NCBI GenBank assembly: GCA_963681505.1
Contig: OY811979.1
Location: 1,869,430 to 1,933,429 of the forward strand
Reading direction: 5' to 3'
Source: Eunapius fragilis
Lineage: Eukaryota > Porifera > Demospongiae > Spongillida > Spongillidae
Length of the DNA stretch: 64,000 nucleotides
Shown: positions 1 to 64,000 of the stretch, in pieces
How positions within the stretch are numbered: the stretch's first letter is position 1
Layout of the letters: every line of letters begins with the position of its first letter
Program-made: the position numbers and the translations under genes
The notes under the pieces: model-generated
Database searches by the model: none
What the model saw: only the letters and a program-made list of their open reading frames with translations
What the model was told of the DNA's origin: nothing

Positions 1-208
1 AGCATCGAGGTGTTGATGAGACATGCAATATGAGCTAACCACTGCACACATGGAAGATAGCAGTAACCATTCCTCTATCTATTGTAAATGCCACCCCGAG
101 CATACCTGCTTTCGTATGGGTTTACCAAGCGATTCAAAAGTAGGTTCCCACCCATACATTCCTATGGGAAACCACCCATACATCTCTATGGGAAAAATTG
201 TCTATCTT
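1..208. repeat. Representative long (208-bp) monomer of satellite A
   Basis: This unit carries two consecutive copies of an 18-bp inverted repeat, at 151-168 and 175-192, each with arms CCCATA and TATGGG around a 6-base loop. The short monomer has only one. The 23-bp length difference is therefore a 24-bp duplication of this hairpin module, less one base in the following A/T run (GGGAAAAATTGTC here against GGGAAATTTTTGAC in short units). Other inverted repeats in the unit are CATACC/GGTATG, TTGGTA/TACCAA and AGATAG/CTATCT. Long monomers fall into two types. Those with ATTGTAAATGCC are followed by AGCATCGAGG, and those with ATTTTAAATGCC are mostly followed by AGCACCGCGG. Confidence 0.9.
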
Positions 209-393
209 AGCATCGAGGTGTTGATGAGACATGCAATATGAGCAAACCACTGCCCACATGGAAGATAGCAGTAACCATTCCTCTATCTCTTTTTAATGCC
301 ACCCCGATCATACCTGCATTGGTATGGTATTACCAAGCGATTCAAAAGTAGGTTCCCACCCATACATTTCTATGGGAAATTTTTGACTATCTT
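209..393. repeat. Representative short (185-bp) monomer of satellite A
   Basis: Compared with the long unit it has a single CCCATA/TATGGG hairpin followed by GGGAAATTTTTGACTATCTT. This copy belongs to a subtype with CTCTTTTTAATGCC and TGCATTGGTATGGTATTACC, which recurs at about 3,150, 6,226, 9,509, 13,744, 17,397 and 19,339. That recurrence marks the higher-order repeats. Confidence 0.88.
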
Positions 394-503
394 AGCATCG
401 AGGTGTTGATGAGACATGCAATATGAGCTAACCACTGCACACATGGAAGATAGCAGTAACCATTCCTCTATCTATTTTAAATGCCACCCCGAGCATACCT
501 GCT

Positions 504-521
504 TTCGTATGGGTTTACGAA
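504..521. other. Main hairpin of satellite A, C-G version (TTCGTA/TACGAA)
   Basis: Arms TTCGTA (504-509) and TACGAA (516-521) pair perfectly around the loop TGGGTT. At 712-729 the same position of the next monomer reads TTGGTA/TACCAA with the same loop, also fully paired. A one-sided form, TTCGTA with TACCAA, is also common (111-128). TACGAA appears only with TTCGTA in the copies I compared. This is a double, pairing-preserving change. Confidence 0.8.
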
Positions 522-603
522 GCGATTCAAAAGTAGGTTCCCACCCATACATTCCTATGGGAAACCACCCATACATCTCTATGGGAAAAATTGTCTATCT
601 TAG

Positions 604-613
604 CACCGCGGTG
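604..613. other. CACCGCGGTG palindrome at monomer start, linked to a preceding long unit
   Basis: In most monomers this position reads CATCGAGGTG. After most long units of the ATTTTAAATGCC type in the left 30 kb it reads CACCGCGGTG, a perfect 10-bp palindrome containing a SacII site. A few exceptions exist, for example CACCGCAGTG near 20,281 and CACCGCCGTG near 23,795 and 27,885. It is a useful marker for tracing higher-order repeats. Confidence 0.8.
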
Positions 614-701
614 TTGATGAGACATGCAATATGAGTAAACCACTGCACACATGGAAGATAGCAGTAACCATTCCTCTATCTGTTTTAAATGCCACCCCGA
701 G

Positions 702-729
702 CATACCTGCTTTGGTATGGGTTTACCAA
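702..729. other. Overlapping, mutually exclusive hairpins in the satellite A monomer
   Basis: CATACC (702-707) can pair with GGTATG (714-719), or TTGGTA (712-717) can pair with TACCAA (724-729). The two stems share GGTA, so only one can form at a time on a single strand. The arrangement recurs in most short monomers of the left half. In the right half CATACCAGCTTTGGTATG keeps the first stem. Confidence 0.7.
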
Positions 730-1942
730 GCGATTCAAAAGTAGGTTCCCACCCATACATTTCTATGGTAAATTTTTTACTATCTTAGCATCGAGGTGTT
801 GATGAGACATGCAATATGAGCTAACCACTGCACACATGGTAGATAGCAGTAACCATTCCTCTATCTATTTTAAATGCCACCCCGAGCATACCTGCTTTGG
901 TATGGGTTTACCAAGCGATTCAAAAGTAGGTTCCCACCCATACATTTCTATGGGAAATTTTTGACTATCTTAGCATCGAGGTGTTGATGAGACATGCAAT
1001 ATGAGCTAACCACTGCACACATGGAAGATAGCAGTAACCATTCCTCTATCTATTTTAAATGCCACCCCGAGCATACCTGCTTTCGTATGGGTTTACGAAG
1101 CGATTCAAAAGTAGGTTCCCACCCATACATTCCTATGGGAAACCACCCATACATCTCTATGGGAAAAATTATCTATCTTAGCACCGCGGTGTTGATGAGA
1201 CATGCAATATGAGTAAACCACTGCACACATGGAAGATAGCAGTAACCATTCCTCTATCTGTTTTAAATGCCACCCCGAGCATACCTGCTTTGGTATGGGT
1301 TTACCAAGCGATTCAAAAGTAGGTTCCCACCCATACATTTCTATGGGAAATTTTTGACTATCTTAGCATCGAGGTGTTGATGAGACATGCAATATGAGCT
1401 AACCACTGCACACATGGAAGATAGCAGTAACCATTCCTCTATCTATTTTAAATGCCACCCCGAGCATACCTGCTTTCGTATGGGTTTACCAAGCGATTCA
1501 AAAGTAGGTTCCCACCCATACATTCCTATGGGAAACCACCCATACATCTCTATGGGAAAAATTGTCTATCTTAGCACCGCGGTGTTGATGAGACATGCAA
1601 TATGAGTAAACCACTGCACACATGGAAGATAGCAGTAACCATTCCTCTATCTGTTTTAAATGCCACCCAGAGCATACCTGCTTTGGTATGGGTTTACCAA
1701 GCGATTCAAAAGTAGGTTCCCACCCATACATTTCTATGGGAAATTTTTGACTATCTTAGCATCGAGGTGTTGATGAGACATGCAATATGAGCTAACCACT
1801 GCACACATGGAAGATAGCAGTAACCATTCCTCTATCTATTTTAAATGCCACCCCGAGCATACCTGCTTTGGTATGGGTTTACCAAGCGATTCAAAAGTAG
1901 GTTCCCACCCATACATTTCTATGGGAAATTTTTGACTATCTT

Positions 1943-3699
1943 AGCATCGAGGTGTTGATGAGACATGCATTATGAGCTAACCACTGCACACATGGAAGAT
2001 AGCAGTAACCATTCCTCTATCTATTGTAAATGCCACCCCGAGCATACCTGCTTTCGTATGGGTTTACCAAGCGATTCAAAAGTAGGTTCCCACCCATACA
2101 TTTCTATGGGAAATTTTTGACTATCTTAGCATCGAGGTGTTAATGAGACATGCAATATGAGCTAACCACTGCACACATGGAAGATAGCAGTAACCATTCC
2201 TCTATCTATTTTAAATGCCACCCCGACAATACCTGCTTTCGTATGGGTTTACGAAGCGATTCAAAAGTAGGTTCCCACCCATACATTCCTATGGGAAACC
2301 ACCCATACATCTCTATGGGAAAAATTGTCTATCTTAGCACCGCGGTGTTGATGAGACATGCAATATGAGTAAACCACTGCACACATGGAAGATAGCAGTA
2401 ACCATTCCTCTATCTGTTTTAAATGCCACCCCGAGCATACCTGCTTTGGTATGGGTTTACCAAGCGATTCAAAAGTAGGTTCCCACCCATACATTTCTAT
2501 GGGAAATTTTTGACTATCTTAGCATCGAGGTGTTGATGAGACATGCAATATGAGCTAACCACTGCACACATGGAAGATAGCAGTAACCATTCCTCTATCT
2601 ATTTTAAATGCCACCCCGAGCATACCTGCTTTCGTATGGGTTTACCAAGCGATTCAAAAGTAGGTTCCCACCCATACATTCCTATGGGAAACCACCCATA
2701 CATCTTTATGGGAAAAATTGTCTATCTTAGCACCGCGGTGTTGATGAGACATGCTATATGAGTAAACCACTGCACACATGGAAGATAGCAGTAACCATTC
2801 CTCTATCTGTTTTAAATGCCACCCAGAGCATACCTGCTTTGGTATGGGTTTACCAAGCGATTCAAAAGTAGGTTCCCACCCATACATTTCCATGGGAAAT
2901 TTTTGACTATCTTAGCATCGAGGTGTTGATGAGACATGCAATGTGAGCTAACCACTGCACACATGGAAGATAGCAGTAACCATTCCTCTATCTATTGTAA
3001 ATGCCACCCCGAGCATACCTGCTTTCGTATGGGTTTACCAAGCGATTCAAAAGTAGGTTCCCACCCATACATTCCTATGGGAAACCACCCATACATCTCT
3101 ATGGGAAAAATTGTCTATCTTCGCATCGAGGTGTTGATGAGACATGCAATATGAGCAAACCACTGCCCACATGGAAGATAGCAGTAACCATTCCTCTATC
3201 TCTTTTTAATGCCACACCGATCATACCTGCATTGGTATGGTATTACCAAGCGATTCAAATGTAGGTTCCCCCCCATACATTTCTATGGGAAATTTTTGAC
3301 TATCTTAGCATCGAGGTGTTGATGAGACATGCAATATGAGCTAACCACTGCACACATGGAAGATAGCAGTAACCATTCCTCTATCTATTTTAAATGCCAC
3401 CCCGAGCATACCTGCTTTCGTATGGGTTTACGAAGCGATTCAAAAGTAGGTTCCCACCCATACATTCCTATGGGAAACCACCCATACATCTCTATAGGAA
3501 AAATTGTCTATCTTAGCACCGCGGTGTTGATGAGACATGCAATATGAGTAAACCACTGCACACATGGAAGATAGCAGTAACCATTCCTCTATCTGTTTTA
3601 AATGCCACCCCGAGCATACCTGCTTTGGTATGGGTTTACCAAGCGATTCAAAAGTAGGTTCCCACCCATACATTTCTATGGGAAATTTTTGACTATCTT
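1943..3699. repeat. Higher-order repeat, 3.08/3.28-kb family, copy 1 (partial)
   Basis: This block matches 5,019-6,775 at a constant offset of 3,076 bp. It includes the marker variants ATGCATTATGAG, CCCCGACAATACC, ATGTGAGC, TTCGCATCGAGG and CTCTATAGG in the same order. The period fits five 208-bp plus eleven 185-bp units with one extra T in a homopolymer near 4,428. It diverges after 3,699, where extra short units are inserted. Confidence 0.85.
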
Positions 3700-4254
3700 A
3701 GCACCGCGGTGTTGATGAGACATGCAATATGAGTAAACCACTGCACACATGGAAGATAGCAGTAACCATTCCTCTATCTGTTTTAAATGCCACCCCGAGC
3801 ATACCTGCTTTGGTATGGGTTTACCAAGCGATTCAAAAGTAGGTTCCCACCCATACATTTCTATGGGAAATTTTTGACTATCTTAGCATCGAGGTGTTGA
3901 TGAGACATGCATTATGAGTAAACCACTGCACACATGGAAGATAGCAGTAACCATTCCTCTATCTGTTTTAAATGCCACCCCGAGCATACCTGCTTTGGTA
4001 TGGGTTTACCAAGCGATTCAAAAGTAGGTTCCCACCCATACATTTCTATGGGAAATTTTTGACTATCTTAGCATCGAGGTGTTGATGAGACATGCATTAT
4101 GAGTAAACCACTGCACACATGGAAGATAGCAGTAACCATTCCTCTATCTGTTTTAAATGCCACCCCGAGCATACCTGCTTTGGTATGGGTTTACCAAGCG
4201 ATTCAAAAGTAGGTTCCCACCCATACATTTCTATGGGAAATTTTTGACTATCTT

Positions 4255-5781
4255 AGCATCGAGGTGTTGATGAGACATGCATTATGAGCTAACCACTGCA
4301 CACATGGAAGATAGCAGTAACCATTCCTCTATCTATTGTAAATGCCACCCCGAGCATACCTGCTTTCGTATGGGTTTACCAAGCGATTCAAAAGTAGGTT
4401 CCCACCCATACATTTCTATGGGAAATTTTTTGACTATCTTAGCATCGAGGTGTTAATGAGACATGCAATATGAGCTAACCACTGCACACATGGAAGATAG
4501 CAGTAACCATTCCTCTATCTATTTTAAATGCCACCCCGACAATACCTGCTTTCGTATGGGTTTACGAAGCGATTCAAAAGTAGGTTCCCACCCATACATT
4601 CCTATGGGAAACCACCCATACATCTCTATGGGAAAAATTGTCTATCTTAGCACCGCGGTGTTGATGAGACATGCAATATGAGTAAACCACTGCACACATG
4701 GAAGATAGCAGTAACCATTCCTCTATCTGTTTTAAATGCCACCCCGAGCATACCTGCTTTGGTATGGGTTTACCAAGCGATTCAAAAGTAGGTTCCCACC
4801 CATACATTTCTATGGGAAATTTTTGACTATCTTAGCACCGCGGTGTTGATGAGACATGCAATATGAGTAAACCACTGCACACATGGAAGATAGCAGTAAC
4901 CATTCCTCTATCTGTTTTAAATGCCACCCCGAGCATACCTGCTTTGGTATGGGTTTACCAAGCGATTCAAAAGTAGGTTCCCACCCATACATTTCTATGG
5001 GAAATTTTTGACTATCTTAGCATCGAGGTGTTGATGAGACATGCATTATGAGCTAACCACTGCACACATGGAAGATAGCAGTAACCATTCCTCTATCTAT
5101 TGTAAATGCCACCCCGAGCATACCTGCTTTCGTATGGGTTTACCAAGCGATTCAAAAGTAGGTTCCCACCCATACATTTCTATGGGAAATTTTTGACTAT
5201 CTTAGCATCGAGGTGTTAATGAGACATGCAATATGAGCTAACCACTGCACACATGGAAGATAGCAGTAACCATTCCTCTATCTATTTTAAATGCCACCCC
5301 GACAATACCTGCTTTCGTATGGGTTTACGAAGCGATTCAAAAGTAGGTTCCCACCCATACATTCCTATGGGAAACCACCCATACATCTCTATGGGAAAAA
5401 TTGTCTATCTTAGCACCGCGGTGTTGATGAGACATGCAATATGAGTAAACCACTGCACACATGGAAGATAGCAGTAACCATTCCTCTATCTGTTTTAAAT
5501 GCCACCCCGAGCATACCTGCTTTGGTATGGGTTTACCAAGCGATTCAAAAGTAGGTTCCCACCCATACATTTCTATGGGAAATTTTTGACTATCTTAGCA
5601 TCGAGGTGTTGATGAGACATGCAATATGAGCTAACCACTGCACACATGGAAGATAGCAGTAACCATTCCTCTATCTATTTTAAATGCCACCCCGAGCATA
5701 CCTGCTTTCGTATGGGTTTACCAAGCGATTCAAAAGTAGGTTCCCACCCATACATTCCTATGGGAAACCACCCATACATCT
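4255..5781. repeat. Local 764/763-bp tandem duplication (four-monomer unit)
   Basis: Units starting at 4,255 and 5,019 share the order short (ATGCATTATGAGC type), long (CCGACAATACC type), short, and so on. The 1-bp difference is an extra T in the T-run near 4,428. Immediately upstream, at 3,700-4,254, lie three nearly identical consecutive 185-bp units, so amplification of one to four monomers is frequent here. Confidence 0.75.
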
Positions 5782-7723
5782 TTATGGGAAAAATTGTCTA
5801 TCTTAGCACCGCGGTGTTGATGAGACATGCTATATGAGTAAACCACTGCACACATGGAAGATAGCAGTAACCATTCCTCTATCTGTTTTAAATGCCACCC
5901 AGAGCATACCTGCTTTGGTATGGGTTTACCAAGCGATTCAAAAGTAGGTTCCCACCCATACATTTCTATGGGAAATTTTTGACTATCTTAGCATCGAGGT
6001 GTTGATGAGACATGCAATGTGAGCTAACCACTGCACACATGGAAGATAGCAGTAACCATTCCTCTATCTATTGTAAATGCCACCCCGAGCATACCTGCTT
6101 TCGTATGGGTTTACCAAGCGATTCAAAAGTAGGTTCCCACCCATACATTCCTATGGGAAACCACCCATACATCTCTATGGGAAAAATTGTCTATCTTCGC
6201 ATCGAGGTGTTGATGAGACATGCAATATGAGCAAACCACTGCCCACATGGAAGATAGCAGTAACCATTCCTCTATCTCTTTTTAATGCCACACCGATCAT
6301 ACCTGCATTGGTATGGTATTACCAAGCGATTCAAATGTAGGTTCCCCCCCATACATTTCTATGGGAAATTTTTGACTATCTTAGCATCGAGGTGTTGATG
6401 AGACATGCAATATGAGCTAACCACTGCACACATGGAAGATAGCAGTAACCATTCCTCTATCTATTTTAAATGCCACCCCGAGCATACCTGCTTTCGTATG
6501 GGTTTACGAAGCGATTCAAAAGTAGGTTCCCACCCATACATTCCTATGGGAAACCACCCATACATCTCTATAGGAAAAATTGTCTATCTTAGCACCGCGG
6601 TGTTGATGAGACATGCAATATGAGTAAACCACTGCACACATGGAAGATAGCAGTAACCATTCCTCTATCTGTTTTAAATGCCACCCCGAGCATACCTGCT
6701 TTGGTATGGGTTTACCAAGCGATTCAAAAGTAGGTTCCCACCCATACATTTCTATGGGAAATTTTTGACTATCTTAGCATCGAGGTGTTGATGAGACATG
6801 CAATATGAGCTAACCACTGCACACATGGTAGATAGCAGTAACCATTCCTCTATCTATTTTAAATGCCATCCCGAGCATACCTGCTTTGGTATGGGTTTAC
6901 CAAGCGATTCAAAAGTAGGTTCCCACCCATACATTTCTATGGGAAATTTTTGACTATCTTAGCATCGAGGTGTTGATGAGACATGCAATATGAGCTAACC
7001 ACTGCACACATGGAAGATAGCAGGAACCATTCCTCTATCTATTTTAAATGCCACCCCGAGCATACCTGCTTTCGTATGGGTTTACCAAGCGATTCAAAAG
7101 TAGGTTCCCACCCATACATTCCTATGGGAAACCACCCATACATCTCTATGGGAAAAATTGTCTATCTTAGCACCGCGGTGTTGATGAGACATGCAATAAG
7201 AGTAAACCACTGCACACATGGAAGATAGCAGTAACCATTCCTCTATCTGTTTTAAATGCCACCCAGAGCATACCTGCTTTGGTATGGGTTTACCAAGCGA
7301 TTCAAAAGTAGGTTCCCACCCATACATTTCTATGGGAAATTTTTGACTATCTTAGCATCGAGGTGTTGATGAGACATGCAATATGAGCTAACCACTGCAC
7401 ACACGGAAGATAGCAGTAACCATTCCTCTATCTATTTTAAATGCCACCTTGAGCATACCTGCTTTGGTATGGGTTTACCAAGCGATTCAAAAGTAGGTTC
7501 CCACCCATACATTTCTATGGGAAATTTTTGACTATCTTAGCATCGAGGTGTTGATGAGACATGCAATATGAGCTAACCACTGCACACATGGAAGATAGCA
7601 GTAACCATTCCTCTATCTATTGTAAATGCCACCCCGAGCATACCTGCTTTCGTATGGGTTTACCAAGCGATTCAAAAGTAGGTTCCCACCCATACATTTC
7701 TATGGGAAATTTTTGACTATCTT
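5019..7723. repeat. Higher-order repeat, 3.08/3.28-kb family, copy 2
   Basis: This 2.7-kb block recurs at 8,302-11,006 at an offset of 3,283 bp, equal to six long plus eleven short monomers. Rare private variants are shared in order: GCAGGAACC, CAATAAGAG, CACACACGG and CACCTTGAGC. The copies differ at only scattered bases, such as GGGTTGACC near 9,994, which suggests a recent duplication. Confidence 0.88.
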
Positions 7724-8301
7724 AGCATCGAGGTGTTGATGAGACATGCAATATGAGCTAACCACTGCACACATGGAAGATAGCAGTAACCATTCCTCTA
7801 TCTATTTTAAATGCCACCCCGAGCATACCTGCTTTCGTATGGGTTTACCAAGCGATTCAAAAGTAGGTTCCCACCCATACATTCCTATGGGAAACCACCC
7901 ATACATCTCTATGGGAAAAATTGTCTATCTTAGCACCGCGGTGTTGATGAGACATGCAATATGAGTAAACCACTGCACACATGGAAGATAGCAGTAACCA
8001 TTCCTCTATCTGTTTTAAATGCCACCCAGAGCATACCTGCTTTGGTATGGGTTTACCAAGCGATTCAAAAGTAGGTTCCCACCCATACATTTCTATGGGA
8101 AATTTTTGACTATCTTAGCATCGAGGTGTTGATGAGACATGCAATATGAGCTAACCACTGCACACATGGAAGATAGCAGTAACCATTCCTCTATCTATTT
8201 TAAATGCCACCCCGAGCATACCTGCTTTGGTATGGGTTTACCAAGCGATTCAAAAGTAGGTTCCCACCCATACATTTCTATGGGAAATTTTTGACTATCT
8301 T

Positions 8302-11006
8302 AGCATCGAGGTGTTGATGAGACATGCATTATGAGCTAACCACTGCACACATGGAAGATAGCAGTAACCATTCCTCTATCTATTGTAAATGCCACCCCGA
8401 GCATACCTGCTTTCGTATGGGTTTACCAAGCGATTCAAAAGTAGGTTCCCACCCATACATTTCTATGGGAAATTTTTGACTATCTTAGCATCGAGGTGTT
8501 AATGAGACATGCAATATGAGCTAACCACTGCACACATGGAAGATAGCAGTAACCATTCCTCTATCTATTTTAAATGCCACCCCGACAATACCTGCTTTCG
8601 TATGGGTTTACGAAGCGATTCAAAAGTAGGTTCCCACCCATACATTCCTATGGGAAACCACCCATACATCTCTATGGGAAAAATTGTCTATCTTAGCACC
8701 GCGGTGTTGATGAGACATGCAATATGAGTAAACCACTGCACACATGGAAGATAGCAGTAACCATTCCTCTATCTGTTTTAAATGCCACCCCGAGCATACC
8801 TGCTTTGGTATGGGTTTACCAAGCGATTCAAAAGTAGGTTCCCACCCATACATTTCTATGGGAAATTTTTGACTATCTTAGCATCGAGGTGTTGATGAGA
8901 CATGCAATATGAGCTAACCACTGCACACATGGAAGATAGCAGTAACCATTCCTCTATCTATTTTAAATGACACCCCGAGCATACCTGCTTTCGTATGGGT
9001 TTACCAAGCGATTCAAAAGTAGGTTCCCACCCATACATTCCTATGGGAAACCACCCATACATCTTTATGGGAAAAATTGTCTATCTTAGCACCGCGGTGT
9101 TGATGAGACATGCTATATGAGTAAACCACTGCACACATGGAAGATAGCAGTAACCATTCCTCTATCTGTTTTAAATGCCACCCAGAGCATACCTGCTTTG
9201 GTATGGGTTTACCAAGCGATTCAAAAGTAGGTTCCCACCCATACATTTCTATGGGAAATTTTTGACTATCTTAGCATCGAGGTGTTGATGAGACATGCAA
9301 TGTGAGCTAACCACTGCACACATGGAAGATAGCAGTAACCATTCCTCTATCTATTGTAAATGCCACCCCGAGCATACCTGCTTTCGTATGGGTTTACCAA
9401 GCGATTCAAAAGTAGGTTCCCACCCATACATTCCTATGGGAAACCACCCATACATCTCTATGGGAAAAATTGTCTATCTTCGCATCGAGGTGTTGATGAG
9501 ACATGCAATATGAGCAAACCACTGCCCACATGGAAGATAGCAGTAACCATTCCTCTATCTCTTTTTAATGCCACACCGATCATACCTGCATTGGTATGGT
9601 ATTACCAAGCGATTCAAATGTAGGTTCCCCCCCATACATTTCTATGGGAAATTTTTGACTATCTTAGCATCGAGGTGTTGATGAGACATGCAATATGAGC
9701 TAACCACTGCACACATGGAAGATAGCAGTAACCATTCCTCTATCTATTTTAAATGCCACCCCGAGCATACCTGCTTTCGTATGGGTTTACGAAGCGATTC
9801 AAAAGTAGGTTCCCACCCATACATTCCTATGGGAAACCACCCATACATCTCTATAGGAAAAATTGTCTATCTTAGCACCGCGGTGTTGATGAGACATGCA
9901 ATATGAGTAAACCACTGCACACATGGAAGATAGCAGTAACCATTCCTCTATCTGTTTTAAATGCCACCCCGAGCATACCTGCTTTGGTATGGGTTGACCA
10001 AGCGATTCAAAAGTAGGTTCCCACCCATACATTTCTATGGGAAATTTTTGACTATCTTAGCATCGAGGTGTTGATGAGACATGCAATATGAGCTAACCAC
10101 TGCACACATGGTAGATAGCAGTAACCATTCCTCTATCTATTTTAAATGCCACCCCGAGCATACCTGCTTTGGTATGGGTTTACCAAGCGATTCAAAAGTA
10201 GGTTCCCACCCATACATTTCTATGGGAAATTTTTGACTATCTTAGCATCGAGGTGTTGATGAGACATGCAATATGAGCTAACCACTGCACACATGGAAGA
10301 TAGCAGGAACCATTCCTCTATCTATTTTAAATGCCACCCCGAGCATACCTGCTTTCGTATGGGTTTACCAAGCGATTCAAAAGTAGGTTCCCACCCATAC
10401 ATTCCTATGGGAAACCACCCATACATCTCTATGGGAAAAATTGTCTATCTTAGCACCGCGGTGTTGATGAGACATGCAATAAGAGTAAACCACTGCACAC
10501 ATGGAAGATAGCAGTAACCATTCCTCTATCTGTTTTAAATGCCACCCAGAGCATACCTGCTTTGGTATGGGTTTACCAAGCGATTCAAAAGTAGGTTCCC
10601 ACCCATACATTTCTATGGGAAATTTTTGACTATCTTAGCATCGAGGTGTTGATGAGACATGCAATATGAGCTAACCACTGCACACACGGAAGATAGCAGT
10701 AACCATTCCTCTATCTATTTTAAATGCCACCTTGAGCATACCTGCTTTGGTATGGGTTTACCAAGCGATTCAAAAGTAGGTTCCCACCCATACATTTCTA
10801 TGGGAAATTTTTGACTATCTTAGCATCGAGGTGTTGATGAGACATGCAATATGAGCTAACCACTGCACACATGGAAGATAGCAGTAACCATTCCTCTATC
10901 TATTGTAAATGCCACCCCGAGCATACCTGCTTTCGTATGGGTTTACCAAGCGATTCAAAAGTAGGTTCCCACCCATACATTTCTATGGGAAATTTTTGAC
11001 TATCTT
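8302..11006. repeat. Higher-order repeat, 3.08/3.28-kb family, copy 3
   Basis: Collinear with 5,019-7,723 at +3,283 bp. One distinguishing change is TAAATGACACC near 8,968, where the other copies have TAAATGCCACC. Confidence 0.86.
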
Positions 11007-14000
11007 AGCATCGAGGTGTTGATGAGACATGCAATATGAGCTAACCACTGCACACATGGAAGATAGCAGTAACCATTCCTCTATCTATTGTAAATGCCAC
11101 CCCGAGCATACCTGCTTTCGTATGGGTTTACCAAGCGATTCAAACGTAGGTTCCCACCCATACATTTCTATGGGAAATTTTTGACTATCTTAGCATCGAG
11201 GTGTTGATGAGACATGCAATATGAGCTAACCACTGCACACATGGAAGATAGCAGTAACCATTCCTCTATCTATTTTAAATGCCACCCCGAGCATACCTGC
11301 TTTCGTATGGGTTTACGAAGCGATTCAAAAGTAGGTTCCCACCCATACATTCCTATGGGAAACCACCCATACATCTCTATGGGAAAAATTGTCTATCTTA
11401 GCACCGCGGTGTTGATGAGACATGCTATATGAGTAAACCACTGCACACATGGAAGATAGCAGTAACCATTCCTCTATCTGTTTTAAATGCCACCCAGAGC
11501 ATACCTGCTTTGGTATGGGTTTACCAAGCGATTCAAAAGTAGGTTCCCACCCATACATTTCTATGGGAAATTTTTGACTATCTTAGCATCGAGGTGTTGA
11601 TGAGACATGCAATATGAGCTAACCACTGCACACATGGAAGATAGCAGTAACCATTCCTCTATCTATTTTAAATGCCACCCCGAGCATACCTGCTTTGGTA
11701 TGGGTTTACCAAGCGATTCAAAAGTAGGTTCCCACCCATACATTTCTATGGGAAATTTTTGACTATCTTAGCATCGAGGTGTTGATGAGACATGCAATAT
11801 GAGCTAACCACTGCACACATGGAAGATAGCAGTAACCATTCCTCTATCTATTGTAAATGCCACCCCGAGCATACCTGCTTTCGTATGGGTTTACCAAGCG
11901 ATTCAAAAGTAGGTTCCCACCCATACATTCCTATGGGAAACCACCCATACATCTCTATGGGAAAAATTGTCTATCTTAGCATCGAGGTGTTGATGAGACA
12001 TGCAATATGAGCTAACCACTGCACACATGGAAGATAGCAGTAACCATTCCTCTATCTATTTTAAATGCCACCCCGAGCATACCTGCTTTGGTATGGGTTT
12101 ACCAAGCGATTCAAAAGTAGGTTCCCACCCATACATTTCTATGGGAAATTTTTGACTATCTTAGCATCGAGGTGTTGATGAGACATGCAATATGAGCTAA
12201 CCACTGCACACATGGAAGATAGCAGTAACCATTCCTCTATCTATTGTAAATGCCACCCCGAGCATACCTGCTTTCGTATGGGTTTACCAAGCGATTCAAA
12301 AGTAGGTTCCCACCCATACATTTCTATGGGAAATTTTTGACTATCTTAGCATCGAGGTGTTGATGAGACATGCAATATGAGCTAACCACTGCACACATGG
12401 AAGATAGCAGTAACCATTCCTCTATCTATTGTAAATGCCACCCCGAGCATACCTGCTTTCGTATGGGTTTACCAAGCGATTCAAAAGTAGGTTCCCACCC
12501 ATACATTTCTATGGGAAATTTTTGACTATCTTAGCATCGAGGTGTTGATGAGACATGCAATATGAGCTAACCACTGCACACATGGAAGATAGCAGTAACC
12601 ATTCCTCTATCTATTTTAAATGCCACCCCGAGCATACCTGCTTTCGTATGGGTTTACGAAGCGATTCAAAAGTAGGTTCCCACCCATACATTCCTATGGG
12701 AAACCACCCATACATCTCTATGGGAAAAATTGTCTATCTTAGCACCGCGGTGTTGATGAGACATGCTATATGAGTAAACCACTGCACACATGGAAGATAG
12801 CAGTAACCATTCCTCTATCTGTTTTAAATGCCACCCAGAGGATACCTGCTTTGGTATGGGTTTACCAAGCGATTCAAAAGTAGGTTCCCACCCATACATT
12901 TCTATGGGAAATTTTTGACTATCTTAGCATCGAGGTGTTGATGAGACATGCAATATGAGCTAACCACTGCACACATGGAAGATAGCAGTAACCATTCCTC
13001 TATCTATTTTAAATGCCACCCCGAGCATACCTGCTTTGGTATGGGTTTACCAAGCGATTCAAAAGTAGGTTCCCACCCATACATTTCTATGGGAAATTTT
13101 TGACTATCTTAGCATCGAGGTGTTGATGAGACATGCAATATGAGCTAACCACTGCACACATGGAAGATAGCAGTAACCATTCCTCTATCTATTGTAAATG
13201 CCACCCCGAGCATACCTGCTTTCGTATGGGTTTACCAAGCGATTCAAAAGTAGGTTCCCACCCATACATTCCTATGGGAAACCACCCATACATCTCTATG
13301 GGAAAAATTGTCTATCTTAGCATCGAGGTGTTGATGAGACATGCAATATGAGCTAACCACTGCACACATGGAAGATAGCAGTAACCATTCCTCTATCTAT
13401 TTTAAATGCCACCCCGAGCATACCTGCTTTGGTATGGGTTTACCAAGCGATTCAAAAGTAGGTTCCCACCCATACATTTCTATGGGAAATTTTTGACTAT
13501 CTTAGCATCGAGGTGTTGATGAGACATGCAATATGAGCTAACCACTGCACACATGGAAGATAGCAGTAACCATTCCTCTATCTATTGTAAATGCCACCCC
13601 GAGCATACCTGCTTTCGTATGGGTTTACCAAGCGATTCAAAAGTAGGTTCCCACCCATACATTCCTATGGGAATCCACCCATACATCTCTATGGGAAAAA
13701 TTGTCTATCTTAGCATCGAGGTGTTGATGAGACATGCAATATGAGCAAACCACTGCCCACATGGAAGATAGCAGTAACCATTCCTCTATCTCTTTTTAAT
13801 GCCACCCCGATCATACCTGCATTGGTATGGTTTTACCAAGCGATTCAAAAGTAGGTTCCCACCCATACATTTCTATGGGAAATTTTTGACTATCTTAGCA
13901 TCGAGGTGTTGATGAGACATGCAATATGAGCTAACCACTGCACACATGGAAGATAGCAGTAACCATTCCTCTATCTATTTTAAATGCCACCCCGAGTATT

Positions 14001-14289
14001 CCTGCTTTCGTATGGGTTCACGAAGCGATTCAAAAGTAGGTTCCCACCCATACATTCCTATGGGAAACCACCCATACATCTCTATGGGAAAAATTGTCTA
14101 TCTTAGCACCGCGGTGTTGATGAGACATGCAATATGAGTAAACCACTGCACACATGGAAGATAGCAGTAACCATTCCTCTATCTGTTTTAAATGCCACCC
14201 CGAGCATACCTGCTTTGGTATGGGTTTACCAAGCGATTCAAAAGTAGGTTCCCACCCATACATTTCTATGGGAAATTTTTGACTATCTT
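10637..14289. repeat. 3,653-bp higher-order repeat, copy 1
   Basis: This copy is directly followed by copy 2 at 14,290-17,942, an exact 3,653-bp tandem offset (six long plus thirteen short units, 19 monomers). Shared markers in order are CACACACGG, CAAACGTAGG, GGGAATCCACCC and CCGAGTATTCCTGC. I noticed only a handful of differences, such as GAGGATACC near 12,838 against GAGCATACC. Confidence 0.9.
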
Positions 14290-17200
14290 AGCATCGAGGT
14301 GTTGATGAGACATGCAATATGAGCTAACCACTGCACACACGGAAGATAGCAGTAACCATTCCTCTATCTATTTTAAATGCCACCTTGAGCATACCTGCTT
14401 TGGTATGGGTTTACCAAGCGATTCAAAAGTAGGTTCCCACCCATACATTTCTATGGGAAATTTTTGACTATCTTAGCATCGAGGTGTTGATGAGACATGC
14501 AATATGAGCTAACCACTGCACACATGGAAGATAGCAGTAACCATTCCTCTATCTATTGTAAATGCCACCCCGAGCATACCTGCTTTCGTATGGGTTTACC
14601 AAGCGATTCAAAAGTAGGTTCCCACCCATACATTTCTATGGGAAATTTTTGACTATCTTAGCATCGAGGTGTTGATGAGACATGCAATATGAGCTAACCA
14701 CTGCACACATGGAAGATAGCAGTAACCATTCCTCTATCTATTGTAAATGCCACCCCGAGCATACCTGCTTTCGTATGGGTTTACCAAGCGATTCAAACGT
14801 AGGTTCCCACCCATACATTTCTATGGGAAATTTTTGACTATCTTAGCATCGAGGTGTTGATGAGACATGCAATATGAGCTAACCACTGCACACATGGAAG
14901 ATAGCAGTAACCATTCCTCTATCTATTTTAAATGCCACCCCGAGCATACCTGCTTTCGTATGGGTTTACGAAGCGATTCAAAAGTAGGTTCCCACCCATA
15001 CATTCCTATGGGAAACCACCCATACATCTCTATGGGAAAAATTGTCTATCTTAGCACCGCGGTGTTGATGAGACATGCTATATGAGTAAACCACTGCACA
15101 CATGGAAGATAGCAGTAACCATTCCTCTATCTGTTTTAAATGCCACCCAGAGCATACCTGCTTTGGTATGGGTTTACCAAGCGATTCAAAAGTAGGTTCC
15201 CACCCATACATTTCTATGGGAAATTTTTGACTATCTTAGCATCGAGGTGTTGATGAGACATGCAATATGAGCTAACCACTGCACACATGGAAGATAGCAG
15301 TAACCACTCCTCTATCTATTTTAAATGCCACCCCGAGCATACCTGCTTTGGTATGGGTTTACCAAGCGATTCAAAAGTAGGTTCCCACCCATACATTTCT
15401 ATGGGAAATTTTTGACTATCTTAGCATCGAGGTGTTGATGAGACATGCAATATGAGCTAACCACTGCACACATGGAAGATAGCAGTAACCATTCCTCTAT
15501 CTATTGTAAATGCCACCCCGAGCATACCTGCTTTCGTATGGGTTTACCAAGCGATTCAAAAGTAGGTTCCCACCCATACATTCCTATGGGAAACCACCCA
15601 TACATCTCTATGGGAAAAATTGTCTATCTTAGCATCGAGGTGTTGATGAGACATGCAATATGAGCTAACCACTGCACACATGGAAGATAGCAGTAACCAT
15701 TCCTCTATCTATTTTAAATGCCACCCCGAGCATACCTGCTTTGGTATGGGTTTACCAAGCGATTCAAAAGTAGGTTCCCACCCATACATTTCTATGGGAA
15801 ATTTTTGACTATCTTAGCATCGAGGTGTTGATGAGACATGCAATATGAGCTAACCACTGCACACATGGAAGATAGCAGTAACCATTCCTCTATCTATTGT
15901 AAATGCCACCCCGAGCATACCTGCTTTCGTATGGGTTTACCAAGCGATTCAAAAGTAGGTTCCCACCCATACATTTCTATGGGAAATTTTTGACTATCTT
16001 AGCATCGAGGTGTTGATGAGACATGCAATATGAGCTAACCACTGCACACATGGAAGATAGCAGTAACCATTCCTCTATCTATTGTAAATGCCACCCCGAG
16101 CATACCTGCTTTCGTATGGGTTTACCAAGCGATTCAAAAGTAGGTTCCCACCCATACATTTCTATGGGAAATTTTTGACTATCTTAGCATCGAGGTGTTG
16201 ATGAGACATGCAATATGAGCTAACCACTGCACACATGGAAGATAGCAGTAACCATTCCTCTATCTATTTTAAATGCCACCCCGAGCATACCTGCTTTCGT
16301 ATGGGTTTACGAAGCGATTCAAAAGTAGGTTCCCACCCATACATTCCTATGGGAAACCACCCATACATCTCTATGGGAAAAATTGCCTATCTTAGCACCG
16401 CGGTGTTGATGAGACATGCTATATGAGTAAACCACTGCACACATGGAAGATAGCAGTAACCATTCCTCTATCTGTTTTAAATGCCACCCAGAGCATACCT
16501 GCTTTGGTATGGGTTTACCAAGCGATTCAAAAGTAGGTTCCCACCCATACATTTCTATGGGAAATTTTTGACTATCTTAGCATCGAGGTGTTGATGAGAC
16601 ATGCAATATGAGCTAACCACTGCACACATGGAAGATAGCAGTAACCATTCCTCTATCTATTTTAAATGCCACCCCGAGCATACCTGCTTTGGTATGGGTT
16701 TACCAAGCGATTCAAAAGTAGGTTCCCACCCATACATTTCTATGGGAAATTTTTGACTATCTTAGCATCGAGGTGTTGATGAGACATGCAATATGAGCTA
16801 ACCACTGCACACATGGAAGATAGCAGTAACCATTCCTCTATCTATTGTAAATGCCACCCCGAGCATACCTGCTTTCGTATGGGTTTACCAAGCGATTCAA
16901 AAGTAGGTTCCCACCCATACATTCCTATGGGAAACCACCCATACATCTCTATGGGAAAAATTGTCTATCTTAGCATCGAGGTGTTGATGAGACATGCAAT
17001 ATGAGCTAACCACTGCACACATGGAAGATAGCAGTAACCATTCCTCTATCTATTTTAAATGCCACCCCGAGCATACCTGCTTTGGTATGGGTTTACCAAG
17101 CGATTCAAAAGTAGGTTCCCACCCATACATTTCTATGGGAAATTTTTGACTATCTTAGCATCGAGGTGTTGATGAGACATGCAATATGAGCTAACCACTG

Positions 17201-17942
17201 CACACATGGAAGATAGCAGTAACCATTCCTCTATCTATTGTAAATGCCACCCCGAGCATACCTGCTTTCGTATGGGTTTACCAAGCGATTCAAAAGTAGG
17301 TTCCCACCCATACATTCCTATGGGAATCCACCCATACATCTCTATGGGAAAAATTGTCTATCTTAGCATCGAGGTGTTGATGAGACATGCAATATGAGCA
17401 AACCACTGCCCACATGGAAGATAGCAGTAACCATTCCTCTATCTCTTTTTAATGCCACCCCGATCATACCTGCATTGGTATGGTTTTACCAAGCGATTCA
17501 AAAGTAGGTTCCCACCCATACATTTCTATGGGAAATTTTTGACTATCTTAGCATCGAGGTGTTGATGAGACATGCAATATGAGCTAACCACTGCACACAT
17601 GGAAGATAGCAGTAACCATTCCTCTATCTATTTTAAATGCCACCCCGAGTATTCCTGCTTTCGTATGGGTTCACGAAGCGATTCAAAAGTAGGTTCCCAC
17701 CCATACATTCCTATGGGAAACCACCCATACATCTCTATGGGAAAAATTGTCTATCTTAGCACCGCGGTGTTGATGAGACATGCAATATGAGTAAACCACT
17801 GCACACATGGAAGATAGCAGTAACCATTCCTCTATCTGTTTTAAATGCCACCCCGAGCATACCTGCTTTGGTATGGGTTTACCAAGCGATTCAAAAGTAG
17901 GTTCCCACCCATACATTTCTATGGGAAATTTTTGACTATCTT
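14290..17942. repeat. 3,653-bp higher-order repeat, copy 2
   Basis: Tandem copy of 10,637-14,289. Private changes that I saw are ACCACTCC near 15,304 and ATTGCCTATC near 16,382. Near-identity over 3.6 kb argues for very recent unequal exchange or replication slippage, or for an assembly duplication. Confidence 0.9.
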
Positions 17943-20069
17943 AACATCGAGGTGTTGATGAGACATGCAATATGAGCTAACCACTGCACACATGGTAGAT
18001 AGCAGTAACCATTCCTCTATCTATTTTAAATGCCACCCCGAGCATACCTGCTTTGGTATGGGTTTACCAAGCGATTCAAAAGTAGGTTCCCACCCATACA
18101 TTTCTATGGGAAATTTTTGACTATCTTAGCATCGAGGTGTTGATGAGACATGCAATATGAGCTAACCACTGCACACATGGAAGATAGCAGTAACCATTCC
18201 TCTATCTATTTTAAATGCCACCCCGAGCATACCTGCTTTCGTATGGGTTAACGAAGCGATTCAAAAGTAGGTTCCCACCCATACATTCCTATGGGAAACC
18301 ACCCATACATCTCTATGGGAAAAATTGTCTATCTTAGCACCGCGGTGTTGATGAGACATGCTATATGAGTAAACCACTGCACACATGGAAGATAGCAGTA
18401 ACCATTCCTCTATCTGTTTTAAATGCCACCCAGAGCATACCTGCTTTGGTATGGGTTTACCAAGCGATTCAAAAGTAGGTTCCCACCCATACATTTCTAT
18501 GGGAAATTTTTGACTATCTTAGCATCGAGGTGTTGATGAGACATGCAATATGAGCTAACCACTGCACACATGGAAGATAGCAGTAACCATTCCTCTATCT
18601 ATTTTAAATGCCACCCCGAGCATACCTGCTTTGGTATGGGTTTACCAAGCGATTCAAAAGTAGGTTCCCACCCATACATTTCTATGGGAAATTTTTGACT
18701 ATCTTAGCATCGAGGTGTTGATGAGACATGCAATATGAGCTAACCACTGCACACATGGAAGATAGCAGTAACCATTCCTCTATCTATTGTAAATGCCACC
18801 CCGAGCATACCTGCTTTCGTATGGGTTTACCAAGCGATTCAAAAGTAGGTTCCCACCCATACATTCCTATGGGAAACCACCCATACATCTCTATGGGAAA
18901 AATTGTCTATCTTAGCATCGAGGTGTTGATGAGACATGCAATATGAGCTAACCACTGCACACATGGAAGATAGCAGTAACCATTCCTCTATCTATTTTAA
19001 ATGCCACCCCGAGCATACCTGCTTTGGTATGGGTTTACCAAGCGATTCAAAAGTAGGTTCCCACCCATACATTTCTATGGGAAATTTTTGACTATCTTAG
19101 CATCGAGGTGTTGATGAGACATGCAATATGAGCTAACCACTGCACACATGGAAGATAGCAGTAACCATTCCTCTATCTATTGTAAATGCCACCCCGAGCA
19201 TACCTGCTTTCGTATGGGTTTACCAAGCGATTCAAAAGTAGGTTCCCACCCATACATTCCTATGGGAATCCACCCATACATCTCTATGGGAAAAATTGTC
19301 TATCTTAGCATCGAGGTGTTGATGAGACATGCAATATGAGCAAACCACTGCCCACATGGAAGATAGCAGTAACCATTCCTCTATCTCTTTTTAATGCCAC
19401 CCCGATCATACCTGCATTGGTATGGTTTTACCAAGCGATTCAAAAGTAGGTTCCCACCCATACATTTCTATGGGAAATTTTTGACTATCTTAGCATCGAG
19501 GTGTTGATGAGACATGCAATATGAGCTAACCACTGCACACATGGAAGATAGCAGTAACCATTCCTCTATCTATTTTAAATGCCACCCCGAGTATTCCTGC
19601 TTTCGTATGGGTTCACGAAGCGATTCAAAAGTAGGTTCCCACCCATACATTCCTATGGGAAACCACCCATACATCTCTATGGGAAAAATTGTCTATCTTA
19701 GCACCGCGGTGTTGATGAGACATGCAATATGAGTAAACCACTGCACACATGGAAGATAGCAGTAACCATTCCTCTATCTGTTTTAAATGCCACCCCGAGC
19801 ATACCTGCTTTGGTATGGGTTTACCAAGCGATTCAAAAGTAGGTTCCCACCCATACATTTCTATGGGAAATTTTTGACTATCTTAACATCGAGGTGTTGA
19901 TGAGACATGCAATATGAGCTAACCACTGCACACATGGTAGATAGCAGTAACCATTCCTCTATCTATTTTAAATGCCACCCCGAGCATACCTGCTTTGGTA
20001 TGGGTTTACCAAGCGATTCAAAAGTAGGTTCCCACCCATACATTTCTATGGGAAATTTTTGACTATCTT
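16186..20069. repeat. 1,942-bp tandem duplication (10 monomers, two copies)
   Basis: 16,186-18,127 and 18,128-20,069 match at a constant offset of 1,942 bp (four long plus six short units). Shared markers are TTAACATCGAGG (17,941 and 19,883), GGGAATCCACCC and GAGTATTCC. The first copy overlaps the end of the 3,653-bp repeat, so this event is younger than that duplication. Confidence 0.87.
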
Positions 20070-23000
20070 AGCATCGAGGTGTTGATGAGACATGCAATAT
20101 GAGCTAACCACTGCACACATGGAAGATAGCAGTAACCATTCCTCTATCTATTTTAAATGCCACCCCGAGCATACCTGCTTTCGTATGGGTTTACGAAGCG
20201 ATTCAAAAGTAGGTTCCCACCCATACATTCCTATGGGAAACCACCCATACATCTCTATGGGAAAAATTGTCTATCTTAGCACCGCAGTGTTGATGAGACA
20301 TGCAATATGAGTAAACCACTGCACACATGGAAGATAGCAGTAACCATTCCTCTATCTGTTTTAAATGCCACCCCGAGCATACCTGCTTTGGTATGGGTTT
20401 ACCAAGCGATTCAAAAGTAGGTTCCCACCCATACATTTCTATGGGAAATTTTTGACTATATTAGCATCGAGGTGTTGATGAGACATGCAATATGAGCTAA
20501 CCACTGCACACATGGAAGATAGCAGTAACCATTCCTCTATCTATTTTAAATGCCACCCCGAGCATACCTGCTTTGGTATGGGTTTACCAAGCGATTCAAA
20601 AGTAGGTTCCCACCCATACATTCCTATGGGAAACCACCCATACATCTCTATGGGAAAAATTGTCTATCTTAGCACCGCGGTGTTGATGAGACATGCAATA
20701 TGAGTAAACCACTGCACACATGGAAGATAGCAGTAACCATTCCTCTATCTGTTTTAAATGCCACCCAGAGCATACCTGCTTTGGTATGGGTTTACCAAGC
20801 GATTCAAAAGTAGGTTCCCACCCATACATTTCTATGGGAAATTTTTGACTATCTTAGCATCGAGGTGTTGATGAGACATGCAATATGAGCTAACCACTGC
20901 ACACATGGAAGATAGCAGTAACCATTCCTCTATCTATTTTAAATGCCACCCCGAGCATACCTGCTTTGGTATGGGTTTACCAAGCGATTCAAAAGTAGGT
21001 TCCCACCCATACATTTCTATGGGAAATTTTTGACTATCTTAGCATCGAGGTGTTGATGAGACATGCAATATGAGCTAACCACTGCACACATGGAAGATAG
21101 CAGTAACCATTCCTCTATCTATTGTAAATGCCACCCCGAGCATACCTGCTTTCGTATGGGTTTACCAAGCGATTCAAAAGTAGGTTCCCACCCATACATT
21201 CCTATGGGAAACCACCTATACATCTCTATGGGAAAAATTGTCTATCTTAGCATCGAGGTGTTGATGAGACATGCAATATGAGCAAACCACTGCCCACATG
21301 GAAGATAGCAGTAACCATTCCTCTATCTCTTTTTAATGCCACCCCGATCATACCTGCATTGGTATGGTTTTACCAAGCGATTCAAAAGTAGGTTCCCACC
21401 CATACATTTCTATGGGAAATTTTTGACTATCTTAGCATCGAGGTGTTGATGAGACATGCAATATGAGCTAACCACTGCACACATGGAAGATAGCAGTAAC
21501 CATTCCTCTATCTATTTTAAATGCCACCCCGAGCATACCTGCTTTCGTATGGGTTTACGAAGCGATTCAAAAGTAGGTTCCCACCCATACATTCCTATGG
21601 GAAACCACCCATACATCTCTATGGGAAAAATTGTCTATCTTAGCACCGCGGTGTTGATGAGACATGCAATATGAGTAAACCACTGCACACATGGAAGATA
21701 GCAGTAACCATTCCTCTATCTGTTTTAAATGCCACCCCGAGCATACCTGCTTTGGTATGGGTTTACCAAGCGATTCAAAAGTAGGTTCCCACCCATACAT
21801 TTCTATGGGAAATTTTTGACTATCTTAGCATCGAGGTGTTGATGAGACATGCAATATGAGCTAACCACTGCACACATGGTAGATAGCAGTAACCATTCCT
21901 CTATCTATTTTAAATGCCACCCCGAGCATACCTGCTTTGGTATGGGTTTACCAAGCAATTCAAAAGTAGGTTCCCACCCATACATTTCTATGGGAAATTT
22001 TTGACTATCTTAGCATCGAGGTGTTGATGAGACATGCAATATGAGCTAACCACTGCACACATGGAAGATAGCAGTAACCATTCCTCTATCTATTTTAAAT
22101 GCCACCCCGAGCATACCTGCTTTCGTATGGGTTTACGAAGCGATTCAAAAGTAGGTTCCCACCCATACATTCCTATGGGAAACCACCCATACATCTCTAT
22201 GGGAAAAATTGTCTATCTTAGCACCGCGGTGTTGATGAGACATGCAATATGAGTAAACCACTGCACACATGGAAGATAGCAGTAACCATTCCTCTATCTG
22301 TTTTAAATGCCACCCCGAGCATACCTGCTTTGGTATGGGTTTACCAAGCGATTCAAAAGTAGGTTCCCACCCATACATTTCTATGGGAAATTTTTGACTA
22401 TCTTAGCATCGAGGTGTTGATGAGACATGCAATATGAGCTAACCACTGCACACATGGAAGATAGCAGTAACCATTCCTCTATCTATTTTAAATGCCACCC
22501 CGAGCATACCTGCTTTCGAATGGGTTTACCAAGCGATTCAAAAGTAGGTTCCCACCCATACATTCCTATGGGAAACCACCCATACATCTCTATGGGAAAA
22601 ATTGTCTATCTTAGCACCGCGGTGTTGATGAGACATGCAATATGAGTAAACCACTGCACACATGGAAGATAGCAGTAACCATTCCTCTATCTGTTTTAAA
22701 TGCCACCCCGAGCATACCTGCTTTGGTATGGGTTTACCAAGCGATTCAAAAGTAGGTTCCCACCCATACATTCCTATGGGAAACCACCCATACATCTCTA
22801 TGCGAAAAATTGTCTATCTTAGCACCGCGGTGTTGATGAGACATGCAATACGAGTAAACCACTGCACACATGGAAGATAGCAGTAACCATTCCTCTATCT
22901 GTTTTAAATGCCACCCCGAGCATACCTGCTTTGGTATGGGTTTACCAAGCGATTCAAAAGTAGGTTCCCACCCATACATTTCTATGGGAAATTTTTGACT

Positions 23001-23213
23001 ATCTTAGCATCGAGGTGTTGATGAGACATGCAATATGAGCTAACCACTGCACACATGGAAGATAGCAGTAACCATTCCTCTATCTATTTTAAATGCCACC
23101 CCGAGCATACCTGCTTTCGTATGGGTTTACCAAGCGATTCAAAAGTAGGTTCCCACCCATACATTCCTATGGGAAACCACCCATACATCTCTATGGGAAA
23201 AATTGTCTATCTT

Positions 23214-26200
23214 AGCATCGAGGTGTTGATGAGACATGCAATATGAACAAACCACTGCCCACATGGAAGATAGCAGTAACCATTCCTCTATCTCTTTTTA
23301 ATGCCACCCCGATCATACCTGCATTGGTATGGTTTTACCATGCGATTCAAAAGTAGGTTCCCACCCATACATTTCTATGGGAAATTTTTGACTATCTTAG
23401 CATCGAGGTGTTGATGAGACATGCAACATGAGCTAACCACTGCACACATGGAAGATAGCAGTAACCATTCCTCTATCTATTTTAAATGCCACCTTGAGCA
23501 TACCTGCTTTGGTATGGGTTTACCAAGCGATTCAAAAGTAGGTTCCCACCCATACATTTCTATGGGAAATTTTTGACTATCTTAGCATCGAGGTGTTGAT
23601 GAGACATGCAATATGAGCTAACCACTGCACACATGGAAGATAGCAGTAACCATTCCTCTATCTATTTTAAATGCCACCTCGAGCATACCTGCTTTCGTAT
23701 GGGTTTACCAAGCGATTCAAAAGTAGGTTCCCACCCATACATTCCTATGGGAAACCACCCTTACATCTCTATGGGAAAAATTGTCTATCTTAGCACCGCC
23801 GTGTTGATGAGAAATGCAATATGAGTAAACCACTGCACACATGGAAGATAGCAGTAACCATTCCTCTATCTGTTTTAAATGCCACCCCGAGCATACCTGC
23901 TTTGGTATGGGTTTACCAAGCGATTCAAAAGTAGGTTCCCACCCATACATTTCTATGGGAAATTTTTGACTATCTTAGCATCGAGGTGTTGATGAGACAT
24001 GCAATATGAGCTAACGACTGCACACATGGAAGATAGCAGTAACCATTCCTCTATCTATTTTAAATGCCACCCCGAGCATACCTGCTTTGGTATGGGTTTA
24101 CCAAGCGATTCAAAAGTAGGTTCCCACCCATACATTTCTATGGGAAATTTTTGACTATCTTAGCATCGAGGTGTTGATGAGACATGCAATATGAGCTAAC
24201 CACTGCACACATGGAAGATAGCAGTAACCATTCCTCTATCTATTTTAAATGCCACCCCGAGCATACCTGCTTTCGTATGGGTTTACCAAGCGATTCAAAA
24301 GTAGGTTCCCACCCATACATTCCTATGGGAAACCACCCATACATCTCTATGGGAAAAATTGTCTATCTTAGCACCGCGGTGTTGATGAGACATGCAATAT
24401 GAGTAAACCACTGCACACATGGAAGATAGCAGTAACCATTCCTCTATCTGTTTTATATGCCACCCCGAGCATACCTGCTTTGGTATGGGTTTACCAAGCG
24501 ATTCAAAAGTAGGTTCCCACCCATACATTTCTATGGGAAATTTTTGACTATCTTAGCATCGAGGTGTTGATGAGACATGCAATATGAGCTAACCACTGCA
24601 CACATGGAAGATAGCAGTAACCATTCCTCTATCTATTGTAAATGCCACCCCGAGCATACCTGCTTTCGTATGGGTTTACCAAGCGATTCAAAAGTAGGTT
24701 CCCACCCATACATTCCTATGGGAAACCACCCATACATCTCTATGGGAAAAATTGTCTATCTTAGCATCGAGGTGTTGATGAGACATGCAATATGAGCAAA
24801 CCACTGCCCACATGGAAGATAGCAGTAACCATTCCTCTATCTCTTTTTAATGCCACCCCGATCATACCTGCATTGGTATGGTTTTACCAAGCGATTCAAA
24901 AGTAGGTTCCCAGCCATACATTTCTATGGGAAATTTTTGACTATCTTAGCATCGAGGTGTTGATGAGACATGCAATATGAGCTAACCACTGCACACATGG
25001 AAGATAGCAGTAACCATTCCTCTATCTATTTTAAATGCCACCCCGAGCATACCTGCTTTGGTATGGGTTTACCAAGCGATTCAAAAGTAGGTTCCCACCC
25101 ATACATTTCTATGGGAAATTTTTGACTATCTTAGCATCGAGGTGTTGATGAGACATGCAATATGAGCTAACCACTGCACACATGGAAGATAGCAGTAACC
25201 ATTCCTCTATCTATTTTAAATGCCACCCCGAGCATACCTGCTTTGGTATGGGTTTACCAAGCGATTGAAAAGTAGGTTCCCACCCATACATTCCTATGGG
25301 AAACCACCCATACATCTCCATGGGAAAAATTGTCTATCTTAGCACCGCGGTGTTGATGAGACATGCAATATGAGTAAACCACTGCACACATGGAAGATAG
25401 CAGTAACCATTCCTCTATCTGTTTTAAATGCCACCCCGAGCATACCTGCTTTGGTATGGGTTTACCAAGCGATTCAAAAGTAGGTTCCATCCATACATTT
25501 CTATGGGAAATTTTTGACTATCTTAGCATCGAGGTGTTGATGAGACATGCAATATGAGCTAACCACTGCACACATGGAAGATAGCAGTAACCATTCCTCT
25601 ATCTGTTTTAAATGCCACCCCGAGCATACCTGCTTTGGTATGGGTTTACCAAGCGATTCAAAAGTAGGTTCCCACCCATACATTCCTATGGGAAACCACC
25701 CATACATCTCTATGGGAAAAATTGTCTATCTTAGCATCGAGGTGTTGATGAGAAATGGAATAGGAGCAAACCACTGCACACTTGTAAGATAGCAGTAACC
25801 ATTCCTCTATCTGTTTTAAATGCCACCCCGAGTATACCTGCTCATGTTAGGCTAACCAAGCAATTCACAAGTAGGTTCCCACCCATACATTTCTATGGGA
25901 AATTTTTGACTATCTTAGCATCGAGGTGTTGATGAGACATGCAACATGAGCAAACCGCTGCACACATGGAAGATAGCAGTAACCACTCCTCTATCTGTTA
26001 TAAATGCCACCCCGAGCTTACCAGCTTTGGTATGGGTTAACCAAGCGATTCAAAAGTAGGTTCCCACCCATATATTTCTATGGGAAATTTTTGACTATTT
26101 TAGCATCGAGGTGTTGATGAGACATGCAATATGAGCAAACCACTGCACACAGGGAAGATAGCAGTAACCATTCCTCTATCTGTTATAAATGCCACCCCGA

Positions 26201-26800
26201 GCATACCAGCTTTGGTATGGGTTTACCAAGCGATTCAAAAGTAGGTTCCCACCCATACATTCCTATGGGAAACCACCCATACATCTCTATGGGAAATAAT
26301 GACTATCTTAGCATCGAGGTGTTGATGAGACATGTAATATGAGTAAACCACTGCACACATGGAAGATAGCAGTAACCATTCCTCTATCTGTTTTAAATGC
26401 TACCCCGAGCATACCAGCTTTGGTATGGGTTTACCAAGCGATTCAAAAGTAGGTTCCCACCCATACATTTCTATGGAAAATTTTTGACTATCTTAGCATC
26501 GAGGTGTTGATGAGACATGCAATATGAGTAAACAACTGCACACATGGAAGATAGCAGTAACTATTCCTCTATCTGTTTTAATTGCCACCCCGAGCATACC
26601 TGCTTCGGTATGGGTTTACCAAGTGTTTCAAAAGTAGGTTCCCACCCATACATTCCTATGGGAAACCACCCATATATTTCTATGGGAAATTTTTGACTAT
26701 CTTAGCATCGAGGTGTTGGTGAGATATGCAATATGAGCAAACTACTGCACAAATGGAAGATAGCAGTAACCATTCCTCTATCTGTTTTAAATGCCACCCC
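23214..26800. repeat. 4.09-kb-offset segmental duplication, copy 1
   Basis: Matches 27,304 to about 30,890 at offset 4,090, then 4,091 after a 1-bp loss near 25,487 (GTTCCATCCATAC). Shared markers in order are ATATGAACAAACC, CACCTCGAGC, CACCGCCGTG, GCTAACGACTG, CCCAGCCATAC and CACAGGGAAG. The block spans the switch from the homogeneous to the diverged monomer families, so both copies carry that switch. Confidence 0.87.
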
Positions 26801-27303
26801 GAGCATACCTGCTTTGGTATGGGTTTACCAAGCGATTCAAAAGTAGGTTCCCACCCATACATTCCTTTGGGAAACCACCCATACATCTCTATGGGAAAAA
26901 TTGTCTATCTTAGCATCGAGGTGTTGATGAGACATGGAATAGGAGCAAACCACTGCACACATGTAAGATAGCAGTAACCATTCCTCTATCTGTTTTAAAT
27001 GCCACCCCGAGCATACCTGCTCATGTAAGGCTAACCAAGCAATTCACAAGTAGGTTCCCACCCATACATTTCTATGGGAAATTTTTGACTATCTTAGCAT
27101 CGAGGTGTTGATGAGACATGCAATATGAGAAAACCGCTGCACACATGGAAGATAGCAGTAACCATTCCTCTATCTGTTTTAAATGCCACCCCGAGCTTAC
27201 CAGCTTTGGTATGGGTTAACCAAGCGATTCAAAAGTAGGTTCCCACCCATACATTCCTATGGGAAACCACCCATACATCTCTATGGGAAAAATTGTCTAT
27301 CTT

Positions 27304-30300
27304 AGCATCGAGGTGTTGATGAGACATGCAATATGAACAAACCACTGCCCACATGGAAGATAGCAGTAACCATTACTCTATCTCTTTTTAATGCCACCCC
27401 GATCATACCTGCATTGGTATGGTTTTACCATGCGATTCAAAAGTAGGTTCCCACCCATACATTTCTATGGGAAATTTTTGACTATCTTAGCATCGAGGTG
27501 TTGATGAGACATGCAAAATGAGCTAACCACTGCACCCATGGAAGATAGCAGTAACCATTCCTCTATCTATTTTAAATGCCACCTTGAGCATACCTGCTTT
27601 GGTATGGGTTTACCAAGCGATTCAAAAGTAGGTTCCCACCCATACATTTCTATGGGAAATTTTTGACTATCTTAGCATCGAGGTGTTGATGAGACATGCA
27701 ATATGAGCTAACCACTGCACACATGGAAGATAGCAGTAACCATTCCTCTATCTATTTTAAATGCCACCTCGAGCATACCTGCTTTCGTATGGGTTTACCA
27801 AGCGATTCAAAAGTAGGTTCCCACCCATACATTCCTATGGGAAACCACCCTTACATCTCTATGGGAAAAATTGTCTATCTTAGCACCGCCGTGTTGATGA
27901 GACATGCAATATGAGTAAACCACTGCACACATGGAAGATAGCAGTAACCATTCCTCTATCTGTTTTAAATGCCACCCCGAGCATACCTGCTTTGGTATGG
28001 GTTTACCAAGCGATTCAAAAGTAGGTTCCCACCCATACATTTCTATGGGAAATTTTTGACTATCTTAGCATCGAGGTGTTGATGAGACATGCAATATGAG
28101 CTAACGACTGCACACATGGAAGATAGCAGTAACTATTCCTCTATCTATTTTAAATGCCACCCCGAGCATACCTGCTTTGGTATGGGTTTACCAAGCGATT
28201 CAAAAGTAGGTTCCCACCCATACATTTCTATGGGAAATTTTTGACTATCTTAGCATCGAGGTGTTGATGAGACATGCAATATGAGCTAACCACTGCACAC
28301 ATGGAAGATAGCAGTAACCATTCCTCTATCTATTTTAAATGCCACCCCGAGCATACCTGCTTTCGTATGGGTTTACCAAGCGATTCAAAAGTAGGTTCCC
28401 ACCCATACATTCCTATGGGAAACCACCCATACATCTCTATGGGAAAAATTGTCTATCTTAGCACCGCGGTGTTGATGAGACATGCAATATGAGTAAACCA
28501 CTGCACACATGGAAGATAGCAGTAACCATTCCTCTATCTGTGTTATATGCCACCCCGAGCATACCTGCTTTGGTATGGGTTTACCAAGCGATTCAAAAGT
28601 AGGTTCCCACCCATACATTTCTATGGGAAAATTTTGACTATCTTAGCATCGAGGTGTTGATGAGACATGCAATATGAGCTAACCACTGCACACATGGAAG
28701 ATAGCAGTAACCATTCCTCTATCTATTTTAAATGCCACCCCGAGCATACCTGCTTTCGTATGGGTTTACCAAGCGATTCAAAAGTAGGTTCCCACCCATA
28801 CATTCCTATGGGAAACCACCCATACATCTCTATGGGAAAAATTGTCTATCTTAGCATCGAGGTGTTGATGAGACATGCAATATGAGCAAACCACTGCCCA
28901 CATGGAAGATAGCAGTAACCATTCCTCTATCTCTTATTAATGCCACCCCGATCATACCTGCATTGGTATGGTTTTACCAAGCGATTCAAAAGTAGGTTCC
29001 CAGCCATACATTTCTATGGGAAATTTTTGACTATCTTAGCATCGAGGTGTTGATGAGACATGCAATATGAGCTAACCACTGCACACATGGAAGATAGCAG
29101 TAACCATTCCTCTATCTATTTTAAATGCCACCCCGAGCATACCTGCTTTGGTATGGGTTTACCAAGCGATTCAAAAGTAGGTTCCCACCCATACATTTCT
29201 ATGGGAAATTTTTGACTATCTTAGCATCGAGGTGTTGATGAGACATGCAATATGAGCTAACCACTGCACACATGGAAGATAGCAGTAACCATTCCTCTAT
29301 CTATTTTAAATGCCACCCCGAGCATACCTGCTTTGGTATGGGTTTACCAAGCGATTCAAAAGTAGGTTCCCACCCATACATTCCTATGGGAAACCACCCA
29401 TACATCTCCATGGGAAAAATTGTCTATCTTAGCACCGCGGTGTTGATGAGACATGCAATATGAGTAAACCACTGCACACATGGAAGATAGCAGTAACCAT
29501 TCCTTTATCTGTTTTAAATGCCACCCCGAGCATACCTGCTTTGGTATGGGTTTACCAAGCGATTCAAAAGTAGGTTCCCACCCATACATTTCTATGGGAA
29601 ATTTTTGACTATCTTAGCATCGAGGTGTTGATGAGACATGCAATATGAGCTAACCACTGCACACATGGAAGATAGCAGTAACCATTCCTCTATCTGTTTT
29701 AAATGCCACCCCGAGCATACCTGCTTTAGTATGGGTTTACCAAGCGATTCAAAAGTAGGTTCCCACCCATACATTCCTATGGGAAACCACCCATACATCT
29801 CTGTGGGAAAAATTGTCTATCTTAGCATCGAGGTGTTGATGAGACATGGAATAGGAGCAAACCACTGCACACATGTAAGATAGCAGTAACCATTCCTCTA
29901 TCTGTTTTAAATGCCACCCCGAGTATACCTGCTCATGTTAGGTTAACCAAGCAATTCACAAGTAGGTTCCCACCCATACATTTCTATGGGAAATTTTTGA
30001 CTATCTTAGCATCAAGGTGTTGATGAGACATGCAACATGAGCAAACCGCTGCACACATGGAAGATAGCAGTAACCACTCCTCTATCTGTTATAAATGCCA
30101 CCCCGAGCTTACCAGCTTTGGTATTGGTTAACCAAGCGATTCAAAAGTAGGTTCCCACCCATATATTTCTATGGGAAATTTTTGACTATTTTAGCATCGA
30201 GGTGTTGATGAGACATGCAATATGAGCAAACCACTGCACACAGGGAAGATAGCAGTAACCATTCCTCTATCTGTTATAAATGCCACCCCGAGCATACCAG

Positions 30301-30890
30301 CTTTGGTATGGGTTTACCAAGCGATTCAAAAGTAGGTTCCCACCCATACATTCCTATGGGAAACCACCCATACATCTCTATGGGAAATAATGACTATCTT
30401 AGCATCGAGGTGTTGATGAGACATGTAATATGAGTAAACCACTGCACACATGGAAGATAGCAGTAACCATTCCTCTATCTGTTTTAAATGCTACCCCGAG
30501 CATACCAGCTTTGGTATGGGTTTACCAAGCGATTCGAAAGTAGGTTCCCACCCATACATTTCTATGGAAAATTTTTGACTATCTTAGCATCGAGGTGTTG
30601 ATGAGACATGCAATATGAGTAAACAACTGCACACATGGAAGATAGCAGTAACTATTCCTCTATCTGTTTTAATTGCCACCCCGAGCATACCTGCTTCGGT
30701 ATGGGTTTACCAAGTGTTTCAAAAGTAGGTTCCCACCCATACATTCCTATGGGAAACCACCCATATATTTCTATGGGAAATTTTTGACTATTTTAGCATC
30801 GAGGTGTTGGTGAGATATGCAATATGAGCAAACTACTGCACAAATGGAAGATAGCAGTAACCATTCCTCTATCTGTTTTAAATGCCACCC
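27304..30890. repeat. 4.09-kb-offset segmental duplication, copy 2
   Basis: Collinear with 23,214-26,800. It ends inside a monomer containing AACTACTGCACAAATGG. After that point the two copies use different monomer types. Confidence 0.86.
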
Positions 30891-32699
30891 TGAGCATACC
30901 AGCTTTGGTATGGGTTTACCAAGCGATTCAAAAGTAGGTTCCCACCCATATATTTCTATGGGAAATTTTTGACTATCTTAGCATCGAGGTGTTGATGAGA
31001 CATGCAATATGAGCAAACCACTGCACACATGAAAGATAGCAGTAACCATTCCTTTATCTGGTTTAAATGCCACCCCGAGCATACCTGCTTCTGTTAGGGT
31101 TAACCAAGCTATTCAAAAGTAGGTTCCCACCAATACATTCCTATGGGAAACCACCCATACATTTCTATGGAAATAATGACTATCTTAGCATCGAGGTGTT
31201 GATGAGACCAGCAATAGTATCAAACCACTGCACACATGTAAGATAGCAGTAACCATTCCTCTATCTGTTTTAAATGCCACCCCGAGTATACCTGCTCATG
31301 TATGGGTTAACCAAGCAATTCAAAAGTAGGTTCCCACCCATACATTTCTATGGGAAATTTTTGACTATCTTAGCATCGAGGTGTTGATGAGACATGCAAT
31401 ATGAGCAAACCGCTGCACACATGGAAGATAGCAGTAACCATTCCTCTATCTGTTATAAATGCCACCCCGAGCATACCAGCTTTGGTTTGGGTTTACCAAG
31501 CGATTCAAAAGTAGGTTCCCACCCATACATTCCAATGGGAAATTTTTGACTATCTTAGCATCGAGGTGTTGATGAGACATGCAATATGAGCTAACGACTG
31601 CACACATGAAAGATAGCAGTAACCATTCCTTTATCTGGTTTAAATGCCACCCCGAGCATACCTGCTTCTGGTAGGGTTAACCAAGCTATTCAAAAGTAGG
31701 TTCCCACCAATACATTCCTATGGGAAACCACCCATACATTTCTATGGAAATAATGACTATCTTAGCATCGAGGTGTTGATGAGACATGCAATATGAGCAA
31801 ACCGCTGCACACATGGAAGATAGCAGTAACCCTTCCTCTATCTGTTATAAATGCCACCCCGAGCATACCAGCTTTGGTATGGGTTTACCAAGCGATTCAA
31901 AAGTAGGTTCCCACCCATACATTCCAATGGGAAACCACCCATACATCTCTATGGGAAATAATGAGTATCTTAGCATCGAGGTGTTGATGAGACATGGAAT
32001 AGGAGCAAACCACTGCACACATGTAAGATAGCAGTAACCATTCCTCTATCTGTTTTAAATGCCACCCCGAGCATACCTGCATCGGTTTGGGTTAACCAAG
32101 CTATTCAAAAGTAGGTTCCCATCCATACATTCCTATGGGAAACCACACATACATCTCTATGTGAAATAATGAGTATCTTAGCATCGAGGTGTTGATGAGA
32201 CATGCAAATAGGAGCAAACCACTGCACACATGTAAGATAGCAGCAACCATTCCTCTATCTGTTTTAAATGCCACCCCGAGTATACCTGCTCATGTTAGGC
32301 TAACCAAGCAATTCACAAGTAGGTTCCCACCCATACATTTCTATAGGAAATTTTTGACTATCTTAGCATCGAGGTGTTGATGAGACATGCAATATGAGCA
32401 AACCGCTGCACACATGGAAGATAGCAGTAACCATTCCTCTATCTGTTATAAATGCCACCCCGAGCTTACCAGCTTTGGTATGGGTTAACCAAGCGATTCA
32501 AAAGTAGGTTCCCACCCATATATTTCTATGGGAAATTTTTGACTATTTTAGCATCGAGGTGTTGATGAGACATGCAATATGAGCAAACCACTGCACACAG
32601 GGAAGATAGCAGTAACCATTCCTCTATCTGTTATAAATGCCACCCCGAGCATACCAGCTTTGGTATGGGTTTACCAAGCGATTCAAAAGTAGGTTCCCA

Positions 32700-33880
32700 C
32701 CCATACATTCCTATGGGAAACCACCCATACATCTCTATGGGAAATAATGACTCTCTTAGCATCGAGGTGTTGATGAGACATGTAATATGAGTAAACCACT
32801 GCACACATGGAAGATAGCAGTAACCATTCCTCTATCTGTTTTAAATGCTACCCCGAGCATACCAGCTTTGGTATGGGTTTACCAAGCGATTCAAAAGTAG
32901 GTTCCCACCCATACATTTCTATGGAAAATTTTTGACTATCTTAGCATCGAGGTGTTGATGAGACATGCAATATGAGTAAACAACTGCACACATGGAAGAT
33001 AGCAGTAACCATTCCTCTATCTGTTTTAAATGCCACCCCGAGCATACCAGCTTTGGTATGGGATTACCAAGCTATTCAAAAGTAGGTCCCTACCCACACA
33101 TTCCTATGGGAAACCACCCATACATTTCTATGGGAAATTTTTGACTATCTTAGCATAGAGGTGTTGATGAGACATGCAATATGAGCAAACCACTGCACAC
33201 ATGGAAGATAGCAGTAACCATTCCTTTATCTGGTTTAAATGCCACCCCGAGCATACCTGCTTCGGTATGGGTTAACTAAGCTATTCAAAAGTAGGTTCCC
33301 ACCCATATATTTCTATGGGAAATTGTTGACTATCTTAGCATCGAGGTGTTGATGAGACATGCAATATGAGCAAACCACTGCACACATGAAAGATAGCAGT
33401 AACCATTCCTTTATCTGGTTTAAATGCCACCCCGAGCATACCTGCTTCTGTATGGGTTAACCAAGCTATTCAAAAGTAGGTTCCCACCAATACATTCCTA
33501 TGGGAAACCACCCATACATTTCTATGGAAATAATGACTATCTTAGCATCGAGGTGTTGATGAGACCAGCAATAGTTTCAAACCACTGCACACATGTAAGA
33601 TTGCAGTAACCATTCCTCTATCTGTTTTGAATGCCACCCCGAGTATACCTGCTCATGTATGGGTTAACCAAGCAATTCAAAAGTAGGTTCCCACCCATAC
33701 ATTTCTATGGGAAATTTTTGACTATCTTAGCATCGAGGTGTTGATGAGACATGCAATATGAGCAAACCGCTGCACACATGGAAGATAGCAGTAACCATTC
33801 CTCTATCTGTTATAAATGCCACCCCGAGCATACCAGCTTTGGTTTGGGTTTACCAAGCGATTCAAAAGTAGGTTCCCACC
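32700..33880. repeat. 1.2-kb block repeated at +5,894 bp
   Basis: Matches about 38,594-39,774. Shared markers are AGTTTCAAACC, AAGATTGCAG and TTTTGAATGCC in the same order. It shows longer-distance copying within the same array, outside the local 1.36- and 1.39-kb repeats. Confidence 0.75.
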
Positions 33881-36800
33881 CATACATTCCAATGGGAAAT
33901 TTTTGACTATATTAGCATCGAGGTGTTGATGAGACATGCAATATGAGCTAACGACTGCACACATGAAAGATAGCAGTAACCATTCCTTTATCTGGTTTAA
34001 ATGCCACCCCGAGCATACCTGCTTCTGTTAGGGTTAACCAAGCTATTCAAAAGTAGGTTCCCACCAATACATTCCTATGGGAAACCACCCATACATTTCT
34101 ATGGAAATAATGACTATCTTAGCATCGAGGTGTTGATGAGACATGCAATATGAGCAAACCGCTGCACACATGGAAGATAGCAGTAACCCTTCCTCTATCT
34201 GTTATAAATGCCACCCCGAGCATACCAGCTTTGGTATGGGTTTACCAAGCGATTCAAAAGTAGGTTCCCACCCATACATTCCTATGGGAAACCACCCATA
34301 CATCTCTATGGGAAATAATGACTATCTTAGCATCGAGGTGTTGATGAGACATGTAATATGAGTAAACCACTGCACACATGGAAGATAGCAGTAACCATTC
34401 CTCTATCTGTTTTAAATGCTACCCCGAGCATACCAGCTTTGGTATGGGTTTACCAAGCGATTCAAAAGTAGGTTCCCACCCATACATTTCTATGGAAAAT
34501 TTTTGACTATCTTAGCATCGAGGTGTTGATGAGACATGCAATATGAGGAAACAACTGCACACATGGAAGATAGCAGTAACCATTCCTCTATCTGTTTTAA
34601 ATGCCACCCCGAGCATACCAGCTTTGGTATGGGATTACCAAGCTATTCAAAAGTAGGTCCCTACCCACACATTCCTATGGGAAACCACCCATACATTTCT
34701 ATGGGAAATTTTTGACTATCTTAGCATAGAGGTGTTGATGAGACATGCAATATGAGCAAACCACTGCACACATGGAAGATAGCAGTAACCATTCCTTTAT
34801 CTGGTTTAAATGCCACCCCGAGCATACCTGCTTCGGTATGGGTTAACTAAGCTATTCAAAAGTAGGTTCCCACCCATATATTTCTATGGGAAATTGTTGA
34901 CTATCTTAGCATCGAGGTGTTGATGAGACATGCAATATGAGCAAACCACTGCACACATGAAAGATAGCAGTAACCATTCCTTTATCTGGTTTAAATGCCA
35001 CCCCGAGCATACCTGCTTCTGTATGGGTTAACCAAGCAATTCAAAAGTAGGTTCCCACCCATACATTTCTATGGGAAATTTTTGACTATCTTAGCATCGA
35101 GGTGTTGATGAGACATGCAATATGAGCAAACCGCTGCACACATGGAAGATAGCAGTAACCATTCCTCTATCTGTTATAAATGCCACCCCGAGCATACCAG
35201 CTTTGGTTTGGGTTTACCAAGCGATTCAAAAGTAGGTTCCCACCCATACATTCCAATGGGAAATTTTTGACTATATTAGCATCGAGGTGTTGATGAGACA
35301 TGCAATATGAGCTAACGACTGCACACATGAAAGATAGCAGTAACCATTCCTTTATCTGGTTTAAATGCCACCCCGAGCATACCTGCTTCTGTTAGGGTTA
35401 ACCAAGCTATTCAAAAGTAGGTTCCCACCAATACATTCCTATGGGAAACCACCCATACATTTCTATGGAAATAATGACTATCTTAGCATCGAGGTGTTGA
35501 TGAGACATGCAATATGAGCAAACCGCTGCACACATGGAAGATAGCAGTAACCCTTCCTCTATCTGTTATAAATGCCACCCCGAGCATACCAGCTTTGGTA
35601 TGGGTTTACCAAGCGATTCAAAAGTAGGTTCCCACCCATACATTCCTATGGGAAACCACCCATACATCTCTATGGGAAATAATGACTATCTTAGCATCGA
35701 GGTGTTGATGAGACATGTAATATGAGTAAACCACTGCACACATGGAAGATAGCAGTAACCATTCCTCTATCTGTTTTAAATGCTACCCCGAGCATACCAG
35801 CTTTGGTATGGGTTTACCAAGCGATTCAAAAGTAGGTTCCCACCCATACATTTCTATGGAAAATTTTTGACTATCTTAGCATCGAGGTGTTGATGAGACA
35901 TGCAATATGAGGAAACAACTGCACACATGGAAGATAGCAGTAACCATTCCTCTATCTGTTTTAAATGCCACCCCGAGCATACCAGCTTTGGTATGGGATT
36001 ACCAAGCTATTCAAAAGTAGGTCCCTACCCACACATTCCTATGGGAAACCACCCATACATTTCTATGGGAAATTTTTGACTATCTTAGCATAGAGGTGTT
36101 GATGAGACATGCAATATGAGCAAACCACTGCACACATGGAAGATAGCAGTAACCATTCCTTTATCTGGTTTAAATGCCACCCCGAGCATACCTGCTTCGG
36201 TATGGGTTAACTAAGCTATTCAAAAGTAGGTTCCCACCCATATATTTCTATGGGAAATTGTTGACTATCTTAGCATCGAGGTGTTGATGAGACATGCAAT
36301 ATGAGCAAACCACTGCACACATGAAAGATAGCAGTAACCATTCCTTTATCTGGTTTAAATGCCACCCCGAGCATACCTGCTTCTGTATGGGTTAACCAAG
36401 CAATTCAAAAGTAGGTTCCCACCCATACATTTCTATGGGAAATTTTTGACTATCTTAGCATCGAGGTGTTGATGAGACATGCAATATGAGCAAACCGCTG
36501 CACACATGGAAGATAGCAGTAACCATTCCTCTATCTGTTATAAATGCCACCCCGAGCATACCAGCTTTGGTTTGGGTTTACCAAGCGATTCAAAAGTAGG
36601 TTCCCACCCATACATTCCAATGGGAAATGTTTGACTATATTAGCATCGAGGTGTTGATGAGACATGCAATATGAGCTAACGACTGCACACATGAAAGATA
36701 GCAGTAACCATTCCTTTATCTGGTTTAAATGCCACCCCGAGCATACCTGCTTCTGTTAGGGTTAACCAAGCTATTCAAAAGTAGGTTCCCACCAATACAT

Positions 36801-37190
36801 TCCTATGGGAAACCACCCATACATTTCTATGGAAATAATGACTATCTTAGCATCGAGGTGTTGATGAGACATGCAATATGAGCAAACCGCTGCACACATG
36901 GAAGATAGCAGTAACCCTTCCTCTATCTGTTATAAATGCCACCCCGAGCATACCAGCTTTGGTATGGGTTTACCAAGCGATTCAAAAGTAGGTTCCCACC
37001 CATACATTCCTATGGGAAACCACCCATACATCTCTATGGGAAATAATGACTATCTTAGCATCGAGGTGTTGATGAGACATGTAATATGAGTAAACCACTG
37101 CACACATGGAAGATAGCAGTAACCATTCCTCTATCTGTTTTAAATGCTACCCCGAGCATACCAGCTTTGGTATGGGTTTACCAAGCGATT
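33659..37190. repeat. 1,364-bp higher-order repeat, about 2.6 copies
   Basis: Blocks starting near 33,659, 35,023 and 36,387 repeat at 1,364 bp with the same order of diverged monomers, including GCTAACGACTG, GTAACCCTTCC, CATGTAATATGAG, GAGGAAACAACTG and TAGCATAGAGG. The third copy breaks off near 37,200. Confidence 0.85.
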
Positions 37191-40100
37191 CAAAAGTAGG
37201 TTCCCACCCATACATTCCTATGGGAAACCACCCATACATTTCTATGGGAAATTTTTGACTATCTTAGCATCGAGGTGTTGGTGAGATATGCAATATGAGC
37301 AAACCACTGCACACATGGAAGATAGCAGTAACCATTCCTCTATCTGTTTTAAATGCCACCCCGAGCATACCAGCTTTGGTATGGGTTTACCAAGCGATTC
37401 AAAAGTAGGTTCCCACCCATACATTTCTATGGGAAATTTTTGACTATCTTAGCATCGAGGTGTTGATGAGATATGCGATATGAGCAAACCACTGCACACA
37501 TGGAAGATAGCAGTAACCATTCCTTTATCTGCTTTAAATGCCACCCCGAGCATACCTGCTTCGGTATGGGTTAACCAAGCTATTCAAAAGTAGGTCCCTA
37601 CCCACACATTCCTATGGGAAACCACCCATACATTTCTATGGGAAATTTTTGACTATCTTAGCATAGAGGTGTTGATGAGACATGCAATATGAGCAAACCA
37701 CTGCACACATGGAAGATAGCAGTAACCATTCCTTTATCTGGTTTAAATGCCACCCCGAGCATACCTGCTTCGGTATGGGTTAACTAAGCTATTCAAAAGT
37801 AGGCTCCCACCCATATATTTTTATGGGAAATTTTTGACTATCTTAGCATCGAGGTGTTGATGAGACATGCAATATGAGCAAACCACTGCACACATGAAAG
37901 ATAGCAGTAACCATTCCTTTATCTGGTTTAAATGCCACCCCGAGCATACCTGCTTCTGTATGGGTTAACCAAGCTATTCAGAAGTAGGTTCCCACCAATA
38001 CATTCCTATGGGAAACCACCCATACATTTCTATGGAAATAATGACTATCTTAGCATCGAGGTGTTGATGAGACATGTAATATGAGTAAACCACTGCACAC
38101 ATGGAAGATAGCAGTAACCATTCCTCTATCTGTTTTAAATGCTACCCCGAGCATACCAGCTTTGGTATGGGTTTACCAAGCGATTCAAAAGTAGGTTCCC
38201 ACCCATACATTCCAATGGGAAATTTTTGACTATATTAGCATCGAGGTGTTGATGAGACATGCAATATGAGCTAACGACTGCACACATGAAAGATAGCAGT
38301 AACCATTCCTTTATCTGGTTTAAATGCCACCCCGAGCATACCTGCTTCTGTTAGGGTTAACCAAGCTATTCAAAAGTAGGTTCCCACCAATACATTCCTA
38401 TGGGAAACCACCCATACATTTCTATGGAAATAATGACTATCTTAGCATCGAGGTGTTGATGAGACATGCAATATGAGCAAACCGCTGCACACATGGAAGA
38501 TAGCAGTAACCCTTCCTCTATCTGTTATAAATGCCACCCCGAGCATACCAGCTTTGGTATGGGTTTACCAAGCGATTCAAAAGTAGGTTCCCACCCATAC
38601 ATTCCTATGGGAAACCACCCATACATCTCTATGGGAAATAATGACTATCTTAGCATCGAGGTGTTGATGAGACATGTAATATGAGTAAACCACTGCACAC
38701 ATGGAAGATAGCAGTAACCATTCCTCTATCTGTTTTAAATGCTACCCCGAGCATGCCAGCTTTGGTATGGGTTTACCAAGCGATTCAAAAGTAGGTTCCC
38801 ACCCATACATTTCTATGGAAAATTTTTGACTATCTTAGCATCGAGGTGTTGATGAGACATGCAATATGAGGAAACAACTGCACACATGGAAGATAGCAGT
38901 AACCATTCCTCTATCTGTTTTAAATGCCACCCCGAGCATACCAGCTTTGGTATGGGATTACCAAGCTATTCAAAAGTAGGTCCCTACCCACACATTCCTA
39001 TGGGAAACCACCCATACATTTCTATGGGAAATTTTTGACTATCTTAGCATAGAGGTGTTGATGAGACATGCAATATGAGCAAACCACTGCACACATGGAA
39101 GATAGCAGTAACCATTCCTTTATCTGGTTTAAATGCCACCCCGAGCATACCTGCTTCGGTATGGGTTAACTAAGCTATTCAAAAGTAGGTTCCCACCCAT
39201 ATATTTCTATGGGAAATTGTTGACTATCTTAGCATCGAGGTGTTGATGAGACATGCAATATGAGCAAACCACTGCACACATGAAAGATAGCAGTAACCAT
39301 TCCTTTATCTGGTTTAAATGCCACCCCGAGCATACCTGCTTCTGTATGGGTTAACCAAGCTATTCAAAAGTAGGTTCCCACCAATACATTCCTATGGGAA
39401 ACCACCCATACATTTCTATGGAAATAATGACTATCTTAGCATCGAGGTGTTGATGAGACCAGCAATAGTTTCAAACCACTGCACACATGTAAGATTGCAG
39501 TAACCATTCCTCTATCTGTTTTGAATGCCACCCCGAGTATACCTGCTCATGTATGGGTTAACCAAGCAATTCAAAAGTAGGTTCCCACCCATACATTTCT
39601 ATGGGAAATTTTTGACTATCTTAGCATCGAGGTGTTGATGAGACATGCAATATGAGCAAACCGCTGCACACATGGAAGATAGCAGTAACCATTCCTCTAT
39701 CTGTTATAAATGCCACCCCGAGCATACCAGCTTTGGTTTGGGTTTACCAAGCGATTCAAAAGTAGGTTCCCATCCATACATTCCTATGGGAAACCACACA
39801 TACATCTCTATGGGAAATAATGAGTATCTTAGCATCGAGGTGTTGATGAGACATGGAATAGGAGCAAACCACTGCATACATGTAAGATAGCAGTAACCAT
39901 TCCTCTATCTGTTTTAAATGCCACCCCGAGTATACCTGCTCATGTTAGGCTAACCAAGCAATTCACAAGTAGGTTTCCACCAATACATTTCTATGGGAAA
40001 TTTTTGACTATTTTAGCATCGAGGTGTTGATGAGACATGCAATATGAGCAAACCGCTGCACACATGGAAGATAGCAGTAACCATTCCTCTATCTGTTATA

Positions 40101-40407
40101 AATGCCACCCCGAGCATACCAGCTTTGGTATGGGTTAACCAAGCGATTCAAAAGTAGGTTCCCACCCATATATTTCTATGGGAAATTTTTGACTATTTTA
40201 GCATCGAGGTGTTGATGAGACATGCAATATGAGCAAACCACTGCACACAGGGAAGATAGCAGTAACCATTCCCCTATCTGTTATAAATGCCACCCCGAGC
40301 ATACCAGCTTTGGTATGGGTTTACCAAGCGATTAAAAAGTAGGTTCCCACCCATACATTCCTATGGGAAACCACCCATACATCTCTATGGGAAATAATGA
40401 CTATCTT

Positions 40408-43183
40408 AGCATCGAGGTGTTGATGAGACATGTAATATGAGTAAACCACTGCACACATGGAAGATAGCAGTAACCATTCCTCTATCTGTTTTAAATGCTA
40501 CCCCGAGCATACCAGCTTTGGTATGGGTTTACCAAGCGATTCAAAAGTAGGTTCCCACCAATACATTTCTATGGAAAATTTTTGACTATCTTAGCATCGA
40601 GGTGTTGATGAGACATGCAATATGAGCAAACCACTGCACACAGGGAAGATAGCAGTAACCATTCCTCTATCTGTTATAAATGCCACCCCGAGCATACCAG
40701 CTTTGGTATGGGTTTACCAAGCGATTCAAAAGTAGGTTCCCACCCATACATTCCTATGGGAAACCACCCATACATCTCTATGGGAAATAATGACTATCTT
40801 AGCATCGAGGTGTTGATGAGACATGTAATATGAGTAAACCACTGCACACATGGAAGATAGCAGTAACCATTCCTCTATCTGTTTTAAATGCTACCCCGAG
40901 CATACCAGCTTTGGTATGGGTTTACCAAGCGATTCAAAAGTAGGTTCCCACCCATACATTCCTATGGGAAACCACCCATACATTTCTATGGGAAATTTTT
41001 GACTATCTTAGCATCGAGGTGTTGGTGAGATATGCAATATGAGCAAACCACTGCACACATGGAAGATAGCAGTAACCATTCCTCTATCTGTTTTAAATGC
41101 CACCCCGAGCATACCAGCTTTGGTATGGGTTTACCAAGCGATTCAAAAGTAGGTTCCCACCCATACATTTCTATGGGAAATTTTTGACTATCTTAGCATC
41201 GAGGTGTTGATGAGATATGCGATATGAGCAAACCACTGCACACATGGAAGATAGCAGTAACCATTCCTTTATCTGCTTTAAATGCCACCCCGAGCATACC
41301 TGCTTCGGTATGGGTTAACCAAGCTATTCAAAAGTAGGTCCCTACCCACACATTCCTATGGGAAACCACCCATACATTTCTATGGGAAATTTTTGACTAT
41401 CTTAGCATAGAGGTGTTGATGAGACATGCAATATGAGCAAACCACTGCACACATGGAAGATAGCAGTAACCATTCCTTTATCTGGTTTAAATGCCACCCC
41501 GAGCATACCTGCTTCGGTATGGGTTAACTAAGCTATTCAAAAGTAGGCTCCCACCCATATATTTTTATGGGAAATTTTTGACTATCTTAGCATCGAGGTG
41601 TTGATGAGACATGCAATATGAGCAAACCACTGCACACATGAAAGATAGCAGTAACCATTCCTTTATCTGGTTTAAATGCCACCCCGAGCATACCTGCTTC
41701 TGTATGGGTTAACCAAGCTATTCAGAAGTAGGTTCCCACCAATACATTCCTATGGGAAACCACCCATACATTTCTATGGAAATAATGACTATCTTAGCAT
41801 CGAGGTGTTGATGAGACATGTAATATGAGTAAACCACTGCACACATGGAAGATAGCAGTAACCATTCCTCTATCTGTTTTAAATGCTACCCCGAGCATAC
41901 CAGCTTTGGTATGGGTTTACCAAGCGATTCAAAAGTAGGTTCCCACCAATACATTTCTATGGAAAATTTTTGACTATCTTAGCATCGAGGTGTTGATGAG
42001 ACATGCAATATGAGCAAACCACTGCACACAGGGAAGATAGCAGTAACCATTCCTCTATCTGTTATAAATGCCACCCCGAGCATACCAGCTTTGGTATGGG
42101 TTTACCAAGCGATTCAAAAGTAGGTTCCCACCCATACATTCCTATGGGAAACCACCCATACATCTCTATGGGAAATAATGACTATCTTAGCATCGAGGTG
42201 TTGATGAGACATGTAATATGAGTAAACCACTGCACACATGGAAGATAGCAGTAACCATTCCTCTATCTGTTTTAAATGCTACCCCGAGCATACCAGCTTT
42301 GGTATGGGTTTACCAAGCGATTCAAAAGTAGGTTCCCACCCATACATTCCTATGGGAAACCACCCATACATTTCTATGGGAAATTTTTGACTATCTTAGC
42401 ATCGAGGTGTTGGTGAGATATGCAGTATGAGCAAACCACTGCACACATGGAAGATAGCAGTAACCATTCCTCTATCTGTTTTAAATGCCACCCCGAGCAT
42501 ACCAGCTTTGGTATGGGTTTACCAAGCGATTCAAAAGTAGGTTCCCACCCATACATTTCTATGGGAAATTTTTGACTATCTTAGCATCGAGGTGTTGATG
42601 AGATATGCGATATGAGCAAACCACTGCACACATGGAAGATAGCAGTAACCATTCCTTTATCTGGTTTAAATGCCACCCCGAGCATACCTGCTTCGGTATG
42701 GGTTAACCAAGCTATTCAAAAGTAGGTCCCTACCCACACATTCCTATGGGAAACCACCCATACATTTCTATGGGAAATTTTTGACTATCTTAGCATAGAG
42801 GTGTTGATGAGACATGCAATATGAGCAAACCACTGCACACATGGAAGATAGCAGTAACCATTCCTTTATCTGGTTTAAATGCCACCCCGAGCATACCTGC
42901 TTTGGTATGGGTTAACTAAGCTATTCAAAAGTAGGCTCCCACCCATATATTTTTATGGGAAATTTTTGACTATCTTAGCATCGAGGTGTTGATAAGACAT
43001 GCAATATGAGCAAACCACTGCACACATGAAAGATAGCAGTAACCATTCCTTTATCTGGTTTAAATGCCACCCCGAGCATACCTGCTTCTGTATGGGTTAA
43101 CCAAGCTATTCAGAAGTAGGTTCCCACCAATACATTCCTATGGGAAACCACCCATACATTTCTATGGAAATAATGACTATCTT
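40408..43183. repeat. 1,388-bp tandem duplication (two copies)
   Basis: 40,408-41,795 and 41,796-43,183 are tandem copies. Shared markers are ATGTAATATGAG, CACCAATACATTTC, GAGATATGC, GTAGGCTCCC and ATATTTTTATGGG. The second half also matches 37.1-38.1 kb at an offset near 3,744 bp. Confidence 0.85.
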
Positions 43184-44545
43184 AGCATCGAGGTGTTGAT
43201 GAGACCAGCAATAGTATCAAACCACTGCACACATGTAAGATAGCAGTAACCATTCCTCTATCTGTTTTGAATGCCACCCCGAGTATACCTGCTCATGTAT
43301 GGGTTAACCAAGCAATTCAAAATTAGGTTCCCACCCATACATTTCTATGGGAAATTTTTGACTATCTTAGCATCGAGGTGTTGATGAGACATGCAATATG
43401 AGCAAACCGCTGCACACATGGAAGATAGCAGTAACCATTCCTCTATCTGTTATAAATGCCACCCCGAGCATACCAGCTTTGGTTTGGGTTTACCAAGCGA
43501 TTCAAAAGTAGGTTCTCACCCATATATTCCAATGGGAAACCACCCATACATCTCTATGGGAAATAATGAGTATCTTAGCATCGAGGTGTTGAAGAGACAT
43601 GGAATAGGAGCAAACCACTGCACACATGTAAGATAGCAGTAACCATTCCTCTATCTGTTTTAAATGCCACCCCGAGCATACCTGCATCGGTTTGGGTTAA
43701 CCAAGCTATTCAAAAGTAGGTTCCCATCCATACATTCCTATGGGAAACCACACATACATCTCTATGGGAAATAATGAGTATCTTAGCATCGAGGTGTTGA
43801 TGAGAAATGGAATAGGAGCAAACCACTGCACACATGTAAGATAGCAGTAACCATTCCTCTATCTGTTTTAAATGCCACCCCGAGTATACCTGCTCATGTT
43901 AGACTAACCAAGCAATTCACAAGTAGGTTCCCACCCATACATTTCTATGGGAAATTTTTGACTATCTTAGCATCGAGGTGTTGATGAGACATGCAATATG
44001 AGCAAACCGCTGCACACATGGAAGATAGCAGTAACCATTCCTCTATCTGTTATAAATGCCACCCCGAGCATACCAGCTTTGGTATGGGTTAACCAAGCGA
44101 TTCAAAAGTAGGTTCCCACCCATATATTTCTATGGGAAATTTTTGACTATTTTAGCATCGAGGTGTTGATGAGACATGCAATATGAGCAAACCACTGCAC
44201 ACAGGGAAGATAGCAGAAACCTTTCCTCTATCTGTGTTAAATGCCACCCCGAGCATACCAGCTTTGGTATGGGTTTTCCAAGCGATTCAAAAGTAGGTTC
44301 CCACCCATACATTCCTATGGGAAACCACCCATACATCTCTATGGGAAATTTTTGACTATCTTAGCATCGAGGTGTTGATGAGACATGCAATATGAGTAAA
44401 CCACTGCACACATGGAAGATAGCAGTAACCATTCCTCTATCTGTGTTAAATGCCACCCCGAGCATACCAGCTTTGGTATGGGTTTTCCAAGCGATTCAAA
44501 AGTAGGTTCCCACCCATACATTTCTATGGGAAATTTTTGACTATG

Positions 44546-47500
44546 CCAATTGGGCCAATTGGTTCCAATGGCCCAATTGGTGCGGTATGTCCCAATGAAT
44601 TGATGCCAATTGGGCCAATTGGTTCCATTGGCCCAATTGGCGCAATATGTTCTGAAGATATGATCCCAATTGGGCCAATTGGTTCCACCGGCCCAATTGG
44701 CGCGATATGTACTATTTATGCCAATTGGGCCAATTGGTTCGACGGGCCCAATTGGTGTGATATGTCCCAATGAATTGATGCCAATTGGGCCAATTGGTTC
44801 CATCTAACCAATTGGCACGATATGCACTATTTATGCCAATTGGGCCAATTTGTTCCACAGGCCCAATTGCTGCGATATTTTCTAATGAAATGATACCAAT
44901 TGGGCCAATTGCTTCCGCCGGCCCAATTGGCGCGATATGTACTATTTATGCTAATTGGGCCAATTGGTTCCACGGGCCCAATTGGTGCGATATGTCCCAA
45001 TGGATTGATGCCAATTGGGCCAATTGGTTCCATCCGTCCAATTGGCGCGATATGTCCTAATGAAATGATTCCAATTGGGACTATTGGTTCCACGGGCCCA
45101 ATTGGTGCGATATGTCCCAATGAATTGATGCCAATTGGGCCAATTGGTTACATCGGCCCAATTGGCGCGATATGTCCTGATGAAATGATGCCAATTGGGC
45201 CAATTGGTTCCACCGGCCCAATTGGCGCGATATGTACTATTTATGCCAATTGGGCCAATTGGTTCCACGGGCCCAATTGGTGTGATATGTCCCAATGAAT
45301 TGATGCCAATTGGGGCAATTGGTTCCATCGACCCAATTGGCGCGATGTGTTCTAATGAAATGATAACAATTCGGCCAATTGGTTCCGCCGGCCCAATTGG
45401 CGCGATATGTACAATTTATGCCAATTGGGCCAATTGGTTCCACGGGCCCAATTGGTGCGATATATCCCAATAGATTGATGCCAATTGGGCCACTTGGTTC
45501 CATCGGCCCAATTGGCGCGATATGTACAATTTATGCCAATAGGGCCAATTGGTTCCACCGGCCCATTTGTTGCGGTATGTCCCAATGAATTGATGCCAAT
45601 TGGGCCAATTGTTTCCATTGGCCCAATTGGTGCGATATGAATTATTTATGCCAATTGGGCGAATTGGTTCAACAGGCCCAATTGGTGCGGTATGTCCCAA
45701 TGAATAGATGCCAATTGGGCCAATTGGTTCCATCGGCCCAATTGGCGGGATATGTTCTAATGAAATGATGCCATTTGGGCCAATTGGTTCCGCCGGCCCA
45801 ATTGGCGCGATATGTACTGTTTATGCCAATTGGGCCAATTGGTTCCACGGGCCCAATTGGTGCGATATGTCCCAATGGATTGATGCCAATTGGGCCACTT
45901 GGTTCCATCGGCCCAATTGGCGCGATAAGTACAATTTATGCCAATCGGGCCAATTGGTTCCAATGGCCCAATTGGTGCGGTATGTCCCAATGAATTGATG
46001 CCAATTGGGCCAATTGGTTCCTCCGGCCCAATCGGCGCGATATGATTAATTTACGCCAATTGGGCCAATTGGTTCCACGGGCCCAATTGGTGCGATATGT
46101 CCCAATGAATTGATGCTAATTGGACCAATTGGTTCCATGGGCCCAATTTGCGCGATATGTACAATTTATGCCAATTGGGCCAATTGGTACCACCGGCCCA
46201 ATTGTTGCGGTATGTCCCAATGAATTGATGCCAATTGGGCCAATTGGTTCCACCGGCACAATTGGCGCGATATGAACAATTTACGCCAATTGAGCCAGTT
46301 GGTTCCACGGGCCCAATTGGTGCGATATGTCCCAATGAATTGATGCCAATTGGGCCAATTGGTTCCATCGGCCCAATTGGCGCGATATGTACAATTTATG
46401 CCAATTGGGCCAATTGGTATCACCGGCCCAATTGTTGCGGTATGTCCCAATGAATTAATGCCAATTGGGCCAATTGGTTCCATCGGCCCAATTGGCGCGA
46501 TATGTTCTAATGAAATGATACCAATTGGGCCAATTGGTTCCGCCGGCCCAATTGGCGCGTTATGTACAATTTATGCCAATTGGGCCAATTGGTTCCACGG
46601 GCCCAATTGGTGCGATATGTCACAATGGATTGATGCCAATTGGGCCACTTGGTTCCATCGGCCCAATTGGCGCGATATGCACACTTTATGCCAATTGGGC
46701 CAATTGGTTCCACCGGCCCAATTGGTGCGGTATGTCCCAATGATTTGATGCCAATTGGGCCAATTGGTTCCACCGGCCCAATTGGCGCGACATGTACTAT
46801 TTATGCCAATTGGGCCAATTGGTTCCACGGGCGCGATTGGTGAGATATGTCCCATTGAATTGATGCCAATTGGGCCAATTGGTTCCATTGGCCATATTGG
46901 TGCGATATGAACTATTTATGCCAATTGGGCCAATTGGTTCCACCGACCCAATTGGCGCGATATGTACTATTCATGCCAATTGGGCCAATTGGTTCCACGG
47001 GCCCAATTGGTGCGATGTGTGCCAATAAATTATTGCCAATTGGGCCAATTGGTTCCATTGGCCCAATTGGTGCGATATGAACTATTTATGCCAATTGGGC
47101 CAATTGGTTCAACAGGCCGAATTGGTGCGGTATGTCCCAATGAATTGATGCCAATTGGGCCAATTGGTTCCATCGGCCCAATTGGCGCGATATGCGTAAT
47201 GAAATGATGCCAATTGGGCCAATTGGTTCTACCGGCCGAATTGGCGCGATATGAACAATGTATGCCAATTGGGTCAATTGGTTCCACCGGCCCAATTGGT
47301 CCGGTATGTCCCAATGAAATGATGCCAATTGGGCCAATTGGTTCCATGGGCCCAATTGGCGCAATATGTACAATTTATGCCAATTGGGCCAATTGGTTCC
47401 AATGGCCCAATTGGTGCGATATGTCTTAATGAATTGATGCCAATTGGGCCAATTGGTTCCATGGGCCTAATTGGCGCGACATGTACTATTTATGCCAATT

Positions 47501-48773
47501 GGTCCACTTGGTTCCACGGGAGCAATTGGTGCAATGTCCCATTGAATTGATGCCAATTGGGCCAATTGGTTCCATCGGCCCAATTGGCGCGATATGAACA
47601 ATTTATACCAATTGGGCCAATTGGTTCCACCGTCCCAATTGTTGCAGTATGTCCCAATGAATTGATGCCAATTGGGCCAATTGGTTCCACCGGCCCAATT
47701 GGCGCGATATGTATTAATTTTCCACGGGCCCAATTAGTGAGATATGTCCTAACGAAATGATGCCAAATGGACCAATTGGTTCCACCGGCCCAATTGGCGC
47801 GATATGTACTATTCATGCCAATTGGGCCAATTGGTTCCACGGGCCCAATTGGTGCGATATGTCCCAATGAATTGAGGCGAATTGGGCCGATTGGTTCCAT
47901 CGGCCCAATTAGCGCGATATGTACATTTTATGCCAATTGGGCCAATTGGTTCCACCGGCCCAATTGGCGCGGTATGTCCCAATGAATTGATGCCAATTGG
48001 GCCAATTGGTTCCATCGGCCCAATTGGCGCGATATGTACTATTTATGCCAATTGGGCCAATTGGTTCCACGGGCCCAATTGGTGCGATATGTCCCAATGA
48101 ATTGATGCCAATTGGGTTAATTGGTTCCATCCGCCCAATTGGCGCGACAAGTACAATTTATGCCAATCGGGCCAATTGGTTCCAATGGCCCAATTGGTGC
48201 GGTATGTCCCAATGAATTGATGCCAATTGGGCCAATTGGTTCCATCCGCCCAATTGGCGCGATATGTCCTAATGAAATGATGCCAATTGGGCCAATTGGT
48301 TCCACCGGCCCAATTGGCGCGATATAAACAATTTACGCCAATTGGGCCAATTGGTTCCACGGGCCCAATTGGTGCGATATGTCCCAATGAATTGATGCCA
48401 ACTGAGCCAATTGGTTCCATCGGCCCAATTGGCGCGACATGTACAATTTATGCCAATTGGGCCAATTGGTACCACCGGCCCAATTGTTGCGGTATGTCCC
48501 AATGAATTGATGCCAATTGGGCCAATTGGTTCCATCGGCCCAATTGGCGCGATATGGCCTGATGAAATGATGCCAATTGGGCCAATTGGTTCCACCGGCC
48601 CAATTGGCGCGATATGTACTATTTATGCCAATTGGGCCAATTGGTTCCACGGGCCCAATTGGTGTGATATGTCCCAATGAATTGATGCCAATTGGGGCAA
48701 TTGGTTCCATCGGCCCAATTGGCGCGATATGTTGTGATGAAATGATACCAATTGGGCCAATTGGTATCATTTC
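44546..48773. repeat. Array B: 55/60-bp units with CCAATTGG inverted repeats
   Basis: Each unit is a 35-bp core followed by a 20- or 25-bp tail. The core is CCAATTGGGCC, then a 13-base loop, then GGCCCAATTGG. The tail resembles CGCGATATGTACTATTTATG or TGCGATATGTCCCAATGAATTGATG, giving 55- or 60-bp units (starts at 44,546, 44,606, 44,666, 44,721, 44,781). About 70-75 units fit. The palindromic core lets both strands be read as Pro-Ile-Gly repeats, producing frames of up to about 159 codons on either strand. The 55-bp units shift the frame every few copies, so I do not call a gene. The junction with satellite A shares only a short TATG overlap. Confidence 0.95.
44606..44640. other. Representative 11-bp-arm hairpin of array B
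   Basis: Left arm CCAATTGGGCC (44,606-44,616), loop AATTGGTTCCATT, right arm GGCCCAATTGG (44,630-44,640); the arms are perfectly complementary. A second, shorter palindrome, CCAATTGG-G-CCAATTGG, overlaps the left arm, so two folds compete. The arms are mostly intact along the array, while the loop varies (CATC, CACC, CACG, CGCC, CAAT). Confidence 0.88.
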
Positions 48774-48774
48774 A
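48738..48774. other. Near-perfect 37-bp palindrome at the end of array B
   Basis: Arms TGAAATGATACCAATTGG (48,738-48,755) and CCAATTGGTATCATTTCA (48,757-48,774) are fully complementary, 18 bp each, around a single G. In ordinary units CCAATTGG is followed by TTCC. Here it is followed by the reverse complement of the ten bases before the first CCAATTGG, as if synthesis turned back on itself. Confidence 0.92.
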
Positions 48775-48814
48775 AGTGCACCAATCCGTCGCGCTGCGAC
48801 GGATTGGTGCACTT
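48774..48814. other. Perfect 41-bp inverted repeat at the start of array C
   Basis: Arms AAGTGCACCAATCCGTCGC (48,774-48,792) and GCGACGGATTGGTGCACTT (48,796-48,814) are fully complementary, 19 bp each, with spacer GCT. The right arm is normal array C sequence, and GCT is also the loop of the imperfect hairpin in ordinary C units. The left arm therefore looks like a fold-back copy of the right. It overlaps the preceding palindrome by one base. Confidence 0.93.
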
Positions 48815-49240
48815 ATGCGGGATCTATCTGTAACAATTTGGCACAATTTGGCGCGTTGCGACGGATTGCAGCATTTTCGTGGAACCAATCTGTAACAATT
48901 CGGCGCGCTACAACGGATTGCTGCATTATCGCTGGATCAATCTGCAACAATTCCGGGCAATTCAGCGCGCTGAGACCGATTGTTTCACTATGGCGGGATC
49001 AATCTGCAACAATTAGGCGCAATTCGGTTCGCTGAGACGGATTGCTGCACTATTGCGGGATCAATCTGCAATATGTTATTCGGCACAATTCGGAGCGCTG
49101 CGACCGATTGCTGCACTTTCACGGCTTCAATCTGCAACAATTCAGCGCAATTCGGCGCGCTGCGACGGATTCCTGCACTTATTTTCGCAGGATCAATCTG
49201 TAACAATTCGGGGCAATTCGGCGCGCCGAGACCGATTGCT
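48775..49240. repeat. Array C, block 1: ~62-bp units
   Basis: The units read roughly GGCGCGCTGCGACGGATTG, then CTGCACTTTCGCGGGATCAA, then TCTGCAACAATTCGGCGCAA. Spacing between CAATCTG motifs is 52, 62, 62 and 66 bp. An imperfect hairpin, AATTCGGCGC-GCT-GCGACGGATT (for example 49,149-49,171), lies in the unit. The block is collinear, unit by unit, with 51,101-51,513, including an unusual ATGTTATTCGGC unit, so the two are duplicates rather than independent samples of one array. No credible gene is present. Confidence 0.88.
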
Positions 49241-49620
49241 TAGTGGTAGTAGGATTGGTAGTGGTAGTGGTAGTGGGATTGGTAGTGGGATTGGTAGTGG
49301 TAATGGTAAGGGCAGTTGGATTGGTAGTGGGATTGGTAATGGTAGTGGTAGTGGTAGTGGGATTGTTAGAGATAGTGATAAGTGGGATTGGTAGTGGTAA
49401 TAGGAGTGGGATTGGTAGTGGGATTAGTAGTGGTAGTGGTAGAGGTAGTGGGATTGGTTGTGGTAGTGGTAGTGGTAGTGGGATTGGTAGTGGGATTGGT
49501 ATTGAGATTGGTAGTAGAAGTGGTAGTGGTAGTGGGATCGGTAGTGGGAGTGGTAGTGGGATTGGTTGTGGTAGAGGTAGTGAGATTGGTATTGAGATTG
49601 GTAGTGGTAATGGTAGTGGT
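49241..49620. repeat. Array D, block 1: GTAGTG/GGATTG hexamer array
   Basis: Simple-sequence DNA built from the hexamers GTAGTG and GGATTG in irregular order, starting directly after GACCGATTGCTT of array C. The + strand is almost free of C. On + it can be read as Gly/Val/Leu or Gly/Ser/Ile repeats and on - as Leu/Pro repeats. These are typical false frames. Confidence 0.95.
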
Positions 49621-49731
49621 TCAATCTGCAAAAATTCAGCACAATTCGGCGCGCTGCGACGGATGCCTGTACTTTCGCAGGATCAATCTGTAACAATTCG
49701 GGGCAATTCGGCGCACCGAGACCGATTGCTA
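49621..49731. repeat. Array C fragment inside array D
   Basis: This 111-bp stretch nearly duplicates about 49,126-49,240, the last part of block 1, including CGGGGCAATTCGGCGC and CCGAGACCGATTGCT directly before the hexamers. It shows that the C end plus the start of D was duplicated as one unit. A further relic, GATCGATTGCT at 50,795-50,805, resembles the same C end. Confidence 0.88.
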
Positions 49732-51054
49732 AGTGGTAGTGGGATTGGCAGTGGTAGTGGTAGTGGGATTGGTAGTGGGATTGGTAGTGGTAGTGGTAGT
49801 GGTAGTGGGATTGGTAGTGGTAGTGGTAGTGGTTGTGGGATTGGTATTGGATTGGTAGAGGGATTGGTAGTGGGATTGGTAGTGGTAGTGGTAGTGGGAT
49901 TGGTAGTGGTAGTGGAAGAGGTAGTGGGATTGGTAGTGGGGTGGGTAGTGGTAGTGGTAGTGGTAGTGGGATTGGTAGTGGGATTGGTAGTGGTAATTGT
50001 GATCGGTAGTGGGATTTGTAGTGGTAGTGGTATTGGGATTGGTAGTGGTAGTGGTAGTGGGATTGGTAGTGGTAGTGGTAGTGGTAGTGGGATTGTTAGT
50101 GGGATTGGTAGTGGGATTGGTTGTGGTAGTGGGATTGGTAGTGGGATTGGTAGTGGGATTGGTAGTGGGATTGGTAGTGGGATTGGTAGTGGTAGTGGTT
50201 GAGGTAGTGGGATTGGTAGTGGGATTGGAAGTGGGATTGGTAGTGGTAGTGGGATTGGTAGTGGGATTGGTAGTGGGATTGGTAGTGGGATTGGTAGTGG
50301 TAGTGGTAGTGGTAGTGGGATTGTTAGTGGGATTGGTAGTGGGATTGGTAGTGGGATTGGTTGTGGTAGTGGTAGTGGTAGTGGGATTGTTAGTGGGATT
50401 GGTAGTGGGATTGGTAGTGGAAATTGTAGTGGTCGTGGGATTAGTAGTGGGATTGGTAGTGGTAGTGGGATTGGTAGTGGGATTGGTAGTGGGATTGGTA
50501 AGTGGGATTGGTAGTGGTAGTGGGATTGGTAGTGGTAGTGGTAGAGGTAGTGGGATTGGTAGTGGGATTGGTAGTGGTAGTTGTAGTGGTAGTGGGATTG
50601 TTAGTGGGATTGGTAGTGGGATCGGTATTGGGATTGGTAGTGGTAATTGTAGTGGTAGTGGGATCGGTAGTGGGATTTGTAGTGGTAGTGGTAGTGGGAT
50701 TGGTAGTGGTAGTGGTAGTGGGATTGGTAGTGGGATTGGTAGTGGAAATTGTAGTGGTCGTGGGATTGGTAGGGGACTTGGTAGTGTAGTGGTAGATCGA
50801 TTGCTAGTGGTAGTGGTAGTGGGATTGGTAGTGGGATTGGTAGTGGTAGCGGTAATGGGATTGGTAGTGGGATTGGTAGTGGTAATTATAGTGGTAGTGG
50901 GATAAGTAGTGGGATTGGTATTGGTAGTGGTAGTGGGATTGGAAGTGGTAGTGGTAGTGGGATTGGCCGCGGTATTGGTAGTGGAATTGGTTGTGGGTTT
51001 GTTTGTGGTAGTGGTAGTGGTAGTGGGATTGGTAGTGGTAATTGAAGTGGGATT
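49732..51054. repeat. Array D, block 2: GTAGTG/GGATTG hexamer array
   Basis: About 1.3 kb of GTAGTG and GGATTG hexamers with rare variants (GTAATTG, GGTCGTG, GTTGTG). Strong strand asymmetry: the + strand is G/T/A with C almost absent. Dense GG and GGG runs could support two-tier G-quadruplex or R-loop formation; that is inference. Stop-free frames of about 320 and 300 codons on + arise from composition only. Confidence 0.95.
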
Positions 51055-51515
51055 GCGGGATCAATCTGTAACAATTCAGCGAAATTCGGCGCGTTGCGAC
51101 GGATTGGTGCACTTTTGCGGGATCTATCTAACAATTTGGCGCAATTTGGCGCGCTGCGACGGATTGCAGCACTTTCGCGGAACCAATCTGTAACAATTCG
51201 GCGCGCTACAACGGATTGCTACACTATCGCTGGATCAATCTGCAACAATTCGGGGCAATTCGGCGCGCTGAGACCGATTGCTTCACTATGGCGGGATCAA
51301 TCTGCAACAATTAGGCGCAATTCGGCACGCTGAGACGGATTGCTGCACTTTTGCGGGATCAATCTGCAATATGTTATTCGGCACAATTCAGCGCGCTGCG
51401 ACCGATTGCTGCGCTATCACGGGTTCAATCTGCAACAATTCAGCGCAATCCGGCGCGCTGCGACGGATTACTGCACTTTCGCAGGATCAATCTGTAACAA
51501 TTCGGGGCAATTCGG
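51055..51515. repeat. Array C, block 2
   Basis: Collinear copy of block 1 (48,801-49,230 against 51,101-51,513; offset 2,300 falling to about 2,294 through small indels). Differences are mainly single bases. It ends abruptly in GGGGCAATTCGGGACAAG, where array E starts. Confidence 0.88.
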
Positions 51516-51517
51516 GA

Positions 51518-51690
51518 CAAGTATGTCATTATGCAAGTATGTCACGATGACTCCTGCAGGATGCAAGTATGTCACTATGCATGACTCCTGTAGGAGTCAA
51601 GAATTTACATGATTCTCTCCTGCGGGAGTCAAGTATTTCAATGTATGACTCCTGCGGGAGTCAAGTATTTCAAAGCATAACTCCCGCAGG
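51518..51690. repeat. Array E edge block repeated at +1,435 bp
   Basis: The first ~170 bp of array E, with CAAGTATGTCATTATGCAAG, GCAGGATGCAAG and TCAAAGCATAAC, recurs at about 52,953-53,125. The left edge of the array is therefore an internal piece of array E joined to array C, not a degraded terminus. Confidence 0.8.
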
Positions 51691-52159
51691 AGTCAAGTAT
51701 GTCACAATGCAACACTCCTGCAGGAGTCAAGTATTTCAATGTATGACTCCTGCAGGAGTCAAGGATGTCAATATGTATGACTTCTGCTGGAGTCAAGTAT
51801 GTCACAATGCAACACTCCTGCAGGAGTCAAGTATTTCAATGTATGACTCCTGCAGGAGTCAAGGATGTCAATATGTATGACTTCTGCTGGAGTCAAGTAT
51901 CTCCATGCATGACTCCTACCGGAGTGAAAAATCTCCATGTATGACTCCTGCAGGAGTCATGTATGTCAGTATGATTGACTCCAGCAGGAGTCAAGTATGT
52001 CACTATGTATGACTCCTGCAGGAGTCAAGTATTTCAATGTATGACTCCCGCAGGAGTCAAATATTTCAATGAAGGACTCCTGCAGGAATAAAGTATGTCA
52101 TTATGTATAACTCCTCCAGGAGTCATGCATCTCCATGCATTACTCCTGCAGGAGTCAAG

Positions 52160-52219
52160 TATCTGAACCTGCGTCAGCAGGTTCAATATAGGATTGATTG
52201 AGGAGTCATGAATGTCATT
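52160..52219 (+). other. Stem-loop with conserved tail, internal copy
   Basis: TATC is followed by stem TGAACCTGC (52,164-52,172), loop GTCA, stem GCAGGTTCA (52,177-52,185) and the tail ATATAGGATTGA. A spacer-like ATGAATGTCATT follows at 52,208-52,219. The 9-bp stem is perfect. It interrupts the palindrome/spacer rhythm of array E and is followed by about 25 bp of other sequence (TTTTCAACAATTATG). The same architecture, with another stem sequence, ends the array at 62,901-62,959. Confidence 0.85.
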
Positions 52220-53572
52220 TTTTCAACAATTATGACTCCTTCAGGAGTCAAGTATTTCAATGTATGACTCCTGCAGGAGTCAAGTATTTCAATATGTATG
52301 ACTCCTGCAGGAGTCAAGTATGTCAGTATGTATGACTCCTGCAGGAGTCAACTATATATATGCATGACTCCTGCAGGAGTCAAGTATGTCAATATCTCTG
52401 ACTCCTTCAGAAGTCAAGTATTTCAATGTATGACTCCTGCAGGAGTCAAGTATTTCAATATGTATGACTCCTGCAGGAGTCAAGTATGTCAGTATGTATG
52501 ACTCATGCAGGAGTCAACTATATATATGCATGACTCCTGCAGGAGTCAAGTATGTCAGTATGCAAGACTCCTGCAGCAGTCAAGAATGTTAATGTATGAT
52601 TCCTGCAGGAGTCAAGTATCTCCAAGCATGACTTCTGCAGGAGTCAAGTAATTCAGTATGTATGATACCTGCAGGAGTCAAGTATGTCACTCAAGTATTT
52701 CAATGTACGAGTCCTGCAGGAGTCAATTATTTTAATTATGACTCCTGCAGGAGTCATGTATGTCAATATGTCTGACTCCTGCAGGAGTCAAGTATTTCAA
52801 TGTATGACTCCTGCAGGAGTCAAGTATTTCGATATGTATGACTCCTGCAGGAGTCAAGTATCTCCATGCATGACTCCTGCAGGAGTCAAGTATGTCAGTA
52901 TGCATGACTCCAGCACGAGTCAAGTATCTCAATGTATGACTCCTGCAGGATGCAAGTATGTCATTATGCAAGTATGTCACTATGACTCCTGCAAGATGAA
53001 AGTATGTCACTATGCATGACTCCTGTAGGAGTCAAGAATTTAAATGATTGACTCCTGCGGGAGTCAAGTATTTCAATGTATGACTCCTGTGGGAGTCAAG
53101 TATTTCAAAGCATAACAACCGCAGGAGTCAAGTATGTCAATATGTAGGACTCCTGCAGGAGTCAAGTATCTCAATGTATGACTCCTGCAAGTGTCAAGTA
53201 TGTCACAATGCAACTCTCCTGCAGGAGTCAAGTAATTCAATGTATGACTCCTGCAGGAGTCAAGGATGTCAATATGTATGACTTCTGCTGGAGTCAAGTA
53301 TCTCCATGCATGACTCCTACAGGAGTGAAAAATCTCCATGCATGACTCCTGCAGGAGTCAAGTATGTCAGTATGTTTGACTCCAGAAGGAGTCAAGTATG
53401 TCACTATGAATGACTCCTGCAGGAGTCAGGTATTTCAATGTATGACTCCTGAAGGAGTCAAGTATGTCAGTATCATTGACTACTACAGGAGCCATATGTC
53501 AATATGTATGACTCCTGCAGGAGTATAGTATGTCAATATGTATGACTCCTCCAGGAGTCATTTATCTCCATG

Positions 53573-55820
53573 CATGATTCCTGCAGGAGTCAAGTATGTC
53601 AGTATGCAAGACTCCTGCAGGAGTCAAGTATCTCAATGTATGACTCCTGCAGGAGTCAAGTATCACCAAGCATGACTCCTGCAGGAGTCAAGTATGTCAT
53701 TATGTCTTACTCCTGCAAGAGTCAAGTATTTCAATGTATGACTCTTGCAGGAGTCAAGTATATCAATATGTATGACTCCTGCAGGAGTCAAGTATCTCCA
53801 TGTATGACTCCTGTAGGAGTCAAGTATGTCAGTATCAATGACTACTACAGGAGCCATATGTCAATATGTATGACTCCTGCAGGAGTGAGCAATCTCCATG
53901 TATGACTCCTGCAGGAGTAAAATATGTCACTATGAATGACTCCTGCAGGAGTCAAGTATGTCAGTTTGGATGACTTGTGCAGGAGTCTAATATGAATGAC
54001 TCCTGCAGGAGTCAAGTATTTCAATGTATGACTCCTACAAGAGTCAAGTTTGTCAGTATGCATGACTCCAGCAGGAGTCAAATATTTCAATGAATGACTC
54101 CTGCAGGAGTAAAGTATGTAAATATGTATGACTCCTCCAGTAGTCAATTATCTCCATGCATGACTCCTGCAGGAGTCAAGTATGTCAGTATGGAATACTC
54201 CTGCAGGAGTCAAGAATCTCAATGTATGACTCCTGCAGGAGTCAAGTGTCTCCATGCATGACTCCTGAAGGAGTCAAGTATGTCAGTATGTATGACTCCT
54301 GCAGGAGTCAAGTATCTCCATGCATGACTCCTGCAGGAGTCAAGTAGGTCAGTATGAATGACTCCTGCTGGAGTCATATGTCAATTTGTATGACTCCTGC
54401 AGGAGTCAGCAATTTCCATGTATGACTCCTGCAGGAGTCAAGTATGTCAAAATGTATGAGTCCTGCAGGAGTCAAGTATGTCAATATGTATGACTCCTGT
54501 AGGTGTCAACTATATATTTGCATGACTCCTGCAGGAGTCAAGTAAGTCAGTTTGTATGACTGCTGCAAGAGTCAAATATGTTACAATGAATGACTCCTGC
54601 AGGAGTCAAGTATGTCAGTATGCAAGACTCCTGCAGGATTCAAGTATCTCAATGTATGACTCCTGCAGGAGTCAAGTATCTCCAAGCATGACTCCTGCGG
54701 GAGTCAAGTATGTCAATATGTCTAATTCCTGCAGGAGTCAAGTATTTCAATGTATGACTCCTGCAGAAGTCAAGTATATCAATATGTATGACTCCTGCAG
54801 GAGTCAAGTATCTCCATGTATGACTCCTGAAGGAGTCAAGTTTGTCAGTATCAATGACTACTACAGGAGCCATATGTCAATATGTATGACTCCTGCAGGA
54901 ATGAGCAATCTCCATGTATGACTCCTGCAGGAGTAAAATATGTCACTATGAATGACTCCTGCAGGAGTCACGTATTTCAATATATGACTCCTGCAGGAGT
55001 GAAGTATTTCATTGAATGACGCCTGCAGGAGTCAAGAATGTCAATATATATGACTCTTGCAGGAGTCAAGGATCTCCATACATGAAACCTGCAGGAGTCT
55101 AGTATGTCAGTATCAATGACTCCTGCAGGAGTCAAGTATTTCAATGTATGACTCAAGTATTTCAATGTATGACTCCTGCAGGAGTCAAATATATCATTAT
55201 GTATGACTATTGCAGGAGTCAACTCTATACTTAGATGTCAATATGTATGACTTCCGCAGGAGTCAAGTATCTCCATGCATGACTCCTACAGGAGTGAAAA
55301 ATCTCCATGTATGACTCCTGCAGGAGTCAAATATGTCACTATGAATGACTCCTGCAGGAGTGAAGTATTTCAATGAATGACTCCTGCAGGAGTGAAGTAT
55401 TTCAATGAATGACTCCTGCCGGAGTGAAGTATTTCAATGAATGACTCCTGCAGTAGTCAAGAATGTCAATATGAATGACTCTTGCAGGAGTCAAGGGTCT
55501 CCGTGCATGACACCTGCAGGAGTCAAGTATGTCAGTATCAATGACTCCTGCAGGAGTCAAGTATTTCAATGTATGACTCAAGTATTTCAATGTATGACTC
55601 CTGAAGGAGTCAAATATATCATTATGTATGACTATTGCAGGAGTCAAGTCTATACTTGCATGACTCCTGCAGGAGTCAAGTATGTCAGTATGTATGACTC
55701 CTGCAGGAGTCACCTATTTATTTGCATGACTCCTGCAGGAGTCAATGTATGACTACTGCAGGAGTCAAATATGTCATTATGAATGACTCCTGCAAGAGTG
55801 AAGTATTTCAATGAATGACT
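53573..55820. repeat. 2.25-kb segmental duplication in array E, copy 1
   Basis: Matches 58,188-60,435 at a constant offset of 4,615 bp. The order of spacer types and private variants (GGAGTCTAATATG, CTACTACAGGAGCC, GGGTCTCCGTGCATG) is preserved. Part of it (53,573 to about 54,180) is also present at 56,962 to about 57,570, offset 3,389. Confidence 0.87.
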
Positions 55821-58187
55821 CCTGCAGGAGTGAAGTATTTCAATGAATGACTCCTGCTGGAGTGAAGTATTTCAATGAATGACTCCTGCAGTAGTCAAGA
55901 ATGTCAATATGTATGACTCTTGCAGGAGTCAAGGGTCTCCGTGCATGACGCCTGCAGGAGTCAAGTATGTCAGTATGTTTGACTCCAGAAGGAGTCAAGT
56001 ATGTCAGTATGCAAGACTCCTGCAGGAGTCAAGTATCTCAATGTATAACTCCTGCAGGAGTCAAGTATGTCAGTATGTATGACTCCTGCAGGAGTGAAGT
56101 ATGTCACTATGAATGACTCCTGCAGGAGTCAAGTATTTCAATGTATGACTCCTGCTGGAGTGAAGTGTTTCAATGTATGACTCCTGAAGGAGTCAAGTAT
56201 GTCAGTATCATTGACTACTACAGGAGCCATATGTCAATATGTATGACTCCTGCAGGAGTGAGCAATCTCCATGCATGACTCCTGCAGGAGTATAGCATGT
56301 CCTGCAAGAGTCAAGCATGTCAATATGTATGACTCCTGTAAGAGTCAACTTTTTATTTGCATGACTCCTGCAGGAGTCAAGTATGTCAGTTTGTATGACT
56401 GCTGCAGGAGTCAAATATGTTACAATGAATGACTCCAGCAGGAGTCAAGTATTTCAATGTATGACTCCTACAAGAGTCAAGTTTGTCAGAATGCATGACT
56501 CCGGCAGGAGTCAAATATATATTTGAATGACTCCTGCAGGAGTATAGTATGTCAATATGTATGACTCCTCCAGGAGTCATTTATCTCCATGCATGACTCC
56601 TGCAGGAGTCAAGTATGTCAGTATGCAAGACTCCTGCAGGAGTCAAGTATCTCAATGTATGACTCCGGCTGGAGTCAAGTATCTCCATGCATGACTCCAG
56701 CAGGAGTCAAGTATGTCAGTATGTATGACTCCTGCAGGAGTCAAGTATGTCTCTCAAGAATTTCAATGTATGACTCCTGCAGGAGTCAAGTATTTCATTT
56801 ATGACTCTTGCAGGAGTCAAGTATGTCAATATGTCTGACTCCTGCAGGAGTCAAGTATTTCAATGTATGACTCCTGCAGGAGTCAAGTATTGCAATATGT
56901 ATGCTGCAGGAGTAAAGTATGTCAGTATGCATGACTCCTGCAGGAGTGAACTATATATTTGCATGATTCCTGCAGGAGTCAAGTATGTCAGTATGCAAGA
57001 CTCCTGCAGGAGTCAAGTATCTCAATGTATGACTCATGCAGGAGTCAAGTATCACCAAGCATGACTCCTGCAGGAGTCAAGTATGTCATTATGTCTGACT
57101 CCTGCAAGAGTCAAGTATTTCAATGTATGACTCTTGCAGGAGTCAAGTATATCAATATGTATGACTCCTGCAGGAGTCAAGTATCTCCATGTATGACTCC
57201 TGAAGGAGTCAAGTATGTCAGTATCAATGACTACTACAGGAGCCATATGTCAATATGTATGATTCCTGCAGGAGTGAGCAATCTCCATGTATGACTCCTG
57301 CAGGAGTAAAATATGTCACTATGAATGACTCCTGCAGGAGTCAAGTATGTCAGATTGGATGACTTGTGCAGGAGTCTAATATGTCAAAATGAATGACTCC
57401 TGCAGGAGTCAAGTATTTCAATCTATGACTCCTACAAGAGTCAAGTTTGTCAGTATGCATGAATCCAGCAGGAGTCAAATATTTCAATGAATGACTCCTG
57501 CAGGAGTAAAGTATGTCAATATGTATGACTCCTCCAGTAGTCAATTATCTCCATGCATGACTCCTGCAGGAGTCAAGTATGTCAGTATGCAAGACTCCTG
57601 CAGGAGACAAGTAGCTCAATGTATGACTCCTGCAGGAGTCAAGTATCTCCATGAATGACTCCTGAAGGAGTCAAGTATGTCAGAATGTATGAGTCCTGCA
57701 GGAGTCAAGTATGTCAATACATATGACTCCTGTAGGTGTCAACTATATATTTGCATGACTCCTGCAGGAGTCAAGTAAGTCAGTTTGTATGACTGCTGCA
57801 GGAGTCAAATATGTTACAATGACTCCTGCAGGAGTCAAGAATGTCAGTATGCAAGACTCCTGCAGGAGTCAAGTAGCTCAATGTATGACTCCTGCAGGAG
57901 TCAAGTATCTCCATGAATGACTCCTGCAGGAGTCAAGTATGTCAGTACGTATGACTCCTGCAGGAGTCAAGTATGTCTCTCAAGAATTTCAATGTATGAC
58001 TCCTGCAGGAGTCAAGTATTTCAATTATGACTCTTGCAGGAGTCAAGTATGTCAATATGTCTGACTCCTGCAGGAGTCAAGTATTTCAATGCATGACTCC
58101 TGCAGGAGTCAAGTATTTCAATATGTATGCTGCAGGAGTAAAGTATGACAGTATGCATGACTCCTGCAGGAGTCAACTATATATTTG

Positions 58188-60435
58188 CATGATTCCTGCA
58201 GGAGTCAAGTATGTCAGTATGGAAGACTCCTGCAGGAGTCAAGTATCTCAATGTATGACTCCTGCAGGAGTCAAGTATCTCCAAACATGATTCCTGCAGG
58301 AGTCAAGTATGTCATTATGTCTGACTCCTGCAGGAGTCAAGTATTTCAATGTATGACTCCTGCAGGAGTCAAGTGTATCAATATGTATGACTCCTGCAGG
58401 AGTCAAGTATCTCCATGTATGACTCATGAAGGAGTCAAGTATGTCAGTATCAATGACTACTACAGGAGCCATATGTAAATATGTATGACTCCTGCAGGAG
58501 TGAGCAATCTCCATGTATGACTCCTGCAGGAGTAAAATATGTCACTATGAATGACTCCTGCAGGAGTCAAGTATGTCAGTTTGGATGACTTGTGCAGGAG
58601 TCTAATATGAATGACTCCTGCAGGAGTCAAGTATTTCAATGCATGACTCCTACAAGAGTCAAGTTTGTCAGTATGCATGACTCCAGCAGGAGTCAAATAT
58701 TTCAATGAATGACTCCTGCAGGAGTAAAGTATGTCAATATGTATGACTCCTCCAGTAGTCAATTCTCTCCATGCATGACTCCTGCAGGAGTCAAGTATGT
58801 CAGTATGGAACACTCCTGCAGGAGTCAAGTATCTCAATGTATGACTCCTGCAGGAGTCAAGTGTCTCCATGCATGACTCCTGAAGGAGTCAAGTATGTCA
58901 GTATGTATGACTCCTGCAGGAGTCAAGTATCTCCATGCATGACTCCTGCAGGAGTCAAGTAGGTCAGTATGAATGACTCCTGCTGGAGTCATATGTCAAT
59001 TTGTATGACTCCTGCAGGAGTCAGCAATTTCCATGTATGACTCCTGCAGGAGTCAAGTATGTCAAAATGTATGAGTCCTGCAGGAGTCAAGTATGTCAAT
59101 ATGTATGACTCCTGTAGGTGTCAACTATATATTTGCATGACTCCTGCAGGAGTCAAGTAAGTCAGTTTGTATGACTGCTGCAAGAGTCAAATATGTTACA
59201 ATGAATGACTCCTGCAGGAGTCAAGTATGTCAGTATGCAAGACTCCTGCAGGAGTCAACTATCTCAATGTATGACTCCTGCAGGAGTCAAGTATCTCCAA
59301 GCATGACTCCTGGGGGAGTCAAGTATGTCAATATGTCTAATTCCTGAAGGAGTCAAGTATTTCAATGTATGACTACTGCAGAAGTCAAGTATATCAATAT
59401 GTATGACTCCTGCAGGAGTCAAGTATCTCCATGTATGACTCCTGAAGGAGTCAAGTTTGTCAGTATCAATGACTACTACAGGAGCCATATGTCAATATGT
59501 ATGACTCCTGCAGGAGTGAGCAATCTCCATGTATGACTCCTGCAGGAGTAAAATATGTCACTATGAATGACTCCTGCAGGAGTCACGTATTTCAATATAT
59601 AACTCCTGCAGGAGTGAAGTATTTCATTGAATGACGCCTGCAGGAGTCAAGAATGTCAAAATATATGACGTATGCAGGAGTCAAGGATCTCCATACATGA
59701 AACCTGCAGGAGTCTAGTATGTCAGTATCAATGACTCCTGCAGGAGTCAAGTATTTCAATGTATGACTCAAGTATTTCAATGTATGACTCCTGCAGGAGT
59801 CAAATATATCATTATGTATGACTATTGCAGGAGTCAACTCTATACTTAGATGTCAATATGTATGACTTCTGCAGGAGTCAAGTATCTCCATGCATGACTC
59901 CTACAGGAGTGAAAAATCTCCATGTATGACTCCTGCAGGAGTCAAATATGTCACTATGAATGACTCCTGCAGGAGTGAAGTATTTCAATGAATGACTCCT
60001 GCAGGAGTGAAGTATTTCAATGAATGACTCCTGCAGGAGTGAAGTATTTCAATGAATGACTCCTGCAGTAGTCAAGAATGTCAATATGTATGACTCTTGC
60101 AGGAGTCAAGGGTCTCCGTGCATGACACCTGCAGGAGTCAAGTATGTCAGTATCAATGACTCCCGCAGGAGTCAAGTATTTCAATGTATGACTCAAGTAT
60201 TTTAATGTATGACTCCTGAAGGAGTCAAATATATCATTATGTATGACTATTGCAGGAGACAAGTCTATACTTGCATGACTCCTGCAGGAGTCAAGTATGT
60301 CAGTATGTATGACTCCTGCAGGAGTCAACTATTTATTTGCATGACTCCTGCAGGAGTCAATGTATGACTACTGCAGGAGTCAAATATGTCATTATGAATG
60401 ACTCCTGCAAGAGTGAAGTATTTCAATGAATGACT
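58188..60435. repeat. 2.25-kb segmental duplication in array E, copy 2
   Basis: Collinear with 53,573-55,820. Immediately downstream a smaller piece (GTAGTCAAGAATGTC ... GTCTATACTTGC) is repeated again at 60,430-60,660, so the 3' end of the block was re-copied. Confidence 0.86.
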
Positions 60436-60721
60436 CCTGCAGTAGTCAAGAATGTCAATATGTATGACTCTTGCAGGAGTCAAGGGTCTCCGTGCATGAC
60501 ACCTGCAGGAGTCAAGTATGTCAGTATCAATGACTCCTGCAGGAGTCAAGTATTTCAATGTATGACTCAAGTATTTCAATGTATGACTCCTGAAGGAGTC
60601 AAATATATCATTATGTATGACTATTGCAGGAGTCAAGTCTATACTTGCATGACTCCTGCAGGAGTCAAGTATTTCAATGTATGACTCCTGCAGGAGTCAA
60701 GTATGTCAGTATGTATGACTC

Positions 60722-61593
60722 CTGCAGGAGTCAACTATTTATTTGCATGACTCCTGCAGGAGTCAATGTATGACTACTGCAGGAGTCAAATATGTCATTA
60801 TGAATGACTCCTGCAAGAGTCAAGTATCTCCATGCATGACTCCTGCAGGAGTCATAAATGTCAGTATGAATGACTCCTGCAGGAGTCATATGTCAATTTG
60901 TATGACTCCTGCAGGAGTGAGCAATCTCCATGTATGACTCCTGCAAGAGTATGAGTCCTGCAGGAGTCAAGTATGTCAATATGAATGACTCCTGTAGGAG
61001 TCAACTATTTATTTGCATGACTCCTGTAGGAGTCAAGTACGTCCGTTTGTATGACTGCTGTAGGAGTCAAATATGTTACAAAGAATGACTCCTACAGGAG
61101 TCAAGTATTTCAATGTATGACTCCTGCAGAAGTCAAGTATGTCAGTATGTATGACTCCTGCAGGAGTCAACTATTTATTTGCATGACTCCTGCAGGAGTC
61201 AATGTATGACTACTGCAGGAGTCAAATATGTCATTATGAATGACTCCTGCAAGAGTCAAGTATCTCCATGCATGACTCCTGCAGGAGTCATAAATGTCAG
61301 TATGAATGACTCCTGCAGGAGTCATATGTCAATTTGTATGACTCCCGCAGGAGTGAGCAATCTCCATGTATGACTCCTGCAAGAGTATGAGTCCTGCAGG
61401 AGTCAAGTATGTCAATATGAATGACTCCTGTAGGAGTCAACTATTTATTTGCATGACTCCTGTAGGAGTCAAGTACGTCCGTTTGTATGACTGCTGTAGG
61501 AGTCAAATATGTTACAAAGAATGACTCCTGCTGGAGTCAAGTATTTCAATGTATGACTCCTACCAGACTGCATACTGACATACATGACTCCTG
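60722..61593. repeat. 436-bp tandem duplication in array E
   Basis: 60,722-61,157 and 61,158-61,593 repeat at 436 bp. Shared markers are AACTATTTATTTGC, GAGTCATAAATGTCAG and GTACGTCCGTTTG. The second copy breaks down near 61,565, where an inverted spacer lies. Confidence 0.86.
61569..61583 (-). other. Spacer in reverse orientation in array E
   Basis: TGCATACTGACATAC is the reverse complement of the common spacer GTATGTCAGTATGCA. I found no other reversed spacer of this length in the array. Its left flank is a damaged palindrome (GACTCCTACCAGAC) and its right flank a normal one. Confidence 0.8.
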
Positions 61594-62900
61594 CAGGAGT
61601 CAAATTCGTCAGTACGCATGACTCCAGCAGGAGTCAAATAATTCAATGAATGACTCCTGCAGGAGTAAAGTATGTCAATATGTATGACTCCTCCACGAGT
61701 CATTTATCTCCATGCATGACTCCTGCAGGAGTCAAGTATGTCAGTATGCAAGACTCCTGCAGGAGTCAAGTATCTCAATGTATGACTCCTGCAAGAGTCA
61801 AGTATCTCCATGCATGACTCCTGCAGGAGTCAAGTATGTCAGTATGTATGACTCCTGCAGGAGTCAAGTATGTCTCTCAAGAATTTCAATGTATGACTCC
61901 TGCAGGAGTCAAGTATTTCAATTATGACTCTGCAGGAGTCAAGTATGTCAATATGTCTGACTCCTGCAGGAGTCAAGCATTTCAATGTATGACTCCTGCA
62001 GGAGTCAAGTATTTCAATATGTATGACTCCTGCAGGAGTCAAGTATGTCAGTATGCATGATTCCTGCAGGAGTCAACTATATATTTGCATGTCTCCTGCA
62101 GCAGGAGTCAAGTATGTCAGTATGCAAGACTCCTGCAGGAGTCAAGTATCTCAATGTATGACTCCTGCAGGAGTCAAGTATCTCCGAGCAAGACTCCTGC
62201 AGGAGTCAAGTATGTCAATATGTCTGACTCCTGCAGGAGTCAAGTATTTCAATGTATGACTCCTGCAGGAGTCAAGTATATCAATATGTATGACTCCTGC
62301 AGGAGTCAAGTATCTCCATGTATGACTCCTGAAGGAGTCAAGTATGTCAGTATCAATGACTACTACAGGAGCCATATGTCAATATGTATGACTCCTGCAG
62401 GAGTGAGCAATCTCCATGTATGACTCCTGCAGGAGTAATATATGTCACTATCAATGACTCCTGCAGGAGTCACGTATTTCAATATATGACTCCTGCAGGA
62501 GTGAAGTATTTCATTGAATGACTCCTGCAGGAGTCAAGAATGTCAATATGTATGACTCTTGCAGGAGTCAAGGATCTCCATACATGAAACCTGCAGGAGT
62601 CAAGTATGTCAGTATCAATGACTCCTGCAGGAGTCAAGTATCTCAATGTATGACTCCTGCAGGATTGAAGTATTTCAATGTATGACTCCTGCTGGAGTCA
62701 ATTATGTCAATACGTATGACTCCTGCAAGAGTCAAGTATCTCCATGCATGACTCCTGCAGGAGTCAAGTATGTCAGTATCAATGACTCCTGCAGGAGTCA
62801 TATGTCAATTTGTATGACTCCTGAAGGTGTGAGCAATCTCCATGTATGACTCCTGCAGGAGTCAAGTATGTTAGAATGTATGAGTCCTGCAGGAGTCAAG

Positions 62901-62959
62901 TATCGAGAGTTACGTTAGTAACTCTCATATAGGATTTGACCCCGATTATGAATGTCATT
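62901..62959 (+). other. Stem-loop with conserved tail at the end of array E
   Basis: TATC is followed by stem GAGAGTTAC (62,905-62,913), loop GTTA, stem GTAACTCTC (62,918-62,926) and the tail ATATAGGATTTGA. ATGAATGTCATT follows at 62,948-62,959. After this there is no further array E unit. It shares the TATC flank, 9-bp stem length, GTYA loop and ATATAGGATT tail with 52,160-52,219, but six of nine stem base pairs differ. This looks like a conserved boundary structure. I do not recognise a named element. Confidence 0.87.
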
Positions 62960-63543
62960 AAAAAAACGCGACCCGCTTCTAACAACACTCCCGACGAGCG
63001 GATGGCTTATCTTGTTATCGTCGTCGTACAAGAAGGTAACAACAAGTAGTTTCGTGTTTGTTTGATGTCACAGAACCGCGTGGTTGTAGAGAACAAAACA
63101 ATTTTCGAAACTCGTACCCAGTCCCACGTATTTCTCGTTCTTCTTCTTCTTGTTCTTGACCACGCATAACTCGGGATAGGAACACTTTTAAGAAATGAAA
63201 ATCACACCAATGGCTTCAGAATTCGCTGGCATTTTCGCTTCTGTGGTCAAAACGTCTCGAGGCTACATGACATACATCGGTGGTTGTGTTAGCAAATCAC
63301 GTATAGTTAAGCTTACTGCACTGACACGACGCGGATAGGTCCTACTTCGCTCTTTATACGAAGTATTAGCAGTATACATCATGTAATCAAATGTGTACGG
63401 TCTGGGCACTACACGTAGTGGTAATTAACTGTGGCGATTATGTATTTTTAACAACGTGCACGTGCGTACTATAATCGTTCTTGTTATTCGATCGTTGTAA
63501 GTTTGACGCTCTTTGTAACTTAGTGAAGTTTTTTTTTTCCAAA
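62960..63543. other. Non-repetitive DNA without a recognisable gene
   Basis: First unique-looking sequence in the window. No frame of useful length, no convincing TATA element and no tRNA fold seen. Minor features are the pyrimidine tract TTCTCGTTCTTCTTCTTC near 63,130, the 10-bp palindrome ACGTGCACGT near 63,457, the inverted repeat CACTAC-AC-GTAGTG near 63,407 and a T-run ending at 63,538. It could be an intergenic or 5' flank for the relic downstream. Confidence 0.6.
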
Positions 63544-63591
63544 ATGCCTTCACGTCAGGAAAAGACGACGAGCATAGTACCTCAAAACTAG
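63544..63591 (+). pseudogene. Short frame MPSRQEKTTSIVPQN before a repeat-protein relic
   Basis: ATG in a fair context (A at -3) opens a 15-codon frame ending in TAG. The following basic repeat (63,606 onward) lies in a different frame, with a stop between them. The pair therefore looks like the frameshifted start of a broken gene, unless an intron bridges it. The basic, polar composition fits the start of a basic repeat protein, but the link is inference. Confidence 0.35.
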
Positions 63592-63605
63592 AGTCGACGT
63601 ATTAG

Positions 63606-63740
63606 ATTCAGCCCGACCGGAACTACAAAGCAGAGCCTGAAAAGAAGCGGGCCTCTCAACGTGAAAAATATCGAGCAGAGCCTGAAAAGAAACGGACCTC
63701 TCGACGCGCAAGGTATCGAGATGCGATTAGTAGACTGTAG
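63606..63740 (+). pseudogene. Degenerate Lys/Arg/Glu/Pro repeat protein fragment
   Basis: A stop (TAG, 63,603-63,605) is followed by 44 codons ending in TAG at 63,738. They contain two 15-residue repeats, YKAEPEKKRASQREK and YRAEPEKKRTSRRAR, then YRDAISRL. The repeat is highly charged and probably helical. From memory, such repeats are frequent in sponge gene predictions, sometimes at the N-terminus of large proteins linked to transposons; I cannot confirm that here. No start codon in frame, so it is a relic or an exon. Either way the same frame is open from 63,741 to the window end and contains further repeats. Confidence 0.5.
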
Positions 63741-63743
63741 GAA

Positions 63744-63758
63744 GGGGGGGGGGGGGGG
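63744..63758 (+). repeat. G15 homopolymer
   Basis: Fifteen consecutive G, directly after the TAG that ends the repeat fragment. Length is likely variable and error-prone in sequencing, so frame statements across it are unsafe. Confidence 0.9.
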
Positions 63759-63771
63759 AGAGGGTGCTGTC

Positions 63772-63817
63772 TGCTTCAGTCTGGCCCGATACAAAATGCG
63801 TTCGTGGGTTCGATCGC
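63772..63817 (+). promoter_or_regulatory. Possible tRNA-like Pol III A and B boxes (SINE relic?)
   Basis: TGCTTCAGTCTGG (63,772-63,784) resembles an A box and GGTTCGATCGC (63,807-63,817) resembles a B box. The gap of 22 bases is shorter than in normal tRNA genes, and no T-run terminator or target-site duplication is obvious. It lies in the ~140-bp stretch that separates two copies of the basic repeat, so it could be a small SINE-like insertion. Chance similarity cannot be excluded. Confidence 0.28.
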
Positions 63818-63837
63818 GCTGGGGCGACAATTAATAA

Positions 63838-63876
63838 CCTCTCTTCTATTTCGGCCGCCCCTTAAAGCCCCCTCAG
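63838..63876 (+). other. Polypyrimidine tract and CAG: possible splice acceptor
   Basis: The tract CCTCTCTTCTATTTCGG and then CCCCCTCAG (ending 63,876) immediately precede ATCCTGAAAAGG, where the basic repeat resumes. If a weak donor GTAGAC at 63,730 were used, a 147-bp intron would join the two repeat segments in frame and remove the TAG and the G-run. The donor is poor, so this is only a hypothesis. Confidence 0.3.
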
Positions 63877-64000
63877 ATCCTGAAAAGGAACGGACCTCTC
63901 GACGTGCAAGGTATCGAGCAGATCCTGAAAAAAGACAGCGATATTGCCATAGTCCTGAACGTGCATCTCGTGGCGGCGAAAGAGTTAAGGTCACTCAAAG
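63873..64000 (+). CDS. Partial basic repeat protein, runs off the window
   Basis: The frame reads SDPEKERTSRRAR, then YRADPEKRQRYC, then HSPERASRGGERVKVTQ, without stop to the window edge. It continues the 15-residue repeat of 63,606-63,737 in the same frame. DNA identity between the segments is high, for example ACCTCTCGACG then GCAAGGTATCGAG in both. This may be an exon of a real gene or part of a transposon-related coding region. The function is unknown. No start can be assigned inside this segment. Confidence 0.45.

Follow-up and report, generated by a model that had tools for sequence, protein, structure and literature searches.

Covarying stem-loops in a satellite array of the sponge Eunapius fragilis as very probable 5' termini of Helitron-like transposons

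The window analysed here is a 64,000-nucleotide stretch of Eunapius fragilis DNA (contig OY811979.1, positions 1,869,430 to 1,933,429), and Table 1 presents an overview of the features found in it. Within satellite array E, an element start, TC, occurs at 52,162 and again at 62,903, each followed directly by the stem of a hairpin and, after it, the tail ATATAGGATT. The original prediction described two stem-loops of the same architecture whose stem sequence had changed with every pair kept, and both were recovered at the expected positions: six of nine stem positions differ between them and all nine pairs are intact in each. As single-stranded DNA, the two 34-mers have folding energies of -9.9 and -8.0 kcal/mol, with z values of -6.3 and -4.8 against shuffles. 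A shared TATC flank had also been described; it is present in both, but only its TC belongs to the element, TA being target DNA, and the left flank is common to the two hairpins because both copies sit in the same satellite.

Table 1. Features of the window associated with array E and its two insertions
Feature	Position	Strand	Remarks
Satellite array E, GACTCCTGCAGGAGTC palindromic units	51534..62902	.	TRF; continues in register past the element (L039 1515)
5'-terminal fragment, 58 bp, of a TGAACCTGC-stem element (TC...GAATGTCATT)	52162..52219	+	Without 3' end; array-like DNA follows
5' terminal hairpin	52164..52185	+	Stem TGAACCTGC/GCAGGTTCA, loop GTCA
Non-autonomous Helitron-like element, 1,482 bp	62903..64000, on to 64,384 (384 bp past the window)	+	92% identical to L040 insert
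5' terminal hairpin	62905..62926	+	Stem GAGAGTTAC/GTAACTCTC, loop GTTA
5' asymmetric terminal inverted repeat CATATAGGATTTGA	62926..62939	+	Inverted copy beyond the window, about 40 bp short of the 3' end
5' region and probable first-coding-exon remnant	62941..63720	+	Common to autonomous L046; basic EPEKKR-type repeats

Further copies had been anticipated, and many exist. The whole genome contains 783 sites (389 + 394) that match TATC-N9-GTYA-N9-ATATAGGA, a pattern in which stem pairing is not required, against one (0 + 1) for the reversed pattern, which rules out chance hairpins. By hand count, 91 of 100 such sites listed have a perfect 9-bp stem. A GVNA-loop pattern adds 1,482 sites (reversed-pattern control 0), and the exact TC, hairpin and tail of the 62,905 copy are present in 283 copies genome-wide (control 0). 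Across these 2,265 left-end pattern matches, shape, loop rule and tail are kept and most stem letters are free. Searches for stem types unlike the main ones returned 11 sites (control 6) and 131 sites (control 20) with few or no new hairpin types, the listed matches being mostly mutated known stems, palindrome arms and other or non-hairpin repeats. Rfam at gathering thresholds gave no match in the 44-64 kb part of the window. The same genome also has long open Rep-Hel frames.

When compared with shuffled stems, the hairpins covary at six of nine pairs, in a set that includes 17 rows from the GVNA-loop search, whose pattern fixed pairs 4 and 9. Paired cells amount to 94.6% versus 74.1% in shuffles, double-change cells to 67 versus 20.9, and the covariation score to 0.623 versus 0.206, values that none of 500 shuffles reached. 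Pairs with a double change (6, shuffled mean 5.0; 85 of 500) and further pair types (11 versus 13.7; 500 of 500) show no excess over shuffles. The excess in three measures agrees with the earlier proposal that structure is kept while sequence changes. The loop is nearly always GNNA with a C-G closing pair, and DNA hairpins with cGNNAg loops are known to be stable. In IS200/IS605, guide pairing takes place between tail and target; here, TAT might likewise pair with the tail's ATA, leaving a C bulged, but such pairing is not predicted by the DNA fold.

The eight copies compared have sequence in common only on the right of the hairpin. By sequence comparison, the hairpin is the left (5') end and the element extends to its right. 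Its boundaries are given by a filled and an empty site, in which L040 1-169 corresponds to L044 2307-2475 and L040 1631-9156 to L044 2475-10000, leaving an insert of 1,462 bp in non-array DNA at A^T without target duplication. An empty site and a consistent boundary on aligned flanks had been named as checks, and both were found. The base before the 5' end is A in 22 of 22 cases, including all ten that were not chosen by a TATC pattern. Of 35 rows read at the 3' end, 29 (inner arms among them) have a mirrored arm that is exact, and T comes next in 29 of 29; T also follows in the six rows that lack such an arm and are not counted (two from L006, one from L043, one from L065 and two from L067). 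The target is usually TA^T. The window element and four autonomous copies all end in CTTG at their 3' junctions, as does the insert of the filled/empty pair, in keeping with the remark that no CTRR end is visible; the 3'-end base survey demanded CTTG in its pattern and is no test of CTRR.

The element at 62,903 (L039 33-1514, or C9:1,932,332-1,933,813) is followed by array E in register across the junction GTCAAGTA^TGTCAATATG, so that insertion restores an array unit. Array E lies on both sides of the element in register and is therefore the target of both elements, rather than cargo or part of an element. The right copy had been thought to mark a change from repeats to unique DNA: the array does stop at 62,903, but the "unique DNA" is the element itself, after which the array resumes. 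The idea that the element carries tandem repeats fails, as array E flanks both ends and no tandem repeats of the HINE kind lie inside. It is extremely improbable, then, that the hairpin closes the 3' end of a Helentron/HINE-type element with array E inside it, even though palindromes mark Helentron-type ends and some of these elements contain tandem repeats (PMC4067079). Besides the array on both sides, relatives share sequence only to the right of the hairpin, and the same element sits in non-array DNA at L040 with an empty counterpart, a comparison that refutes the array-as-cargo or 3'-terminus reading for the 62,903 copy. As described in PMC4067079, Helentron, HINE and DINE-1 elements resemble the present ones in their subterminal inverted repeats, 3' palindrome, non-autonomous copies and, in Helentrons, a reported OTU; here, unlike there, the target is A^T and not TT, tandem repeats lie outside, and the Pfam matches of three autonomous Rep-Hel ORFs include no AP endonuclease domain. 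The predicted rolling-circle, Helitron-type terminus thus stands, but as a left end and not that of a repeat-carrying Helentron/HINE.

The 3' end has an organization of its own. CTTG closes a near-perfect mirrored palindrome of 284-295 bp (seven copies). Two loci are left out of these measurements: L006, entered as an AGGAAC element although its palindrome has the opposite orientation, with the conserved inner flank TTTCAT on the outside, and L003, which lacks an exact mirrored end. No 3' palindrome was found in the approximately 2.1 kb examined after the ORF of L041. An asymmetric inverted repeat of 11-14 bp recurs near the 3' end: this copy lies 39-42 bp from the terminus, and a short TTCTC/GAGAA stem-loop follows it. 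Within the palindrome, the 5' tail of the same family is found again in inverted orientation, and in four families the match of the 5' tail to its own 3' end is at least as long as that to any other family's. Several such palindromes occur in one locus (L043), as might be expected of a separate hitch-hiking foldback element or MITE with the true 3' end elsewhere. This reading is very unlikely: in the filled/empty pair, similarity stops at the CTTG of the palindrome, and three autonomous copies also agree to that point and then diverge; the outer arm carries a 5' tail copy whose sequence follows that of the 5' end from family to family. An independent MITE was rejected on these two grounds.

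Two autonomous relatives measure 10.5 and 13.8 kb and have the 5' hairpin. Autonomous relatives encode DUF6570-Rep-PIF1-OTU proteins, with a Helitron_like_N Rep and a PIF1 helicase in one ORF; the three ORFs whose Pfam domains were read (L044, L045 and L046) are 1,977-2,020 amino acids long. The closest named relative is the freshwater sponge Ephydatia muelleri. In the L044 translation, we read by eye what we take to be the HUH and two-tyrosine motifs. The hairpin lies 3,227-3,232 bp upstream of Rep in six of six testable matches of the family scoring 91.7 bits (see below). Similarity to L046 also extends into the 62,903 element (L039 30-850 versus L046 2235-3095, 87.8% identity over 863 bp), which would be a non-autonomous deletion derivative inserted into satellite E; Pfam gave no match to its putative exon remnant.

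A TC start, an A^T target, no duplication, a 3' hairpin and an end, CTTG, one letter off CTRR could all belong to a canonical Helitron1 family in which the 5' hairpin is incidental. We consider this unlikely, given that the 5' hairpin covaries and occurs upstream of Rep in four of four class-B autonomous families examined and that a tail repeat stands at both element ends. In addition, the L046 protein matches Helraiser in the helicase alone (91.7 bits), its class of Rep being distant from that of Helraiser, whereas L047, a member of the genome's other Rep class, matches over 920 residues (906 bits). Helitron1 and Helraiser, as described in PMC4778049 and PMC5876387, share the 5' TC, A/T insertion without duplication, a 3' hairpin near the end and the Rep-helicase; unlike the present elements, they are described without inverted repeats, with a 3' hairpin only and with a CTRR end.

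Both hairpins very probably form the 5' ends of rolling-circle transposons that are Helitron-like and belong to a Helitron2-type lineage. The termini, together with weak similarity to Helraiser, suggest the Helitron2 placement; in layout, with a 5' hairpin and asymmetric inverted repeats, the elements resemble Helitron2, and in their TC start and A^T target they resemble Helitron1. Compensatory changes in the 5' hairpin are not new to Helitron2: Bao and Jurka (2013, PMC3627910) describe them between two related elements. As reported there, Helitron2 also has a T start, a 3' hairpin and asymmetric inverted repeats, the 3' one of which precedes the 3' hairpin. Its inverted repeat lies inside the 5' hairpin, 0-2 bp from the end, whereas here its first base is element position 24-25, which is the last hairpin base or lies beyond it; the Chlamydomonas examples use TTTT rather than TA^T as target, and the mirrored 3' palindrome and the GNNA loop closed by C-G set the present elements apart. 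FoHeli1/2 of Fusarium oxysporum (PMC5148889) likewise start with TC, bear hairpins at both termini, the 5' one directly at the end, and have an inverted repeat 38-51 bp short of the 3' end. Unlike the present elements, they come from a fungal host, end in ATTTT, insert where TNAT meets T and have stems of approximately 5-6 bp, read from the printed ends, as compared with 9 bp. Among titles and abstracts on GNNA-type DNA loops, Helitron2 and sponge Helitrons, nothing came closer than PMC3627910, PMC5148889, PMC4778049, PMC5876387 and PMC4067079.

In the proposed mechanism, Rep would nick A^TC at the 5' end after recognising the 22-nt hairpin in extruded form, the cues being its shape, its C(GNNA)G loop and the tail ATATAGGA. 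PIF1 could then unwind 5' to 3' until the 3' tail copy and the terminal palindrome halt the reaction at CTTG^T, and the strand would circularise before being inserted into TA^T. Stems may drift while pairing is kept, giving each family its own stem. In Helraiser, an intact left terminal sequence is crucial, and the dissection in the relevant passages of PMC5876387 concerns the 3' hairpin only; a 3' stem swap keeps approximately 90% of activity, and a change of loop and closing pair loses the hairpin's effect (PMC4778049). Natural 5' ends here obey the same rule, the stem being free and the loop and closing pair kept. It is possible, if doubtful, that the lineage combines the end chemistry of Helitron1 (TC, A^T) with the architecture of Helitron2, using a modular single-stranded DNA hairpin as 5' origin (its C(GNNA)G loop and the tail ATATAGGA nearly invariant), an exchangeable stem as the family address read by a cognate Rep-Hel-OTU, and a 290-bp mirrored 3'-end copy as terminator. 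If true, the genome would offer a natural stem-swap set that separates shape from sequence reading in Helitron initiation.

The fragment at 52,162 appears to be what is left of another family, its first 58 bp having been retained through truncated transposition or later deletion. It matches L005 at 57 of 58 bases and L041 at 56 of 58, and the sequences diverge beyond. Two origins are evenly balanced: deletion of a once complete element through array recombination, and truncated transposition. Satellite arrays often rearrange, and the junction holds TTTTCAACAA, not fully explained by either parent, both of which favor deletion; against it, array-like DNA restarts near register at the same A^T site. 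The DNA to the right of the fragment resembles array TTTCAATATGTATGACTCC with three substitutions.

The two stem-loops of the original prediction lie in satellite array E, where TATC-N9-GTYA-N9-ATATAGGATT begins at window 52,160 and 62,901, and the claim that their stems differ in 6 of 9 letters with all 9 pairs intact is borne out by the sequence and by predicted single-stranded DNA folds far better than those of shuffles. Further copies exist across the genome. Without the final TT, the pattern, which sets no pairing requirement on the N9 arms, matches 783 sites in 218.9 Mb (24 contigs) against 1 for a reversed-pattern control, and 91 of the 100 matches listed have a perfect stem by hand count. 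In eight of the listed copies the boundary is consistent, with common sequence confined to the DNA right of the hairpin and apparently unrelated left flanks; the hairpin is therefore the left terminus of an element.

Coordinates and terminal sequences of the elements and neighbouring repeats
Feature	Position	Detail
5' fragment in array E	window 52,162	first 58 bp
Non-autonomous element in array E	window 62,903 to 64,384 (L039 1514)	TC...CTTG
Second insertion in array E	L039:1681-3013 (C9:1,933,980-1,935,312)	232-bp arms
TGGTAGTGGGAT array and borders	window 48777-51515	12-bp array at 49,244-51,055
185/208-bp satellite	window 1-44544	393-bp unit
GAGAG autonomous element (L046/L048/L053)	C6:5,427,709-5,441,552	~13.8 kb
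Further GAGAG copy	C6:5,509,204	
Palindrome cluster	L043:769-4681	four palindromes
Class-B 5' hairpin	L041	stem TGAACCTGC
Class-B 5' hairpin	L044	stem GGAACCTAC
Class-B 5' hairpin	L046	stem GAGAGTTAC
Class-B 5' hairpin	L045	stem AGAACCTAC/GTAGGTCCT, one mismatch, tail ATGTAGGA
Inverted 5'-tail copy	GAGAG family	CATATAGGATTTGA
Inverted 5'-tail copy	GGAAG family	ATATAGGATTTGA
Inverted 5'-tail copy	TGAAC family	ATATAGGATTGA
Inverted 5'-tail copy	GGAACC family	ATATAGGAATC

The right-hand hairpin had been thought to mark a change from repeats to unique DNA. A boundary does fall at 62,903, but the DNA to its right is an element that runs beyond the window end, after which array E resumes. With the element removed by eye, the flanks join as GTCAAGTA^TGTCAATATG and restore a normal unit of the array, in which AGTCAAGTA is followed by TGTCAATA at 13 places. 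Since the array resumes after the element and excision restores a normal unit, array E is the insertion target, and the idea that the element carries the tandem repeats does not hold. An empty site was also found: a member of the same family sits within an autonomous relative at locus L040, and L044 is the empty counterpart, identical at 169/169 bases on the left and at 99.93% of 7,526 aligned bases on the right. Both this insertion and that in the window consist of TC...CTTG between A and T, without duplication. The 52,162 copy belongs to the TGAACCTGC family (57/58 to locus L005) and passes into array-like DNA; it lacks a 3' end and could have arisen either by truncated transposition or by a deletion.

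Among 22 distinct 5' ends, TC is preceded by A in all 22 and this A by T in 20, although 12 of these ends, including the window's own two, entered through patterns or lists demanding TATC; the ten chosen otherwise have A in 10/10 and T in 8/10. On contig C1, TA precedes 23 of the 30 exact GAGAGTTAC-type ends among the matches listed. T follows CTTG in 29/29 ends with an exact mirrored arm, a count that includes non-terminal inner arms and comes from a search pattern itself demanding CTTG; T also follows in six 3' rows lacking an exact arm.

The CTTG end was read at junctions of the L040/L044 pair, the window element, three GGAACC-type autonomous copies and the GAGAG-type L053, families being named by stem. 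Over the 1.2-1.9 kb fetched that leads up to the end of the palindrome, the three GGAACC-type copies are 99.6-100% identical; immediately past that end they diverge. This 3' palindrome measures 284-295 bp in 7 of 9 copies analysed, and 132-139 of 142-147 arm positions match; the same method gave none in L003 and L006. Also within the 3' end are a short stem-loop, TTCTC/GAGAA, and the 5' tail in inverted orientation, the latter 39-42 bp from the terminus. When tails and 3' ends of four families are cross-compared, a 5' tail agrees with the 3' end of its own family for 11-13 bases and with those of the others for 8-11; the exception is GAGAG and GGAAG, whose common tail gives 13-base matches between them. 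The two ends thus change together. At locus L043, four palindromes of the element family fall within 4 kb, two of them separated by a single GACTCCTGCAGGAGTC satellite-like unit.

Perfect stems found were GAGAGTTAC, GGAAGTTTC, TGAACCTGC, AGGAACTAC, AGGAACTGC, GGAACCTAC and GGAACCTGC. Among 29 distinct sequences, 94.6% of cells are paired against 74.1% when shuffled, a percentage pushed up by pairs 4 and 9, for which rows from the GVNA-loop search were selected and which show no double change. Cells changed on both sides number 67 against 20.9, and the covariation score is 0.623 against 0.206; none of 500 shuffles reached any of the three values. Sliding the partner by 1-3 columns lowers pairing to 24-51%. 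Change on both sides occurs at 6 of 9 pairs, not above shuffles (85/500), and the number of pair types shows no excess over them (500/500). GVNA loops occur at 1,482 genome sites (control 0), loops with a first base other than G at 83 (control 1) and with a last base other than A at 28 (control 0); since each of these patterns prescribes pairs 4 and 9, none tests the closing pair, which is C-G in 98 of the 100 matches listed from the unselected TATC-N9-GTYA-N9 search. In many of the exceptions the first loop G is replaced by A, as would be expected from decay of CpG there.

The genome holds 91 Helitron_like_N matches. ORFs at L044, L045 and L046, loci of Rep class B, span 1,977-2,020 aa and match DUF6570, Helitron_like_N, PIF1 and OTU in Pfam, the OTU match of L044 being under the cut-off. 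A 5' hairpin lies upstream of Rep in 4/4 class-B families fetched, and a scan of L041, L044 and L046 for perfect stems of at least 9 after TC gave only those tabulated. Eighteen Rep matches, mostly of 1,995/1,996 aa, score 91.7 bits; a GAGAG hairpin lies 3,227-3,232 bp upstream in all six within the range of the hairpins listed, and L046 adds a seventh. The L046 Rep region is 83% identical to protein P0005 of the freshwater sponge Ephydatia muelleri and 99% to ENA protein P0001, which suggests a spongillid sponge as host. The L046 protein is similar to Helraiser in the helicase only. The Rep of L047, the genome's other class, is taken as Helitron1 on the strength of a 906-bit alignment to Helraiser spanning 920 residues. 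The GAGAG autonomous element has long tandem repeats 3' of its ORF, including an 18-bp GAGCTCGAGGWGGACGCG array; the further copy on contig C6 reads N across this stretch.

Given the stem covariation, Rep may read the 5' hairpin. For elements whose boundaries, target, lack of duplication, paired ends and coding partner are established, analogy with Helraiser, as presented in parts of PMC4778049 and PMC5876387, suggests that a single-strand nick at A^TC would be followed by 5' to 3' unwinding, a halt at the 3' hairpin, and formation of a circle that then inserts. Helitron2 elements, described in 2013, resemble the sponge elements in having asymmetric repeats and 5' hairpins that show compensatory changes (PMC3627910), and FoHeli1 starts with TC and has a hairpin (PMC5148889); the kind of element is therefore already known. 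Five features did not appear in the portions of the literature compared: a Helitron2-type 5' hairpin combined with A^T/TC ends, an inverted repeat placed after the hairpin, a C(GNNA)G loop, a mirrored 3' end of 290 bp, and such a large number of stem families within a single genome.

The second insertion in array E lies just beyond the window and has perfectly inverted arms. Between them is a match to eukaryotic large-subunit rRNA; an ORF also enclosed by the arms has no Pfam match and looks similar to Ty3/gypsy RT. The 12-bp TGGTAGTGGGAT array is bordered on both sides by CAATTCGGCG arrays of the same 62/114/128-bp kind, as though it had landed within one of them, and apparently recurs in L039 after 5,496, judging from translations. 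The alternating 185/208-bp satellite (113 copies by TRF) occupies about 70% of the window.
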